Shown one piece after another: positions 1-64,000 of a DNA stretch of 64,000 nucleotides. Source of the stretch: Geoalkalibacter subterraneus (GTDB taxonomy: Bacteria > Desulfobacterota > Desulfuromonadia > Desulfuromonadales > Geoalkalibacteraceae). Within the stretch, counting starts at the first letter, position 1; each line of letters begins with the position of its first letter. The notes below the pieces were generated by a model. It was given only the letters and a program-made list of their open reading frames with translations, did not search any database and was not told where the DNA came from. The stretch lies in assembly GCF_000827125.1 (NCBI RefSeq), contig NZ_CP010311.1:3307001-3371000 (forward strand). The letters are read 5' to 3'. Position numbers and translations under genes: made by a program.

Positions 1-1
1 G

Positions 2-1462
2 ATTTTTGTGCCCCTGACATTGGGGCTGTCGTTTCTGCTGGCTTTTTTCGAGTCGATCTATGTCAAGACCGGCGATGAACGCTGGAAGGCGCTGACCAAG
101 TTCTGGATGAAGCTCTTCGCCATCAATTTTGCGATTGGTGTGGCGACCGGCCTGATTCTGGAATTCCAGTTCGGCACCAACTGGTCAAACTATTCGTGGA
201 TGGTCGGGGATATCTTCGGGGCGCCGCTGGCGATCGAGGGAATCTTCGCCTTTTTCCTCGAAGCCACCTTCTTTGCCGTCATGTTCTTCGGCTGGGACCG
301 GGTTTCAAAAAAATTCCACCTGTTTTCCACCTGGATGGTGGCAATCGGTGCCAATCTTTCGGCGCTGTGGATCCTGGTGGCCAACGGCTGGATGCAGAAC
401 CCGGTGGGAATGGTGTTCAATCCGGATACGGCACGCTTTGAAATGGAGAATTTCTGGGCGGTGCTCGGCTCACCTTCAGCGCTGAGCCGCTTTACCCACG
501 CCACCTCTTCCGGTTTTGTGCTGGCGGCGTTGTTCGTGGTGGCGGTCTCCTGCTGGTTCCTGCTGCGTGACCGTCATAAGCTGCTGGCCAAGCGCAGCAT
601 TGTGGTGGCTTGCGTGTTCGGCTTCATCTCCTCGGTCTACCTGGCCGGGTCAGGGGACGAGTCGGGGCACATCGTCGCCCAGGCGCAGCCCATGAAGCTG
701 GCGGCCATCGAAGGGCTCTATGACGGCGAGGTCGGCAGCGGCCTCAACGTCTTCGGCATCCTGCGTGGCGACAAGCAACTTGATGACGATCAATCGCCCC
801 ACTACTTCGCGCTGGAAATCCCCTACGCCCTGTCATTTCTTGCCAACCGCGACATCAACAGCTTCGTGCCCGGGCTGCGGGACCTGGTGCGCGGCAACGA
901 AGAGCACGGCATCATTAGTGTCGAGCAGAAAATGCAGAACGGGCGCCAGGCGGTGAGTGCTCTTGCAGCCTATAAAGCAGCGCGCAAGAACGGCGACGAG
1001 GGTGCGGCTCAGACGGCATTGCGCGACTTCCGCGCCCACGAACAGCACCTGGGCTACGGCTATCTCACCCATCCCGAGCAGGCCGTTCCGCCGGTTGCAC
1101 TCAACTTCTACAGCTTCCGCATCATGGTGGCGCTGGGGTTTTTCTTCCCGCTGCTGTTTGCGGTGCTGTTCTACTACACCCTCAAGAGCCGCCTGGCCCA
1201 TACCCCCTGGCTTCTCTGGCTGGGCGTTTTCTCTCTCTTTCTTGGATATCTGGCCTCGCAGACCGGCTGGATCGTCGCCGAGGTGGGGCGCCAGCCCTGG
1301 GCGATTCAGGGGATGCTGCCGGTCGGGGTCGCCACATCGAACCTGACCACCGGCGCGGTGCAGACCACGTTCTGGATGTTTGCGGTACTGTTCACCATTC
1401 TGCTCATCGCTGAAATTCGCATCATGACCCGGCAGATCAGCCTGGGCCCGGAGGAGGAATGA
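2..1462 (+). CDS. cydA: Cytochrome bd ubiquinol oxidase subunit I, 5' end outside the window
   Basis: Subunit I of the cytochrome bd quinol oxidase, an inner-membrane enzyme that oxidises quinol and reduces oxygen to water without pumping protons. The frame is open from base 2, so roughly the first 20-25 residues lie upstream; 486 residues are visible. It shows the family pattern of many membrane helices, the quinol-loop segment ALEIPYALSFLANRD near residue 275, and the GRQPW motif near residue 430. The GTG at position 8 is internal and should not be taken as the start. cydB follows one base after the stop, so the two are co-transcribed. In an anaerobe this oxidase is usually a high-affinity oxygen scavenger. 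Confidence 0.96.
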   Translation: MFVPLTLGLSFLLAFFESIYVKTGDERWKALTKFWMKLFAINFAIGVATGLILEFQFGTNWSNYSWMVGDIFGAPLAIEGIFAFFLEATFFAVMFFGWDRVSKKFHLFSTWMVAIGANLSALWILVANGWMQNPVGMVFNPDTARFEMENFWAVLGSPSALSRFTHATSSGFVLAALFVVAVSCWFLLRDRHKLLAKRSIVVACVFGFISSVYLAGSGDESGHIVAQAQPMKLAAIEGLYDGEVGSGLNVFGILRGDKQLDDDQSPHYFALEIPYALSFLANRDINSFVPGLRDLVRGNEEHGIISVEQKMQNGRQAVSALAAYKAARKNGDEGAAQTALRDFRAHEQHLGYGYLTHPEQAVPPVALNFYSFRIMVALGFFFPLLFAVLFYYTLKSRLAHTPWLLWLGVFSLFLGYLASQTGWIVAEVGRQPWAIQGMLPVGVATSNLTTGAVQTTFWMFAVLFTILLIAEIRIMTRQISLGPEEE

Positions 1463-1463
1463 C

Positions 1464-2600
1464 ATGATAGGCAATCTTGACCATGCAACCCTGCAGCACC
1501 TCTGGTGGCTGATTGTCTCTGTAGTGGGGGCACTGTTTGTTTTCCTGACTTTCGTTCAGGGAGGGCAGACGCTGCTGCTCACCACCGCGCATGATGATGT
1601 GGAGAAGAAGCTGATAGTCAACTCCCTGGGGCGTAAGTGGGAGCTGACGTTTACCACCCTGGTTCTTTTCGGTGGCGCATTGTTTGCGGCCTTTCCCCTG
1701 TTCTATGCCACCAGCTTTGGCGGCGCCTACTGGGTGTGGATGCTGATTCTTGCCACCTTCGTGCTGCAGGCCGTAAGCTATGAATTCCGCACCAAGCCTG
1801 GCAATCTGCTGGGAGCGCGTACCTACGAAGCCTTCATGTTTATCAATGGTAGCGTCGGGCTGCTGCTGGTGGGAGCGGCCCTCGGCACTTTTTTTACCGG
1901 CGCCAGCTTCACACTCGATGATTACAACCGGGTGACCTGGCTGCATTCGCTGCGCGGACTTGAGGCGGCCTTCTCTCTGTTCAACCTGAGCATGGGACTG
2001 TTCCTGGTTTTTCTGGCCCGGGTCCTGGGAGCACTGTATCTGTGCAACCATATCCGGCATGAAGATCTGCATGAACGTCTGCGACGTGCCGTGGTGATCA
2101 ACATGGTCATCGCCCTGCCTTTCCTGCTCTATGTGCTGGTGCGGTTGGTGACCATGGACGGCTTCGCGGTTGATCCGGCCAGTGGGCAGGTGACGGTCGA
2201 ATCGTTCAAATATCTGAAGAACCTGCTGGGTATGCCGGTGGTGCTGATCATGCTGGTTGCGGGTCTGCTGCTGGTGATCGCCGGTGTTGTCATGACGGGG
2301 AAGGGGCGCAGCACACGCGGCATCTGGCCGGCCGGCGTCGGTACGGTATTGACGGCTCTGTCACTGCTGCTGACCGCAGGGTTCCATGGCAGCGCCTTTT
2401 ATCCCTCGGCGGTCGATCCGGCCAGCAGCCTGACCATCTTCAACGCTTCCAGCAGTCACTTTACCCTGACGGCCATGAGTTATGTGGCATTGGCGGTCCC
2501 CTTCGTGCTGGCCTATATTGCCTGCGTGTGGCGCATGATGGATCGGCGCAAGTTCACCACCGACGATCTTGAAAGTGAAAATGCCAAAAATCTCTACTGA
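1464..2600 (+). CDS. cydB: Cytochrome bd ubiquinol oxidase subunit II
   Basis: Second core subunit of the cytochrome bd oxidase, 378 residues, within the normal size for the family. It contains about eight to nine hydrophobic segments and pairs with subunit I in the inner membrane. The ATG lies one base after the cydA stop, with a GGAGGAG ribosome site at the end of cydA. The N-terminal stretch HLWWLIVSVVGALFVFLTFVQGGQ resembles CydB rather than CydA. Residues around 85-135 carry the FRTKPGN segment found in this subunit. A small membrane protein gene follows after 37 bases and probably belongs to the same transcript. Confidence 0.95.
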   Translation: MIGNLDHATLQHLWWLIVSVVGALFVFLTFVQGGQTLLLTTAHDDVEKKLIVNSLGRKWELTFTTLVLFGGALFAAFPLFYATSFGGAYWVWMLILATFVLQAVSYEFRTKPGNLLGARTYEAFMFINGSVGLLLVGAALGTFFTGASFTLDDYNRVTWLHSLRGLEAAFSLFNLSMGLFLVFLARVLGALYLCNHIRHEDLHERLRRAVVINMVIALPFLLYVLVRLVTMDGFAVDPASGQVTVESFKYLKNLLGMPVVLIMLVAGLLLVIAGVVMTGKGRSTRGIWPAGVGTVLTALSLLLTAGFHGSAFYPSAVDPASSLTIFNASSSHFTLTAMSYVALAVPFVLAYIACVWRMMDRRKFTTDDLESENAKNLY

Positions 2601-2637
2601 TCGATTTTTAGAATAATTAAGATAAGGAGTCATTTCC

Positions 2638-2730
2638 ATGAGCTATGTGCTGGTTTTCGGCTGGTTCGGCGTCATCATCCTCTCTTATTTTCTTGCGCTG
2701 TGGGCTCTGCGCAAAACGGATCTACTCTAA
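2638..2730 (+). CDS. CydX-like small membrane protein of cytochrome bd oxidase
   Basis: A 30-residue protein with one membrane segment (residues 3-23, YVLVFGWFGVIILSYFLALW) and a short basic tail ending RKTDLL. The ATG has a good ribosome site (AAGGAG, then eight bases). It sits 37 bases after cydB, before the operon terminator. Proteins of this size and position (CydX, CydZ, CbdX) are known accessory subunits that stabilise the haem groups of bd oxidases. The function is inferred from position, size and topology; the sequence does not closely match the E. coli CydX that I know, so I leave the symbol empty. Confidence 0.72.
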   Translation: MSYVLVFGWFGVIILSYFLALWALRKTDLL

Positions 2731-2759
2731 CCCGGATGAATATTCCGGGCTAAAAGTCA

Positions 2760-2799
2760 GCCTCCCCCTCCCTATCACAGGGGTGGGGGAGGCGTTTTT
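2760..2799 (+). terminator. Intrinsic terminator of the cyd operon
   Basis: A 9-bp perfect stem (GCCTCCCCC at 2760-2768 with GGGGGAGGC at 2785-2793) followed by GTTTTT. A second small stem (CCCGGA/TCCGGG, 2731-2749) lies directly after the small-protein stop codon. Confidence 0.85.
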
Positions 2800-2998
2800 C
2801 ATTCGCATTCAAATCCTCCCCCTTGCTCGAAACCCCTCGGATGTGCTTTACTTTCATAAGAAATCCTCAGGTCCGAAGGCTGCAGTCGAAAACCACAGCC
2901 TGATCCCCATGGACTGATTTTGCAACCAACTGTGATTCACTCTCGCACCCTCCTCTAGATGCAGGTGAATCCCTTCGAAGAGAAAAAGCGCACTCCAA

Positions 2999-5161
2999 AT
3001 GACCCGTATGACAAGAAAATTACTCCTGGTTCTGCTTCTGCCCCTGCTCCTGCTTCCGACGGCAGGTACAGCCTTTGTCGGTTCCGAGGCAGATTCAGAG
3101 TCCTTCGATCTCAACCGGGCACGGCTTCTGAGCTTTGTCATCCGCCAGCAGCTGGTGAGCCATCATTACAGCCACAAGCCGCTGGACGACCAGCTCTCCA
3201 AAGATGCCTTCACCCTGTTTCTCAAGCAGATCGACTCACAGAAACGCTTTCTGCTGCAGGAAGATGTGCGCCGCCTGGAAAAATTTGAGACCCGCATCGA
3301 CGATGAGCTGGCCAGCAGCCAGGTCCGGCTGCCCCAGGTGGCGGCCAAAACCATGGAGCAGCGTGTGACGGATGTCCGCGAGATGGTTTTCTCCCTGCTG
3401 GACGACGGATTCGATCTGCGCCGCGAAGAGCGGCTGGAAACAGACCCGGACAAGATCAAATACTGCGAAACACCTGCGGAGCTACGGGATCGCTGGCGCA
3501 AAATCCTCAAGCTGCAGGTGATCAACCGCCTGATTGCGCTGGAGGAGAACGCGGCCTCGGAAGATGAAGAGGCGACCCGTGACGAGAAGGCTCTGCTGGC
3601 GGAAGCGCTCGACAAGGTGCGCAACAACCAGGAGCACCTTTTCAACCAGTTGCAGGAGAATCGCCGCCAGGATTATTTCGACGTCTATTTCAACGCGGTG
3701 GCGAGCGCTTTCGACCCGCACTCCAGTTACCTTCCTCCCATGACCAAAGAGGACTTCGACATCAGCATGCGCGGCTCACTCGAAGGAATCGGCGCCACGC
3801 TGCGCGAGGAAGAAGGCTTTATCAAAGTGGTGCGCATCATTCCCGGCAGCGCCGCCTACCGCCAGGGGCAGCTTGAAGCCGAAGACACCATCCTTGCCGT
3901 CGGTGAAGGCAAAGACGACGCCGTCGATGTCGTCGACATGCGCCTTCGGGATGCCGTCCGGTTGATTCGCGGCAAAAAGGGCACCGAGGTCCGCCTGCAT
4001 GTCCGGAAACCCGATGGACAAAGGGTGGTCATTCCCATCGTGCGCGATGTGGTGCAGATCGAGGAGACATTCGTCAAATCGGCTGTGCTCCCCCTCCCCG
4101 ACAAGGAGAGATCCTACGGCTACATCAGAATTCCCAGCTTCTACCGCGATTTCGAGGGCGGCATGAACGGCGGCGGGAGAAACTCCACCGATGACACGCG
4201 CAAAGAGCTTGAACGCCTGGGCGAGGCCGGCATCGAAGGGCTGGTGCTGGACCTGCGCAACAATGGCGGCGGCGCATTGGCTGATGCCGTTTCGGTGGCC
4301 GGACTGTTCATCGAGGGGGGGCCGGTCGTCCAGGTCAAGAACGCGGATGGCAAGATCGAAACCCTCGCCGACAAGGATGAAAGCGTCGCTTACGACGGCC
4401 CGCTGGTGGTGCTGGTCAATAAATTCAGCGCCTCGGCGTCTGAAATTCTCGCCGGTGCGCTGCAGGACTATGACCGGGCGGTCATCATCGGCAGCGAACA
4501 CACCCATGGCAAAGGGACGGTGCAGGCGGTCATCGACCTCGACCGCAGCCTGCCCTTTCCCAATATGGATAAGTACCGCCCGCTGGGCGCGATGAAGGTC
4601 ACCATCCAGAAATTCTACCGCATCAGTGGTGATTCGACCCAGTATCGCGGCGTCGTTCCCGACATTGTCCTGCCCGACCGCCTGCGTCATGTGGAAAGCG
4701 GAGAACAGTACCTTGAGCACTCCCTGCCCTGGGACCAGGTCCCATCCGCCGATTTCTCCACCTGGCCCGCCTCCCCTCCCGTGCAGAAACTTGAGGAGCG
4801 CAGCCTGGCACGCGTGGCCGAAAACGAAAAACTGACCGAAATTGCCCGCGAGGCCGAACGTGTCCGTGAGCGCATGGCCGACACCACCTATCCTCTGCAC
4901 ATCGACCAGGCCCGTGAACGTCATCAACAGATGCAGAACGAGCGGGAAAACCGCCCCTTCCATGGCATGGCTCCGGTACACGATGAAGAAGGCACTGGGG
5001 ACCGCGACCTCTCTGAGGAGGAGCGAAAGGCACTGTGGGCGGAAAATACAGCGGAAGATCCTTACGTCATTGAGGCCGTCTCTATTTTGCAGGATTTTCG
5101 CCGCCTGAAAGACCTGACAGGCGATCTCGCTGAGAAGGCGACCACTGCCGCGACCCCCTGA
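2999..5161 (+). CDS. prc: Tail-specific (C-terminal processing) periplasmic protease, S41 family
   Basis: Periplasmic serine protease of the Prc/Tsp branch, which degrades or trims proteins from their C-termini. At 720 residues it matches the long Prc type rather than the short CtpA type. A signal peptide is clear (basic residues, then a run of leucines to residue ~25). A PDZ domain covers about residues 255-340, and the S41 catalytic region shows NKFSASASEILAGALQDY (Ser ~479) and HGKGTVQ (Lys 505). The C-terminal tail (600-720) is charged and helical, as in Prc. ATG 2999 is used; ATG 3008 is a possible alternative and would not alter the signal peptide. Known substrates in relatives include lipoproteins and penicillin-binding proteins; none can be named here. 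Confidence 0.93.
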   Translation: MTRMTRKLLLVLLLPLLLLPTAGTAFVGSEADSESFDLNRARLLSFVIRQQLVSHHYSHKPLDDQLSKDAFTLFLKQIDSQKRFLLQEDVRRLEKFETRIDDELASSQVRLPQVAAKTMEQRVTDVREMVFSLLDDGFDLRREERLETDPDKIKYCETPAELRDRWRKILKLQVINRLIALEENAASEDEEATRDEKALLAEALDKVRNNQEHLFNQLQENRRQDYFDVYFNAVASAFDPHSSYLPPMTKEDFDISMRGSLEGIGATLREEEGFIKVVRIIPGSAAYRQGQLEAEDTILAVGEGKDDAVDVVDMRLRDAVRLIRGKKGTEVRLHVRKPDGQRVVIPIVRDVVQIEETFVKSAVLPLPDKERSYGYIRIPSFYRDFEGGMNGGGRNSTDDTRKELERLGEAGIEGLVLDLRNNGGGALADAVSVAGLFIEGGPVVQVKNADGKIETLADKDESVAYDGPLVVLVNKFSASASEILAGALQDYDRAVIIGSEHTHGKGTVQAVIDLDRSLPFPNMDKYRPLGAMKVTIQKFYRISGDSTQYRGVVPDIVLPDRLRHVESGEQYLEHSLPWDQVPSADFSTWPASPPVQKLEERSLARVAENEKLTEIAREAERVRERMADTTYPLHIDQARERHQQMQNERENRPFHGMAPVHDEEGTGDRDLSEEERKALWAENTAEDPYVIEAVSILQDFRRLKDLTGDLAEKATTAATP

Positions 5162-5201
5162 TCCTATATTTATACTTTCTCTTTCTTACAGGGTCGGCAT
5201 C

Positions 5202-5564
5202 ATGATTCTCTGCTCCACCCCGAACCGCCAATCGCGCCTCGAAACCAATGCCCCGGTACGCTTCGGACGCAACGAGCAACTCACGCAGGGCGGAGTGGCA
5301 CTAGATCTAAGTATCGGCGGAATGTATCTTCAATCCAACACCCTGTATGCCGCTGCGACACGTCTTCTGATCGAATTTCGCCTCCCCTCCTGCCATGAAC
5401 CGATTCGCTGCCGGGCACGGGTTGCGTGGTGCAACCGTGCGGAGAATGCCCCTAAACCCTCCTTTCCCCCAGGGATGGGATTGCAGTTCATTGATCTGCC
5501 CCCCATTCACCGCGAAGCGATCATGGCTCATTTAAACGAAATCGAATCCGCCACTTATCACTGA
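5202..5564 (+). CDS. PilZ-domain protein
   Basis: A 120-residue single-domain protein resembling PilZ, the cyclic-di-GMP receptor fold. It carries the DLSIGG signature (D/NxSxxG) near residue 37 and a beta-rich pattern ending in GMGLQFIDL. The usual RxxxR ligand motif at the N-terminus is not exact: arginines occur at 9 and 12 (RQSR), so nucleotide binding is uncertain. It lies 40 bases after prc and may be transcribed with it. Cytoplasmic; its partner is unknown. Confidence 0.78.
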   Translation: MILCSTPNRQSRLETNAPVRFGRNEQLTQGGVALDLSIGGMYLQSNTLYAAATRLLIEFRLPSCHEPIRCRARVAWCNRAENAPKPSFPPGMGLQFIDLPPIHREAIMAHLNEIESATYH

Positions 5565-5615
5565 CTCCGCCGCTGTTGGTGAATGCTCGAAAACCTTGAT
5601 CGCGCCAAAAGATTC

Positions 5616-5644
5616 TTGACAAGGGAAAAGTGGCTGTGTTAGCT
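5616..5644 (+). promoter_or_regulatory. Candidate promoter for the ATP synthase operon
   Basis: TTGACA at 5616-5621, a 17-base spacer, then TTAGCT (TAGCTA one base later). The -35 is perfect and the -10 is poor. It lies 115 bases before the first atp gene. Confidence 0.45.
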
Positions 5645-5653
5645 ATTCCCTGT

Positions 5654-5677
5654 TTTGCCGCACGGCAAACATTTTTT
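5654..5677 (+). terminator. Terminator-like hairpin in the atp leader
   Basis: TTTGCCG-CA-CGGCAAA (practically six pairs with a four-base loop) followed by CA and seven T residues, located after the candidate promoter and before atpX. It may end transcription from prc/pilZ, or act as an attenuator if the promoter at 5616 is real. A second stem (GTCGTCC/GGACGGC) follows at about 5707-5725. Confidence 0.5.
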
Positions 5678-5758
5678 TATTTCAACCTCACCTTGTATAC
5701 AGTACGTCGTCCCTTCAGGACGGCTTCCGCAAAACCAAGCATTTGACGAGGTATTTCG

Positions 5759-6184
5759 GTGATCAGTCTCGATTGGACCCTGTTCCTGCAATTCGGCAAT
5801 TTCATTATCCTACTGGTTCTCCTTCATTTTCTCCTCTACCGCCCCTTGTTGCGGATTATGGAGGAGAGGCGCCAGGCTACGGAAGGCGGACACGAGCGTG
5901 CCCGAGAACTCGAGGACGAAATTCAGTCCAGAATGAAGGCGTATCGCGATAAACTTCACGAAGCCAAAACCAGAGCCAGTGAAGAGCGCGCCGCCATGCG
6001 GACCGCTGCGGCCGAAGAAGAGGGGCGCATCCTGGGCGAAGCACAGAAGAAATCTTCAGCACAGATCAAAAGCGTACGCGATCAGGTCGCCAAGCAAGCC
6101 GAAGAAGCCCGCAAAGGACTGCGCAGCGAGGCGGAAGACCTGGCCAAGCAAGTGGCATCAAAAGTCTTAGGTAGGAGTCTGTAA
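5759..6184 (+). CDS. atpX: ATP synthase F0 subunit b'
   Basis: One of two b-type stator subunits of the F1F0 ATP synthase; it links the membrane sector to F1. It has 141 residues, one N-terminal membrane helix (residues 7-27) and a long charged coiled coil (30-135) rich in Ala, Glu, Lys and Arg. The GTG start is preceded by GACGAGG at the right distance. Its position directly before a second b gene is the b'-b arrangement known from Geobacter-type bacteria and photosynthetic lineages. The genes for subunits a and c, which complete F0, are not in this window. Confidence 0.9.
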   Translation: MISLDWTLFLQFGNFIILLVLLHFLLYRPLLRIMEERRQATEGGHERARELEDEIQSRMKAYRDKLHEAKTRASEERAAMRTAAAEEEGRILGEAQKKSSAQIKSVRDQVAKQAEEARKGLRSEAEDLAKQVASKVLGRSL

Positions 6185-6188
6185 TTCC

Positions 6189-6784
6189 ATGGGTATGAGA
6201 ACTTTGCGCGCAACCGCCGTTGCCGTCCTGACCCTCACCGTCGTTCTCGCTGCAGCTTCGGCCATGGCCGCAGGCGGCGGTCATCACGCCGACAGCGGCG
6301 TTTTGCTGAAAGACTTCATCTTCCGCGTTCTGAACTTCGCGGTGGTGGTCGGCATCCTCGTGTACTTTGTCACCAAGCCGATCAAGCGCGGCCTGGCAAG
6401 CCGTCGCGAGAGCCTGGAAAAGGCACTGGAAGAGGCGGAGAAGGCTCGTCGCGAGGCGGAAGCCAAGTACGCCGAATACGAGGCCAAGCTCAAGGATGCC
6501 TCTGAAGAGATCGCCGCGATCGAAGAGGAAATCCGCCGCGAAGGCGAACTCGAGCGTGAGCGTATTATCGCCAACGCACGGGAGATGGCAGAGAAAATGG
6601 TCAAGGATTCTGAGAGGGCCGCAACGCAGGAGGTCGCCAAGGCAACCCGCGAACTGCGTGAAGAAGCAGCCTCCCTGGCGATCTCCCTGGCGCGCGAGAT
6701 GTTGAAGAAGAATTTCACTGACGCCGACCAGAAGCGTCTGGTTGACGAATACATGCAGAAAATGCAGAAGGCGGGAGAATTAAG

Positions 6785-6788
<4 letters not shown>
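6189..6788 (+). CDS. atpF: ATP synthase F0 subunit b
   Basis: Second stator subunit, 199 residues. Unlike b', it starts with a signal-peptide-like segment (residues 1-28, ending AMAAGGG) ahead of the true membrane helix (about 40-60). A long amphipathic coiled coil follows, heavy in EEA/KAR patterns, and the C-terminus resembles the delta-binding end (SLAREMLKKNF). Such a leader is common in deltaproteobacterial b subunits. It starts four bases after b', and its stop codon lies inside the start region of atpH, so translation of the two is probably coupled. Confidence 0.93.
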
Positions 6789-8849
<2,061 letters not shown>

Positions 8850-8872
8850 TCACGACGGGAAGGTCAGGATAA

Positions 8873-11196
<2,324 letters not shown>

Positions 11197-11264
11197 CATC
11201 CAGATAATGAAGCAGGTGGGGAGTATTTATTCTCCCCACCCCTTCCGGAAAAGGGCATTCGCTC

Positions 11265-11678
11265 ATGGCAGAGAAGTTGAAAATCGACCTGGTCACCCCT
11301 TACCGCCGCGTGCTTTCGGAGGAAGTGGATGAAATCACTGCTCCCGGTCTGGTGGGTGAATTCGGGATCCTTCCCTCTCATACCCCGTTGCTGACCACCC
11401 TGCGCATCGGTGAACTCAGCTACCGCAAAGGCGGCGAAACCTTTCACATTGCGGTCAACTGGGGGTATGTCGAGGTAGAAAACGACCATGTCACGATTCT
11501 GGTCGAAACCGCAGAACCCTCGGACGAAATTGACCTGGAGCGGGCCAAGCAGGCTCTCGGCCGCGCCGAAGAAGCATTGAAAAAGCTCTCGCCCGAAGAC
11601 AAGGAATTCGCCATCATGAAAGCCGCATTGGATCGGGCCCTGGTCCGTATTCAAGTAGCAGGCCGCGGCGGCCGCTGA
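11265..11678 (+). CDS. atpC: ATP synthase F1 subunit epsilon
   Basis: Rotor subunit that couples gamma to the c ring and can inhibit hydrolysis. It has 137 residues: an N-terminal beta-sandwich (1-85, with GEFGILPSHTPLLT) and a C-terminal helical hairpin (90-135). Last gene of the atp operon, followed by a strong terminator. Confidence 0.95.
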   Translation: MAEKLKIDLVTPYRRVLSEEVDEITAPGLVGEFGILPSHTPLLTTLRIGELSYRKGGETFHIAVNWGYVEVENDHVTILVETAEPSDEIDLERAKQALGRAEEALKKLSPEDKEFAIMKAALDRALVRIQVAGRGGR

Positions 11679-11712
11679 TTTTTCACTTTACGGCTCCATC
11701 CGTATTCCTCCT

Positions 11713-11756
11713 CATACAAAAAAGGCAGCCTCTCACAGGGCTGCCTTTTTTGTATG
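11713..11756. terminator. Bidirectional terminator between atpC and the GntR gene
   Basis: An 18-bp perfect inverted repeat: CATACAAAAAAGGCAGCC at 11713-11730 pairs with 11739-11756, with GC-rich inner stem and T runs on both strands. It can serve both atpC and the convergent regulator gene. Confidence 0.9.
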
Positions 11757-11781
11757 TTTTCAAAGTTTCTGTCTTCGGATT

Positions 11782-12510
11782 TCAATCAACGGCCTGCTCA
11801 GTGAGCAGTTGCGACATTTTTCCCTCGACAAGGGAAAGGTGGTCCTGCATGGCCTGGCGAGCCTGCTCGGGTTGTCCATCGGCAATGGCCTGGTAAATGG
11901 CCCGATGCTGCTCGAGCAGCAATTCCACCATCCCCTCTTTGCGGTAGAATTCCGTCAACGCCACCTGGACCGTTTTATGAAAGAGTGAATGAATGGTGTT
12001 GAGCACATGCATCTGCAGGGTATTGTGAGTGGCTGCAGTAATGGCATAATGAAATCGTGAATCAACTTCGGCATCCCATCCGCCACGGGCCGCCTGAGTT
12101 TTCATTATAGAAAGGAGCTCCCCCAACCTTTCTACCTCAACGGAGGTGGCGCGCTTGGCGGCAAGGTAGGACGCCCAGGTCTCGAGTCCCATCCGGACTT
12201 CGACAAGGGCATGGAGCATCGCCGGATTTTCTTCGACCATCGTGGTCAGCGGATCGCTGAGAGCTCCGGCGGTCAAGGAGCGTACATAGGTCCCACCTCC
12301 CTGGCGCGCTTCGAGAAGGCCCATGGCATCAAGAACCATGATGGCCTCACGCACGGAAGGTCGACTGACCCCAAGCATCTGTGCAAGTTCCCGCTCAGAG
12401 GGGATGCGGTCGCCGGGTTTGAGATCACCGGAGGTGATCAGATTCTTGATTTGTGAGACAATCTCTTCGGAAATCTTTTTGGGCCGAATCGGCTTGAATA
12501 CATTGGTCAT
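11782..12510 (-). CDS. GntR-family transcription regulator, FadR subfamily
   Basis: DNA-binding regulator of about 242 residues. A winged helix-turn-helix covers residues 8-75 (SERELAQMLGVSRPSVREAI), followed by an FCD ligand domain (85-235) with the metal-binding histidines in FHYAITAATHN, EQHRAIYQAI and MQDHLSLV. The layout is that of LldR/PdhR, which sense lactate or pyruvate; the ligand here is not known. ATG 12510 is preferred over the upstream start at 12546, which would run into the operator at 12533-12543. That operator suggests autoregulation. No obvious target operon is adjacent. Confidence 0.88.
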   Translation of the reverse strand: MTNVFKPIRPKKISEEIVSQIKNLITSGDLKPGDRIPSERELAQMLGVSRPSVREAIMVLDAMGLLEARQGGGTYVRSLTAGALSDPLTTMVEENPAMLHALVEVRMGLETWASYLAAKRATSVEVERLGELLSIMKTQAARGGWDAEVDSRFHYAITAATHNTLQMHVLNTIHSLFHKTVQVALTEFYRKEGMVELLLEQHRAIYQAIADGQPEQARQAMQDHLSLVEGKMSQLLTEQAVD

Positions 12511-12532
12511 GCCATAACCCCGTCTGGCTTGG

Positions 12533-12543
12533 TGGTAAGACCA
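12533..12543. promoter_or_regulatory. TGGT-N3-ACCA operator for the FadR-type regulator
   Basis: TGGTAAGACCA exactly fits the TGGT-N3-ACCA pattern bound by FadR/PdhR/LldR-type GntR proteins. It lies between the divergent regulator gene and dinB, inside a wider TTGGT-N16-ACCAA repeat at 12529-12554. Confidence 0.65.
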
Positions 12544-12584
12544 CACTTTACCAACAAAACGATGAGAAGATCAATCAATTCCAT

Positions 12585-13793
12585 ATGCCGGAGACCAACT
12601 CTTTCACAGCCATGAGACCCGCACAGGATCGGTGCATACTGCATCTGGATATGGACGCTTTCTACGCCTCGGTCGAGCAGCATGATCAACCTCATCTGCG
12701 CGGCAAGCCGGTGATCGTTGGGGGGAACCGTCGACGTGGGGTGGTATGTGCGGCTTCTTATGAGGCGCGCGCGTTCGGGGTTCATTCGGCCATGCCGATG
12801 GCTCAAGCGGTTCAACTCTGTCCCAAGGCGGAGGTCCTGCCGGTGCGCATGGAACGCTACCGCCAGGCCAGTCGGATCGTATTTGCTATTTTTGCACAAT
12901 TCACCGACCAGATCGAACCCCTGTCGGTCGATGAAGCCTTTCTCGACGTCACCGGCAGCAGGGCGCTGTTTGGCAGTGGGGTCGAAATCGCACAACAGAT
13001 CCGCCACCGGGTTCGGGTTGAGACCGGGTTGGCCGTCAGTGCCGGGATCGCCCCCAATAAATTCCTGGCCAAACTGGCTTCAGAGGCAGCTAAACCCGAT
13101 GGCCTGAAAGAGATTACCACCGCGCAGGCCGATGACTTCCTGCTGTCTCTGCCCGTTTCTGCGCTTTGGGGCGTCGGCCGCACGTCAGAAGAGAAGCTTG
13201 CTACTTACGGAATCTCCACTGTCGCCGGCTTGAGAACGCTCTCCCTTGAGGCGCTCAGGAAACATTTCGGCAAGAACGGAGCGCGTCTCTATGAACTGTG
13301 CCGCGGGATCGATTCCCGCCCCGTCCGGAGTGACGAAGAGATTAAATCGGTCGGACATGAAGACACGTTTGAATTCGATCTGTTCGACCCGGATGAGATC
13401 CGCCGGCAGCTTTTGTCCTTGAGCGAAAGGGTCGCTTCCCGTCTGCGCCGCAAAGAGTTACAGGGGAGTCGGGTGACGCTCAAGGTGAAATATGCAGATT
13501 TCACGACAATCACAAAATCAAAAACACTGGACATGGGGATCAGCAACGGAAGCGCCATATTTCGAGAGGCGACGGAATTAATAGGAAAAACGGACTGCAG
13601 CAGACCAATCCGTTTACTCGGGATTACCCTCTCAACTCTCGAACCCCTGGGAAGTGGCCAGAGCGACCTTTTCGGGGACAAAAACCGGGAGCGCCTTGGC
13701 CGCCTCGACCAGGCGGTCGACAGACTTCAGCGGAAATACGGTGCAAACGGCGTGCTCAAGGGCTCCCTGCTCAAGGACGATTCCACCCGCTGA
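12585..13793 (+). CDS. dinB: DNA polymerase IV (Y family, translesion)
   Basis: Error-prone polymerase that copies past damaged bases; 402 residues. Catalytic motifs are present: HLDMDAFYASVEQ (Asp 22, Asp 24) and SVDEAFLDVTGS near residue 110. The helix-hairpin-helix region ALWGVGRTSEEKLATYGI lies near 190-207, and the little-finger domain fills the C-terminus. The tail is not a clear beta-clamp motif, but QSDLFG near residue 360 fits the QxxLF clamp-binding pattern. ATG 12585 is taken; ATG 12612 would remove nine residues. It is divergent from the GntR gene and shares its regulatory gap. Confidence 0.95.
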   Translation: MPETNSFTAMRPAQDRCILHLDMDAFYASVEQHDQPHLRGKPVIVGGNRRRGVVCAASYEARAFGVHSAMPMAQAVQLCPKAEVLPVRMERYRQASRIVFAIFAQFTDQIEPLSVDEAFLDVTGSRALFGSGVEIAQQIRHRVRVETGLAVSAGIAPNKFLAKLASEAAKPDGLKEITTAQADDFLLSLPVSALWGVGRTSEEKLATYGISTVAGLRTLSLEALRKHFGKNGARLYELCRGIDSRPVRSDEEIKSVGHEDTFEFDLFDPDEIRRQLLSLSERVASRLRRKELQGSRVTLKVKYADFTTITKSKTLDMGISNGSAIFREATELIGKTDCSRPIRLLGITLSTLEPLGSGQSDLFGDKNRERLGRLDQAVDRLQRKYGANGVLKGSLLKDDSTR

Positions 13794-13836
13794 ACGACGG
13801 TCTCATCTCTGTCCGTGAACCTGCCTCTCAAACATT

Positions 13837-13851
13837 GATGGCTAAGCCATC
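13837..13851 (+). other. Short palindrome after dinB, weak terminator candidate
   Basis: GATGGCTAAGCCATC forms a five-pair stem followed within six bases by an AT-rich stretch ending in TTTTT. The rest of the 13794-13922 gap shows nothing else recognisable. Confidence 0.35.
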
Positions 13852-13922
13852 TTCTGAATTTTTGCGAGTGCGTCAACATTGGAAGGATATAAATCTTTTT
13901 TCACCTCTCTCCGGGAAAAGCC

Positions 13923-13950
13923 TTGACAGAAATTGTATACTGTATACAAT
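13923..13950 (+). promoter_or_regulatory. Promoter with embedded 19-bp palindromic operator
   Basis: TTGACA (13923-13928), a 16-base spacer and TACAAT (13945-13950) form a near-consensus promoter. A perfect palindrome, ATTGTATAC-T-GTATACAAT (13932-13950), covers the spacer and the -10. The site resembles known GntR/FCD operators, so the downstream regulator probably represses itself. Confidence 0.82.
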
Positions 13951-13979
13951 TTGGCAAGTCCAATGTGGGGAGAACACAG

Positions 13980-14693
13980 GTGAAAAAAAAACCGATCGAG
14001 CGACACCAGACCCTGCGGGAGAAAATTCTTGAAACGATTCGCGATGCTATCCTGTGCGGCGTCCTGAAGCCTGGTGAAAAAGTGGCCGAGCCAGAACTGG
14101 CGGAGCGTTTCGGCATCAGTCGCACGCCCATCAGGGAAGCCTTCCGGCAGTTGGAATCCGAGGGGTACCTGACCGTCATTCCCCGCAGGGGGGCGGTAGT
14201 GACCGCGCTTTCGGAGCGTGATGTCAAGGAGTTTTATGCCATCAAGGCAATCCTTGAAGGCTACGCTGCGCGAATGGCGGCCAAAAATCTGTCGGACAGA
14301 GACATCGATCGGCTGGAATCAATCAACGATAAGCTGCAGCAGCTCGCCAACGAAGGGGACGTCAAGACCTTCTACCGGGTGCACAATGAATTCCACGAAC
14401 TGTTCATCCGTGCCGCCGGCAATGAAAAACTTGCGGAACTGATCAATCAGCTGGTCATGAAATTCAACCGTCCCCGCCTGGCCAGCCTATCACTGCCCGG
14501 CCGCATGCAGATCTCGGTGGATGAGCACCGCAAAATCATCGAGGCCTTCAAGCGACGCAATCCGGATGAGGCCGACAACCTGGTCCGCAAAACGGCCAGT
14601 ATCGGCGGACAGCTCCTGATCCAGAGCATGGCCCGGGAAGAAGGGCGCGAACCCACCGAAAAATCAGTCCTCGACCAGATGGTCGACATCTGA
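13980..14693 (+). CDS. GntR-family transcription regulator, FCD type
   Basis: Regulator of 237 residues. The N-terminal winged helix (residues 8-75) contains ELAERFGISRTPIREAFRQLESEGYL, and the FCD domain (85-225) contains the metal-ligand helices VHNEFHELFIRAAGN and VDEHRKIIEAF. GTG 13980 is chosen as start: GGGGAG lies seven bases upstream, and any earlier start would fall inside the promoter. The perfect palindrome at 13932-13950 points to autorepression. A terminator follows at once, so it is a single-gene unit. The effector is unknown; it differs clearly from the FadR-type regulator at 11782. Confidence 0.9.
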   Translation: MKKKPIERHQTLREKILETIRDAILCGVLKPGEKVAEPELAERFGISRTPIREAFRQLESEGYLTVIPRRGAVVTALSERDVKEFYAIKAILEGYAARMAAKNLSDRDIDRLESINDKLQQLANEGDVKTFYRVHNEFHELFIRAAGNEKLAELINQLVMKFNRPRLASLSLPGRMQISVDEHRKIIEAFKRRNPDEADNLVRKTASIGGQLLIQSMAREEGREPTEKSVLDQMVDI

Positions 14694-14706
14694 CCTTCGT
14701 CCCGTC

Positions 14707-14733
14707 AACCCGCCTCTCACCGGCGGGTTTTTT
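14707..14733 (+). terminator. Intrinsic terminator of the second GntR gene
   Basis: AACCCGCC (14707-14714) pairs perfectly with GGCGGGTT (14722-14729) and runs into six T residues. Confidence 0.88.
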
Positions 14734-14822
14734 ATTTCCAGTCATGGCGATCAGTTTGTCTTCCTAAGGAGTGCTGCATTTTCCATTGAATTACGCTTCA
14801 CCTTGCCCCGCGGGTGAGATTA

Positions 14823-14839
14823 TGTCATAGTCTATGACA
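14823..14839. promoter_or_regulatory. 17-bp perfect inverted repeat before the YfaZ-like gene
   Basis: TGTCATAG-T-CTATGACA lies 22 bases before the start codon of the outer-membrane protein gene. Its spacing suits an operator or an RNA element in the 5' leader. No convincing -35/-10 pair was found beside it. Confidence 0.45.
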
Positions 14840-14861
14840 ATTTTCACCAAGGAGAAATGCT

Positions 14862-15428
14862 ATGCGGTTCATTGTTTTACTCACCACCTGCCTGTGCCTT
14901 TCAGCTTCGCTTGCAGCGGCAGACAGCATCGATCTGGGCTTCAACGACGACAGCTTCCAGCTCGGCTATGCCCACGGCCTGGTCCGCGATGAATACGGCG
15001 CCACCTCGGTCAATGCCCGCTTTCTCTACAACGACGAGGAAGAAACCTTCCTGGGTAGCCTCGGCCTTGACTTCACCGGCGAGCCGGGCAACATCCCCGG
15101 CCTCGAGCTGGGCGTCGGCGGCAAGCTCTACGGCGGCAACACCAACGACAACATTGATTTTCTCAATCTGGGCGTCGGCGCCCGAGCCACCTATGCCCCG
15201 CCGCGCCTTGGCGGCCTTGGCGTGGACGGGCGCTTCGTCTACGCTCCTAAAATTTTCTCTTTCCTTGACTCCGACCGCCTGACGGAAAGTGAGGTCCGCC
15301 TGACCTACGCCGCCGTACCTCGCGTCAAGGTCTATGTCGGCTACCAGAATGTGCGGCTCAAGCCGGACGACGGCAGCACCCGTACCATTGATGAAAGCAT
15401 TCGGATCGGATTTATCGGTTATTTCTGA
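14862..15428 (+). CDS. YfaZ-like outer-membrane protein
   Basis: A 188-residue exported protein. The signal peptide covers residues 1-20 (ending SLAAA). The rest alternates polar and non-polar residues as in an outer-membrane beta-barrel and ends in aromatic phenylalanine (FIGYF), the usual barrel signature. The phrases LGFNDDSFQLGYAHGL and VYVGYQNVRLK resemble the YfaZ family, whose function is unknown. Ribosome site AAGGAG. A small lipoprotein gene follows 23 bases later, so the two may work together at the outer membrane. Confidence 0.72.
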   Translation: MRFIVLLTTCLCLSASLAAADSIDLGFNDDSFQLGYAHGLVRDEYGATSVNARFLYNDEEETFLGSLGLDFTGEPGNIPGLELGVGGKLYGGNTNDNIDFLNLGVGARATYAPPRLGGLGVDGRFVYAPKIFSFLDSDRLTESEVRLTYAAVPRVKVYVGYQNVRLKPDDGSTRTIDESIRIGFIGYF

Positions 15429-15451
15429 ATCGTCTGCCTGGAGGTGTTGAG

Positions 15452-15589
15452 ATGCGTCTTCCCTCGGTTTTAATTGTTCTGACGGCGGCCCTTTTGCAGG
15501 CGGGCTGCCCTCCACTCCCGCAAGCTGCGCCGGAATCCGGCCAACCTGCCGATCCGGAAGCAAGTCTCTACGGCTGCTCTGCTGAGTAG
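15452..15589 (+). CDS. Small lipoprotein, unknown function
   Basis: A 45-residue protein with a short signal peptide and a lipobox (LQAGC, Cys 19). After cleavage only about 27 residues would remain, rich in Pro and Ala, with one more cysteine near the end (YGCSAE). TGGAGG lies eight bases before the ATG. It follows the YfaZ-like gene closely. I do not recognise a family. Confidence 0.6.
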   Translation: MRLPSVLIVLTAALLQAGCPPLPQAAPESGQPADPEASLYGCSAE

Positions 15590-15635
15590 AAAAGTACGGT
15601 GAAGGACCGGAGGGACAAAGGGTGCGAGGGAGGTT

Positions 15636-16424
15636 TCAGTTGCGCAGCTTGTAGCCGCGCCCGATCAGCCAGGCAGCCCAGCCGAACAGAACGACCGCCA
15701 TGGCCACGGCCGCACCGAAAGCTGTCCCGAAAGCGATATCGCCTTCTCCCAGCAGGGCATAACGGAACCCTTCGATCAGGTAGAACAGCGGGTTGAGACG
15801 GGAAAGCCCCTCCCAGGGAGCCGGCAGAATCGAAATCGGGTAGAACACGCCGCCCAGATAGATCAACGGCAGGATCAGGAAGTTGTTGAACATGGAGAGG
15901 GCGTCGAAAGTGTTGGCGTAAAGCGCGGCGATGATGCCGAACTGGGCAAACAGGAAGCTCGCCAGCAGCGCCATGGCTATCGCCCCGACCGGATTGATCC
16001 AGGGCAGCGGCACAAAGAAGATCGATATGCCCCATACGGCAACCCCCACCAGCAGACCGCGCAGCATGGACGCAAGGGTATAGGCGAAGATAAACTGGGT
16101 GGCGGTGATCGGTGTCACCAGCAGATCAAGGATGTTACCGATATAGCGCGCCACAAACAGCGACGAGGACGCGTTGGCAAAAGAGTTGTTGATCACCCCC
16201 ATCAGGATCAGCCCCGGCACCACGAACTGCGCATAGCTGAACCCCTCCACCACCGCGATGCGCTCTCCCAGCGTGGCGCCGAACACGAACAGGTACAACG
16301 AGGCGGTAATGATCGGCGTCAGCAGGGTCTGCGCCGACACCTTGCAGAAACGCCACACCTCGCGCCGCAGCAGGGTCCAGAAAGGCCGCCAGGAATTCCA
16401 CGCGGGCGCCTGCTCTTCACTCAT
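15636..16424 (-). CDS. ABC-2 type transporter permease
   Basis: Inner-membrane permease of 262 residues with six hydrophobic segments, matching the ABC-2 exporter fold (YadH/NodJ/DrrB type). The conserved stretch near the C-terminus, NPLFYLIEGFRYALLGEG, is typical. Its start overlaps the ATPase stop by four bases, so the pair forms one exporter. The substrate cannot be told from sequence; relatives export drugs, polysaccharide or lipid. Last gene of the tatB-tatC-ABC operon. Confidence 0.9.
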   Translation of the reverse strand: MSEEQAPAWNSWRPFWTLLRREVWRFCKVSAQTLLTPIITASLYLFVFGATLGERIAVVEGFSYAQFVVPGLILMGVINNSFANASSSLFVARYIGNILDLLVTPITATQFIFAYTLASMLRGLLVGVAVWGISIFFVPLPWINPVGAIAMALLASFLFAQFGIIAALYANTFDALSMFNNFLILPLIYLGGVFYPISILPAPWEGLSRLNPLFYLIEGFRYALLGEGDIAFGTAFGAAVAMAVVLFGWAAWLIGRGYKLRN

Positions 16425-17359
16425 GCCTTCACCTCGCGCCCGCCGCGTTCCATTCCAGTCAATTCGATGAAAATCTCCTCCAGGCCGGCACGGCGTACTT
16501 CCAGATCGACAATCGGCAGATTGAGCCGATGCAACTTGGCCAGCAACTCGATAACAGTCATGTCCTTCGGCAGGGGGATGCTCAGGACAGCATGCTCAGG
16601 GCGGCACTCGGCGCCAAGGCGGGTCAGCTCGGCCGGCATCGTGTCGAGGGGGCGCTGCAGATGCAGCACCACCGTGCGTCCATCGAGGCACGCCAGCAGG
16701 TCCGAGGTGCGCTCCAGCGCCACCAGCCGGCCGTGGTTCATAATGGCGAGGCGCGCGCACATCGCTTCGGCTTCTTCCAGGTAATGGGTGGTGAGTAGCA
16801 CGGTGGTTCCGTCGCGATTTATTTCTCGCACGAAGTCCCACAGGGTACGCCGCAGCTCGACATCGACACCGGCGGTCGGCTCATCGAGAATCAGCAGCCG
16901 CGGACGATGGATCAGAGCCTTAGCCACCATGAAGCGCCGCTTGAGCCCGCCCGAGAGCTTCATCATCGGCTTTCCCAGGTGGGGACCAAGCCCCAGCCGT
17001 TCGATCAGCAGGTTTCGCCAGGCAGGGTCATCGGCGACCCCGTAATAACCGGAATGAAACTGAAGCGCCTGGCCGATGGTAAAAAAATTGTCGGTTACGA
17101 TCTCCTGATGCATGACCCCGGTCAGGCGCCGGGTGGTACGGTAATCGCTGCGGGTGTCGTGACCGAACACCTCGATGTGTCCGGCACTCGGCCGGGTAAC
17201 GCCCGCCACCATATTGATGGTCGTGCTTTTACCGGCGCCATTGGGGCCAAGCAGCCCGAAAATCTCTCCGGGCGCGATGCGAAATGACAGATCGCGCACC
17301 ACCTCGACGCCGTCGAAGGATTTATGCAGCCCTTTGATTTCAAGTGCGTCTGGCATCAA
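16421..17359 (-). CDS. ABC transporter ATP-binding protein
   Basis: ATPase partner of the ABC-2 permease, 312 residues. Walker [10 protein letters not shown] lies near residues 39-47, signature LSGGLKRRF near 138-146, Walker [13 protein letters not shown] near 158-169 and the switch histidine in TTHYLEEAE near 195. A C-terminal extension (residues 230-312) of unknown role is common in this YadG/DrrA-like group. Two adjacent ATGs (MM) open the gene; the stop of tatC overlaps it. Confidence 0.94.
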
Positions 17360-18141
17360 GCGTCTGCCTGGCCGTCTTCTTCGGCCGCCTCCTCATCTTC
17401 CTCGCGCCGCTTCTTGCCTGTGAAGCGAACGATCCACACGCTGGCCTCGTACAAAATCACAAACGGCACCGCCAGCGCCGTCTGGGAAAAAATATCCGGC
17501 GGAGTCAGCATCGCCCCCAGGGCAAACGCCACCAGCAGCGCATACTTGCGGTTGCGGTGCAGCCAGTGATGGTCGACAACGCCCATGCGGCCGAGAAAAA
17601 ACATCAGGATCGGCAGTTCGAAAACCAGGCCGAAGGCCAGCAGCAGCTTGGCGGAGATGCTCAGGTAGGCGCCCATGGAGAGCATCGCCTCCACATCGCC
17701 GCCAAGGCCGAATTCAATGAGAAACTTGAAGATCTGCGGAAAAACCAGGAAAAAACCGAAATAGGTGCCGGCGGCGAAACATAGGAAACTTGCCCCCACA
17801 AAGGGCACCGCAAAGCGTTTCTCATGGGAATAAAGACCGGGCGCGACAAACGCCCAGATCTGCCACAGGATAATCGGCAGCGCCACCAGCAGGCCGGCCA
17901 GGGCCGCAACTTTGAGATAGGTGAAAAACGGCTCGGTGGCCGTGATAAAGACCAGCTTGTGCCCCTCGGGAAGCGCCTGACGCACCGGGTCGGCGATAAA
18001 GCCGAAGAGCTTTTCGGCAAAAGCGTAACTGCCCAGAAAACACACCAGCCAGGCGCCGGCAGAGATCATCAGACGCTTGCGCAGTTCCTCAAGATGAGCC
18101 GTAAACGGCAGGTCTTCCCCGATGGACTCACTGTTTGCCAT
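17356..18141 (-). CDS. tatC: Twin-arginine translocase subunit TatC
   Basis: Core receptor of the Tat pathway, which exports folded proteins with RR signal peptides. It has 261 residues from ATG 18141 and six membrane segments. The family signatures are visible: [13 protein letters not shown] near the N-terminus and [15 protein letters not shown] in the second half. The upstream in-frame ATG at 18219 would add 26 unlikely residues inside tatB. The gene overlaps tatB by 14 bases and the ABC ATPase by four. A probable client, the superoxide reductase at 35107, is in this window. Confidence 0.96.
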
Positions 18142-18478
18142 CACGAACCTCCCGGCCGGCATCTTCGCCGGCGGCCTGTTCTGCAGCGGCAACCTGCTCT
18201 TCTTCCGATTTAGAAGCAAAAGACTCTTCAGGTGCGGCTCCCTTCCCCTCGGCTTGCGCGCCCGGAACCTTTATTTTGCCTTCGCGCTGCAGGCGCTCGC
18301 GGGTTTCAGCTACCTGGGACTCGGTATTGATGGTGTTCTTGAGGTCCTCCGTGGCACGCTTGAACTCAGCCATTCCACGCCCCAGGGCTTTGGCCACATC
18401 GGGCAGTTTCTTGGGACCGATTACGATAAGCGCCAGACCGAGAATAAGCAGTAATTCCGGCATACCGATTCCGAACAT
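18128..18478 (-). CDS. tatB: Sec-independent translocase TatA/TatB-type subunit
   Basis: A 116-residue protein with one N-terminal membrane helix ([21 protein letters not shown]), the conserved glutamate at position 8 and the [13 protein letters not shown] hinge, then an amphipathic helix and a disordered acidic tail. Length and the MFGIG start favour TatB, which sits with TatC as the signal-peptide receptor. Deltaproteobacteria often have several TatA/B paralogues, so TatA activity cannot be excluded. It has its own promoter and leads the operon. Confidence 0.88.
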
Positions 18479-18539
18479 AGGGTGAGAACCTCTCGCGTGT
18501 CAGGGGGGAAACCCAATAGGAAGATGTCGAAAAAAGACG

Positions 18540-18569
18540 AGAATAGCGCTAACGGCGCCGAACTGTCAA
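18540..18569 (-). promoter_or_regulatory. Promoter of the tat-ABC operon
   Basis: On the minus strand, TTGACA (18569-18564), an 18-base spacer and TATTCT (18545-18540), 62 bases before the tatB start codon. It is back-to-back with the nadA promoter. Confidence 0.68.
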
Positions 18570-18591
18570 GCCGGAAAGGGCAGATAAAGGT

Positions 18592-18620
18592 TTGACATAT
18601 CAAGGGTTTTACTCTAGTAT
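18592..18620 (+). promoter_or_regulatory. Promoter of nadA
   Basis: TTGACA (18592-18597), exactly 17 bases, then TAGTAT (18615-18620), 35 bases before the nadA ATG. No NadR/NrtR-like palindrome was recognised. Confidence 0.8.
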
Positions 18621-18655
18621 ACCGCATCTATTTCCTTCACACGGAAGGCGTGCTT

Positions 18656-19570
18656 ATGAACCAGGAAGAAATCAAACAGGAAATCAAGCGTCTTGCGCGC
18701 GAGCGCAACGCCCTGATTCTGGCCCATAACTATCAACGTGACGAAGTGCAGGAGATCGCCGACACCACCGGCGACTCGCTCGGTCTGTCCATGGAAGCGG
18801 CGCGCACCGACCGCGAAGTGATCGTTTTCTGCGGCGTGCATTTCATGGCCGAAAGCGCAGCGATCCTCGCGCCCGACAAGATCGTGCTGCTTCCCCGCGC
18901 CGATGCCGGTTGCCCGATGGCGGACATGGTGACCGCCGAAGGGCTCAAGGATCTTAAAGCGAAGCATCCTGAAGCGGTCGTGGTCACCTACGTCAACTCC
19001 AGTGCCGCCGTCAAAGCCGAGAGCGACATCTGCTGCACCAGCTCCAACGCCGTCAACGTGGCACGCTCCATCGACGCCGACGAACTGCTGCTGGTGCCCG
19101 ACCGCAACCTCGGCCGCTACATTGCCAAGCACATCGACAAGAAGTGCCATTTCTGGGAAGGCTACTGTCCGACCCACGATCGACTCAAGGTAGAGGAGGT
19201 CAAGCGCGCCCTGGAGGAAAACCCAGACGCGGTCTTCATGGCTCACCCCGAGTGCACCCCTGAGATCCTTGCGCTGGCCCACCATATCTGCTCGACCAGC
19301 GGCATGTATGAATATGCGCGCACCAATCCGGCTAAAAATTTCATCGTCGGCACCGAGATGGGCATTCTCTACCGCCTGCGCAAGGAAAATCCCGACAAGG
19401 AATTCATCCTGCCCAGCGTCAGCCTCATCTGCCCCAACATGAAACTGACTTCACTGGAAGACATCCTGCACAGTCTGCAGAATATGAGTCCCGAAATTAC
19501 CGTCGAGCCCGATATCCGAGCACGGGCCAAGCAGGCTCTCGACCGCATGCTCGCTGTGCCGCGCGACTGA
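18656..19570 (+). CDS. nadA: Quinolinate synthase
   Basis: Makes quinolinate from iminoaspartate and dihydroxyacetone phosphate in NAD synthesis, using an oxygen-sensitive [4Fe-4S] cluster. The 304-residue protein has the three cluster cysteines at 86 (AGCPMADM), 171 (GYCPTH) and 259 (LICPNM), and the triplicated fold seen in NadA. ATG 18656 is chosen with AAGG upstream; the GTG six bases earlier is unlikely. The aspartate oxidase gene that supplies its substrate is not nearby. Confidence 0.96.
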
Positions 19571-19598
19571 AACACAACCCAACGCGACAACTTTCCAG

Positions 19599-19618
19599 GG
19601 GCGTGCCACGGCACGCCC
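19599..19618 (+). other. GC-rich hairpin between nadA and mfd
   Basis: GGGCGTGCC and GGCACGCCC form a 9-bp inverted repeat with a two-base loop (in practice a seven-pair stem). Only a weak T-rich stretch follows, so termination is partial at best. It lies 15 bases before the mfd start codon and could affect mfd translation. Confidence 0.5.
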
Positions 19619-19632
19619 TTACTTGTTTGGAC

Positions 19633-22600
19633 ATGGATTCAGCCAACGAAACCGCCCATATCTCTCACGCCACCAGTCGCTCTCTGCTGCAACAGGTGCG
19701 CGAAGGCGCGCGGCGTATAGAAATCCAGGGGCTGACCGGCTCCTGCGATGCCTTTCTGCTGGCCGCACTGCTGCGCGAAACCACCGAACCCCTCTACATC
19801 CTCACGCCAGACGAGAGCAGCGCCGAGCGACTGGCCGGCGATCTTGCCTTTTACTGGGAACAGCCCGAGCAGATCTGTCTCTTTCCGCAGTGGGAAGTCA
19901 CCCCTTTTGAACCCCTCTCCCCCCATCCCGAAGTGGAAGCACGCCGCATCGCCACCCTGGCCGCCATGCTCGACGGCAGCGCCCGGGCGGTGATTCTGCC
20001 GGTCCGCGCCGCCATGCAGCGCGTGATCCCACGTACTATCCTCCAAGATCTGAGCCTGAGTCTGAAGGTTGAGGATGAATACGAGCGCTCCCCCCTTCTG
20101 CACCGCCTGCACGAGCTGGGCTACCAATCGGTGCCGCTGGTGGAAGATCGCGGCACTTTCGCTGTACGGGGCGATATCATCGACGTCTTCCCGCCGACCC
20201 ATGACATGCCCTTGCGGCTGGAATTTTTCGGCGATTTCATCGAGCGCATCCGCCCCTTCGATCCCGCCGACCAGCGCTCGCGCGAGGAAGAGATCAAAGA
20301 ATTCACCCTGCTGCCGGCACGGGAGATGGTTCTGGCTGGCTCGCACTGGGACCGGTTCACGCGCCGCTTCAAGGAGCGCTGCGATGCCCTCGACCTGCCG
20401 CGTCCCCAACGGGAACAACGCCTCGAGGCGCTGCGCGAAGGGCTTCTGGCCCCGGGGAGCCACTTTCTGCTGCCCCTCAACTACGAAGGGCTCGACACTT
20501 TTTTCGATTACGCCGGCACCGGGCGCTGGACGATCGTTGAACCGGCCCGCCTTGAACAGGAGTCCGACAGCTTCGCCGCCGAAACACTCAACGGTGAACA
20601 GCGGGCGATCGACAAGGGAGAGCCTTACGGCAGCTGCCGGGAACTCTACCTGTCCAGCAGTGAACTGGAAGCGCATCTTTCCCGGGCACCGTCTCGCCTC
20701 GACCTGGTGGCGCTGCAGGTCTATCGACTCGAGGACGAGCGCCCCAGCCTTCATTTCGACGTCCAGGGCAATGGCGATCTGCGCGCCGCCCTCAAAGCCG
20801 AAGGGGGCACCCTGCCGCCGCTGGTGGAGAGGTTGCGCCAGTGGCGTAATGAGGGCTGGCGCGTCCTGCTGGTCTGTCACCAGCGCGGCCAGGCCGAACG
20901 ACTGCAGGATCTTCTCGAACCGCACGGCGCATCACCACCTTTTGATCCGGATGCGCGTTTCGGCGAGGCACGCAAGGGGCAGGCGCTGCTGGTGCTTGGG
21001 GACCTGTCCGCCGGCTTCCGCCTGCCGGATGAGCGCCTGGCCGTCATTACCGAGGAGGATATCTTCGGAGTCCGGACGCGCCGCCGGGGCCGGGCCGGGG
21101 CCAAGGCGCGGGCCATGCTCTCCTCGCTGGCCGAAATCAAGGAAGGCGACTTCATCGTGCACACCGACCACGGCGTCGGCATCTATCGCGGCCTGCGCCA
21201 TCTTGCCCTGGGAGATGTCGAGGGCGATTTCATGCACCTTGAATATGCCGGCGGCGACAAGCTTTACCTGCCGGTGGATCGCATCGAAAAGGTGCAAAAG
21301 TATGTCGCCAGTGAAGGGCACGCGCCGCGTCTCGACAAAATGGGCGGCCAGGGGTGGGAAAAAGCCAAGCTGCGGGCGCGCGCCGCCGCCGAGGAACTGG
21401 CGCGGGAGCTGCTCAAGATCTACGCTCAGCGCGAGATGGCCAGCGCTTTCTCCTTCTCGCCGCCGGATCGCATGTATCGCGAATTCGAGGCGGCCTTCCC
21501 CTACGAGGAGACCCCCGACCAGGCCCAGGCCATCGAAGAAGTGCTGGCCGACATGCAGAATGAACGCCCCATGGATCGCATCGTGTGCGGCGATGTCGGC
21601 TATGGCAAAACCGAGGTCGCCATCCGCGCTGCCTTCAAAGCGGTGGAGGACGGCAAGCAGGCAGCGGTGCTGGTTCCCACAACGGTGCTGGCGCGCCAGC
21701 ACTGGCAGACCTTTCGCGAACGTTTCTCCGATGCAGCCGTCACTGTTGAAATGGTCTCGCGCCTGCGCACCTCAGCCGACATCAAAAAAACCCTCGAGCG
21801 CGCCGCCGAAGGGAAGGTCGATATCCTGATCGGCACCCACCGCCTGCTGCAGCGCGATGTGCGCTTCAAGGATCTGGGTCTGCTCATTGTCGATGAGGAG
21901 CAGCGCTTCGGCGTCAGTCACAAGGAAAAACTCAAGAAGATGCGCGCCGCGGTCGACGTGCTGACCCTCACCGCCACCCCCATTCCGCGCACGCTGCACA
22001 TGAGCCTCGCCGGTTTGCGCGACCTGTCTGTTATCGATACCGCGCCGGTGGACCGGCTGGCGGTGCGTACCTATGTCACCAAGTTCGACGATGATGTGAT
22101 CGCCGAGGCGATCCGGCGCGAGCTGAGGCGTGGCGGCCAGGTCTTCTTCGTCCACAACCGGGTGCAGTCCATCAACGCCATGGCCGAATTCGTGCAGACC
22201 CTGGTCCCCGAAGCGCGGGTGGCGGTCGGACACGGGCAGATGGGGGAAAAACAGCTCGAACAGGTGATGCTCGACTTCATCGAAGGGCGCGCCAATGTGC
22301 TGGTGTGCAGCACCATCATCGAAAACGGCATCGACATCGCGCGGGCCAACACCATCATCATCAACCGTGCGGACTGCTTCGGGCTGGCGCAACTCTACCA
22401 GCTGCGCGGCCGGGTCGGACGTTCCAAGGTGCGCGCCTACGCCTACCTGCTCATCCCCGGCGAAGCCACCCTCACCCGCGAAGCCCGCGAGCGGCTGAAG
22501 GTCCTGCAGGACCTCTCCGACCTGGGGTCAGGCTTCCGTATCGCCAGCCACGACCTGGAGCTGCGTGGTGCAGGCGATCTGCTTGGCGGCAACCAATCCG

Positions 22601-23121
22601 GCCAGATCGCCGCCATCGGCTTCGAGATGTACAGCGACCTGCTGGAGGAAACCATCGCCGAACTCAAGGGGCTCGAGCGCGAACAGAAGATCGATCCGGA
22701 GATCAAACTGGGGCTGTCAGCTTTCCTGCCCGAAAAATACATGCCCGATCCCAACCAGCGTCTGGTATTCTATAAAAAACTGGCGGCCGCCGATGACGAA
22801 CAGACCCTGTATGAGGTGGTCGATGAACTGCGCGACCGCTACGGGGAGCTGCCGGAGCCGGCCCAGGTGCTGCACGAGCAGATGAAACTGCGCGTGTTGA
22901 TGAAACAGCTCAAAATCGAGCTGGCCGAATTTACCGGGCGACGCCTTATTTTTTCTTTTCATGCCGAAACTCCGGTCCCGCCGGAGAAGATCCTGGCAAG
23001 GCTCGATGACCCTGAACGCTACAGCTTCACTCCCGATTACCGGCTCAGCATCAACCTCGGCCGCATGTCGCGCGAGGATGTGCTGCAGGCGGCAAAAAAA
23101 GAATTGAAAGCATTTCTTTAG
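19633..23121 (+). CDS. mfd: Transcription-repair coupling factor
   Basis: A 1162-residue SF2 translocase that removes RNA polymerase stalled at DNA damage and recruits UvrA. Order seen: UvrB-like domains (1-430), RNA polymerase-interacting domain around the DFIVHTDHGVGIYRGL motif (510-525), helicase core with Walker A CGDVGYGKTEVA near 655 and DEEQRFG near 755, RGRVGRS motif VI near 930, and the C-terminal TRCF domain (1020-1150). ATG 19633 is preferred over the GTG at 19603, which lies within the hairpin. uvrA, whose product it recruits, lies at the end of the same rightward gene run. Confidence 0.97.
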   Translation: MDSANETAHISHATSRSLLQQVREGARRIEIQGLTGSCDAFLLAALLRETTEPLYILTPDESSAERLAGDLAFYWEQPEQICLFPQWEVTPFEPLSPHPEVEARRIATLAAMLDGSARAVILPVRAAMQRVIPRTILQDLSLSLKVEDEYERSPLLHRLHELGYQSVPLVEDRGTFAVRGDIIDVFPPTHDMPLRLEFFGDFIERIRPFDPADQRSREEEIKEFTLLPAREMVLAGSHWDRFTRRFKERCDALDLPRPQREQRLEALREGLLAPGSHFLLPLNYEGLDTFFDYAGTGRWTIVEPARLEQESDSFAAETLNGEQRAIDKGEPYGSCRELYLSSSELEAHLSRAPSRLDLVALQVYRLEDERPSLHFDVQGNGDLRAALKAEGGTLPPLVERLRQWRNEGWRVLLVCHQRGQAERLQDLLEPHGASPPFDPDARFGEARKGQALLVLGDLSAGFRLPDERLAVITEEDIFGVRTRRRGRAGAKARAMLSSLAEIKEGDFIVHTDHGVGIYRGLRHLALGDVEGDFMHLEYAGGDKLYLPVDRIEKVQKYVASEGHAPRLDKMGGQGWEKAKLRARAAAEELARELLKIYAQREMASAFSFSPPDRMYREFEAAFPYEETPDQAQAIEEVLADMQNERPMDRIVCGDVGYGKTEVAIRAAFKAVEDGKQAAVLVPTTVLARQHWQTFRERFSDAAVTVEMVSRLRTSADIKKTLERAAEGKVDILIGTHRLLQRDVRFKDLGLLIVDEEQRFGVSHKEKLKKMRAAVDVLTLTATPIPRTLHMSLAGLRDLSVIDTAPVDRLAVRTYVTKFDDDVIAEAIRRELRRGGQVFFVHNRVQSINAMAEFVQTLVPEARVAVGHGQMGEKQLEQVMLDFIEGRANVLVCSTIIENGIDIARANTIIINRADCFGLAQLYQLRGRVGRSKVRAYAYLLIPGEATLTREARERLKVLQDLSDLGSGFRIASHDLELRGAGDLLGGNQSGQIAAIGFEMYSDLLEETIAELKGLEREQKIDPEIKLGLSAFLPEKYMPDPNQRLVFYKKLAAADDEQTLYEVVDELRDRYGELPEPAQVLHEQMKLRVLMKQLKIELAEFTGRRLIFSFHAETPVPPEKILARLDDPERYSFTPDYRLSINLGRMSREDVLQAAKKELKAFL

Positions 23122-23147
23122 CTATGATAGTTTTTTTTCCAAGGCCT

Positions 23148-24113
23148 ATGGACAGGGCAGTTTTTCATCGAAAATCCCGCATGTTTCGTTCGCTGCTTCA
23201 GATGTCGGCGCTGGTTGTGCTGATTGTGGCGAGCGGCCTGGCCGGATGCCGCAACCAGCCCGAATCATCCTCTCCGGTGCTGCTGCGAATCGACGACCGG
23301 GCTATGACGCTGGACGAATTCAATCATCGTTTCGCCCGCACACTCCCCCTGGATCACACCCTCGCCCAAAATGAAAAAGATGAGCTGCGGCGCTCCTTCC
23401 TGCGTCAGGTCATCGACCGGGAGTTGGCCCTGGCCGAAGCGCAACGCCGTGGAATCCGTGTCGAAGAGGCTGAGGTCGAAGCCGCCCTTGCCGAAATGCG
23501 CCGGGACTACCCCGACGGCAATTTCGACAGCATGCTTTCGCGCCGAAACCTCTCCCTTGAGGGGATCCGGGAGGATCTGGCGGAACAGCTGAAAATCGAC
23601 AAGGTCCTCGAGCGGGAAGTGCATCTCAAAATCAAGGTCGAGGAACAGGAAATCGCCGATTATTATGCCACTCACCGCGATGAGTTCGTACGCCCTCTGC
23701 GTGTGCGGGCGCGCCAGATTCTGGTGGACAATGAGGAGCAGGGCGAAGAGATTCTCGCGCGCCTTCGCGACGGCGCCTCCTTTATCGAAATGGCGCAGCG
23801 CTTCTCCCTCTCCCCCGATGGGGACCAGGGGGGAGATCTCGGATTTTTTCCGCAGGGGGAAATGCCGAGCTCATTCGATGAAGTTGTGTTCGATTTGCCG
23901 CCGGGAGAACTGAGCCCGCTGATCAGCAGTGAATACGGCTATCATATTTTCCGCGTCGAGGAAGTGCGCCCCGCCCAGAATCTGACCCTGGAGCAGGCCG
24001 AGGAAGAAATTCGTGCACGCCTGCACCGCCAGAAGGAAGCAGCAGCCCGGCGCGCCTGGCTTCTTGAACTGGGGGCCCGCTCGGAGCTGGAGGTCAACTG
24101 GCCGCTGCTCTAA
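23148..24113 (+). CDS. Lipoprotein peptidyl-prolyl isomerase (PpiC/PrsA type)
   Basis: Exported foldase of about 321 residues. A signal peptide ends in a lipobox (GLAGC), so it is probably membrane-anchored on the periplasmic side. Residues ~35-175 form a helical SurA_N-like chaperone region, and ~180-280 a parvulin domain with RVRARQILV, FSLSPDGDQGGDLGFFPQGEMPSSFDE and SEYGYHIFRVEE. Start: ATG 23148 follows AAGG; ATG 23181 is an alternative just before the signal core. It lies between mfd and a second SurA-like gene. Confidence 0.85.
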   Translation: MDRAVFHRKSRMFRSLLQMSALVVLIVASGLAGCRNQPESSSPVLLRIDDRAMTLDEFNHRFARTLPLDHTLAQNEKDELRRSFLRQVIDRELALAEAQRRGIRVEEAEVEAALAEMRRDYPDGNFDSMLSRRNLSLEGIREDLAEQLKIDKVLEREVHLKIKVEEQEIADYYATHRDEFVRPLRVRARQILVDNEEQGEEILARLRDGASFIEMAQRFSLSPDGDQGGDLGFFPQGEMPSSFDEVVFDLPPGELSPLISSEYGYHIFRVEEVRPAQNLTLEQAEEEIRARLHRQKEAAARRAWLLELGARSELEVNWPLL

Positions 24114-24186
24114 TTTTCCCAGTCCTGTGCCTGTTGCTTTCTCCTCGAGCCAGGCCGACTTATCACCCGATAATGGATAATTCCGT

Positions 24187-25167
24187 ATGACTTTTATGAC
24201 ACGCAACATGACGATATACTTTTTCTGGACGACCGTACTTATTTTTCTCACCGCCATGTGCGGCCAGGCCGAGGTCCTCAACAAGGTCGCGGCAGTGGTC
24301 AACAAGGACATTATCACCACCTACGAACTTGAACGCGAGGTTGCATCGGTTCTTGCGGGAGAGTCCGCCGCCGGACGCCCCTCGCCGGCGGATAACGATG
24401 CGTTGCGACAACAGGTTCTGGAGCAGCTGATCGAGCAGAAACTGGTCAACCAGCGGGTTCGCGAGCTGGGGCTGGAAGTCAGTGAAGCCGAGGTGGAAGA
24501 GGCGATCGATGATGTCGTCAGACAGAACAACATCAGCCGCGATCAGCTGCGACAGGCTTTGACCGCACAGAACCTGAGCTATAACGATTACCGGGAAAAA
24601 CTGCGCCAGCAGATCCTGCGCTTCAAGCTCATCGGCCGCGAAGTTCAGAGTAAGGTCGAAGTTTCAGAGCGCGAGGTTCGCGATTATTTCCGTGAGAATA
24701 TCGACAGCTTTCGCGGCGATCCCAACGTGAGCCTGTCCTACCTGCAATTTGCCATCCCCCGCGACTCCCTGATCGGCAATACCCAGGTGGAGGAGATCCG
24801 CGAACGCGCCCGGGAGGCTCTTGCCCTTCTGCGCCAGGGAGAGGATTTCTACTCGACGATTTTCGTCTACAGCACCGATGACAATGTCGACGGCGGGGAT
24901 CTGGGCACCTTTACCCGGGAAGAACTGCGCCCCTCCTTCGCGCGCGCCATCGAAGGGCTGGAAGAGGGCGAAGTGACCGATCTGATCGAAACACCGGAAG
25001 GGCTTTTCATTCTCAGGGTGGAAGAGCGTCATCCCGGGCCGATCCGCCGCTTCGACACGGTGAAGGGCGAAATTCGCGAGCAGCTGTTGTCGCAGGAACG
25101 CGAACAACGCTTTCAGGAGTGGTTCCGCACCCTGAAGGAGAGCGCTCACATCGAGATCCGCATCTGA
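24187..25167 (+). CDS. surA: SurA-like periplasmic chaperone / PPIase
   Basis: Periplasmic chaperone thought to escort unfolded outer-membrane proteins. The 326-residue protein starts with a signal peptide (to about residue 28, GQA) and a SurA_N segment beginning VLNKVAAVVNKDIITTYELE. One parvulin domain covers ~180-285 (NVSLSYLQFAI, GGDLGTFTREELRPSFARAI, TPEGLFILRVEE). E. coli SurA has two such domains; this has one. The start is uncertain: ATGs at 24187, 24196 and 24208 are all possible. pdxA follows directly, as in the E. coli surA-pdxA pair. Confidence 0.85.
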   Translation: MTFMTRNMTIYFFWTTVLIFLTAMCGQAEVLNKVAAVVNKDIITTYELEREVASVLAGESAAGRPSPADNDALRQQVLEQLIEQKLVNQRVRELGLEVSEAEVEEAIDDVVRQNNISRDQLRQALTAQNLSYNDYREKLRQQILRFKLIGREVQSKVEVSEREVRDYFRENIDSFRGDPNVSLSYLQFAIPRDSLIGNTQVEEIRERAREALALLRQGEDFYSTIFVYSTDDNVDGGDLGTFTREELRPSFARAIEGLEEGEVTDLIETPEGLFILRVEERHPGPIRRFDTVKGEIREQLLSQEREQRFQEWFRTLKESAHIEIRI

Positions 25168-25186
25168 CCCTCTTCATGAGGTGCCC

Positions 25187-26191
25187 GTGGCAAAACCTCT
25201 GATCATCACCATGGGAGATCCCACCGGGGTCGGCCCTGAAATCATCGTAAAAGCCCTGCTGGCCGGAAGCTTTGATGGGTTGTCTCATCCGCCGGTGGTA
25301 GCCGGCGACCCGCGCGTCCTGCAACAGGCCGCTGCAATTTTTAACCGGCAGGCGCAGATCAGAGCCGCCTCCGGGCTTGCGGACCAGGAAATCTGTATCG
25401 GCGAGAGAACACTGGCCGTGAAGACCCTGTCTCACTTCGATCCTCTGCCTGTTCCCGGACGGGCGCCCGAAGCTTCCCACGGCCGCGCCATGGCCGAGTA
25501 TATCGAGTGGGCCTGTGCCCGCTGCCGCGACGGGAGTGCCGTCGGCATGGTGACTGCGCCCATCAGCAAGGCGGCCATCCGCGCGGCTGGTTACGATTTC
25601 CCCGGTCACACCGAACTGCTGGCTAAGCGCTGCGGTGTCGAGCGGGTCGTTATGATGCTCGCCGGCGCACGGCTGCGAGTTGCCCTGGTCACCACCCACC
25701 TGCCCCTGCGTTCTGTTCCGCAGGCGCTTTCCCAGCAGGAAATTTTCTCGACTCTGCGCATTACCGATTCCGACCTGACGCGCTATTTCGGGCTCAAAGC
25801 GCCGCGCCTCGCCGTAACGGCTCTCAATCCCCACGCTGGCGAGGGATGCCTGTTCGGCGATGAAGAGCAGCGCCTGATCGAACCAGCCATCAGAGAGGCG
25901 CAGGCGGCCGGCATCGATGCCCGAGGGCCTTTCAGTGCCGACACCCTCTTTCATTTTGCCGTTCAGGGCCGCTACGACGCGGTGGTATGCATGTATCACG
26001 ACCAGGCCCTGATCCCCTTGAAACTGCTGCACTTCGATGACGGTGTCAACGTGACCCTGGGGCTTCCCATCGTGCGAACGTCCGTCGATCACGGCACCGC
26101 CCATGATATTGCCGGAACCGGCACGGCCAGCGCCGACAGCCTGGTCGCAGCCGTGCAGATGGCCGCTCGCATGGCCGACGAGGGATCATGA
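25187..26191 (+). CDS. pdxA: 4-hydroxythreonine-4-phosphate dehydrogenase
   Basis: NAD-dependent enzyme of pyridoxal phosphate synthesis (DXP-dependent route). The 334-residue protein starts KPLIITMGDPTGVGPEI, and the metal-binding histidines occur in DFPGHTELLA, NPHAGEG and MYHDQALIPLK. GTG 25187 is preferred because GAGG lies five bases upstream; GTG 25181 is an alternative. Its stop overlaps the following gene by four bases (ATGA). Confidence 0.95.
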   Translation: MAKPLIITMGDPTGVGPEIIVKALLAGSFDGLSHPPVVAGDPRVLQQAAAIFNRQAQIRAASGLADQEICIGERTLAVKTLSHFDPLPVPGRAPEASHGRAMAEYIEWACARCRDGSAVGMVTAPISKAAIRAAGYDFPGHTELLAKRCGVERVVMMLAGARLRVALVTTHLPLRSVPQALSQQEIFSTLRITDSDLTRYFGLKAPRLAVTALNPHAGEGCLFGDEEQRLIEPAIREAQAAGIDARGPFSADTLFHFAVQGRYDAVVCMYHDQALIPLKLLHFDDGVNVTLGLPIVRTSVDHGTAHDIAGTGTASADSLVAAVQMAARMADEGS

Positions 26192-27603
26192 GCGAAACGA
26201 CTTTCGGCACCGACGGCTGGCGTGGCATTATCGCGCGCGACTTTACCGTTGCGCGCCTGGTACAGGTCACATCGGCCATCATCCGTCACCTTCAGGATGA
26301 CAATCTGGCCCGTCGGGGACTGGTCGTCGGCTACGACCGCCGTTTTCAATCGCACGCCTTCGCCGCGGAAGTCGCCGATACGGCCGCAGCTTGCGGCCTC
26401 AACGTCTGGCTGATGCAGGACTTCGCTCCGAGCCCGGCCGTTTCGTGGATGGTGCGGCACAAAAATGCCGGTGCCGGCATCGTGATCACCGCCTCGCACA
26501 ACCCTCCCCAGTACAGCGGCCTCAAGCTCAAGGAGTATTTCGGCGGCAGCTCCCGGCCAGCCACCACCGAAAAAATCGAACATCTGCTGCGCCAGGCAGC
26601 GTTGCCCCATCGCGGCACCGCCCCAGGGCGCATCGAAACAATTGACGGACGCAGCGCTTATCAGGCAGCCCTGCGGGCATTCGTCAACGAGGGTCATCTT
26701 AGAGCAGCGGCCTGCCCCATCGGGCTCGACGTCATGCATGGCGCGACCGGCGATCTGCTCGCTGCTCTCCTGGCCGAGTTCGGTTTTGAAATCCGGCTCC
26801 TGCATGGCGAGGACAATCCTGGATTCGAGGGCATCAACCCCAATCCCATCGCTGGACATCTTGGCGAGTTGACTCAGCTCGTCAGATCAGGCGCGGCCAG
26901 TCTCGGCCTGGCCACCGATGGAGACGGCGACCGCCTGGCGGCCATCGATGAAAACGGTGAGTTTCTCGGTCCGCAGGAGTTGTTTCCCCTGCTTCTGCAT
27001 CACCTGCTGGCCCAGCGCGGAGAGCAAGGACGCATCATCAAATCAACCTCAACCACCCGGATGATCGATCGGATCTGTGCCCACTATAATCTCCCGCTGA
27101 CGGAGGTGGCTGTCGGTTTCAAACACGCATGCCAGGCCATCCTTGATGATCAGGTCCTGATGGCCGGTGAAGAAAGCGGCGCCCCCGGCATTCCCCGTCA
27201 CCTCCCCGACCGCGACGGGCAGCTTGCCGCGCTGCTGCTGCTCGAATCCCTCGGCTGCACCAAACGTCCGCTGCATGAACTCAAGCACGAACTGCAACGG
27301 CAGTTCGGTCCCCTTTATTACCGTCAGCGCAACCTTCCCCTGCCCACAGTCTCGCCACAGGCATTGCCGCGGCATCTGGCATCCCTGCAGCCGTCATCCG
27401 TCGCCGGGCTGAAAGTGCAGGGCACCACGCGCATCGACGGCGTCAAATGGCACCTCGAAAACGAGGCGTGGCTGCTGTTGCGGCCCTCGGGAACCGAACC
27501 GCTGGTACGTCTTTATGCCGAAGCTCCTGCCGGGGACACCGCCGATGCCCTGCTGGACCATGGCCAGCAGATGCTGGAAGGATCGGGTCTCAGGCCGACA
27601 TGA
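26188..27603 (+). CDS. Alpha-D-phosphohexomutase (phosphoglucomutase/phosphomannomutase family)
   Basis: Moves a phosphate between C1 and C6 of hexose phosphates. The 471-residue protein shows FGTDGWRG at the N-terminus, the phosphoserine loop [14 protein letters not shown] near residues 98-111, the Mg site [10 protein letters not shown] near 243-252, the sugar loop GEESGA near 328 and the phosphate loop RPSGTEP near 436-442. Substrate preference between glucose and mannose cannot be set from this. It overlaps pdxA and uvrA by four bases on each side, so all three are translated from one message. Confidence 0.92.
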
Positions 27604-30440
27604 TTAAATCAATCGTCATTCGCGGCGCCCGCGAACATAATCTGAAAAATATCGATGCGGACATCCCGCGTGAGCAACTGGTCGTGATTACCGGCGTTTC
27701 CGGTTCGGGCAAGTCGACGCTGGCGTTCGACACCATTTACGCCGAGGGGCAACGGCGTTATGTGGAAAGCCTGTCCGCCTACGCCCGGCAGTTCCTGGAA
27801 CAGATGCAAAAACCCGATGTGGAGAGCATCGAGGGGCTTTCGCCCGCCATTGCTATCGACCAGAAATCAGGCTCGGCGAACCCACGCTCCACCGTCGGCA
27901 CAGTCACCGAAATCCACGATTACCTGCGGCTGCTGTATGCGCGTGCCGGGACGGTTCACTGTCCTCAATGCGGCGGCGAAATCTCCGCGCGCACTATCGA
28001 GCAGATGGTTGATCGCATCCTGGATCTGCCTGAAAAAACCCGCCTGATGCTTCTGGCCCCTGTTGTGCGGAACCAGAAGGGGGATTTTCACAAAGAACTG
28101 GCGCAGCTTCGTGCGACAGGCTTCGTTCGCATCCGCATCGATGGCGAACTCTACGAACTTGCCCAGCCGCCGGCTTTGAAGAAGGGCGAAAAACACACGC
28201 TTGAGGTCGTCGTTGACCGGTTGGTGATCAAGGAAGGCATTGCCGGACGCCTGGCCGACTCCCTCGAAACCGCCCTGCGGTTGGCGGACGGAGTGGTGCG
28301 GGTGGAGCCCGTAGCAGCTCCCGGCGCCGACCAGGGGGAGACCGCCGAAGCCCTGGTCTTTTCCGAGCGCCACATCTGCGTAGCCTGCGGCATCGCCATG
28401 CCGGAGATCACGCCGCGTTCATTCTCCTTTAACAATCCGCAGGGCGCCTGCCCCGACTGCGGGGGATTGGGAACCCGCAAATATTTTGATCCCGAGCTTG
28501 TGGTGCCCAATCCTGACCTCTCCCTGCGTGAGGGCGCCATCGTCCCTTGGGAAAACCGTAGCGCCGTCTACTATCAACAGCTGCTCGAAGCGCTTTCGGA
28601 GCATTTCGCCTTTTCTGCCGGCACCCCCTTTTCGGAGCTTCCCGAGAATCTGCGCCAGGTGCTGCTGCACGGCTCCGGGGGTGAGAAGGTGCAATTTTTT
28701 TTCGAGCAGGGAGGGCGCAAACATCTTTACGCGAAGCCGTTCGAGGGGGTGATTCCGCACCTTCAGCGCCGCTATCGTGAAACCGACTCCGACAGCGTGC
28801 GCGAGAATCTCGAAAACTTCATGAGCGTCATGCCGTGCCCCACCTGCAAGGGAGCACGCCTGCGCCCCGATGCCCTGTGCGTCACCATCGGTTCAAAGAC
28901 CATTCACCAGGTCTGCACCCTACCCCTTGCGGAAGCCGATCTTTTCTTCAGCGAGCTTCAGCTCTCGGCGCGCAAGGCTGAAATCGCCCGCCGCATCCTG
29001 GCTGAAATCAGGGCCCGCCTCGGTTTTCTCATCCGGGTCGGCCTTGATTACCTGACTCTTGAGCGCCGCGCAGACACCCTGTCCGGTGGAGAGGGGCAGC
29101 GCATCCGGCTGGCAACCCAGATCGGCTCCTCGCTCACGGGTGTTCTCTACATTCTCGATGAACCTTCCATCGGCCTGCACCAGCGTGACAATCAGCGGCT
29201 GCTCGAAACTCTGCGCCGCCTGCGGGATCTGGGCAATACGGTCCTGGTGGTGGAGCATGACGAAGAGACCATTCACGCTGCAGATTATGTCCTCGACATG
29301 GGACCGGGGGCGGGTGTCCGCGGTGGAGAGATTGTGGCCCAAGGAACGCCGCAGCAGATCATGGAACATCCCGATTCCCTGACCGGGCAATATCTCACCG
29401 GGCGGATTTCCATCGACCTGCCGCCGCGCCGCCGCGCCGCAGAGAGGTTCCTGACTCTTCGGGGAGCGCGGGAAAACAACCTGCGCAGCATCGATGTCAG
29501 CATTCCGCTGGGCTCCCTGACCTGTGTCACCGGCGTGTCCGGCTCCGGCAAGTCGACCCTGGTGATCGATACCCTCTTTCAGGCCCTGGTCCAGCGCCTG
29601 CGGCGCGGCAGGCAGAAGGCCGGCAAGGTTGATGAAATCCTCGGCTTGGAGCATCTTGATAAGGTCATCGATATCGACCAATCCGCCATCGGGCGCACGC
29701 CACGCAGCAATCCCGCCACCTACACCGGGGTTTTCGGCGATATCCGCGAGCTTTTCAGCCAGCTTCCCGAAGCCAAAGTGCGCGGCTACAAAGCGGGGCG
29801 CTTTTCCTTCAACGTCAAGGGGGGGCGCTGCGAGGCGTGCCAGGGCGATGGCACCATCAAGATCGAGATGCACTTCCTGCCCGATGTCTATGTGACCTGC
29901 GAGGTATGCAAGGGAGCGCGCTACAACCGTGAAACTCTTGAGGTCAGATACAAAGGGAAAAATATCGCCGAAATCCTCGATATGACCGTCAACCAGGCGT
30001 GCGCTTTCCTGGAGAATGTGCCGCGCATCCGTAACAAGCTTGAAACCCTGCGTGAGGTCGGCATCGGTTATGTGAAACTCGGGCAGAGCGCCACCACCCT
30101 CTCCGGCGGCGAAGCCCAGCGCATCAAGCTGGCACGGGAATTGTCGCGACGCGCCACAGGACGCACCATTTATATCCTCGATGAGCCGACCACCGGCCTG
30201 CATTTCGCGGATATCCACAAACTTCTCGAGGTCCTTCAGCGCCTGGTGGAAGAAGGCAACACGGTGGTGGTGATCGAACACAACCTTGACGTCATCAAAA
30301 CCGCCGACTATGTCATCGACCTGGGACCCGAGGGAGGCCAGCACGGCGGAACCGTTGTCGCCTGCGGCACGCCCGAGGAGATCGCACGCGTGGAGGCGTC
30401 ACACACCGGCCGTTATCTTCGCCCCTACCTTGACCAATAA
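27600..30440 (+). CDS. uvrA: Excinuclease ABC subunit A
   Basis: Damage-recognition ATPase of nucleotide excision repair, 946 residues. It has two ABC modules: Walker [10 protein letters not shown] near residues 31-39 and again near 640, and signatures [12 protein letters not shown] and [12 protein letters not shown]. The zinc sites are CPDCGG in the first half and [25 protein letters not shown] in the second. ATG 27600 overlaps the previous stop and starts with the conserved [17 protein letters not shown]; the open frame upstream belongs to the mutase region and is not part of UvrA. mfd lies 7 kb upstream in the same direction. Confidence 0.98.
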
Positions 30441-30764
30441 AAAGCCTTCGCCTCGCCATGGTGTGTCACCCAGGCCTCACCGCCTGACCGAAATGTGGTC
30501 TTTTCACACACCAGGCGACAAAAAAGTGACCATTTTTCAACACATTTCGCGATCACTCAAATCCAGACTCCGTTCACCACAAAATTCATTTTTCACGGTC
30601 AGCCGCTGAAAATCTCTTTGCTTTTCAGAAAAACGCTGTAGGCTTTAAGCTTGCCTGAACCTCATTTCTGTCAACGCGGCACCGTTTTTGCTTTAAACTT
30701 GACAGCTCTTTGTGAATGTTCGCTCCACACGACATTTAACCTGCCACCAAAGAGGTCTGAATTT
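30441..30764 (+). other. Intergenic region with nested inverted repeats
   Basis: 324 bases without a convincing gene. CGAAATGTG (30489-30497) is inversely repeated as CACATTTCG (30541-30549), and TGGTGTGT (30459-30466) as ACACACCA (30506-30513), giving overlapping possible folds. TTGACA occurs at 30699-30704 but no good -10 follows. The region may hold the uvrA 3' end structure and the promoter of the PEGA lipoprotein. Confidence 0.4.
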
Positions 30765-31166
30765 ATGCTCAAGAAATTTCTGGCCCTTGCTCTTCTCCTG
30801 TTTTTCACCAGCGCCTGTGCGAACCAGCAAGCCCTTTTCGTTTCCCAACCGGAAGGCGCGGCGGTTTTCGTAGACGGAAAGTCCATCGGAAACACACCCT
30901 GCCGCTACGAATATAATCTGAGTGCGGGGCAGAAGCTGATGGTTACGGTGGAAAAGCCCGGCTATGAACCGATCTCCTACGCGGTGCGCGCCGACGAGGT
31001 GGATTCTGGAGAACGCAACAAGTGGCTGGCCGCCGGCGTCATCTGGAGTCCCCTGTGGCTGGGCACCCTGTTCACAAAAAAGCTCAAGGACTCCTACGAA
31101 ATCGTTCTGCAGGAAGACCTTCCCCGCGTTACCGCAGGAGCAGGCGGCAGCAAAAACCGCTTTTAA
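30765..31166 (+). CDS. PEGA-domain lipoprotein
   Basis: A 133-residue lipoprotein: a short signal peptide with lipobox TSAC (Cys ~18), then a PEGA domain (about 24-75) with the pattern EGAAVFVDGKSIGNTPCRY and KPGYEP. The C-terminal third holds one hydrophobic segment (WLAAGVIWSPLWLGTLF) and a basic patch. PEGA domains are thought to bind cell-surface components, but no specific role is known. AGAGG lies eight bases before the ATG. Monocistronic, ended by the terminator at 31192. Confidence 0.82.
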   Translation: MLKKFLALALLLFFTSACANQQALFVSQPEGAAVFVDGKSIGNTPCRYEYNLSAGQKLMVTVEKPGYEPISYAVRADEVDSGERNKWLAAGVIWSPLWLGTLFTKKLKDSYEIVLQEDLPRVTAGAGGSKNRF

Positions 31167-31191
31167 TCCCTCAGAGATCTCTCTCAGCAAC

Positions 31192-31228
31192 AAAAAAGCG
31201 AATCTCTTTTCAAAGGTTCGCTTTTTTT
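31192..31228 (+). terminator. Intrinsic terminator after the PEGA lipoprotein
   Basis: AAAAAAGCGAA pairs with TTCGCTTTTTT across a 14-base loop and ends in seven T residues. The A run on the left lets it work in both directions. Confidence 0.82.
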
Positions 31229-31256
31229 ACGCCTCACGCCTCACGCCTCACGCCTG
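31229..31256. repeat. Heptamer tandem repeat (ACGCCTC x 3, plus ACGCCTG)
   Basis: Three exact ACGCCTC units followed by ACGCCTG. The last nine bases lie inside the 3' end of the minus-strand gene at 31248, whose TGA stop is formed by the repeat. Confidence 0.85.
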
Positions 31257-31712
31257 GAGCGGCATGACCTGGTAAAGCAGCCGTCTGTTGATAATATAGT
31301 GGCTTTCACTGCTGTCGAAGGGGAAAAAATCCGGCGCAGCGTTGAGAAAATCCTTGAGTCGGCTCCTGTCCCGCGGCATCTCTACATGCAGCGTTCCCTC
31401 CAGGGTTTCTCCCCCGAAAAAAAACAGCCGGGCTGCTACCTTTTCTCCGAGCGAGGCCGTTTCTTCGTCTCCTCCAGAGCCTGCAGCATGACGTGCATGA
31501 CTGACGGCTTCCTTGTTCACAAGCCGCAGGCTGCCGTCACGGTCGCGTAGCGGCAGAAAGGGCTCGATCTCCCGTAGCAACTCGAGAAGAGTCTGAGGAC
31601 CGGCATGAGTATAGGCATGAGGCGCAAGGAAAACCGTGCCCTCAAGAACGATCCCGTCGGCGAGGAACAAAACCACTTCCTGCTCAATCTTGTCGAAGCG
31701 AAAATCACTCAT
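31248..31712 (-). CDS. Unknown protein with an internal duplication
   Basis: A 154-residue, probably cytoplasmic protein that I do not recognise. It appears to be two copies of one ~65-residue unit: the first begins VVLFLADGIVLEGTVFL and the second ARLFFFGGETLEGTLHV; both continue through an L-rich helix (LLELLREIEPFLPL, LKDFLNAAPDFFPF) to a hydrophobic end. A poorly conserved, low-complexity linker (about 75-90) joins them. The start at ATG 31712 is preceded by GGGGGAGA. It is divergent from rubrerythrin. The shared LEGT motif could be a small beta-barrel domain; this is a guess. Confidence 0.65.
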   Translation of the reverse strand: MSDFRFDKIEQEVVLFLADGIVLEGTVFLAPHAYTHAGPQTLLELLREIEPFLPLRDRDGSLRLVNKEAVSHARHAAGSGGDEETASLGEKVAARLFFFGGETLEGTLHVEMPRDRSRLKDFLNAAPDFFPFDSSESHYIINRRLLYQVMPLQA

Positions 31713-31828
31713 GGAAAAACTCTCCCCCATTCTGCAGCGGTCTGTGGCGTTCAAATGATAAAAGAAATCTTAGTATGAATCCGGTTTGACGGCAACCCGC
31801 TTTTTACCCCGGCTCGGTGCGGATGCAG

Positions 31829-31856
31829 TTGACAATGCAGGGGTAATGATTACAAT
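31829..31856 (+). promoter_or_regulatory. Rubrerythrin promoter with a PerR-like box
   Basis: TTGACA (31829-31834), 16 bases, TACAAT (31851-31856). Inside the spacer and -10 lies GTAAT-G-ATTAC (31843-31853), which contains TAATNATTA, the core of the PerR box. PerR control of rubrerythrin genes is established in other anaerobes, so peroxide regulation is plausible. The leader from here to the gene is about 150 bases long. Confidence 0.65.
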
Positions 31857-32011
31857 GAATTTGTTTGTAACCTCCACAGGGTTGATGTATTCCGGTGCCG
31901 CTCGCGGTGTTGCGGACCGTGGATTCAATCACTGGGTGAGCGAAATCTATCAGACAAAACCGTTTGGCGTCGTCTTCTCCCAGGCGCCCTTTTCCCGAGA
32001 GGAATGATTCC

Positions 32012-32521
32012 ATGGCTGAATTAACCGGCAGCAAGACCGAAAAGAATCTCAAGGAAGCTTTTGCGGGCGAATCCCAGGCCAACCGTACCTACCTGGCTTT
32101 TGCCAAAAAAGCCGAGCAGGACGGCCACCCTCAGGTCGCCAAGCTGTTCCGTGCCGCCGCTGCGGCTGAAACCATCCACGCCCATGCACACCTGCGCGCC
32201 CTCAAGGGGATCGGCAGCACAGAAGAGAACCTCAAGGAGGCGGTCGGCGGCGAAACCCATGAGTTTACCGAGATGTACCCCAAGATGATTGAAGAAGCCG
32301 AAAAAGAGGGCTTCGCCGATGCCCTGCGCAGCTTCAAGCTTGCCAACCAGGTGGAGAAGGTGCATGCCGGACTCTACCAGGCAGCACTGGACAACCTCGG
32401 TAAAAACCCCGAGGTGGATTATTACGTCTGTTCAGTCTGCGGCCACACCATCGAGGGCGAACCGACCGGGCCCTGCGAAATCTGCGGAGCCGCCGCCAAA
32501 GCTTTTCAGAAGATCGACTGA
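32012..32521 (+). CDS. rbr: Rubrerythrin
   Basis: Non-haem iron peroxidase of anaerobes that reduces hydrogen peroxide. The 169-residue protein has a four-helix diiron domain with the E-x-x-x-A-x-R-T-Y and ExxH ligands (FAGESQANRTYLAFAKKA; AAAAETIHAHAHL; GGETHEFTEMYPKM; ANQVEKVHAGLY) and a C-terminal rubredoxin-like iron site, CSVCGH and CEICGA. ATG 32012 has GAGAGGA upstream. Strong promoter and terminator show a single-gene unit. Confidence 0.96.
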   Translation: MAELTGSKTEKNLKEAFAGESQANRTYLAFAKKAEQDGHPQVAKLFRAAAAAETIHAHAHLRALKGIGSTEENLKEAVGGETHEFTEMYPKMIEEAEKEGFADALRSFKLANQVEKVHAGLYQAALDNLGKNPEVDYYVCSVCGHTIEGEPTGPCEICGAAAKAFQKID

Positions 32522-32548
32522 CCTTACCCCATAGACGCGACTACCCGA

Positions 32549-32579
32549 AACCGGGTCCCTGCGGGGGCCCGGTTTTTTT
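32549..32579 (+). terminator. Intrinsic terminator of rubrerythrin
   Basis: AACCGGG (32549-32555) pairs with CCCGGTT (32568-32574), with a further CC/GG inside, and ends in seven T residues. Confidence 0.9.
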
Positions 32580-32652
32580 ATTGGGATATCTCATGCACCC
32601 GTCGCAGTGCCGTGAGCTGTCAACCCTATTGCCGTTAGAAGAGGTGGATTTC

Positions 32653-32985
32653 ATGGAAAAATGCCCTGTCTGCAAACAACCCCAGAAAGGTAAGTACTGG
32701 TGCAGCCATTGCAAGACGGTTTTCGTTTGCCCCAACCCCAACTGCGACACCCGGATCTCCAGCCGCGGGCTCGAGGCCTGTCCGCGCTGCGGCCTTTTAT
32801 TCGCAGACTATATTGAAAAACGCAAAATGTACCGGATCTGCCCCAAGTGCAAAAAACGCCAGGGCCTGTCTGAAATTCAATGCAAATTCTGCAAATACTT
32901 TTTCAACTGCCCGACCTGCGGCCACCGTGTACCGTCAACCAGCATGCTGACCTGCCCCCGCTGCGCCACCAGCCTGAGGCGCTAG
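32653..32985 (+). CDS. Four-zinc-ribbon protein, unknown function
   Basis: A 110-residue basic protein with 16 cysteines in eight CxxC-type knuckles (one is C-x4-C): residues 4/7, 17/20, 26/31, 43/46, 63/66, 77/80, 86/89 and 101/104. They pair into four consecutive zinc ribbons. No other domain is seen, so it may bind nucleic acid or protein, but no function is known. ATG 32653 has AGAGGTGG upstream. Its TAG stop lies in the CTAG at the left edge of a mobile element, which therefore touches but does not break the gene as it stands. Confidence 0.72.
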   Translation: MEKCPVCKQPQKGKYWCSHCKTVFVCPNPNCDTRISSRGLEACPRCGLLFADYIEKRKMYRICPKCKKRQGLSEIQCKFCKYFFNCPTCGHRVPSTSMLTCPRCATSLRR

Positions 32986-33143
32986 TGTCCCGTGCGGTTA
33001 GTTCCATTCATTAATTATGGCCCTTTTGCCCGCTGCCTTCGTTGCGCCTCCTCGGCTTAGCTTCGGCTAGGCCTGCGTCGGCGCGCCTTGCCAGCAGGCA
33101 AAATTGCTCAGAATTATCTAAATGAACTAACCGCACGGGACAC
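32985..33143. mobile_element. MITE-like element, copy 1
   Basis: A 159-bp non-coding element with 20-bp perfect terminal inverted repeats beginning GTGTCCCGTGCGG. It is flanked by TA (32983-32984, 33144-33145), and each edge reads CTAG. Subterminal inverted repeats (TTTTGCC-C-GCTG / CAGC-A-GGCAAAA) let nearly the whole element fold on itself. The TA duplication inside CTAG is the insertion habit of IS630/Tc1-mariner transposons, so the mover is probably an IS630-type transposase encoded elsewhere. A second copy lies at 40873-41031 in opposite orientation. Confidence 0.85.
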
Positions 33144-33285
33144 TAGTGTCAGGACACAACCCATTTAATCTAGACCCAGCCTAATTATCTGGTATCATTG
33201 GAAAAGACATCCATCAGCTGCAGATCAACTGTCGGCGCGGGCGATCCACAATATTCCCCCGCGCCGCAAACTGAAGGGGCGCTTT

Positions 33286-34716
33286 TTGCTTGCAACCATC
33301 CTTTGGCTTATCCTGACCGGCATCGGCGTTTTTTCGGCGGGGCACGCGCTGCTCAACAAGCTCGATCCGCGAGCCGCCCTGGGCTGGATTGTGACCAACC
33401 TGGCCGTCCCCGGCATCGGGCCCCTCTTTTACTGGCTGTTCGGAGTCAACCGCATCCGTACGCGCGCCCGCGACTGGCAGACCCGCGGGCAGGGGCTGCC
33501 TTGGACCGAACCTGAGTTCTGCCCCTGGTCGCCCGAGATTGCAGAAACCCTCCCCTTCCGCCATGAGAATTTCCAGGCTCTGTTGAGTCTTTCCGACGCC
33601 GTCACCCGTCGCCCTCTCTGCCCCAGCAACCATGTCTCCGTGCTGTTCAATGGCGAACAGGCCTATCCCGCTATGCTTGACGCCATTCGCAACGCGCGTG
33701 AGAGCGTTCATCTGGCCACCTATATTTTCGAAAGCAACGCCGTGGGACGCGAATTCGCCGACGCCCTGCGCGCGGCCGCCGACCGGGGCGTTACGGTGCG
33801 GGTGCTGGTGGACGCGCTGGGCGAATGTTACTCCCTGCCCCTTGTCCGCAAATTATTACGCGGCTCAAAGGTCCATGTTGCACGCTTTCTACCCCCTTCC
33901 CTGTCGGGCCGGGGCATTTATTTCAACATGCGCAATCATCGCAAAATTCTGGTGGTGGATGATGAACTCGGATTTACCGGAGGGATGAATATCGGCGACC
34001 GCCACCTGGCAGCCGACACGCACAACAAGCACCGCGTGGTGGACATTCACTTTAAAATCGAAGGGCCTACAGTCGCCCATCTGCAGGACGCATTCCTGGA
34101 GGACTGGGGGTTTGCAACCCGCGAGCGGGTGACACCGTCACGCATTCCCGAAGCGGTCCCCCATGGCGAAGCCTTCTGCCGCGGGATCAGCGCCGGTCCC
34201 AACGAAGACTTTGAAAAGCTTCACTGGATCGTCATAGGTGCGCTCAACTGCGCGCGGGAGCGGGTCTGCATCATGACCCCCTATTTCATCCCCAACCGCG
34301 CGCTGGTCTCCGCTATCAACTCCGCTGCGTTGCGCGGCGTGAAGGTGGAGGTAATCCTGCCGCGACAGAACAACCTGCCCTTTGTCGGCTGGGCAGCAGA
34401 AGCCTACGTGTGGGAGTTGGCACGCTACGGTACGCGCATTTACTTCCAACCGCCGCCATTCGTTCACAGCAAGCTGCTGCTGGTGGATGATGACTATGCC
34501 CTGGTCGGGTCAGCCAATCTCGATCCGCGCAGCCTGCGCCTTAATTTCGAGTTCAATGTGGAAATCTATTCCAGCGCCCTGGTGAAACAACTTAAAGACC
34601 ACTGCGACGCCACCATCAGAATTTCCGACCGCACCACGGTGTATGAAATAGACAGCCGCCCGTTGCTGCGGCGGCTGTGGACCAGTTTCTTCAAGCTGTT
34701 TTCTCCCTACCTTTAG
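33286..34716 (+). CDS. cls: Cardiolipin synthase
   Basis: Membrane phospholipase D family enzyme that joins two phosphatidylglycerols into cardiolipin. The 476-residue protein has two N-terminal membrane segments (residues 3-22 and 32-52) and two PLD motifs: NHRKILVVDDELGFTGGMN near 221-239 and HSKLLLVDDDYALVGSANLD near 395-414. The start is TTG 33286, supported by AAGGGG six bases upstream; no ATG or GTG fits. The frame stays open further upstream but contains no usable start codon. It is convergent with the small gene at 34731. Confidence 0.92.
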   Translation: MLATILWLILTGIGVFSAGHALLNKLDPRAALGWIVTNLAVPGIGPLFYWLFGVNRIRTRARDWQTRGQGLPWTEPEFCPWSPEIAETLPFRHENFQALLSLSDAVTRRPLCPSNHVSVLFNGEQAYPAMLDAIRNARESVHLATYIFESNAVGREFADALRAAADRGVTVRVLVDALGECYSLPLVRKLLRGSKVHVARFLPPSLSGRGIYFNMRNHRKILVVDDELGFTGGMNIGDRHLAADTHNKHRVVDIHFKIEGPTVAHLQDAFLEDWGFATRERVTPSRIPEAVPHGEAFCRGISAGPNEDFEKLHWIVIGALNCARERVCIMTPYFIPNRALVSAINSAALRGVKVEVILPRQNNLPFVGWAAEAYVWELARYGTRIYFQPPPFVHSKLLLVDDDYALVGSANLDPRSLRLNFEFNVEIYSSALVKQLKDHCDATIRISDRTTVYEIDSRPLLRRLWTSFFKLFSPYL

Positions 34717-34730
34717 GCGGCTGACCCGGA

Positions 34731-34889
34731 TTAAGAGTCCTTCTCGCCCTTGCTTTCCTGCCCATTCTTCCGCACGGGAAGATCGCAGCTGTCCGACATT
34801 CAGGTAGGAACACCGAGGCGCGGCAGAATCCAGCGGTTGAGCACGAACCAAATAGCGACGACTCCCAGCAGAATCCATATTTCATTCAT
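34731..34889 (-). CDS. Candidate small membrane selenoprotein (TGA at codon 30 read as Sec)
   Basis: Seen: ATG with AAGGAG six to seven bases upstream, one membrane segment (residues 4-20) and a conserved-looking end LPRLGVPT, then TGA (34802-34800). The frame continues for 22 hydrophilic codons, starting M-S-D-S-C, to TAA at 34731. The RNA after the TGA can form CUGC/GCAG and UCUUCC/GGAAGA stems with loop CGUGC (34788-34758), 11 bases after the UGA. Known: bacterial SECIS elements are hairpins just downstream of UGA with a G early in the loop. Inferred: a 52-residue selenoprotein with U30 and C35. If TGA is a plain stop, it is a 29-residue peptide and the gap to cls grows from 14 to 83 bases. 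Confidence 0.6.
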
Positions 34890-35032
34890 AAAAATCTCCT
34901 TTTGTTTCGCTTCACTTTATATCTATGTTTGAATGTTTGTCAAGCGCTTGACGATTGCCCTGGGCACGCTATAGTCCTGTGGCAGGACCACAAATCTAAG
35001 GGGGAGGCCTTTGGATCTTGAGAGAATGGTTT

Positions 35033-35074
35033 CTCTGCGTCCTTGCCTTGCCTCTCCGCGCCTCAGCGTTAAAA
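35033..35074. repeat. Dispersed pyrimidine-rich repeat, single arm
   Basis: On the minus strand it reads AACGCTGAGGCGCGGAGAGG and onward, matching the arms at 45383-45543 and 50637-50911. It lies in the leader of the superoxide reductase gene. The rest of 34890-35032 shows a short purine-rich stretch and no clear promoter. Confidence 0.6.
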
Positions 35075-35106
35075 AGTCCAATGAAACCTATCAGGGAGAA
35101 TTTATC

Positions 35107-35592
35107 ATGAGTAAGCCGATGCAACGCAGGGATTTCATGGTACGCAGCGCATTGACCGCCGGAGGCGTGCTGCTGGCAGCCAATCAGGTGCTGGCGCAGA
35201 AAGAGAAGGACTTCCAGGGATATTACGATGTCGACAAGGAGCTGTTTGCCAACATCAATCGGGTCGCAAATCCCGAGGAAAAGACGACCCTGGAAAAAAA
35301 ACATGCACCCGTCATCGAGGCGCCGGACAAAGTCAAATCCGGCGAACCTTTCGAGGTGACAGTCACCGTGGGTGAAATCGTGCATCCCATGGGAGCGACG
35401 CATTATATCCAGAGGGTACAGCTCTATGTGGGCAACGAGCCGGCGGGACGAGTCGATTTTTCACATCAGTTCAATGAGCCGCGTGCCCGCTTCACCCTCA
35501 AAACCGACAAGCCGGTCACGCTTGTGGTGCGTGAGTACTGCAACCTGCACGGCCTGTGGGAGAGCCGCAAGCAGATCGCCCTCGCCGACTGA
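35107..35592 (+). CDS. Superoxide reductase (neelaredoxin type) with Tat signal
   Basis: Reduces superoxide to hydrogen peroxide at a mononuclear iron. The 161-residue protein lacks the rubredoxin-like desulforedoxin domain, so it is the one-iron type. Iron ligands fit the family: KKHAPVI near residue 63, HPMGATH near 95-101 and CNLHGLW near 144-150. The N-terminus is a Tat signal (MQRRDFMVRSALTAGG, then a hydrophobic stretch to AQ), so it is predicted to act folded in the periplasm. Superoxide reductases are more often cytoplasmic, so the export is notable. TatB and TatC are encoded at 17.4-18.5 kb. Its product, peroxide, is the substrate of rubrerythrin. Confidence 0.88.
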   Translation: MSKPMQRRDFMVRSALTAGGVLLAANQVLAQKEKDFQGYYDVDKELFANINRVANPEEKTTLEKKHAPVIEAPDKVKSGEPFEVTVTVGEIVHPMGATHYIQRVQLYVGNEPAGRVDFSHQFNEPRARFTLKTDKPVTLVVREYCNLHGLWESRKQIALAD

Positions 35593-35612
35593 AAAGCACT
35601 GCTTCAGATTGA

Positions 35613-36038
35613 TCAGACCAGGAGGACAGGGCAGCGCACCTGGTGCAGCACGTAGTTGGTGACCGAGCCGAACAGCACGTCGCGGATCTCGCCGGCGTGG
35701 CTGCGGCCGATCACCAGCATCCCCACCTCTTCCTCTTCAGCCACCCGTGGAATGACTTTACGCGGGCTGCCCGTCTCAAGGCGGGTTCTGGCCTGCAGCC
35801 CTGCGGCGGTGACACGCTGCAGCTGCCTGGACAGAAAGTCCTCACCCGCCTGACGTGCCCGATCCCTGACCATATTGAGCTGAAAATCCGGGATCATCCG
35901 ATACGCCAGCCGATCCACGTCGACCACGTGCAGCAGAATCAGCGGTGACGCGAAACGCGTCGGATGGGCCAGCACATAGTCGAGAGTGGCTTCCGCTGTG
36001 GGAGAATCGTCGAGGGGAATGAGAACTTTTGCATTCAT
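35613..36038 (-). CDS. Universal stress protein (UspA fold), TRAP-associated
   Basis: A 141-residue single-domain Usp protein with an ATP-binding pattern (VLIPLDDSPTAEATL at the N-terminus; VIGRSHAGEIRDVLFGSVTNYVLHQVRCPVLLV at the C-terminus, G-x2-G-x9-G/S type). It follows dctM by 20 bases and is the last gene of the TRAP operon. Usp proteins next to TRAP transporters (such as TeaD) can regulate uptake; that role is inferred here. ATG 36038 is preferred over the upstream in-frame start. Confidence 0.88.
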   Translation of the reverse strand: MNAKVLIPLDDSPTAEATLDYVLAHPTRFASPLILLHVVDVDRLAYRMIPDFQLNMVRDRARQAGEDFLSRQLQRVTAAGLQARTRLETGSPRKVIPRVAEEEEVGMLVIGRSHAGEIRDVLFGSVTNYVLHQVRCPVLLV

Positions 36039-36057
36039 GAATGAACTCCGGCAAAGA

Positions 36058-37353
36058 TCAGCTTCCATAACCATACACCAGGCGCGGCAGCAGCAGCACC
36101 AGGTCGGGCCAGAAGGTCAGCAGCAGCAGGATGGCGATCTGGATCAGAAGAAAAGGCATGACGGCGCGCGAGACATACAGCAGGTTGCGATCCACGGTCG
36201 CGCCTGAAATGTACAGACTCACCCCCAAGGGCGGTGTGCAGTAGCCGATACCGAGATTGATGGTCATCAGCAGGCCGAAATGCATGGTGTCGATGCCGAA
36301 TTTGGCCAGCAGCGGCAGAAAGATGGGCGTCAGGATCAGCGTCGCGGAGATGATGTCCATGAACATGCCGATCAGCAGAAGCAGCACGTTGACCGCCAGC
36401 AGAAAGACCCAGGGAGACTGAATGCTGGCCACCACCGCATTGGCGATCTTGTCGGGGAGCTGCTCAAACGTCAGATATTCTCCGAAAACCGATGCGCCGG
36501 CGACAATCACCAGCAATGTCGAGGAGGTCACAGCAGAAGAAACCACGACCTGCTTCACATCGCGCAGCTTGAGGTCGCGGTGGATCAATATTTCAACAAA
36601 CAGGGCATAAAAACAGGCCACCACCGCCGCCTCGTTGGCGGTGAAAAACCCGGAATAAATCCCTCCGAAAATCAGAACCGGCAGAAAAAGCGCCCAGGCA
36701 CTCTCGCGCATGACCTTGAAAGTTTCTTTCGCGCTCGGCCGCGGCGGCGGCTGCATCCCCTGCCGCTTGCAGACGATGTAGGCGTAGAGCGACATGGCCA
36801 GCATAATCAGCAAGCCGGGCAGAAACCCTGTCAGAAACAGCGACTCCAGGGCATCATTGGACACCATGGCGTAAAGAATCATGGCGATGGAGGGAGGAAT
36901 GATGACGCCGAGGATGGGGGCGGTCGTCATGATCCCCACTGAAAACCGCTCGTCGTAGCCGTTTTTAACCAGCGCTGGAATCATGAAGCCGCCGATCGCC
37001 ACCACCGTCGCCACGGTGGAACCGGAAATGGCGCCGAAAAAGCCGCAGGCGAGAATCCCCGCCATGGCCAGACCGCCGGGCAACCATCCCACCAGGCAGT
37101 TGGCCGCCTTGATCAGTTTTTCGACAATGCTGCCGGTGGTCATGATGTTGCCGCACAGCACGAAAAACAGCACCACGACCAGGGCGAACTTGTCCATGCT
37201 GCGATAGAGAACTTCAATGACAATCTGTGGATCGATGCCGACCAGCCACACCAGGCCGATCATGCCGGTGAAAAACAAAGCCATGAACACCGGTACCGTG
37301 GCACCAAGCAGACCAAGAAGAAGCGCAAGGATGATGAGATAGCCGCCTTCCAT
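36058..37353 (-). CDS. dctM: TRAP transporter large permease
   Basis: Main transport subunit of a tripartite ATP-independent periplasmic system driven by ion gradients; 431 residues with about 12 membrane segments. Typical phrases: GFFGAISGSTVATVVAIGGFMIPAL, GVIIPPSIAMILYAMV and NLGIGYCTPPLGVSLY. Its ATG overlaps the dctQ stop (TGATG). A second in-frame start farther upstream would lie inside dctQ and is rejected. Substrate is likely an organic acid but cannot be set from sequence. Confidence 0.95.
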   Translation of the reverse strand: MEGGYLIILALLLGLLGATVPVFMALFFTGMIGLVWLVGIDPQIVIEVLYRSMDKFALVVVLFFVLCGNIMTTGSIVEKLIKAANCLVGWLPGGLAMAGILACGFFGAISGSTVATVVAIGGFMIPALVKNGYDERFSVGIMTTAPILGVIIPPSIAMILYAMVSNDALESLFLTGFLPGLLIMLAMSLYAYIVCKRQGMQPPPRPSAKETFKVMRESAWALFLPVLIFGGIYSGFFTANEAAVVACFYALFVEILIHRDLKLRDVKQVVVSSAVTSSTLLVIVAGASVFGEYLTFEQLPDKIANAVVASIQSPWVFLLAVNVLLLLIGMFMDIISATLILTPIFLPLLAKFGIDTMHFGLLMTINLGIGYCTPPLGVSLYISGATVDRNLLYVSRAVMPFLLIQIAILLLLTFWPDLVLLLPRLVYGYGS

Positions 37354-37844
37354 CAGAACCTCTCCCCGCGCCAGTCTTCCACCATCACCAGCAGGGTCCG
37401 GACAAACATCATCACGCCCATCAGCGGCAGCACGGCATAGAGAATCCACTCAGGCATCTGCAGGCTGGTTGTGCGTGCATATTCATCCTGGTAGATCAAC
37501 CAGGTCATCTGCCCGCCAAGGTGGATCATCAGACCGCAGAACACCAGCACGACCAGATGGCTGACCAGGGTCAAAAAACGTTTGGTGACGGGAAAGAGCT
37601 GCGGGATGGCATCGATTCGGATCAGTGCGCGGGAGCGCACCGCGGCGACACAGCCGATATAGGTGGTAAAGTAGATGACCTTGCGCACCACCTCATCGGA
37701 CCAGTAGAGGTTGATGTCGGCAGTGAATTTGCGTAGCAAGACATTGGCCATGGCGGTGCACAGCGCCACCATGACCGCCAGAAACAGCGACCACTCCTCC
37801 ACAAACGCCAGAGTTCGGTCAATGATGCGGAAAACTTTTTTCAA
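37353..37844 (-). CDS. dctQ: TRAP transporter small permease
   Basis: Small membrane subunit of the TRAP system, 163 residues with four membrane helices. The segment LLRKFTADINLYWSDEVVRKVIYFTTYIGCVAAVR is typical of DctQ. TTG 37844 is chosen because GAGG lies six bases before it; an earlier TTG at 37856 is possible. It stands between dctP and dctM. Confidence 0.92.
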   Translation of the reverse strand: MKKVFRIIDRTLAFVEEWSLFLAVMVALCTAMANVLLRKFTADINLYWSDEVVRKVIYFTTYIGCVAAVRSRALIRIDAIPQLFPVTKRFLTLVSHLVVLVFCGLMIHLGGQMTWLIYQDEYARTTSLQMPEWILYAVLPLMGVMMFVRTLLVMVEDWRGERF

Positions 37845-37854
37845 AACGGACCTC

Positions 37855-37884
37855 AAAAAAGGACCGGGGGTCAGAGCCCCCGGT
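37855..37884 (-). terminator. Internal terminator/attenuator between dctP and dctQ
   Basis: On the minus strand, ACCGGGGG and CCCCCGGT form an eight-pair stem followed by CC and six T residues, 11 bases before the dctQ start. It probably lowers expression of the permeases relative to the binding protein. Confidence 0.75.
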
Positions 37885-37906
37885 CACAGAAATTTCGGCC
37901 ATTATA

Positions 37907-37945
37907 TAGGAGGCTGTCGGATTTTGGAAGTCCGACAGCCTCCTA
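37907..37945. repeat. 39-bp perfect hairpin after dctP
   Basis: A 15-bp inverted repeat (TAGGAGGCTGTCGGA and its complement) with a nine-base loop. It is flanked by TA at both ends, so it could be a shortened IS-derived palindrome. It lies 11 bases after the dctP stop and may protect the dctP message. Confidence 0.6.
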
Positions 37946-37955
37946 GAGTCGGACA

Positions 37956-39002
37956 TCAGTTGCCAAGAGTCTCGCGAACCTTTTGAAGATAGTCGGGGCC
38001 GATGCGTTCGCCCCACTTGCTCACCACCGGTTCGGCCAGGTTGATAAGCCGTGCCTTGTCCTCTGCGGACAGGGGGTGAAAGCTGACTCCTGCTTCCCGC
38101 GCCAACGCGAGCTGTTCCTCATGCTGCCGGCGGGTCGCCTCGCGGGCTGCGGCGCTCTCCTCTGCAATCACATTCAGCAGAATCTCCTGCAGGTCCTGCG
38201 GCAGGCGATCAAACCAGCGCTTGTTCATCAGATGAACGAAAAGCCCCTGGGCATAGTTGAGTTCGGTGAAATGCTTGGCGATGGTGAACTTTTTTGTGAT
38301 GTTGGAGACGATAGCGGTATGATCGAGGCCGTCGATCACCCCCGTCTGCAAGGCCTGCGGCACATCGGGCCAGGGCATGACGGTGAATTTCAATCCCCAC
38401 GCCTTGTACAGATCGGTGTTGACCGGCGCCTGGGCTATGCGGAAATTAACTCCTTTAGCCTCGTCAAAGGTGCGCACCGGCACCGTTGTCGCCCAGCCGT
38501 ACGGCCCGTAATTGGTGATATCTACGACCATGACCCCTTTGCCCAAGGCGCTGTCGCGAAACGGCTCCCACAGTTCGGGGGTGTTGCGGAACGCCTCGAG
38601 CTTGTCGAAGGTATCCACCACATAGGGAAGATTGACGATCCCGAGACGCTCTGCCACATTGGCGGCAGCCACCGAGGAGCTGAGCATGCCGTGCACCGCT
38701 CCGAGACGCAGCTTGCCGATCACATCGCGCTCGCCGCCCAGTTGCGCCAGCGGCCTGAAATCCACGAAAAGACGCCCGTCGGAGCGCTCCCACACCTTGT
38801 CGCGAATGCGGTAGCCTACAGCGACCCCCTCCATCGCCGGATGGGAGATGTTGGACAGGATATAGGTGTATTGCGCACCGCTCGGATCAAACGCAGGTCT
38901 CCACCCCGAAAGCGGATCGGTCTTCTCCTGGGCAAGCCCCCCCGATACGGAAGCAAAACAAAGGGCAAGAGTAAAAATCGACAGAACGAACCATCTTTTC
39001 AC
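37956..39002 (-). CDS. dctP: TRAP transporter substrate-binding protein
   Basis: Periplasmic receptor of the TRAP system, 348 residues. A signal peptide ends near residue 24 (SGGLAQ). The body contains GVNFRIAQAPVNTDLYKAWGLKFTVMPWPDVPQALQTGVIDGLDH, the usual ligand-binding region including the conserved arginine. GTG 39002 is preferred: AAGGAGA is seven bases before it and almost touches the alternative ATG 39008. It is strongly similar to the orphan paralogue at 39362. Confidence 0.93.
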   Translation of the reverse strand: MKRWFVLSIFTLALCFASVSGGLAQEKTDPLSGWRPAFDPSGAQYTYILSNISHPAMEGVAVGYRIRDKVWERSDGRLFVDFRPLAQLGGERDVIGKLRLGAVHGMLSSSVAAANVAERLGIVNLPYVVDTFDKLEAFRNTPELWEPFRDSALGKGVMVVDITNYGPYGWATTVPVRTFDEAKGVNFRIAQAPVNTDLYKAWGLKFTVMPWPDVPQALQTGVIDGLDHTAIVSNITKKFTIAKHFTELNYAQGLFVHLMNKRWFDRLPQDLQEILLNVIAEESAAAREATRRQHEEQLALAREAGVSFHPLSAEDKARLINLAEPVVSKWGERIGPDYLQKVRETLGN

Positions 39003-39161
39003 GTGCATTCTCCTTGGGTACGGCTTGTTGTGACTGGAAATAGAATAAGTTTACACAGAATAAAACAAACCCTGTTCTGAAAAAACCTTTTTCCATGTTG
39101 ATTGACACTGCAAGCGCGTTAATTCAACCCTCCCGAAAAAACGTTCCATGGCGGCAAACCC

Positions 39162-39203
39162 AAAAAACAAAAAAGACCGCGGGGCTTTCAGGCCACCGCG
39201 GTC
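39162..39203 (-). terminator. Terminator downstream of the second dctP
   Basis: On the minus strand, GACCGCGG (39203-39196) pairs with CCGCGGTC (39182-39175) and is followed by runs of T. It separates the orphan dctP from the dctPQM operon. Confidence 0.82.
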
Positions 39204-39253
39204 GATAATGATAAGTCAAAGAACTTGAACCACCCGTTCACTTCGTTCACTAG

Positions 39254-39341
39254 AGAACACAGAGGTCACCGAGACAAGAAGTGAGAATTTTTTATGGTTT
39301 TCTCTGTGCCATCCTCTGTGCACTCCGTGATCCCTGTGATG
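39254..39341. repeat. Imperfect CACAGAG-type inverted repeat
   Basis: CACAGAGGTCACCGAGA on the left is inversely matched, imperfectly, by CTCTGTG and ATCCTCTGTGCACTCCGTGATC on the right. It looks like a degenerate member of a dispersed repeat family. Confidence 0.45.
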
Positions 39342-39361
39342 AAAGATTATTTTCTGAGGTT

Positions 39362-40405
39362 TCAATCTCCCAGACGCGTGCGGACTTTTTCCAGGTAATC
39401 CTCACCGATCTTCTTACCCCACTTTTCATATACCGGGGCAGCCAGCTCTTCAAGACGTTCGCGATCCTTTTTGGAAAGCTCGAAAAAAGTCACTCCGTTT
39501 TCACGCGCGGCGGCGATCTGCGCTTCCTGCTGAAGCTTGGTCAGGTTGCGGGCGCGGGCGCTTTCCTCGCGGATGGTGTCCAGCAGGATATTGCGCAGAT
39601 CCTCCGGCAAGCGGTCAAGCCAGCGTCGGTTCATCAGGTGAATGTAAAGCCCCTGCGCATAGTCGACCTGGGTGAAATAACGGGCGATATTGAATTTACG
39701 GGTAATGCCGCACACGATAGGCGTGTGGTCCAGCCCGTCGATGACCCCGGTCTGCAAAGCCTGGGGCACATCAGGCCAGGGCATGACGGTAAACTTCATG
39801 CTCCACGCTTTATACAAATCGGTATTGACCGGTGCCTCGGCAATGCGGAAATTGACCTCGCGCGCTTCTTCGAGAGTCCTCACCGGGGAGGTGGAGGCCC
39901 AGCCGTAGCTGCCGTAGCCGGTAAAGTCCACCGCGGTCACCCCCTGGGGAGCGGCAGCCTGCGAAAAAGGCTCGAACAGCTCAGGATCGTTGCGGAAATT
40001 TTCCAACTTTTCAAAAGTATTGACCACGAAAGGAAGGTTGACGATGCCGAACCCCGGCGCCAGATTGGCAGCCGCCACCGATGAACAGAGCATTCCCTGT
40101 ACCGCCCCCAGCTTGAGCTTCTGCAATACGTCGCGCTCGCCGCCCAATTGCGCCAGCGGACGAAAATCTACAAAGAGACGGCCGTTGGAGCGTTCCCACA
40201 CTTTATCGCGGATATGATATCCAACCGCGATCCCCTCGATGGACGGATGGTCGACATTGGAGAGGATATAAGTGTACTCGGCACCGCTCGGATCGAAATC
40301 GGGCGTCCAGGAGGCAAGAGGGTCCGCTTCCGCACTCACCCCTGCAGGTGCGATAAAAACCATCAGAGCCAAAACGATCAACCAATTAAAGATTCTTCCT
40401 GACAT
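39362..40405 (-). CDS. Second TRAP substrate-binding protein, without its own permease
   Basis: A 347-residue periplasmic binding protein, colinear with the dctP product at 37956 and identical over long stretches such as SNGRLFVDFRPLAQLGGERD (one change) and FTVMPWPDVPQALQTGVIDG. Signal peptide to about residue 25 (AGVSA). AAGGAG lies six bases before the ATG. A terminator separates it from dctPQM, so it is an independent unit and may share that permease with a different ligand. It is a tandem duplicate by inference. Confidence 0.92.
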   Translation of the reverse strand: MSGRIFNWLIVLALMVFIAPAGVSAEADPLASWTPDFDPSGAEYTYILSNVDHPSIEGIAVGYHIRDKVWERSNGRLFVDFRPLAQLGGERDVLQKLKLGAVQGMLCSSVAAANLAPGFGIVNLPFVVNTFEKLENFRNDPELFEPFSQAAAPQGVTAVDFTGYGSYGWASTSPVRTLEEAREVNFRIAEAPVNTDLYKAWSMKFTVMPWPDVPQALQTGVIDGLDHTPIVCGITRKFNIARYFTQVDYAQGLYIHLMNRRWLDRLPEDLRNILLDTIREESARARNLTKLQQEAQIAAARENGVTFFELSKKDRERLEELAAPVYEKWGKKIGEDYLEKVRTRLGD

Positions 40406-40636
40406 GGGCAGCTCCTTTGCAGCACCGATCTTTTCGTGGTCTGAGGCCTGAATAACAGCGAATCAGGCCGCCTTGTCACACCAATTAATGCAACATAGTC
40501 CGTAACATGGCCGGGGTCAAGGGAGATTTCAGGAGAAAACGGGCACCCCGGGGCCGAAAGATTCAACAGTAAATAACCGGGAAACCCGTTGCATTCGCCA
40601 ACCGCGACTGTATCTTTGGAGAAAGGGGAAAATCGG

Positions 40637-40873
40637 ATGACTCATAAGGTTTTTTCAGAAAGGGGAGACCGCCATGATCATGACCATCAATCGACCATCA
40701 ATCGACTTCTGCGACTGGTTGCGGGCGCTTTCGTGACGTTGACGGCGTTGCTGGCAGCAGTTCACAGCCCGCACTGGCTGTGGCTGACCGCCTTTGTCGG
40801 CCTCAACCTTGTTCAAAGCGCCTTTACCAACTGGTGCCCCATGATGGCGATCCTGCGCCGCACGGGCCACTAG
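40637..40873 (+). CDS. DUF2892-type small membrane protein
   Basis: A 78-residue protein with a His/Asp-rich N-terminus (RGDRHDHDHQS) and two hydrophobic segments (about 30-44 and 47-62), ending AFTNWCPMMAILRRTGH. The NWCPM end and overall shape resemble the DUF2892/YgaP membrane family. AAAGGGG lies before the ATG. Its TAG stop is in the CTAG at the edge of a MITE-like element, shared before insertion with the convergent chemoreceptor gene. Confidence 0.75.
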   Translation: MTHKVFSERGDRHDHDHQSTINRLLRLVAGAFVTLTALLAAVHSPHWLWLTAFVGLNLVQSAFTNWCPMMAILRRTGH

Positions 40874-41031
40874 TGTCCCGTGCGGTTAGTTCGTTTAGAT
40901 AATTCTGAGCAATTTTGCCTGCTGGCAAGGCACGCCGACGCAGGCCTAGCCGAAGCTAAGCCGAGGAGGCGCAACGAAGGCAGCGGGCAAAAGGGCCATA
41001 ATTAATGAATGGAACTAACCGCACGGGACAC
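40873..41031. mobile_element. MITE-like element, copy 2 (inverted)
   Basis: Also 159 bp, flanked by TA (40871-40872, 41032-41033) within CTAG. Its reverse complement differs from copy 1 at two positions by eye, so one copy moved recently. It carries no coding capacity. Both flanking genes end in the CTAG edges: the DUF2892 gene with TAG on the plus strand and the chemoreceptor with TAG on the minus strand. Confidence 0.87.
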
Positions 41032-42713
41032 TAGAGTCGAAACTCCTCTGCCAGTGCGCGCAGTTCGTCGGTGAGGCGTTCCATCTCGCTGATACTGCGG
41101 ATAATACCCGCCGCTTTTTCGGCATTGCGCCGCAGACGCTCCTCGGATCGCCCGAAATGCTCGGAGACCTTGTTGGAGACCTCCATCTGGTAGCGGGTGG
41201 ATTCGGTAACTTTCTTGATCTGTTCCTCACGCTCGTTGAGGCTGCGATCAAACTCGTGGTTGGCGCGCACCTGCTCCTCCATGCCGCGGGCAATCTGGTC
41301 TGAGGCGCCTTTCATATCGTTGACTCCCGCCTCGATCTCCCGCAGGTCGCTCTGCTGTTTCTGCATGGCCATGGCCATGGATTTGACGGCATTGAGGTTC
41401 TTGCCCGCCTGGTCAAGAAGCCCCTGGGCGCGTTCGTTCTGCTCTCCGGTCAAGCGGGCGATCTGCTCGGACGCCCCGGCGGCGTCGACGGCACTGGCCA
41501 TGATCTTGCGCAACGCCTCGCCGGTGGAGATGGAGAGTTTTTTGCCGGTCGCGATGCGCTTGGCGGTGGCGTCTACCGCCGCGGTCACTTCACGGGTATC
41601 GCCGCTGATACCACGCACGATGCGATGGATATCCTGGGCACTGGCGGTGGTGCGATCCGCCAGGTCGCGGATTTCCTCGGCCACCACCGAAAATCCTTTT
41701 CCTTCTTCACCGGCCTTGGCGGCGATGATCGCGGCATTGAAGGCCAGCAGCTCGGTGTCCGAAACCAGCTCTTTGATCACCTCGATAATCTTGGCCACCT
41801 CGCCGGTCTGCACCGAAAGCCTCTTCATAGCATCGGTGGCGCGGAGGCTCTCTTCCTCGATACGCTCCATCTCTTCAATGGAGGTTTTGACAACATCCAG
41901 GCCCTCCCGTGCGTCGTTTTTAACACGATCGGCCGCCTCGGAACTCGATGAAGCGCCCCAGCGGATTTTTTCCAGCGAATCTCCCAGAGTGTCAAGATCC
42001 TGAGTGGTATTGCCCACCGCGCTGATGACCTCATCGGCCTGACTCTGCACCTTGGCGATGCTGGTCGTCATCTGCTCGGTGATACGCGAGGTCTCCTGGA
42101 ATTTGACCCGGGTGCGCTCCATGGCACCGGCCATCTCCTCCAGCGAAGCGGACAGCTCCCGCGAAAGAGCGGCTTCATCCTGAGAGCGGTGAGAGAGACT
42201 TTCGAGCTGCTCAAGAACCTGCTGCTGTTTCTCCATCATGCCAACGACATCCTTGTTGGAGGCGGTCGCCGCGGCCAGCCCCTCACGGGCACGGTCGGAG
42301 AGATAGCGGGTCGAATCGGCCAGGGTGCGAAAATGCGGGATCAGTTCATTGACGGCGCCGTAGGTGCCGCCCACCAGACGCTGAACACGTTCGACGGCAT
42401 TCTCCTCCGCCAGAAGCAGGGTCTCAACCGACTCCCCGCCGGAGAACTCCATCGTTCCGGCAATATTCCCGAGCAACTGCAACTGAGAGCGCAGCTGCTT
42501 TTTAAGCGTGCCGCGCACGAAAAAAAAGCTCAGCGCACCGACAACGTAGCCCATACCCAGACAGAGGGCCCAGAACGCCGGGGAATAAGCAACCGATCCC
42601 AGCAGCGGCCGCGCCAGAAAGGGGAAAACGACGCCCGCCCCCAAGCCGGTTGCGTGAGTGAAAAGCATGACTTTCTTGATATAACTGAGATCCTGGGAAC
42701 GTTGAGTGACCAT
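41031..42713 (-). CDS. Methyl-accepting chemotaxis protein without a periplasmic sensor
   Basis: A 560-residue receptor. Two membrane helices at residues ~17-35 and ~46-66 are separated by only a short loop, so there is no periplasmic ligand domain. The rest is a long coiled coil with the kinase-contact tip ELVSDTELLAFNAAIIAAKAGEEGKGFSVVAEEIRDLA near 320-355. It may sense through the membrane helices or through its cytoplasmic part. It is distant from the che operon at 52-58 kb. The tip deviates from the usual [10 protein letters not shown] (DTELLAFNA). Confidence 0.9.
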   Translation of the reverse strand: MVTQRSQDLSYIKKVMLFTHATGLGAGVVFPFLARPLLGSVAYSPAFWALCLGMGYVVGALSFFFVRGTLKKQLRSQLQLLGNIAGTMEFSGGESVETLLLAEENAVERVQRLVGGTYGAVNELIPHFRTLADSTRYLSDRAREGLAAATASNKDVVGMMEKQQQVLEQLESLSHRSQDEAALSRELSASLEEMAGAMERTRVKFQETSRITEQMTTSIAKVQSQADEVISAVGNTTQDLDTLGDSLEKIRWGASSSSEAADRVKNDAREGLDVVKTSIEEMERIEEESLRATDAMKRLSVQTGEVAKIIEVIKELVSDTELLAFNAAIIAAKAGEEGKGFSVVAEEIRDLADRTTASAQDIHRIVRGISGDTREVTAAVDATAKRIATGKKLSISTGEALRKIMASAVDAAGASEQIARLTGEQNERAQGLLDQAGKNLNAVKSMAMAMQKQQSDLREIEAGVNDMKGASDQIARGMEEQVRANHEFDRSLNEREEQIKKVTESTRYQMEVSNKVSEHFGRSEERLRRNAEKAAGIIRSISEMERLTDELRALAEEFRL

Positions 42714-42836
42714 GTTCGCCCCGCCTGAAGGTGTTAGATAGGATTAATTATCAGTTTTTTCTACCACATTCCTTGCAAAGGCGCAACCTGCAAAGAACAT
42801 TTCAGCGCGCATTCTCCTGTGGTAGGATTCATTGCC

Positions 42837-43625
42837 ATGACCGATTCGCTTCTTCTGTTCGATACCCACGTTCATCTCGATCACCCTGCAATGCGGGAGG
42901 ATTTGGCGCGCCATATTGCCGAAGCCAACCGATGCGGCGTCACCCGCTTTCTGCTTCCGGGCGTGACGGATGAAAACTGGGACGGCCTGCTGGCGGCAAC
43001 AACGGTCACCCGAGGGGCGCTCGCAGCGCCGGGGGTTCATCCGCAGGCTGCCCACCGATGGAATTCTGCCTGTGCACAACGGCTGTCCAGCCTGCTGGAA
43101 CGCCCTGAGGTTGTCGCCATTGGAGAGATCGGCCTTGACGGCTATCCGGGCCTGCCGCCGATGGAAGTGCAGGAGCGAGCCTTTCGTGCCCAATTGCGGC
43201 TGGCCGTTGCAGTACAGCGGCCGGTCATTATTCACTGTCGCAAGGCCCTCGGACGGCTGTTCGAGATTCTCAAGGAGGAAAACGCAGCCGAAGTCGGAGG
43301 GATTCTGCATGCGTTTGCCGGCAGCGTCGAACTTGCACAGCAGGCCGTGAAGATGAACTTTGCCCTCGGGTTCGGCGGGGTGCTCACCTACCCCAACGCC
43401 CGCCGTGCCCCACAGGTTTTGTGCGAACTGCCGGCCGAATGGCTGGTGCTGGAAACGGATGCGCCCGACATGGCTCCCCACCCTCACCGCGGTGAAACCA
43501 ACCGCCCGGCCTGGCTGAAGCTGATCGCGTGCAGGGCAGCCGAACTGCGCGGCTGGTCCCTTAAACAGACCGCCCGCATCACCACCGCCAATACCTGCCG
43601 TATCCTTAACCTGGATTATTCATGA
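42837..43625 (+). CDS. tatD: TatD-family metal-dependent hydrolase
   Basis: A 262-residue TIM-barrel nuclease/hydrolase. The N-terminal metal motif is FDTHVHLDHPAM, with further ligands in IGEIGLDGY, VIIHCRKA, LHAFAGS and LETDAPDM. TatD proteins are DNases or D-aminoacyl hydrolases; they are not part of the Tat export machine. ATG 42837 is taken. The last codons (about NLDYS and the stop) are provided by a palindromic repeat element that begins at 43606. Confidence 0.9.
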   Translation: MTDSLLLFDTHVHLDHPAMREDLARHIAEANRCGVTRFLLPGVTDENWDGLLAATTVTRGALAAPGVHPQAAHRWNSACAQRLSSLLERPEVVAIGEIGLDGYPGLPPMEVQERAFRAQLRLAVAVQRPVIIHCRKALGRLFEILKEENAAEVGGILHAFAGSVELAQQAVKMNFALGFGGVLTYPNARRAPQVLCELPAEWLVLETDAPDMAPHPHRGETNRPAWLKLIACRAAELRGWSLKQTARITTANTCRILNLDYS

Positions 43626-43788
43626 AGCTTTGTCGCGAAACCGGCAAGTGTCCGTCAGATCAAGTCAAGCACAGGGAGTTGCCCTGCAGACGTACTCACA
43701 GTACGTCGAAGCGCAAGGAGCGAGCACGGCTTGAGATGGTGGGCAATTGCCGGTTACAGCCGAAGTTTCCATGGACAATCCAGGTTAA
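43606..43788. repeat. 183-bp palindromic repeat element overlapping the tatD 3' end
   Basis: The outer ~42 bases form an imperfect inverted repeat: both ends read TTAACCTGGATT inward and close with AACCGGCAA. Inside lies a perfect hairpin, GACGTACT-CAC-AGTACGTC (43689-43707). The element starts within tatD and fills most of the gap to tcdA. It resembles non-coding palindromic repeats common in this bacterial group; no transposase is present. Confidence 0.7.
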
Positions 43789-43814
43789 TATTCAAGATGA
43801 TGGAGTCGACCTGC

Positions 43815-44579
43815 ATGGATGAACTCACCACCCAACCGCGCTTCGATCGCCTGCAGCGTCTGGTCGGCCACAAAGGACTCGAAACCCTTGCGGCAGCCCG
43901 CGTGGCCGTCTTCGGACTGGGCGGCGTCGGCAGCTATGCCGCAGAGGCTCTGGCGCGCGGCGGCGTCGGGCAGCTGACCCTGGTCGACTTCGACACCATT
44001 CACCCCTCCAACATCAACCGGCAGCTTCACGCTCTGGATGACACGATCGGCCGCCCCAAGGCGCTGGAGATGGCGGAGCGCTGCAGAAAGATCAATCCGG
44101 AGGCAGAGATCATCCCGGTGCAGGAATTTTTCCTGGAGAAAAACAGCGAACAGCTGCTGGAACCTCATTATGACTACGTTCTTGACTGCATCGATCACAT
44201 CAGCGCAAAGCTGCACCTGATCGAGGAGTGCAAGCGCCGGAAACTGCCGATCATCTCCTCCATGGGGGCCGCCAACAAGCTCGACCCCACCTGCATCCAT
44301 GTGGCCGACCTGTTCAAAACCCACAACTGTCGCCTGGCCCGCATCATACGCAAGAACCTGCGCAGGCGCGGCATTGAATCCGGAGTTCCGGTCGTCTATT
44401 CCACCGAGGAATTCCGCCCGCTGCAAGCCGGCCGCACCGCCGTCGCTGCCGCCGACGAGGAGCCCGCTGGTTACCAGGACCTGCGCGCGCCCCTGGGCAG
44501 CTCCTCCTATATCCCGCCCCTGTTCGGGCTCACCATGGCGGGCGAGGTGATCCGCACCCTGCTGGGAGAACAAAACTGA
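43815..44579 (+). CDS. tcdA: tRNA threonylcarbamoyladenosine dehydratase (TcdA)
   Basis: E1-like ATP-dependent enzyme that converts t6A37 of tRNA to its cyclic form. The 254-residue protein begins with FDRLQRLVGHKGLETL, has the nucleotide loop GLGGVGS (34-40), DFDTIHPSNINRQLHA, and the later segments DCIDHISAKLHLI and SSMGAANKLDPT that mark TcdA among ThiF/MoeB proteins. No sulfur-carrier partner is adjacent. The stop overlaps the next start (TGATG). Confidence 0.9.
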   Translation: MDELTTQPRFDRLQRLVGHKGLETLAAARVAVFGLGGVGSYAAEALARGGVGQLTLVDFDTIHPSNINRQLHALDDTIGRPKALEMAERCRKINPEAEIIPVQEFFLEKNSEQLLEPHYDYVLDCIDHISAKLHLIEECKRRKLPIISSMGAANKLDPTCIHVADLFKTHNCRLARIIRKNLRRRGIESGVPVVYSTEEFRPLQAGRTAVAAADEEPAGYQDLRAPLGSSSYIPPLFGLTMAGEVIRTLLGEQN

Positions 44580-45334
44580 TGGACATGCCTTTTGTTCTGC
44601 AGGCCGCAGCTCTTTTCCTGATCGGCGCCTTTACCGGTGTTATCAACGTACTGGCCGGCGGCGGCTCGCTGCTGACTCTGCCGATGCTGATCTTTCTCGG
44701 GTTGCCCGCCGGTGTCGCCAACGGCACGAACCGCGTCGGCATTCTGTGCCAGAGCATCACCGCCATCGGCGGTTTCCGCCGCAAAAAGATGCTGCCCACC
44801 GGGCTGGCCTTGCTGTGCACCCTGCCGGCGCTGGCGGGCAGCTACCTCGGCGCGCGCTGGGCGGTGGACATTGATGACCGCCTGTTCGAACAGATGCTGG
44901 CCGCCATCATGATCGGCATTCTGGTTTTCATGCTAGTCGACCCGGCAAAAAAAATGCGCGACAAACCCCTCCACATCACACGGCTGCGCGGTGCGTTCAT
45001 CGTGGTGAGCTTTTTCTTCATCGGCATCTACGGCGGCTTCGTACAGGCGGGGGTGGGTTTTCTGATCATCACCGGCCTGCTCGCCCACGGCCTCGACCTG
45101 GTGCGCATCAACGCCATCAAGGTGTTCGTGGTGCTGGTTTTCACCGTACTGGCGCTGGCAGTGTTCGTGGTGCATGACCAGGTCAACTGGCCGCTAGGCC
45201 TCTCCCTCGGCGCCGGCAACGCCCTCGGCGGCTGGCTCGGCACGCGGCTGGCGATCAGCAAAGGGCACGACTGGACCAAAAAAGTCGTCTCGATCACCGT
45301 CTTCCTCTTCGCCCTCAAGCTGCTGCTCGGTTAA
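44579..45334 (+). CDS. TSUP-family permease (TauE/SafE, YfcA-like)
   Basis: Inner-membrane protein of 251 residues with about eight hydrophobic segments in two similar halves. The start, AALFLIGAFTGVINVLAGGGSLLTLPMLIFLGLP, and the internal GFVQAGVGFLII repeat are typical of TSUP. Members move sulfite, sulfonates or other organosulfur anions; the substrate here is unknown. It is translationally coupled to tcdA. Confidence 0.9.
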   Translation: MDMPFVLQAAALFLIGAFTGVINVLAGGGSLLTLPMLIFLGLPAGVANGTNRVGILCQSITAIGGFRRKKMLPTGLALLCTLPALAGSYLGARWAVDIDDRLFEQMLAAIMIGILVFMLVDPAKKMRDKPLHITRLRGAFIVVSFFFIGIYGGFVQAGVGFLIITGLLAHGLDLVRINAIKVFVVLVFTVLALAVFVVHDQVNWPLGLSLGAGNALGGWLGTRLAISKGHDWTKKVVSITVFLFALKLLLG

Positions 45335-45382
45335 TGAAGATTGACAGCAATCGGCTGTTGGGCTAATTTTTGAAAAATTTTT

Positions 45383-45543
45383 CAACGGAGAGGCGCAAAG
45401 AGGTCGCAGAGGCGGAGAGGATAAGGCGAGAAAACATCTCAAAAAAATGCATCAAAAAGACTAACGAAAAAGCACTCTTTCCCGTCCCCTGAAATCATAC
45501 AACCTCTCCGTCTCCGCACCATCTCTGCGTCTCTGCGTTAAAT
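45383..45543. repeat. Inverted pair of GAGAGGCGC-type dispersed repeats
   Basis: The left arm (45383-45420) begins CAACGGAGAGGCGCAAAGAG; the right arm (45502-45543) is an inverted, imperfect copy ending CTCTGCGTCTCTGCGTTAAA. The arms are about 80 bases apart. The same arm type occurs at 35033 and 50637. It fills most of the gap before radC. Confidence 0.7.
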
Positions 45544-45577
45544 CCTTGTCTTTTAATGTCGAATGAAGGGGAAATCC

Positions 45578-46279
45578 ATGACTAAGAACGAGGTTGGCCG
45601 TCGTATCAAGGACTGGCCTGTGGAGGAGCGGCCGCGCGAGAAGCTGCTTGGCCGTGGCGCCCAGGCTTTGAGCGACGCCGAACTGCTGGCGCTGATCCTG
45701 CGCACCGGCGATGCCGGCAGCCGCACCAGCGCCCTGGATCACGCACGCCAGCTGCTCGCCACCTTCGACGGACTGCGGGGGTTGGCCGCAGCCGGAGTTT
45801 CGGAAATCTGCCGGCTGCGGGGGATTGGGCCGGCCAAGGCGGCAGAGATTCAAGCTGTTTTTGAAATCGCGCGCCGCTTCAGCGACGCGCGCATGCGCCC
45901 CGGCGACCGCTTCACCAGTTCCGCCGATGTCTACCACGCCTTCCACGAGCGGCTGCGCGATCACAAACGCGAAGTCTTCTACACGCTGCTGCTCGACAGC
46001 AAGAACCGCCTGATCCGGGAAATCCCTATTTCCGAAGGGAGCCTGACGGCCAGCATCGTTCACCCACGGGAGGTGTTCGCGCCGGTGATCCGCGAATCGG
46101 CCTCCGCCGTGCTTTTCGTTCATAACCACCCTTCCGGCGACCCTACTCCGAGCCGCGAGGATCTCGACATCACCAAACGGCTCAAAGAGGTGGGCGAACT
46201 GGTCGGCGTGCGGGTGCTCGACCACATCGTGGTGGGCAGTGGGCGCTATGTTTCGCTGGCCGACCGGGGACTTCTCTGA
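45578..46279 (+). CDS. radC: RadC-family JAMM/MPN protein
   Basis: A 233-residue protein with an N-terminal helix-hairpin-helix region (LRGIGPAKAAEIQAV) and a C-terminal metalloprotease-like MPN domain with EGSLTAS and the zinc motif HNHPSGDPTPSREDLD. Once named a DNA repair protein, its true activity is not settled. ATG 45578 is chosen since GAAGGGG lies six bases upstream; ATG 45563 is less likely. Confidence 0.93.
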   Translation: MTKNEVGRRIKDWPVEERPREKLLGRGAQALSDAELLALILRTGDAGSRTSALDHARQLLATFDGLRGLAAAGVSEICRLRGIGPAKAAEIQAVFEIARRFSDARMRPGDRFTSSADVYHAFHERLRDHKREVFYTLLLDSKNRLIREIPISEGSLTASIVHPREVFAPVIRESASAVLFVHNHPSGDPTPSREDLDITKRLKEVGELVGVRVLDHIVVGSGRYVSLADRGLL

Positions 46280-46399
46280 TTCCAATTTCCGCCGCAGCAC
46301 GGCCTGTGCTATCCTTGCGCCATAGTATCTAATATCCGCCGCGGGGTCGTCACTCCCATGCTGATCAGTTACAAAATCAAAAGATCAAGGAGCCATCGC

Positions 46400-47137
46400 A
46401 TGAAATCCCTGCTGGTGCTTATTTTCACTTTTGTCCTGCTCAACCCTGTGCCTGCGGCCATCGGCGCCGAAGAAGGAAACGACGATCTTGCCGAGGCGCT
46501 CAAGGCCCTGAACGCAACCTTTCCAACCATGCCGGTAGAATCGATCCACACCACGCCCATCGACGGCGTATTTGAAGTGGTCACTCCCGACCGCGTGGTT
46601 TACTTCGCTCCCGAAGCGCAGCTACTGTTCCTGGGCGAGCTTTTCGACCCCAAGGGGCGCAGCCTCACCCGCGAGCGGCAGGCTCAGGCCATGGAGCAGC
46701 GCATCGAAGGGATCGATCTCGGCAAAGCCCTTAAAATCGGCACCGGGAAAAACACCGTGATCGAAGTGACTGACCCCGACTGCCCATTCTGCCGCAAAGG
46801 GAGCGAATTTCTGAGCCAGCGTGACGACGTCACCCGCTATATCTTCTTCCTCCCTCTGAAAATGCACCCCGAGGCGGATGAGAAAGTCCGCTTTATTCTC
46901 TCTGCCGATAATCCGGCCGACGCCTATGAGGATGTCATGGCCGGGCGCTATGACGATCAGCCGCTGCCGGAATACCAGGACAGCGGCCGCCTGGGTGAGC
47001 ATCTGCAGGTGGTGCAGAAGCTCGGTGTACGCGGTACCCCCAAATACTGGATCAACGGCGAGTATCTCTCCGGCGCCGATCTCAAGCGCATGGGCGAACT
47101 GCTGGATGGCGCCGCCAACGGGGGCGAGACTGAATGA
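46400..47137 (+). CDS. DsbC-like periplasmic disulfide isomerase
   Basis: A 245-residue exported protein. The signal peptide runs to about residue 23. An N-terminal dimerisation-type domain (~30-95) contains SIHTTPIDGVFEVVTPDRVVYF, followed by a thioredoxin fold with active site C128-P-F-C131 and the cis-proline in RGTPKYW. This is the DsbC/DsbG layout; CPFC differs from the CGYC of E. coli DsbC. It should reshuffle wrong disulfides in the periplasm. No DsbD-like reductant is encoded nearby. AAGGAG lies before ATG 46400; the stop overlaps the next gene (ATGA). Confidence 0.88.
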   Translation: MKSLLVLIFTFVLLNPVPAAIGAEEGNDDLAEALKALNATFPTMPVESIHTTPIDGVFEVVTPDRVVYFAPEAQLLFLGELFDPKGRSLTRERQAQAMEQRIEGIDLGKALKIGTGKNTVIEVTDPDCPFCRKGSEFLSQRDDVTRYIFFLPLKMHPEADEKVRFILSADNPADAYEDVMAGRYDDQPLPEYQDSGRLGEHLQVVQKLGVRGTPKYWINGEYLSGADLKRMGELLDGAANGGETE

Positions 47138-49542
47138 GTCGAGCATCGACCTCCCGCCGTGGATCTGATTCCAGGCCGGAGCTTCTTTCTCCCGCGGGCA
47201 GTTTGGAAGCCTTTTTCGCCGCCATGGAAAACGGCGCCGATGCGGTGTATTGCGGACTGCCTGAATTCAGCGCCCGGGCCAAGGCCAAAAATGTCACCTT
47301 CGACGATCTCGGCCACATGCTCGATTACGCCCACGAGCGCGACCGCAAGATCTACGTCACCCTCAATACGCTGATCAAGGAAGCCGAACTGCCGACCCTC
47401 GTCCGCACCCTGGCCGACCTCGAGCACCAGGGTGTGGATGCCGTCATCGTTCAGGATGCGGCGGTGTGGCGGCTGGCCCGCACCCATTTCCCCGGTCTGC
47501 GCCTGCACGCCTCGACCCAGATGACAATTCACAATGCGGCCGGAGTGCGCACCCTGGAAAAACTCGGGTTTTCCCGCGCGGTACTGGCGCGTGAGCTGAC
47601 GCTGGAGGAGATCGCCGCCCTCCGCAAGCAGACCCGCCTCGAGCTGGAACATTTCGTCCATGGCGCCCTATGCTTCAGCTTCAGCGGCCAGTGCTACTTC
47701 TCCTCCTGGCTCGGCGGGCAGAGCGGCAACCGTGGTCGCTGCGCCCAGCCCTGCCGCCGGCGCTACCGCTATCAACAGCAGCAGGGTTATTATTTCTCGC
47801 CCAACGATCTGTGCGCCATCGACCTGCTGCCGGAGCTGATGGCTGCCGGGATCGGCAGCCTCAAAATCGAAGGGCGCATGAAAAGCGCCGAGTACGTGGC
47901 GGCAGTGGTTGGCGCCTACCGCCAGGTCATTGACGCCGCCCCCGCCCAACGCAAGGAGGCGGTCCGCGAAGCCAAACAGTCCCTCAAGCTCTCCTTCGGA
48001 CGGCTGCCGACGCGCGGTTTTCTCACCGGCCCGCGCCCCACCGATATCGCGGTACCCTCGGTCAAAGGCGCCACCGGGCGCTTTCTGGGTGAAATCAGCG
48101 CCGCCGGCCGAAGCTCCATCACGTTCAAGACGCGCGACGCCCTGCATATCGGCGACCGGCTGCGGGTCCAGCCGCACAGCGACCAGGCCGGCACCGCCTT
48201 TACCGTCAAGACGCTGAGTATCGGCAAGCGCTCCGCCAAGCAGGCCCCCGGAGGCACCCTGGTCAATGTGCCCTCCCCCTTCGAGAATCGATTCAAAAAA
48301 GGCGACGCGGTGTTCAAGGTTTCTTCCCGAAAGGCATTTACCTTGAGTGACGCCGCATGCCGACGCCGCCTGAAGGGTGCGCCGCCTCGGCCGCTGCCGG
48401 TCTCCCTGTCCGTCAGATTACAGAACGGGCAGCTGCAGCTGAAAGCGCAAAGCGGCGAGGTTACCCTCGAGCGCTCTTTCGACGTCAGCTCGTTTGAGGC
48501 GCAGAACAATCCGCTCAACACCGAGACGCTCAAGGAAGTTTTCGCACGGGGAGGAGATACGCCGTTGGAATTGGCGGAGCTGCACACTGCCGATCTGCCG
48601 CCGGTCGTGATCCCGCCGCGGGAGCTCAAGGAAATCCGACGGACCTTCTACGGAGAACTGGCCGGGCTCATCGCCCGCGACCGGGAGCAGCAGCGCCGTT
48701 CACATCTGGAACAAGCCCAGGCCGCACTGCTGCCTGAAAAAGAAGCTGCGCCCGCCAAAAACGCACGGCTGACTGTCGCCCTGGGGTCTTTACGCGACCT
48801 TCACCTGCTCAACGATCCGGCGGTCGACCGGATCATCGTGCCGCTGGTCCCTCATCGCGCCGCGGATATCGCCGCCGGCGTCGCGAAACTGCGCAATCGC
48901 CGCGAGCAGGTGACCTGGGATCTGCCCTTTATCCTGTTCGATACAACCTGGCAGCAGGCCAGGGATGCGGTACACGCCTTGGTTTCTGCCGGCTTTCACT
49001 CTTTCCGGCTCAACAATCTCGGGCATTTTGAGCTGTTCAACGGGGTAAGGGAGCAGGAGACGTTGAAACTGACGGCCGGATACCGGCTGTTTTCTCTCAA
49101 CACGCAGGCCGTCTCCGCCTGGAAGGATCTTGGGATCGGGGAAGTGACTCTCTACCCGGAGGATGACAGGGAGAACCTGGCCGCGCTGCTGCGCCGCGAC
49201 ACGGGGGTCGAGACCGCGATCACCGTTCATGGACAGATTCCGCTGATCACGTCCCGCATTCACATCAAGGGGGTGCGCTCGGACCGGCCGGTGGTCTCCG
49301 ATCGCGACGAAAAATATATCGTCCAGAGCCGCGGGGGATTGACCACCATCAGCTCGGAAACGGACTTTTCACTGATCGGTCACCTGGCGGAGCTGCGCGC
49401 CACGGGGACGGAGCGCTTCGTGGTGGACCTCGCCCACGTCGGCGCCTTCTCCCCGCGCGGCAAGCAGATTCTGGCGGCCTATGCGGAAGATCGCCCGCCG
49501 GCACAGACGTCGAGTTTCAATTTCGAGCGGGAACTGGTCTAA
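47134..49542 (+). CDS. U32-family peptidase-like protein (RlhA type, with DUF3656)
   Basis: An 802-residue protein. The N-terminal U32 region (15-300) includes ELLSPAGSLEAFFAAMENGADAVYCG, the signature ELEHFVHGALCFSFSGQCYFSSW, and the cysteine set around GNRGRCAQPCRRRY that binds an Fe-S cluster in RNA hydroxylases. The C-terminal half matches the DUF3656 layout. Relatives such as RlhA hydroxylate 23S rRNA rather than cut proteins; that role is inferred. Its TAA stop overlaps the convergent mqnE stop in the four bases CTAA. Confidence 0.85.
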   Translation: MSRASTSRRGSDSRPELLSPAGSLEAFFAAMENGADAVYCGLPEFSARAKAKNVTFDDLGHMLDYAHERDRKIYVTLNTLIKEAELPTLVRTLADLEHQGVDAVIVQDAAVWRLARTHFPGLRLHASTQMTIHNAAGVRTLEKLGFSRAVLARELTLEEIAALRKQTRLELEHFVHGALCFSFSGQCYFSSWLGGQSGNRGRCAQPCRRRYRYQQQQGYYFSPNDLCAIDLLPELMAAGIGSLKIEGRMKSAEYVAAVVGAYRQVIDAAPAQRKEAVREAKQSLKLSFGRLPTRGFLTGPRPTDIAVPSVKGATGRFLGEISAAGRSSITFKTRDALHIGDRLRVQPHSDQAGTAFTVKTLSIGKRSAKQAPGGTLVNVPSPFENRFKKGDAVFKVSSRKAFTLSDAACRRRLKGAPPRPLPVSLSVRLQNGQLQLKAQSGEVTLERSFDVSSFEAQNNPLNTETLKEVFARGGDTPLELAELHTADLPPVVIPPRELKEIRRTFYGELAGLIARDREQQRRSHLEQAQAALLPEKEAAPAKNARLTVALGSLRDLHLLNDPAVDRIIVPLVPHRAADIAAGVAKLRNRREQVTWDLPFILFDTTWQQARDAVHALVSAGFHSFRLNNLGHFELFNGVREQETLKLTAGYRLFSLNTQAVSAWKDLGIGEVTLYPEDDRENLAALLRRDTGVETAITVHGQIPLITSRIHIKGVRSDRPVVSDRDEKYIVQSRGGLTTISSETDFSLIGHLAELRATGTERFVVDLAHVGAFSPRGKQILAAYAEDRPPAQTSSFNFERELV

Positions 49543-50621
49543 GCAGCTGAGATTTCGCGGTAGAGAGTGTCGCGTTCGACCGGAACCCGATGGGCTTTGC
49601 GGATCAGGGCGCAGAGTTGCTCTTTCTGCATCGCCTGGGGCGAATCGGCGCCGGCGTCATGGCCAATCTTTTCCTCAACCACCGTGCCGTCGAGGTCGTT
49701 GACGCCGAAGGCCAGCGCCACCTGGGCGATCTTGAGGCCAAGCATCACCCAGTAGGCCTTGATGTGCTGAAAATTGTCGAGGTAGATGCGGCTGACAGCT
49801 AGGGTTTTAAGGGCATCGACGCCCCCGACCCCGCGTGCTCCCGGCACCCGCGTATTATCCGGCTGAAAAGCCAGCGGGATAAAGGCCTGAAAGCCGCCCG
49901 TGCGATCCTGCAGGGCCCGCAAACGGCTCATGTGGTCGACCCGATCGGCCAGGGTCTCCAGGTGGCCGAACAGCATGGTGGCGTTGCTTTTCAACCCGGC
50001 CTGATGAATCTGCTCGGTCACCTCCAGCCACCTTTCCCCTGAAATCTTCTCCGGACAGATGCGGTCGCGCACCTCCTGCCTGAAAATCTCGGCGCCGCCC
50101 CCCGGCAGAGAACCGAGGCCTGCCTCCTTGAGATCCTCCACCACTTGGACAATGGATTTGCCTGCCAGGCGGGCAAAATAATCGATCTCCACCGCCGTGA
50201 AGGCCTTGATGTGCAGGGTCGGTTCCGCGGTGTGAATGGCGGCGAGCATATCGAGGTAGAAGCCGTAGGGCAGCTCCGGATGCAGCCCGCCGACCATGTG
50301 GATCTCGGTCGCACCGGCGGCACGGGCCTCGGCGGCACGGGCCAGCATGTCATCGAGGCTCAGGGTGTAGCCGTCGTCCTCCCCCTCTTCCCGGCAGAAA
50401 GCGCAGAAGGTACAGCGGTTGACGCACAGGTTGGTGTAGTTGATGTGGCGATTGACATTGAAATACACCCTGTCGCCGTTTTTGCGCCGGTTGGCGAGCG
50501 CCGCCAACTCGCCCACCGCCAGCAGGTCATCATCCTCGAACAGCGCCAGCGCCTGTTCATCGCTGATACGCCCACCGCCTTCGATAATGTCGCGAATATT
50601 GTCGTACAAATTTTTTGTCAT
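49539..50621 (-). CDS. mqnE: Aminofutalosine synthase (radical SAM)
   Basis: Second enzyme of the futalosine route to menaquinone; it joins 3-[(1-carboxyvinyl)oxy]benzoate to SAM-derived adenosyl. The 360-residue protein has the radical SAM cluster C66-x3-C70-x2-C73 (NYTNLCVNRCTFC), and MqnE-type segments GLHPELPYGFYLDML, HIKAFTAVEIDYFAR and GLGSLPGGGAEIF. MqnC is a close relative but differs in these phrases. No other mqn gene is adjacent. It implies menaquinone as a respiratory quinone here, fitting the cytochrome bd oxidase. Confidence 0.88.
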   Translation of the reverse strand: MTKNLYDNIRDIIEGGGRISDEQALALFEDDDLLAVGELAALANRRKNGDRVYFNVNRHINYTNLCVNRCTFCAFCREEGEDDGYTLSLDDMLARAAEARAAGATEIHMVGGLHPELPYGFYLDMLAAIHTAEPTLHIKAFTAVEIDYFARLAGKSIVQVVEDLKEAGLGSLPGGGAEIFRQEVRDRICPEKISGERWLEVTEQIHQAGLKSNATMLFGHLETLADRVDHMSRLRALQDRTGGFQAFIPLAFQPDNTRVPGARGVGGVDALKTLAVSRIYLDNFQHIKAYWVMLGLKIAQVALAFGVNDLDGTVVEEKIGHDAGADSPQAMQKEQLCALIRKAHRVPVERDTLYREISAA

Positions 50622-50636
50622 CTTGAAACCTGAATA

Positions 50637-50911
50637 TTTAACGGAGAGGCGCAGAGGAAAAAGAGGCGGAGAGGGAGAGAAAGAGGGGCTATACGATTGC
50701 GGTTAGTTTAAAATAACGCCGCGAGCCGGGACCGGGGACACCCATGCCAAGGGACGCATGAACCCATCCCTGGGGCTTCTTGTCGCCATCCCTGGCGACA
50801 AAGACCCTTGGCATGGGTGTCCCCGATCCCTTGGTGTTGATGCTTTAATCTTCGATTTTCGCCTCTGCTTTTCTCTCCGTCTCTCTTTTCCTCCGCGCCT
50901 CTCCGTTGAAT
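50637..50911. repeat. Inverted GAGAGGCGC-type repeats flanking the cloverleaf element
   Basis: Left arm 50637-50674 and right arm 50873-50911 are inverted near-copies (both reading AACGGAGAGGCGC on one strand). They bracket the structured repeat at 50733-50825. Together they fill the 296-base gap between mqnE and yajQ, and no promoter could be singled out. Confidence 0.7.
50733..50825. repeat. 93-bp cloverleaf-like structured repeat
   Basis: Perfect 21-bp outer arms (CGGGGACACCCATGCCAAGG and its complement) enclose two smaller hairpins: CCCA-TCC-TGGG near 50763-50774 and TTGTCGCC-ATCCCT-GGCGACAA (50780-50801). It resembles REP/MITE-type extragenic elements. As RNA it could form a three-armed structure. 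Confidence 0.72.
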
Positions 50912-50917
50912 GAAGTT

Positions 50918-51403
50918 TTAAGACCGCATATTGACAAACTGCAGCTCAATCCCCAGGTCCTGCCCCTTGAGCAGGTCGATCACCTCGCGCAGGTCGTCGA
51001 TCTTCTTACCGGTGACCCGCACCTGATCCTCCATGATCTGGGCCTGCACCTTGAGCTTGGTGTCCTTGATCAGCTTGACGATCTGCTTGCCCTTCTCCTT
51101 GTCGATCCCCTGCACGATGGCCAGCCGCTGGCGCACAGCGCCGTGGGAGGCGGGCTCTTTCTTGCCGGGATCGAGGCATTTGGGGGAAACGTTGCGGCGC
51201 ACCAGCTTGCCTTTGAGGATGTCGATGATGGCCTGCAGCTTGTAGTCGTCGGCGGCCAGGATGGTGATGGCATCCTTGTCGAAGGTGATTTCGTTGTCGG
51301 AACCCTTGAAATCATAGCGCTGCGCCACTTCCTTGGTGGTCAGATTGACAGCGTTGTCGATCTCCTGCGGATCGACCTCGGATACGATATCGAAACTCGG
51401 CAT
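50918..51403 (-). CDS. yajQ: YajQ-family nucleotide-binding protein
   Basis: A 161-residue cytoplasmic protein with two similar alpha/beta domains. It begins [19 protein letters not shown] and has QRYDFKGS and [18 protein letters not shown]-like end segments (here [11 protein letters not shown]). YajQ proteins bind cyclic-di-GMP in Xanthomonas and act as regulators; that activity is not proved for this one. AGGAGA lies before the ATG. It follows lolA on the minus strand by 35 bases and may be co-transcribed. Confidence 0.93.
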
Positions 51404-51438
51404 GTCTCTTCTCCTGAAAAGCTAGTCTGAAAATCAGA

Positions 51439-52221
51439 TCAGAACCCGGGCATATCTTCCGGGCGCACCACTTCAACGTCGGCGGGCAGGATGAAGTTGA
51501 AGAAGGAATCGCTCAGCCCGCGGTTGACCCGGATTCCGCTGAACTCGATCACGGTGGAATTGCCGTTGGGGTCGTGAACCGTGGTAGACAGAATCGGGAA
51601 CAATTGCTCGTGGCGGACGCCTGAAGCCCCGGAGAGGTTGCGCTGGTCACTTACGACATCCTTGTCGACCACCATGCGCATGCTGGAGACGAGCTGTGAG
51701 ACGCGACGCGGCTGCAGTTCCAGCACAAAGTTTCCTTCGGCATCGCGATTGGGCGACGCCCAGCGAATGGAAAAATCCCGTGACAGATTGCCCAGTCCGG
51801 TGAGAAAAGTGACCGGATTTTCCGCCGCCCGACCAGTGACCGAGGAGATGTCGGACTGAATCACCTGGTTGTTTTCCGGCAGATAGACCCACAGCGTCTC
51901 GCCGTCGCAGACGATCTCCTGCATCGTGGGCTGCCGGTATTCCCAGCGGAACATGGGATTGCTGCCTTCGCGGCTGACAGTCCGGTTGAACTTGAACCAC
52001 ACGGAACCGCGCCCCCGCTGCGCGCGGTCAAGAGAGGCAATGCGCGACTCCTGGAAGAAATCGGCTTCGAAATCGTAGATGGCCGCGGCGGGATCGGTTC
52101 CCTTGAAAGGGGTTTCCAGTGCGCTTACCACATCGCTGAGGGAAATGCTTTCTTCAGATGCGCCCCAGACGCTCATCGGCAGCAACAGGGCCGTGAGCAG
52201 CAGAGCCAGAATTCTGGACAT
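51439..52221 (-). CDS. lolA: Outer-membrane lipoprotein carrier protein
   Basis: Periplasmic chaperone that ferries lipoproteins from the inner to the outer membrane. The 260-residue protein has a signal peptide (1-20, ending SVWG), the beta pattern ARGRGSVWFKFN-like (QRGRGSVWFKFNRT), FRWEYRQP and DGETLWVYLPENNQV, typical of LolA. It is longer than E. coli LolA (about 200 residues), with extra sequence in the second half. Strong ribosome site AAGGAGG; the upstream in-frame ATG at 52338 is rejected. It has several clients here, such as the lipoproteins at 15452, 23148 and 30765. Confidence 0.85.
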   Translation of the reverse strand: MSRILALLLTALLLPMSVWGASEESISLSDVVSALETPFKGTDPAAAIYDFEADFFQESRIASLDRAQRGRGSVWFKFNRTVSREGSNPMFRWEYRQPTMQEIVCDGETLWVYLPENNQVIQSDISSVTGRAAENPVTFLTGLGNLSRDFSIRWASPNRDAEGNFVLELQPRRVSQLVSSMRMVVDKDVVSDQRNLSGASGVRHEQLFPILSTTVHDPNGNSTVIEFSGIRVNRGLSDSFFNFILPADVEVVRPEDMPGF

Positions 52222-52357
52222 AAAAAATCCTCCTTGTCTTTTTGGACCTAAGGAGGAGATTTTAAAACGGATGGCGTGTAAAAACGAGTCTTTTTTAAAA
52301 TGCACCCGTTCAGCATGGGGTTCCAGCTCCCATGACAAGGGGCACTTTTCGCCATCT

Positions 52358-52849
52358 TCATAAAACCGCGCGACAATCGCGGGCGCGCAAGGTGCGGATG
52401 CGAACGTCCCCGGTACTCAGGTCGAACTCGGCGCTGCGGCCATGTTCACCGCCGGTGTCCTCTCCCACCAAGGGGATATTCAGCGCGGCCAGCGTTTCCC
52501 GTGCGGCACGTGCATTGCGCTCGCCGATCAGCTCGCGCGACGGAGGCTGAAGCGCGACGAACATGTTGGCGCCGCCCACCAGCTTGGCCACCAGCCGCTC
52601 ACGCACGACCCCCATGCCGGCCAGCTCAACCAGCATCTGCTCTACGGCGGTTACGACAAATTTGGCGGGGCGCGTCGGCTCTTCGCCGGGACGCGGCTCA
52701 GGAAGGAGGGTGTGGGCCATGGCGCCGATCTTGGCCGTCGCATCGTAGAGGGTGATACCGAGGCAGGAACCGAGTCCATGGGTCACAAGCAGCCCAGGGG
52801 CGCGGGCACAGTGCATTTCGGCGATGCCGATCCGCAGCCGCTGGTTCAT
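52358..52849 (-). CDS. cheD: Chemoreceptor glutamine deamidase CheD
   Basis: A 163-residue enzyme that deamidates receptor glutamines and stimulates CheC. The catalytic cysteine is C29 (HGLGSCLGI) and the histidine is H46 (AHTLLPEP). The segment RPAKFVVTAVEQMLVELAGMG fits the family. It overlaps cheC by four bases; it is the last gene of the che operon. Confidence 0.94.
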   Translation of the reverse strand: MNQRLRIGIAEMHCARAPGLLVTHGLGSCLGITLYDATAKIGAMAHTLLPEPRPGEEPTRPAKFVVTAVEQMLVELAGMGVVRERLVAKLVGGANMFVALQPPSRELIGERNARAARETLAALNIPLVGEDTGGEHGRSAEFDLSTGDVRIRTLRARDCRAVL

Positions 52850-53466
52850 GAAAGCTCCTCCATCGCCTGGAAGATGGCACGCAGCGAGTCAGGGTCCGGC
52901 AACACGAAACAGTGACCGGTCACGGCATCCTGGTTCTGTCCGCCGCCATGAAACTGCGTTTCCAGCATCAGGGCCATATCGGTGGAGCCGCCGAGTTCGA
53001 CCAGGACCTGATCGATCACGGCACCGGCCATATCGCACGCCATGGCGGGGACCGAGGGAATCAGAGACAGGTTGAGCATCTGCCCCAGGGCCGAAAGATA
53101 GGCCGATGCGACGATATTGCCCACCTCTTTCAGCGTTGAAATATCCATCTCGCTGAATTCACCTTCGCCGCAGCCCGGCCCCAGAAGCCCCGACAGCAGG
53201 CGCGAAGCACTGTCGCAGGGGAAGATCAGCAGCAGGCTGCCGCAGGCGTCGCCGAGAATGCGCAGAATGATCCCCACCACCGGCTTTTCCGCACCGCCGA
53301 TCAGTTCGGGCACGGCGGAAAATTCCGTCACCGTAACACGCGGCACCTTCAGCATCACCGTTTCCCCCAACAGCTGAGACAGTGCGGTGGCGGCATGCCC
53401 CATGCCGATATTGCTGATCTCCTTGAGGGCGTCGGTCTGTCTCGCATTCAGCTGTTCGAACGTCAT
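52846..53466 (-). CDS. cheC: CheY-P phosphatase CheC
   Basis: A 206-residue protein with two copies of the phosphatase motif E-x2-N: LKEISNIGMGHAATAL near residues 14-29 and LKEVGNIVASAYLSAL near 111-126. It removes phosphate from CheY and binds CheD, replacing CheZ. Overlaps both cheA and cheD by four bases. Confidence 0.94.
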   Translation of the reverse strand: MTFEQLNARQTDALKEISNIGMGHAATALSQLLGETVMLKVPRVTVTEFSAVPELIGGAEKPVVGIILRILGDACGSLLLIFPCDSASRLLSGLLGPGCGEGEFSEMDISTLKEVGNIVASAYLSALGQMLNLSLIPSVPAMACDMAGAVIDQVLVELGGSTDMALMLETQFHGGGQNQDAVTGHCFVLPDPDSLRAIFQAMEELS

Positions 53467-55448
53467 ACGGAAGCTCCTGCACGCTGAGGTGGGGCCATCG
53501 CCCGGCCTTCAAGCATCTGGCGCGGATCGATGACAAACAGAATCCGGCCGTCACCGAGGATGCTGGCTCCGGTGACGCCTGTAATCTGGTTGAGAGGAAA
53601 ATCCAGAGTCTTGACAAAGGCTTCGCGCTGGCCGGCCAGTGCGTCGACCACCAGGCCGATGCGGCGCCCGCGCATTTCAGTCACCACCACAGGGATGGAA
53701 CCGCTCAGAGGGATGGTTTCAAGCTGCAGAATTTTACGCAGGGATAAAAGCGGCACGATTCCGTCATCGAGGCGCACCGCCAGCCGCTTGCCGCTGGATT
53801 GAATCTGGTCGCGGGGCAGGGTCAGCAGCCGCTGCACGCAGGTAATGGGCAATCCGACCACCTGTGTCCCGCAGCGCACCAGCAACAGCTGGATGATCGC
53901 CACCGACAGGGGCAGCTTGAGCTGGATGCGGGTTCCCTTGCCCGGTCGTGAAAAAATCTCCAATGTGCCACCGAAGCCCTCCACCACCGTTTTCACCACA
54001 TCCATACCGACCCCGCGGCCTGAAATATCGGTGACCGCCTCTGCGGTGGAAAACCCGGGGCGGCAGACCAGCAGCAGCAGATCCGATTCCGGCAGCTGCC
54101 GCACCTGTTCGGTACTGAGCAGGCCGCGCTGCACCGCTTTTCTACGCACCGCTTCGGGATCGATGCCGCGTCCGTCATCCATCACATCCAGCACCACGAG
54201 ATCCTTCTCGCGCCGCGCCTCGATGCGGACGCGACCACACTGCTCGATGCCGTGATCGACGGCATTGCGCACCATGTGCACCAGGGGATCGGCCAACTCT
54301 TCGAGAATCGCGCGATCAAGCTCGATCTCTTCGCCGCTCAGGGTGAAGGAAACCTGTTTGCCGCTTTTGCGTGCCAGATCGCGCACCACGCGGGGCAGAT
54401 GGCCGGTGATGCTCTCCAGCGGCATCATGCGCACTTTAAGGATATGATGATGCAGGTCGGTCACCAGCCGCGCCATGCCGTCAATGCCGCCGCGCAGATC
54501 CTCCCAGTCATGGCTCTTCTGGGCGCTGTGCAGGCGGTGGCGTTGGGTGATCATTTCTCCGGCGAGGTTGATGAAATGGTCGAGAAGCTCGGTGCGCACC
54601 CGGACGGTGCGCGCCTGATCGGCTCGGCGCGAGGGGGCACGCCTGACCGGCGGCTTGTGAGGGGCGACCTGAAGGCGCCCGATCTCGGAATGACTTTTAA
54701 GAAGATCGCGCAGGGCAGAGTCGTCATCGCCGCTCTCCAGACGCACATCAACGCGGAAATGCGCTCCGCCATCCTGAAGGGATTTTTCATCGGGGGAACA
54801 GGCCAGAATGCGGCCGCGGGATTTGATGCGATTGAGCAGCAACAGCAGGCGGGCCGCCGGCATGGCTGTCTCGGGCGCAAGCTCGATCCGCACATCCCAT
54901 TTCCTCAGGCTCCGCTCCTGCTCCGGCTCCGGCTCCGGAGTCTCTTTAGCGCTCCCCGGTACCGCTTTTCCCGTTCGCCCGGATTCAGGCTGAGCTTTTT
55001 CAGCACTTTCGCCGGCCTCCTTCTGACCAGGCGGCGAAATTTGCTGGGCATACACCTTTTCGTCAGGGTTGCCGCCGGTCTGCTCTGCGGACTGCAGTTC
55101 GGCAAGAAAATCACCGATCTCCCTCTCAGGCTGGTCGGCGTCCAGGTCGTTGATCAGCGATTCCAGCAGATCAAGGCCCTGCAGCAACCGGTCGACACGT
55201 GCGGGCGGCACCTCTCCCCCGGCACGACAGCGATCAAGCATATCTTCCAGGCCGTGCGCCAGCTCGGCGGTCCGGTCATACCCCATGGAGGCCGCCATCC
55301 CCTTGATGGAGTGTGCCTCGCGAAAAAGGGCTTCAACCGTCTGCACATCCCGGCTGTCATGCTCCAGGGCCACCAGCAGACGCCCCATTCCGGCGAGGTG
55401 CTCCCGTGCCTCGGAGAAGAAAAGAGCGCGATATTTGGACATGTCCAT
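53463..55448 (-). CDS. cheA: Chemotaxis histidine kinase CheA
   Basis: A 661-residue kinase. P1 carries the phosphoacceptor H46 (REAHSIKGMAASMG). A variable linker rich in Glu and Pro covers about 120-180, and a P2-like region follows. P3 is near 290-350, and the P4 ATPase domain has HMVRNAVDHGIE, DDGRGID and GRGVGMDVVK. P5 is CheW-like and spans 520-650. GGAG lies seven bases before ATG 55448. It receives signals from the receptors at 56289 and 41031, and phosphorylates CheY. Confidence 0.97.
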   Translation of the reverse strand: MDMSKYRALFFSEAREHLAGMGRLLVALEHDSRDVQTVEALFREAHSIKGMAASMGYDRTAELAHGLEDMLDRCRAGGEVPPARVDRLLQGLDLLESLINDLDADQPEREIGDFLAELQSAEQTGGNPDEKVYAQQISPPGQKEAGESAEKAQPESGRTGKAVPGSAKETPEPEPEQERSLRKWDVRIELAPETAMPAARLLLLLNRIKSRGRILACSPDEKSLQDGGAHFRVDVRLESGDDDSALRDLLKSHSEIGRLQVAPHKPPVRRAPSRRADQARTVRVRTELLDHFINLAGEMITQRHRLHSAQKSHDWEDLRGGIDGMARLVTDLHHHILKVRMMPLESITGHLPRVVRDLARKSGKQVSFTLSGEEIELDRAILEELADPLVHMVRNAVDHGIEQCGRVRIEARREKDLVVLDVMDDGRGIDPEAVRRKAVQRGLLSTEQVRQLPESDLLLLVCRPGFSTAEAVTDISGRGVGMDVVKTVVEGFGGTLEIFSRPGKGTRIQLKLPLSVAIIQLLLVRCGTQVVGLPITCVQRLLTLPRDQIQSSGKRLAVRLDDGIVPLLSLRKILQLETIPLSGSIPVVVTEMRGRRIGLVVDALAGQREAFVKTLDFPLNQITGVTGASILGDGRILFVIDPRQMLEGRAMAPPQRAGASV

Positions 55449-55470
55449 GCCGCGTCTCCCGCATCCGCCC

Positions 55471-55833
55471 TCAAGCGGCGCCAGTCACCCGTTTAACGGT
55501 TTCAAGCACCAGGTCATCCTTGAAGGGCTTGACGATAAAATCCCGTGCGCCGCTCTGCACCGCTTCCATCACCAGCTTCTCCTGCCCGAGCGCACTGCAC
55601 ATGACCACGCAGGCGGCCGGATCCTCGGTAACAATCTCTTTGAGGGCCTCGATGCCGCTTTTCTCCGGCATGACGATATCCATCATGACCAGCTCAGGGC
55701 GCAGGGTCCGGTACTTTTCCACAGCCTCGGCGCCGTCGCCGGCTTCCCCGACCACGGCAAAGCCCGCTCTCTCGAAAATACCCCTGAGCAAATTGCGCAT
55801 GAACAGGGCGTCGTCAACTATCAGAACATTCAT
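55471..55833 (-). CDS. cheY: Chemotaxis response regulator CheY
   Basis: A 120-residue single receiver domain with D7/D8, the phosphorylation site D52 (MMDIVMP) and the lysine in IVKPF near 102. The sequence is nearest to CheY proteins of CheC/CheD systems (VLIVDDALFMRNLL). Its start lies inside the 3' end of cheW (20-base overlap). Confidence 0.95.
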   Translation of the reverse strand: MNVLIVDDALFMRNLLRGIFERAGFAVVGEAGDGAEAVEKYRTLRPELVMMDIVMPEKSGIEALKEIVTEDPAACVVMCSALGQEKLVMEAVQSGARDFIVKPFKDDLVLETVKRVTGAA

Positions 55834-56287
55834 GGGCCGGTGTTCCTCCTCGAAGATTGGCGTCTTGTCTGAGGCTCGCCAGCAGGCGATCCGTATCCAG
55901 CAGATTGATCATGCGCCCCTGATGATCGAACACTCCACGAATGAAGGCCCGCGCATCCTCTTCGGATTCGCACGGCATCACCGCGTCATCCTCAAGGGGC
56001 ACAATGCGTCCCACCCGGTCGACGGCCAGAGCCAGGCCGGCGCTTGGGGCGGACAGGACGATTACCCGGGGATCACGTTTCCCCCGTTCAAAACCCAGCC
56101 AGGCAGGCAGGTCGAGCACCACCACCACCCGGCCGTGAAAATTAATGGCGTGAGACAGGCAGCAGGGCGCACGCGGTACCGGATGAAGGCGCGGCGCGGC
56201 AACCACCTCCTGAACCTCGTCAATCTCCAGACCGTACCATTCTTCGCCCAGACCGAAAATCAGAATCTGCTGCGACGATGCCTGCAT
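55814..56287 (-). CDS. cheW: Chemotaxis coupling protein CheW
   Basis: A 157-residue adaptor linking receptors to CheA. It shows the CheW pattern LIFGLGEEWYGLEIDEVQEVV, INFHGRVVVVLDLPAWLG and GLALAVDRVGRIV. ATG 56287 lies one base after the receptor stop codon; in-frame earlier starts would lie inside the receptor gene. The C-terminal ~20 residues overlap cheY and look less conserved. Confidence 0.92.
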   Translation of the reverse strand: MQASSQQILIFGLGEEWYGLEIDEVQEVVAAPRLHPVPRAPCCLSHAINFHGRVVVVLDLPAWLGFERGKRDPRVIVLSAPSAGLALAVDRVGRIVPLEDDAVMPCESEEDARAFIRGVFDHQGRMINLLDTDRLLASLRQDANLRGGTPAHECSDS

Positions 56288-56288
56288 G

Positions 56289-57560
56289 TCATTGCTTCTC
56301 ATCGCCAAGGCGGAAACGGCTCACCAGGCTGAGCAGATCTTCCGAGAGCGCAGAAAGATCCTGGGCGCTGTGGGCCATCTCTTCCATCGAAGCGGATTGC
56401 TCCTGGGTCGCCGCCGAGACCTGCTCCGTCGAGGCGGCGTTGTCTTCAGCCACCTTGGCGATCTCTTCAATGATTTTGACCATGTGTCGCGATCCTTCGG
56501 TCTGGCGCCCAGAAAGCTCCGCGATGCCGTCGGCCTTGGTCTGTGTGTCCACCGCGGTCTCGATGATTTCCGCAAAGGCCTTATCGGTAATGGTAATCGC
56601 CTTCTGGCCGGCATCGATGCGCTCGATGCTCTGCTTCATGGAGGATTGCACCCGTGTGCTCTCTTCACGAATGGTTTCAATCAAGCGGGTGATCTCCTGG
56701 GCGGAAGCCGCGCTGCTGTCGGCCAGCTTGCTGACCTCCTCGGCCACCACCGCGAAGCCGCGCCCGTATTCGCCGGCCCGTGCCGCCTCGATGGTCGCAT
56801 TGAGAGCCAGCAGGTTGGTCTTCTCCGAGATCCCGGTAATCACTTCGGTAATCTGACCGATCTGGTTGACCATGGAGCTGAAATTGAGGATCTGGTCGCC
56901 GCTGCCGGCCACTTCGGCCAGCACCTGCTGCATGTTGTCGAGAGCGCTGCGGCTCATCTCGCCGCCATGCTGGGCGGTCAGAGAGGTGTCATTGGCCGAG
57001 GCCGCCACCTTCTGGGCAGAGGCGGCAACCTGATCGATGGCCAGTGCCATGTCGCGGATGACCTGGGTGGCTTTCTCCACCATCTCGGCCTGGTTCTCCG
57101 CGCCGCGGCTGATCTGCTCCGTGGCGCCGGCCACCTGATGGGCGGTCGCGCTCATCTGCTGGGAGGACGCCGAAAGCCCCTGCGCCGAATCGGACACCAT
57201 CACCGCCGAAGAACGAATGCTGCCGACCAGTCGGCGCAGGCTGTCGCTGAGTTTCGAGAGCGAACCGGCCACATCGGCCGTCTCGTCCGGAAAATTATTG
57301 TGATGCAGTTCGACAGGCTGGCTCAGATCGCCCTGGCTGATGCGTTCCGCTGCACCGGTAAGGGCACCGATATTGGCGGTAAAGGCCTTGGAAAAGATCG
57401 AGCCCAGCACCAGGCCGATCAGCAGTGCCCCCGTCGTGGTTACCAGATCCTGCCACCCTTGCGGAACGCCAAGTCGCGGCACCAGCGCATCGAGGGCGAC
57501 CGTAGAGGCCACCACGATGATGAACCCCATGATAAATTTGTAGGCAATTTCTATCCGCAT
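56289..57560 (-). CDS. Methyl-accepting chemotaxis protein with minimal sensor
   Basis: A 423-residue receptor with two N-terminal membrane helices (about 8-27 and 39-59) joined by a short loop, a HAMP domain (60-112) and a signalling domain with the classic tip [37 protein letters not shown] near 255-290. There is no large periplasmic domain. GGAG lies seven bases before the ATG. As part of the che operon it is likely its dedicated receptor. It differs from the receptor at 41031 in the tip sequence. Confidence 0.93.
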
Positions 57561-57592
57561 CGCTTCACTCCTTGCTCCTCATTCCTCTCCCC

Positions 57593-58480
57593 TCACCGCT
57601 CTGCGCAGCCACGCTTGAAAAAAATGCGCTCCGCCGGATTGTGCACCGTGAACTGCTCCCGGCTCGAACCGCTGAGAGTTTCCGCCCGTCCAAGCACGAG
57701 AACCCCATTCTCGGGCAGCGCCGCGGCAAACCTTTCCAGCACCCGCGCCTGGTCCGGACGCGAAAAGTAAATCAGCACATTGCGGCACAGGATCAGGTCC
57801 GCCTCGGAATAAGGCTCATCACTGAGCACATTGTGGGTGCAGAATTTCACCTTGCTGCGCAGCCGCTCATTGATTCGCCACCGTCCCTCTTCGAGGCTGA
57901 AATGCCTGTCACGCAACTCATCCGGTACATGGGTCAGGCGAGGGCCGTCGAACAGGCCCTCCCGTGCTTTTTCCAGCACCACCGGGGTGATGTCGCACGC
58001 CAGAATACTGTAACGCATGCGGGGCGGCACCAGTTGCTCCATCAGCAGGGCGACGGAATAGGGTTCCTCACCACCGGCACAGCCGACGCTCCACACCCGC
58101 AGTTCGCGCTGCCCTTCTCGCCGCAGGCGGCGGAACATTTCCGGCACGACCTCCTCGCGAAGCACATCAAACGTACTGGGATTGCGGAAGAACTGGGACA
58201 CATGAATCGTCATCGCCGACATGAGGGCGGTAACTTCCTCTTCGTCCACCGCCAGCAGATCGAGATAGGCGCGCGCCTGCTGAAAGCCGCGCGCACGCAC
58301 GCGCCCCGCGATGCGACGGCGGATGCAGGCATCCTTGTACATCCCGAGATCGAACTGGCGCTTCTGCAACAGAACCTGCCGCACCTCCTCCAGTGTCTGC
58401 TCGTCGACATCAGCCCCGACAAAGAGATGCCGGGCAAGACGATCTTCCCTGGGTGCCGGCTCCGGTAAATCAATCTTCAT
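57593..58480 (-). CDS. cheR: Chemotaxis methyltransferase CheR
   Basis: SAM-dependent enzyme that methylates receptor glutamates; 295 residues. The N-terminal helical domain (30-95) precedes the SAM fold with the motif VWSVGCAGGEEPYS near 127-140 and the LILCRNVLIYFSR segment near 233. ATG 58480 has AAGGTGAG upstream; GTG 58492 is possible. First gene of the che operon. CheB, the opposing methylesterase, is not in this window. Confidence 0.94.
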   Translation of the reverse strand: MKIDLPEPAPREDRLARHLFVGADVDEQTLEEVRQVLLQKRQFDLGMYKDACIRRRIAGRVRARGFQQARAYLDLLAVDEEEVTALMSAMTIHVSQFFRNPSTFDVLREEVVPEMFRRLRREGQRELRVWSVGCAGGEEPYSVALLMEQLVPPRMRYSILACDITPVVLEKAREGLFDGPRLTHVPDELRDRHFSLEEGRWRINERLRSKVKFCTHNVLSDEPYSEADLILCRNVLIYFSRPDQARVLERFAAALPENGVLVLGRAETLSGSSREQFTVHNPAERIFFKRGCAER

Positions 58481-58576
58481 AACAATTCTCACCTTAAAAT
58501 GGGCTTAATTTTTAAAGCAAGAATTGGGCCGATGCGGGAGACAGAACGGGAAAGGGGACAGACAAGGAAGGGAAGA

Positions 58577-58612
58577 GGCTTTGGGCGTGCCTGAAGCCTT
58601 ATGCCCAAAGCC
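58577..58612. other. Ten-pair hairpin between thiL and cheR
   Basis: GGCTTTGGGC pairs perfectly with GCCCAAAGCC across a 16-base loop. On the minus strand it is downstream of thiL but lacks a T run, so it may be an RNA-stability element or a weak terminator. The remaining gap to cheR is AT-rich (58495-58525) and could hold the che promoter. Confidence 0.5.
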
Positions 58613-58628
58613 TTAAGCCAAATGTTTT

Positions 58629-59612
58629 TTACGCAAAATGATCGAAGCCTGAGCGGGTGGGCATGCGGAGGGTCCCCTGTGCGTCCACGATGCGCAATCC
58701 GTCGGTGGAGACCGTGATTTGGCCGATTTCTGTGAGCGGCAGATCGGGGGTGGCGAGGGCACGCACCGCTTCTGCATGCTGGGGGGGAGAGGTAAAGAGC
58801 AGCTCGTAATCTTCGCCGCCGGTCAGGGCGAGATCGTTCACTTCCGGCTGGTGCTGCTGAAATTCAAGAAACGCGGGAGAAAGGGGCAGCAGGTCGCGGC
58901 GCAAGACAGCCCCGCAGCCTGACGCGTCAAGAATATGACCCAGGTCGGAGAAAAGCCCGTCGGAAATATCGATCATGGCCGAAGCGAACCGCTGCGCGGC
59001 CAGGGTACGGCCAAGCTCGACCCGCGCCCGCGGATCGTGGTGGCGGCGGAGGCATTCTTCGGGGGGCTGACGGCCCGCCAGGAGTTCACGCAGGGCCAGG
59101 GCGCTGTCGCCCAGGGTGCCCGAAACCCACACCAGGTCGCCGGGACGCGCCCCGTCCCGGGTGACCTGCAGCCCATCGGGCACCGCTCCCTCCACCGTGA
59201 CGCTGATAAACAGGCCGCGCGGTGAACGGCAGGTGTCGCCACCGGCCAGCACGGCACCGTAATCGCGGCAGGCCGAAAGCACGCCTTCGGTAAAACGGTC
59301 CAGATCCTCAAGAGAGAGGTCGGCGGGGATGCCGAGCGCCAGGAAGAGTGACAAGGGCTGTCCTCCCATGGCCGCCACATCGCTGACATTGACACTGACG
59401 CTTTTCCGTCCCAGGTCATGCATGTCGATCCAGGCAGTGCGGAAATGCACGTCCTCGATCAGCAGGTCGGTGGAAGTCAGCAGCAGCTCTCCCGCCGGGA
59501 CTCGTGCCACCGCGCAGTCGTCGCCGATGCCCCGCACCAGCGCGCCGTTTGGATCACAGCGGCGGCGCAAGCGCTCGATGAACTCAAACTCCCCCAGTCC
59601 GCCAGGACTCAT
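58629..59612 (-). CDS. thiL: Thiamine-monophosphate kinase
   Basis: Makes thiamine diphosphate from the monophosphate using ATP. The 327-residue protein has GIGDDCAV near 29-36, the metal-binding STDLLIEDVHFR segment, NVSDVAAMGG, AGGDTCRS and the late motif LTGGEDYELLFT, all typical of ThiL. Its ATG overlaps the lon stop by four bases (ATGA), so the two are translated together. Confidence 0.95.
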   Translation of the reverse strand: MSPGGLGEFEFIERLRRRCDPNGALVRGIGDDCAVARVPAGELLLTSTDLLIEDVHFRTAWIDMHDLGRKSVSVNVSDVAAMGGQPLSLFLALGIPADLSLEDLDRFTEGVLSACRDYGAVLAGGDTCRSPRGLFISVTVEGAVPDGLQVTRDGARPGDLVWVSGTLGDSALALRELLAGRQPPEECLRRHHDPRARVELGRTLAAQRFASAMIDISDGLFSDLGHILDASGCGAVLRRDLLPLSPAFLEFQQHQPEVNDLALTGGEDYELLFTSPPQHAEAVRALATPDLPLTEIGQITVSTDGLRIVDAQGTLRMPTRSGFDHFA

Positions 59613-61957
59613 ACCTCATCCACCAGGGCGTGTTCAAGAACCTCTTCGATGTTGCGCACCAGGACCAGGCGGACCTTGCGGCGCAGATGAGGGGGCAGCT
59701 CGTCTATATCCTTTTCGTTGCGGGCAGGCACCAACACTTTTTTCACATGGTGGCGTACCGCCGCCAGGACCTTTTCCTTGAGCCCGCCGACGGGAAGCAC
59801 CTTGCCCCGCAGGGTAATCTCGCCCGTCATGGCGACATCTTTATCGACCGGTTTGCGGGTGAGGGCCGAGATCATGGCCGTCACCATGGTGACACCGGCC
59901 GAAGGCCCGTCCTTGGGGATCGCTCCCGCCGGGACATGCACATGCAGGTCGTGGGTCTCGAAGTAATCTGGGGCAATCCCCAGTTCGTCGGCGTGAGCGC
60001 GCGCATAGGAGAGGGCTGCCTGGGCGCTCTCCTTCATCACCTCACCCAGATGTCCGGTCAGGGTCAGGGCACCCTTGCCCTTCATGGTGTTAACCTCGAC
60101 AAGAAGCACCTCGCCGCCGACTTCAGTCCAGGCCAGGCCCGTCACCACCCCAATCTCGTTCTTTTCGCGCTCTTCTTCCGGCAGGAAGCGCGGGGCGCCG
60201 AGAAAGCGCGCCACCGCTGTTTCGCTGACGGTGACAGGTTTTTTGCGCCGCCCTTCGGCGAACTGCCGGGCGATCTTGCGGCAGATGCTGCCGATCTCCC
60301 GCTCGAGGTTACGCAGACCGGCTTCGGCCGTGTACTCGGTAATCAATTTGAGAAGAGCGTTTTTGGAAAAACGCGCCTGGTTCTCTTTCAGGCCGTTGGC
60401 CTCGCGCTGGCGCGGGATCAGATAGCGCTCGGCGATATGCAGCTTCTCCTCGGCGGAATAGCCTGACAGCCGAATGACCTCCATGCGGTCCTTGAGCGCC
60501 GAAGGCACCGGGTCCATGATGTTGGCGGTCGCGATGAACATCACGTTGGACAGGTCGAAGGGCAGATTGATGTAGTGGTCCGAGAAGGCATAGTTCTGCT
60601 CGGGATCGAGCACTTCGAGCAGCGCCGACGAGGGATCACCACGGAAATCGGCGCCGATCTTGTCGATCTCGTCAAGCATGAAGACCGGATTGTTGGTGCC
60701 GCACTGTTTGATCCCCTGAATGATGCGCCCCGGAAGCGCGCCGATGTAGGTACGGCGATGGCCGCGGATTTCCGCCTCGTCGCGCATGCCGCCGAGAGAG
60801 ATGCGCATGAACTTGCGTCCCAGGGCGCGGGCGATGGAGCGCCCAAGACTGGTTTTACCCACGCCGGGCGGACCGACAAAACACAGGATCGGCCCCTTCA
60901 TCTCTTTTTTGAGCTTGCGCACCGCGAGAAATTCGAGGATGCGTTCCTTGACTTTTTCCAGGTTGTAGTGATCTTCATCGAGCACGCCCCCTGCCTTGAC
61001 CAGGTCGAGGTTGTCGCGCGTGCTTTTCTTCCACGGCAGCTCCACCAGCCATTCCAGGTAGGTGCGCTGCATGGAGTATTCGGCCGATTCGACGTGCATG
61101 GATTCCAGGCGGCGCAGTTGCTTTTCGGCCTCTTCACGCGCTTCTTTCGGCAAGCCGGCTTTCTTGAGTTTTTCACTCAGCTCGGCCACGTCCTGGGCGC
61201 GCTGGTCGGTATCCCCGAGTTCCGCCTGGATGGCGCGCAACTGCTCGCGCAGGAAATATTCCCGCTGGCTCTTGCCCATCTCCTCCTTGGCCTGGGTCTG
61301 GATCTCGGCCTGCATGGAGAGCAGCTCCAGTTCACGGGCAAGAATGTCCTTGATCCGCCGCAGGCGCTGCAGCGGATCGAGGATTTCCAGCACCTCCTGC
61401 GCCTCGACCACCTTGATCCCGACGTTGCTGGCGATAACGTCGGCCAGGCTGCCGGCATCCTCCATGTTCTCCACCACCACCATCACTTCGGGCGACACTT
61501 CGCGCCCGAGATTGACCGCCTGGGTCAACTGGTTGCGGACAGTGCGCATCAGGGCCTCGGTTTCCAGTGAAGAATCGACCTCCGGCTCTTCAAGTCTTTC
61601 CACATTGACACGGAACAGGGACTCCTGCTCGGTGAAGCCTGTAATGCGGGCGCGGCTCAGCCCCTGCACCAGAATCTTGACCCGTCCATCGGGCAGTTTG
61701 AGCATGCGCATGATCAGCGCAATCGTGCCGACGCCGTGGATATCGTCGACTTCCGGCTCTTCCTCGGCGAATTCGCGCTGAGCGGCGAGCATGATCAGGC
61801 GATCGCCGGCCAGCGCCTCCTCCACCGCCGCTATGGATTTCTCCCGGCCGACGAACAGCGGCAGAATCATATAGGGAAAGACCACCACGTCGCGCACCGG
61901 CAACAGCGGCAGGGTTTCAGGGATTACGATATCCTGTTGTTCAATCTTGTTTTTCAA
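59609..61957 (-). CDS. lon: ATP-dependent protease Lon
   Basis: A 782-residue cytoplasmic protease that degrades damaged and regulatory proteins. The N-terminal LON domain (15-205) begins [24 protein letters not shown]. The AAA+ module carries [15 protein letters not shown] near 360, and the C-terminal Ser-Lys protease domain has [11 protein letters not shown] and [10 protein letters not shown]. The start is a TTG at 61957, nine bases after GGAGGA; no ATG or GTG fits the conserved start. The GGAGGA lies inside a 12-bp palindrome. Confidence 0.96.
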
Positions 61958-61966
61958 AAAAAATTA

Positions 61967-61978
61967 TCCTCCGGAGGA
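61967..61978 (-). promoter_or_regulatory. Palindrome covering the lon ribosome site
   Basis: TCCTCCGGAGGA is a perfect 12-bp palindrome; its right half is the lon Shine-Dalgarno sequence. In RNA it can form a four-pair stem with a CCGG loop and so mask the site. A TTGACA lies upstream at 62044-62039, but no good -10 follows. Confidence 0.4.
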
Positions 61979-62064
61979 CAGGGCCTGAAAAGAGTCCGTC
62001 CATGTTTTTGCCTATAAATGAATCCTGTCCCCCTGTTATGTCAAGAGGGAGTTGGGAACTCACC

Positions 62065-62098
62065 AAAAAAAGGCGGCCTCCCGCGTGGAAAGGCCGCC
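62065..62098 (-). terminator. Intrinsic terminator of pckA
   Basis: On the minus strand, GGCGGCCT and AGGCCGCC form an eight-pair stem (62098-62072) followed by seven T residues. Confidence 0.9.
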
Positions 62099-62138
62099 CC
62101 GTTGCTGTGATGTGATTCGTTCTGAGCGGAAGCCGCAA

Positions 62139-63734
62139 TCAGCGCCGGGGTCCGGCCTGGGTGAAATCGAAGTCGTCGCTGTCCTTGATGTACTTCTTGA
62201 AATTGTCGATGAACATCCCGGCCAACCGGTTGGCGCTGTTATCGAAGTCTTCCTTGTTGGGCCAGGCATTGCGGGGATTGAGCAGCGCGCTGTCGACCCC
62301 CGGCAGAGCCTTGGGGATGTTCAGGCGGAACCAGCGGGTCTGCTCGAACTCGGCTTTTTCGATGCTGCCGTCGAGAATCGCGTTGACGCAGGCGCGGGTC
62401 GCCTTGATGCTCATGCGTTTGCCGACGCCGTAGCCGCCGCCGACCCATCCGGTATTGACCAGGTAGGCGTTGACATTGTGCTTCTCCATCTTTTCGCCCA
62501 GCAGCTTGGCATAGACGGTGGGGGGCAGCGGCAGAAAGGCTTCCCCGAAGCAGGCGGAGAAGGTCGCCTGCGGCTCGGTCACACCGCGTTCGGTACCGGC
62601 CACCTTGGCGGTATAGCCGCTCAGGAAGTAGTACATGGCCTGCTCTTTGGTCAGCTTGCTGACCGGGGGCAGTACGCCGAAGGCATCGCAGGTCAGGAAG
62701 ATGATGTTTTTAGGATGATCCCCCTTGAGGCTCGGCTCGTGGTTTTCGATATGCTCGATGGGATAGGAAACGCGGGTGTTTTCCGTTTTGGAGCTGTCAT
62801 CAAAATCGATCACGCCGTCGTCATTGGACACCACGTTCTCGAGCAGTGCGTTGCGGCGGATGGCGTTGTAGATCTCCGGCTCGCTCTCTTTCGAAAGGTT
62901 GATGCACTTGGCGTAGCAGCCGCCTTCGAAGTTGAAAATCCCGTCATCGTCCCAGCCGTGCTCGTCGTCGCCGATCAGCTTGCGCGAGGCATCGGTGGAG
63001 AGGGTGGTTTTGCCGGTGCCGGACAGGCCGAAGAACAGGCACACATCGCCGTCCTTGCCCACGTTGGCCGAGCAGTGCATGGAGAGGATCCCCTGCAGCG
63101 GCAGCCAGTAGTTCATCATGGTGAAGATGCCTTTTTTCATCTCACCGCCGTACCAGGTGCCGCCGATGATCGCCACATCCTTTTCGATGTTGAAGCTGAC
63201 GAACACCTCGGAATTGAGGCCGTGGCGCTCCCAGTCGGCGTTGACCAGGTTGCTGGCGTTGTAGACGGTGAAGTCGGGCTTGAAATTCTTCAGCTCCTCT
63301 TCACTGGGGCGGATGAACATGTTCTTGACGAAATGAGACTGCCAGGCGAACTCGGTGATGAAACGCACCGCCTTGCGGGTTTTTTCGTTGGCGCCGCAGA
63401 AACCGTCGGTGACATAAAGATTTTTACCGTCGAGGTAGCTGGTCACCTCGCCGTAGAGTTCGTCGAAAACTTCGGGAGCCATGGGCTGGTTGATTTTGCC
63501 CCAGGCGATATGTTCGAAGGAAGGCTTCTGATGGACGAAATACTTGTCCTTGGGGGAGCGGCCGGTGAACTTGCCCGTGTCCACCATCATGGTACCGTTG
63601 GCGGCAACCCGCCCCTCCTCGTTGCGTGTCTCGTGCTCGAACAGCTCATCGTAGCCCAGGTTGTGGTAGATCTCGCCCACGCTGTTCAATCCCAACTCCT
63701 GCGCACTGACCTCTGCCTTGCCTGCGTTGTCCAT
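62139..63734 (-). CDS. pckA: Phosphoenolpyruvate carboxykinase (ATP)
   Basis: Converts oxaloacetate and ATP to phosphoenolpyruvate, the entry to gluconeogenesis. The 531-residue protein shows the kinase-1 loop [13 protein letters not shown] near 242-254, the metal-binding [13 protein letters not shown] near 205-217, [15 protein letters not shown], and the late [25 protein letters not shown] lies before the ATG. A palindrome at 63827-63842 in its upstream region may be an operator. Confidence 0.97.
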
Positions 63735-63826
63735 GATGCTGACGCCTCCTGTCGGATGATCTTTTCAGATTTTTTTTCGCAGCCCCATCCGCGCACCGAT
63801 ACCGTGAATGGTCTTTTGCCACGTCT

Positions 63827-63842
63827 GTCACAGAAATGTGAC
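63827..63842. promoter_or_regulatory. Inverted repeat upstream of pckA
   Basis: GTCACA-GAAA-TGTGAC, a perfect 16-bp inverted repeat 93 bases before the pckA start. The half-sites resemble CRP/FNR-type TGTGA but face the opposite way with a four-base spacing, so the binding protein is unknown. Confidence 0.5.
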
Positions 63843-64000
63843 TCTAACAAATTCAATCAAAATAAAAAAGCCCAAAGTGGTGGTAAAAAGCATCGCCAAA
63901 ACAGGGGCAAGGGCAGATTTTCATAAACGATGAAAAGCATCTCGGGAGGGAAGTTCGTCCGCCTTCAAAGAAGTGAAACATCGGCCGTTCCAAACCTGCA
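63843..64000. other. Right edge of the window
   Basis: No supported gene. A frame from ATG 63930 stays open to the end for 23 codons, but no ribosome site precedes it. The minus strand carries AT-rich sequence that may be part of the pckA promoter region. Confidence 0.3.

Follow-up and report, generated by a model that had tools for sequence, protein, structure and literature searches.

Does the TGA at codon 30 of a short open reading frame in Geoalkalibacter subterraneus end a 29-residue peptide, or does it encode selenocysteine (Sec) in a longer protein? The frame lies in the window, the 64,000-nucleotide stretch of DNA that was analysed here. A sequence-only reading of the window had proposed a small membrane selenoprotein with a SECIS-like hairpin, and its account of the locus was exact on coordinates: an open reading frame with a ribosome site, a TGA at codon 30, 22 further codons up to a TAA (34733-34731), and a gene end 14 bases from the convergent cls stop (34716). 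The cysteine that it placed five residues past the TGA is present as Cys35. From the comparisons described below, this 52-residue membrane protein, which starts with the ATG at 34889, is almost certainly a selenoprotein. The fuller explanation, in which a SECIS-directed Sec30 would serve redox chemistry at the membrane surface, is very probably the best one for the locus as a whole. The features are listed in Table 1.

Table 1. Features of the proposed selenoprotein locus, in window coordinates.
Feature	Position	Strand	Remarks
Predicted selenoprotein gene (52 codons + TAA)	34731..34889	minus	product, read from 34889 to 34731: MNEIWILLGVVAIWFVLNRWILPRLGVPT-U-MSDSCDLPVRKNGQESKGEKDS
Ribosome-binding site AGGAG	34896..34900	minus	6-nt spacer to ATG
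Sigma-70-like promoter TTGACA-18-TAAAGT	34914..34943	minus	10/12 matches; consensus match only
Predicted membrane anchor: one hydrophobic helix (residues 2-24)	34818..34886	minus	AlphaFold2 and sequence
UGA, codon 30, proposed selenocysteine	34800..34802	minus	UGA/Cys comparison with SelB
Cys35, partner in the UxxxxC motif	34785..34787	minus	invariant in alignments A2 and A5
Bacterial SECIS element	34758..34788	minus	stems CUGC/GCAG and UCUUCC/GGAAGA, loop CGUGC
SECIS upper 6-bp stem UCUUCC/GGAAGA	34782-34777 with 34771-34766	minus	
SECIS loop CGUGC	34776-34772	minus	23 nt after UGA

A Shine-Dalgarno-like site precedes 92 of the 108 family homologues that have an ATG start. Around the gene itself, three promoter-like sites were found in the region, compared to 0.2 expected. 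Promoter-like sites lie back to back (34914-34975) between the gene and that of a superoxide reductase (35107-35592), an arrangement that suggests co-regulation of the two.

A search of 277 genomes from the class Desulfuromonadia with the translated protein, in which U was written as C, found homologues in 226; among the matches listed, each carries one TGA. In the phylum, 192 of 395 genomes matched at E <= 0.1, where the weakest tail is unreliable; among the matches listed, down to E ~1e-7, all carry TGA. A pattern search of genome contigs returned 204 matches, 202 of which encode relatives, and the best 80 of these 202 include members from Planctomycetota, Acidobacteriota, Spirochaetota, Armatimonadota and Verrucomicrobiota. 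In total, one unnamed protein is found in hundreds of bacteria from at least six phyla, and a common selenoprotein family appears to have gone unnoticed. Some complete genomes that bear SelB are without the gene (e.g., G112).

In the 140 family loci that we read, the UxxxxC motif is present in all but one, L084, in which U is replaced by Cys (TGC) to give CxxxxC. The UGA occupies the same codon in all 139 others, and neither TAA nor TAG was seen at this position in the loci read. The sequence-only reading had called for a homologue search with U or C allowed at codon 30 and had regarded varied stop codons as evidence against its proposal; the search yielded a constant UGA, together with Cys homologues. 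The consensus G-[VI]-x-T-U-[ML]-S-x-S-C holds in nearly all of the 140 loci, and L22, P23, G26, T29, U/C30 and C35 are invariant in two alignments. An acidobacterial locus (L267, genome G1017) has the UGA with the second Cys missing (GVPTUMTPPGG), so that UxxxxC is not absolute. Another locus, L120, has no stop for about 180 codons after the Sec domain and runs into a regulator-like gene, due to either a fusion or a sequencing error.

In comparisons of close relatives, pN/pS was 0.24 in the part upstream of the UGA and 0.34 for codons +1 to +6; the residues just past the UGA are under purifying selection. Over codons +7 to +13, which form the stem, pN/pS was 0.70 and pS was down to 0.35 from 0.50-0.66, a low pS being expected where the RNA is constrained. 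An unconserved downstream sequence was another outcome that the sequence-only reading had considered damaging. What we found, with the Cys at +5, the selected residues and the retained hairpin, is a conserved in-frame UGA with coding conservation past it, as in selenoproteins.

The stems and loop of the hairpin had been described correctly, and its distance and loop G had been judged SECIS-like. The two stacked stems around CGUGC constitute the minimum free energy (MFE) fold at this locus, at -12.6 kcal/mol, and both the energy and the loop position fall within the published criteria for bacterial SECIS elements (stem of 4-16 bp, loop of 3-9 nt, 16-37 nt from the UGA, G in the first two loop positions, MFE at most -7.5; PMC13188914). 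Taken by itself, the window hairpin was no better than shuffled sequences (z -0.43). Since the single-sequence fold was not significant, comparative tests were used, and it is these that carry the evidential weight. A permissive bacterial SECIS test was passed by 99 of 113 and 60 of 64 UGA forms, and by 8 of 20 Cys forms. We also counted hairpins with 6 or more stem base pairs and a loop 17-27 nt past the UGA (18-27 nt in the first gene set) against 200 synonymous shuffles, ignoring phylogeny. Such a hairpin was present in 78 of 114 distinct genes, compared to 12.5 expected (shuffle maximum 21), while the region before the UGA in these genes showed no excess (31 vs. 36 expected). In 104 of this set, one of the first two loop bases is G. 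In a second set, mainly from Planctomycetota and Acidobacteriota, the hairpin was present in 53 of 64 UGA forms vs. 10.3 expected (maximum 19), and the Cys forms showed no excess (3 of 20 vs. 2.7 expected). In alignment A4, both sides vary at each of the seven pairs, and pairing holds in 95.5% of cells, compared to 25-45% when the alignment is slid; in alignment A3, 98.4% are paired and three pairs have changed on both sides.

In the source genome, selA (611 bits), selB (404 bits) and selD are consecutive (C1:2752781-2757165), and a tRNA-Sec lies at C1:2745074 (76 bits); SelD has one in-frame UGA of its own. The complete machinery expected of a selenoprotein host, SelA, SelB, tRNA-Sec and SelD, is present; the sequence-only reading had proposed to look for it, and a genome without selB and selC would have spoken against it. 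Elsewhere, Sec users were called by SelB. RF01852 alone does not separate them and was set aside, as its cut-off is approached or exceeded by other long tRNAs. Among 18 genomes traced through their loci, a full SelB was found in the 17 with the UGA form and was absent from the one with Cys. In planctomycetes, a homologue was found in 65 of 199 genomes. Of these carriers, 45 have a SelB score that exceeds the cut-off, and the best copy has UGA in all 45. The 20 carriers without SelB have Cys in 16 cases and decayed genes in two (G704 and G736), and intact UGA forms occur in G756, with SelB undetected and a tRNA-Sec match of 64.7 bits, and in G792, where SelB was not found. The resulting UGA/Cys counts, 45/0 with SelB vs. 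3/16 without, give a Fisher p of 2e-12 with phylogeny ignored, a figure that overstates the number of events because the genomes are not independent. Cys homologues are thus found at the Sec position where Sec decoding is absent. The Cys forms are widely different in sequence (L162, L180-L183, L187-L195, L253), which points to several Sec/Cys exchanges, and L084 still has a SECIS-like hairpin, suggesting a recent Sec-to-Cys change.

Both G704 copies (L164, L204) look decayed, one of them with TGG at the Sec codon, and the G736 copy (L269) is a truncated remnant in which the second Cys is gone. In four cases (L196, L197, L198 and L201), a second, Cys-type paralogue is present in a SelB-bearing planctomycete genome that also has a Sec form. 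The UGA form was also found, with no SelB detected, in fragmented Desulfobacterota genomes such as G058, G073, G106, G132 and G151. Many of the genomes are fragmented MAGs, and SelB is possibly missing from those with UGA forms due to incomplete assembly.

We propose that SelB and tRNA-Sec would decode the UGA as selenocysteine under the direction of the downstream hairpin loop. This reading draws on the conservation of the UGA and the frame that follows it, the covariation of the hairpin, the presence of the machinery, and the use of Cys where SelB is absent. If the product were an ordinary membrane peptide of 29 residues ending at the UGA, with the remainder untranslated, this would agree with UGA being a normal stop in table 11 and with the unexceptional fold of the single sequence; however, the constancy of the codon in the loci read, its replacement by Cys and the conserved downstream residues and frame make such a peptide highly improbable. 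There is even less chance that a near-cognate tRNA, such as that for Trp, reads the UGA. Programmed UGA readthrough does exist in bacteria, and the TGG in the decayed, SelB-less copy would fit it, but the functional substitute in 16 SelB-less planctomycete genomes is Cys, and the hairpin is of the bacterial SECIS type and absent from the Cys forms. The hairpin might instead be a by-product of a conserved LPVRK peptide, with no selected RNA element: LPVRK encodes the stem in the window clade, and two of six pairs never vary. This, too, is very unlikely, since the hairpin is lost on synonymous shuffling and clades with EIEDRS, AVSPH or LPRDG make the stem from other bases at a similar place.

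AlphaFold2 predicted a helix over residues 2-24 of the 52-residue protein, with a pLDDT of about 90 over residues 1-20, and a disordered tail. This helix would anchor the protein in the membrane. The mean charge shifts from -0.6 ahead of the helix to +1.0 over the ten residues preceding Sec, a difference that, by the positive-inside trend, suggests that the tail with Sec30 and Cys35 is probably cytoplasmic; the selenol would then probably lie at the cytoplasmic face of a single-pass membrane microprotein. In the flexible juxtamembrane tail, Sec30 and Cys35 would be well placed to form a selenenylsulfide or take up sulfane sulfur. No thioredoxin fold is predicted, only one helix and a disordered tail, and the family profile had no match in the PDB. 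The eukaryotic selenoproteins K and S likewise have a short N-terminus, one membrane helix and, facing the cytosol, a Sec close to the C-terminus. The resemblance is one of layout, with no sequence relation claimed, and the SECIS position and decoding system differ.

Neither Pfam nor NCBIfam release 20 had a credible model match for any of 25 members, and plasmid records gave no match. Weak membrane-helix resemblance to ATP synthase subunit B' and Arabinose_trans fell far below the Pfam/NCBIfam cut-offs. The prokaryotic selenoprotein catalogue of May 2026 contains 119 families, and the motif and domain of a UxxxxC single-helix family are absent from its Table 1 (PMC13188914). No description was found in the main texts of the open-access literature, outside of which a prior mention is possible, and the accessible portions of earlier selenoprotein surveys do not mention the family. 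Its members were likely overlooked because they have about 50 codons and a UGA past the middle, and such genes often escape annotation and searches that rely on Cys homologues; deep-Sep, by its own account, may miss selenoproteins without Cys homologues (PMC12013277). The decoding mechanism is textbook, while the protein family is new. It shares the recoding signals, Sec/Cys exchange, nearby redox Cys and Sec machinery of catalogued bacterial selenoproteins (PMC13188914), but differs from them in being a 52-residue protein with one membrane helix, a UxxxxC motif and no thioredoxin-like fold. The Tso-operon selenoproteins TsoA (motif LULAxC) and TsoB (UxxxxU) also have short Sec/Cys motifs, and the Sec spacing in TsoB equals that in the new family (PMC13188914); the TsoA and TsoB NCBIfam models had no match among the 25 members. 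NCBIfam, Pfam and the newest catalogue thus all lack a family that roughly four in five of the genomes sampled in the class carry and that extends to five other phyla, and published selenoproteome counts for the carrier groups would be too low. It offers a small, testable target for asking why bacteria place selenium at the membrane surface, with the planctomycete Sec and Cys forms as a natural Sec-to-Cys control set.

The neighbours of the gene vary by clade. In the window clade, it is divergent from a desulfoferrodoxin-type superoxide reductase gene in four loci, including the window; of 121 loci, 21 have cls nearby, 14 have rubrerythrin and 19 have a zinc-ribbon protein. The last of these, a Cys-rich, zinc-ribbon-like protein of about 110 residues, is encoded at 32581-32985 (plus strand) in the window, and a search with the homologue from L104 found no Pfam match. 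In another group of Desulfuromonadia, the gene directly follows that of a CpxA-like histidine kinase in 14 loci, with a gap of 53-89 nt; 13 of these have a response regulator, and 11 of the 13 also a CpxP/Spy-like gene. Among other Desulfobacterota, thioredoxin, a TlpA/AhpC-type protein and ArsR-family regulators were each seen as neighbours in isolated cases. Four related planctomycete Cys-form loci have genes for sulfide:quinone oxidoreductase (SQOR), a metallo-beta-lactamase-rhodanese protein and TauE within a few tens of bases, and the Sec-form planctomycete locus L233 has the same set within about 1 kb. The SQOR most resembles its mitochondrial counterpart (6oi5, E 7e-128), and the best NCBIfam model for it is type III SQR, below that model's cut-off. 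Only close relatives were counted as SQOR, as the corresponding neighbour cluster (c15) mixes true SQOR with other flavoproteins (20-23% identity). The metallo-beta-lactamase-rhodanese protein resembles 3tp9 and 3r2u and, more weakly, the BpPRF persulfide dioxygenase; its gene is also near the Sec-form loci L232 and L242 and the Cys-form L084. Several planctomycete members, in both Sec and Cys forms, thus sit inside operons of SQR, CstB/Blh-type persulfide dioxygenase-rhodanese and TauE, whereas most Desulfobacterota members are located elsewhere. To our knowledge, no described component of sulfide-oxidation operons resembles the protein described here.

The proximity of SQOR, persulfide dioxygenase-rhodanese, TauE, thioredoxin, Cpx and superoxide reductase genes suggests thiol or sulfane-sulfur redox chemistry, and a thiol/selenol redox role is likely. 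Sec30 and Cys35, separated by four residues, most likely form a reversible selenenylsulfide, or act as a sulfane sulfur acceptor, at the membrane surface, and the protein may act beside quinone-linked sulfide oxidation or enzymes of thiol and oxidative stress. The operons in planctomycetes speak for sulfide or persulfide handling, and the neighbours in other clades point to thiol or oxidative stress; since neighbourhoods differ by clade, the case for a sulfur role comes mainly from planctomycetes, and a role specifically in sulfane sulfur is doubtful. An equally tentative alternative is a selenoprotein that acts in envelope stress or regulation, as partner of a Cpx-type kinase, or as a metal-binding peptide. 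It would account for the position after the CpxA-like kinase gene in 14 of the 121 loci and for the ArsR-family regulators that adjoin the gene elsewhere, but the Cpx link is confined to one group of Desulfuromonadia loci, and the neighbours in other clades are redox or sulfur genes. More speculative still, and rather unlikely, is a general scheme in which phylum-crossing membrane selenopeptides, belonging to the basic selenoproteome of Desulfuromonadia, would relay sulfane sulfur or electrons between SQOR-type enzymes and persulfide dioxygenase or thioredoxin. In genome G788 (L203, L242), the Sec protein and an SQOR, 69% identical to that of L240, are encoded in one open frame, a possible natural fusion.
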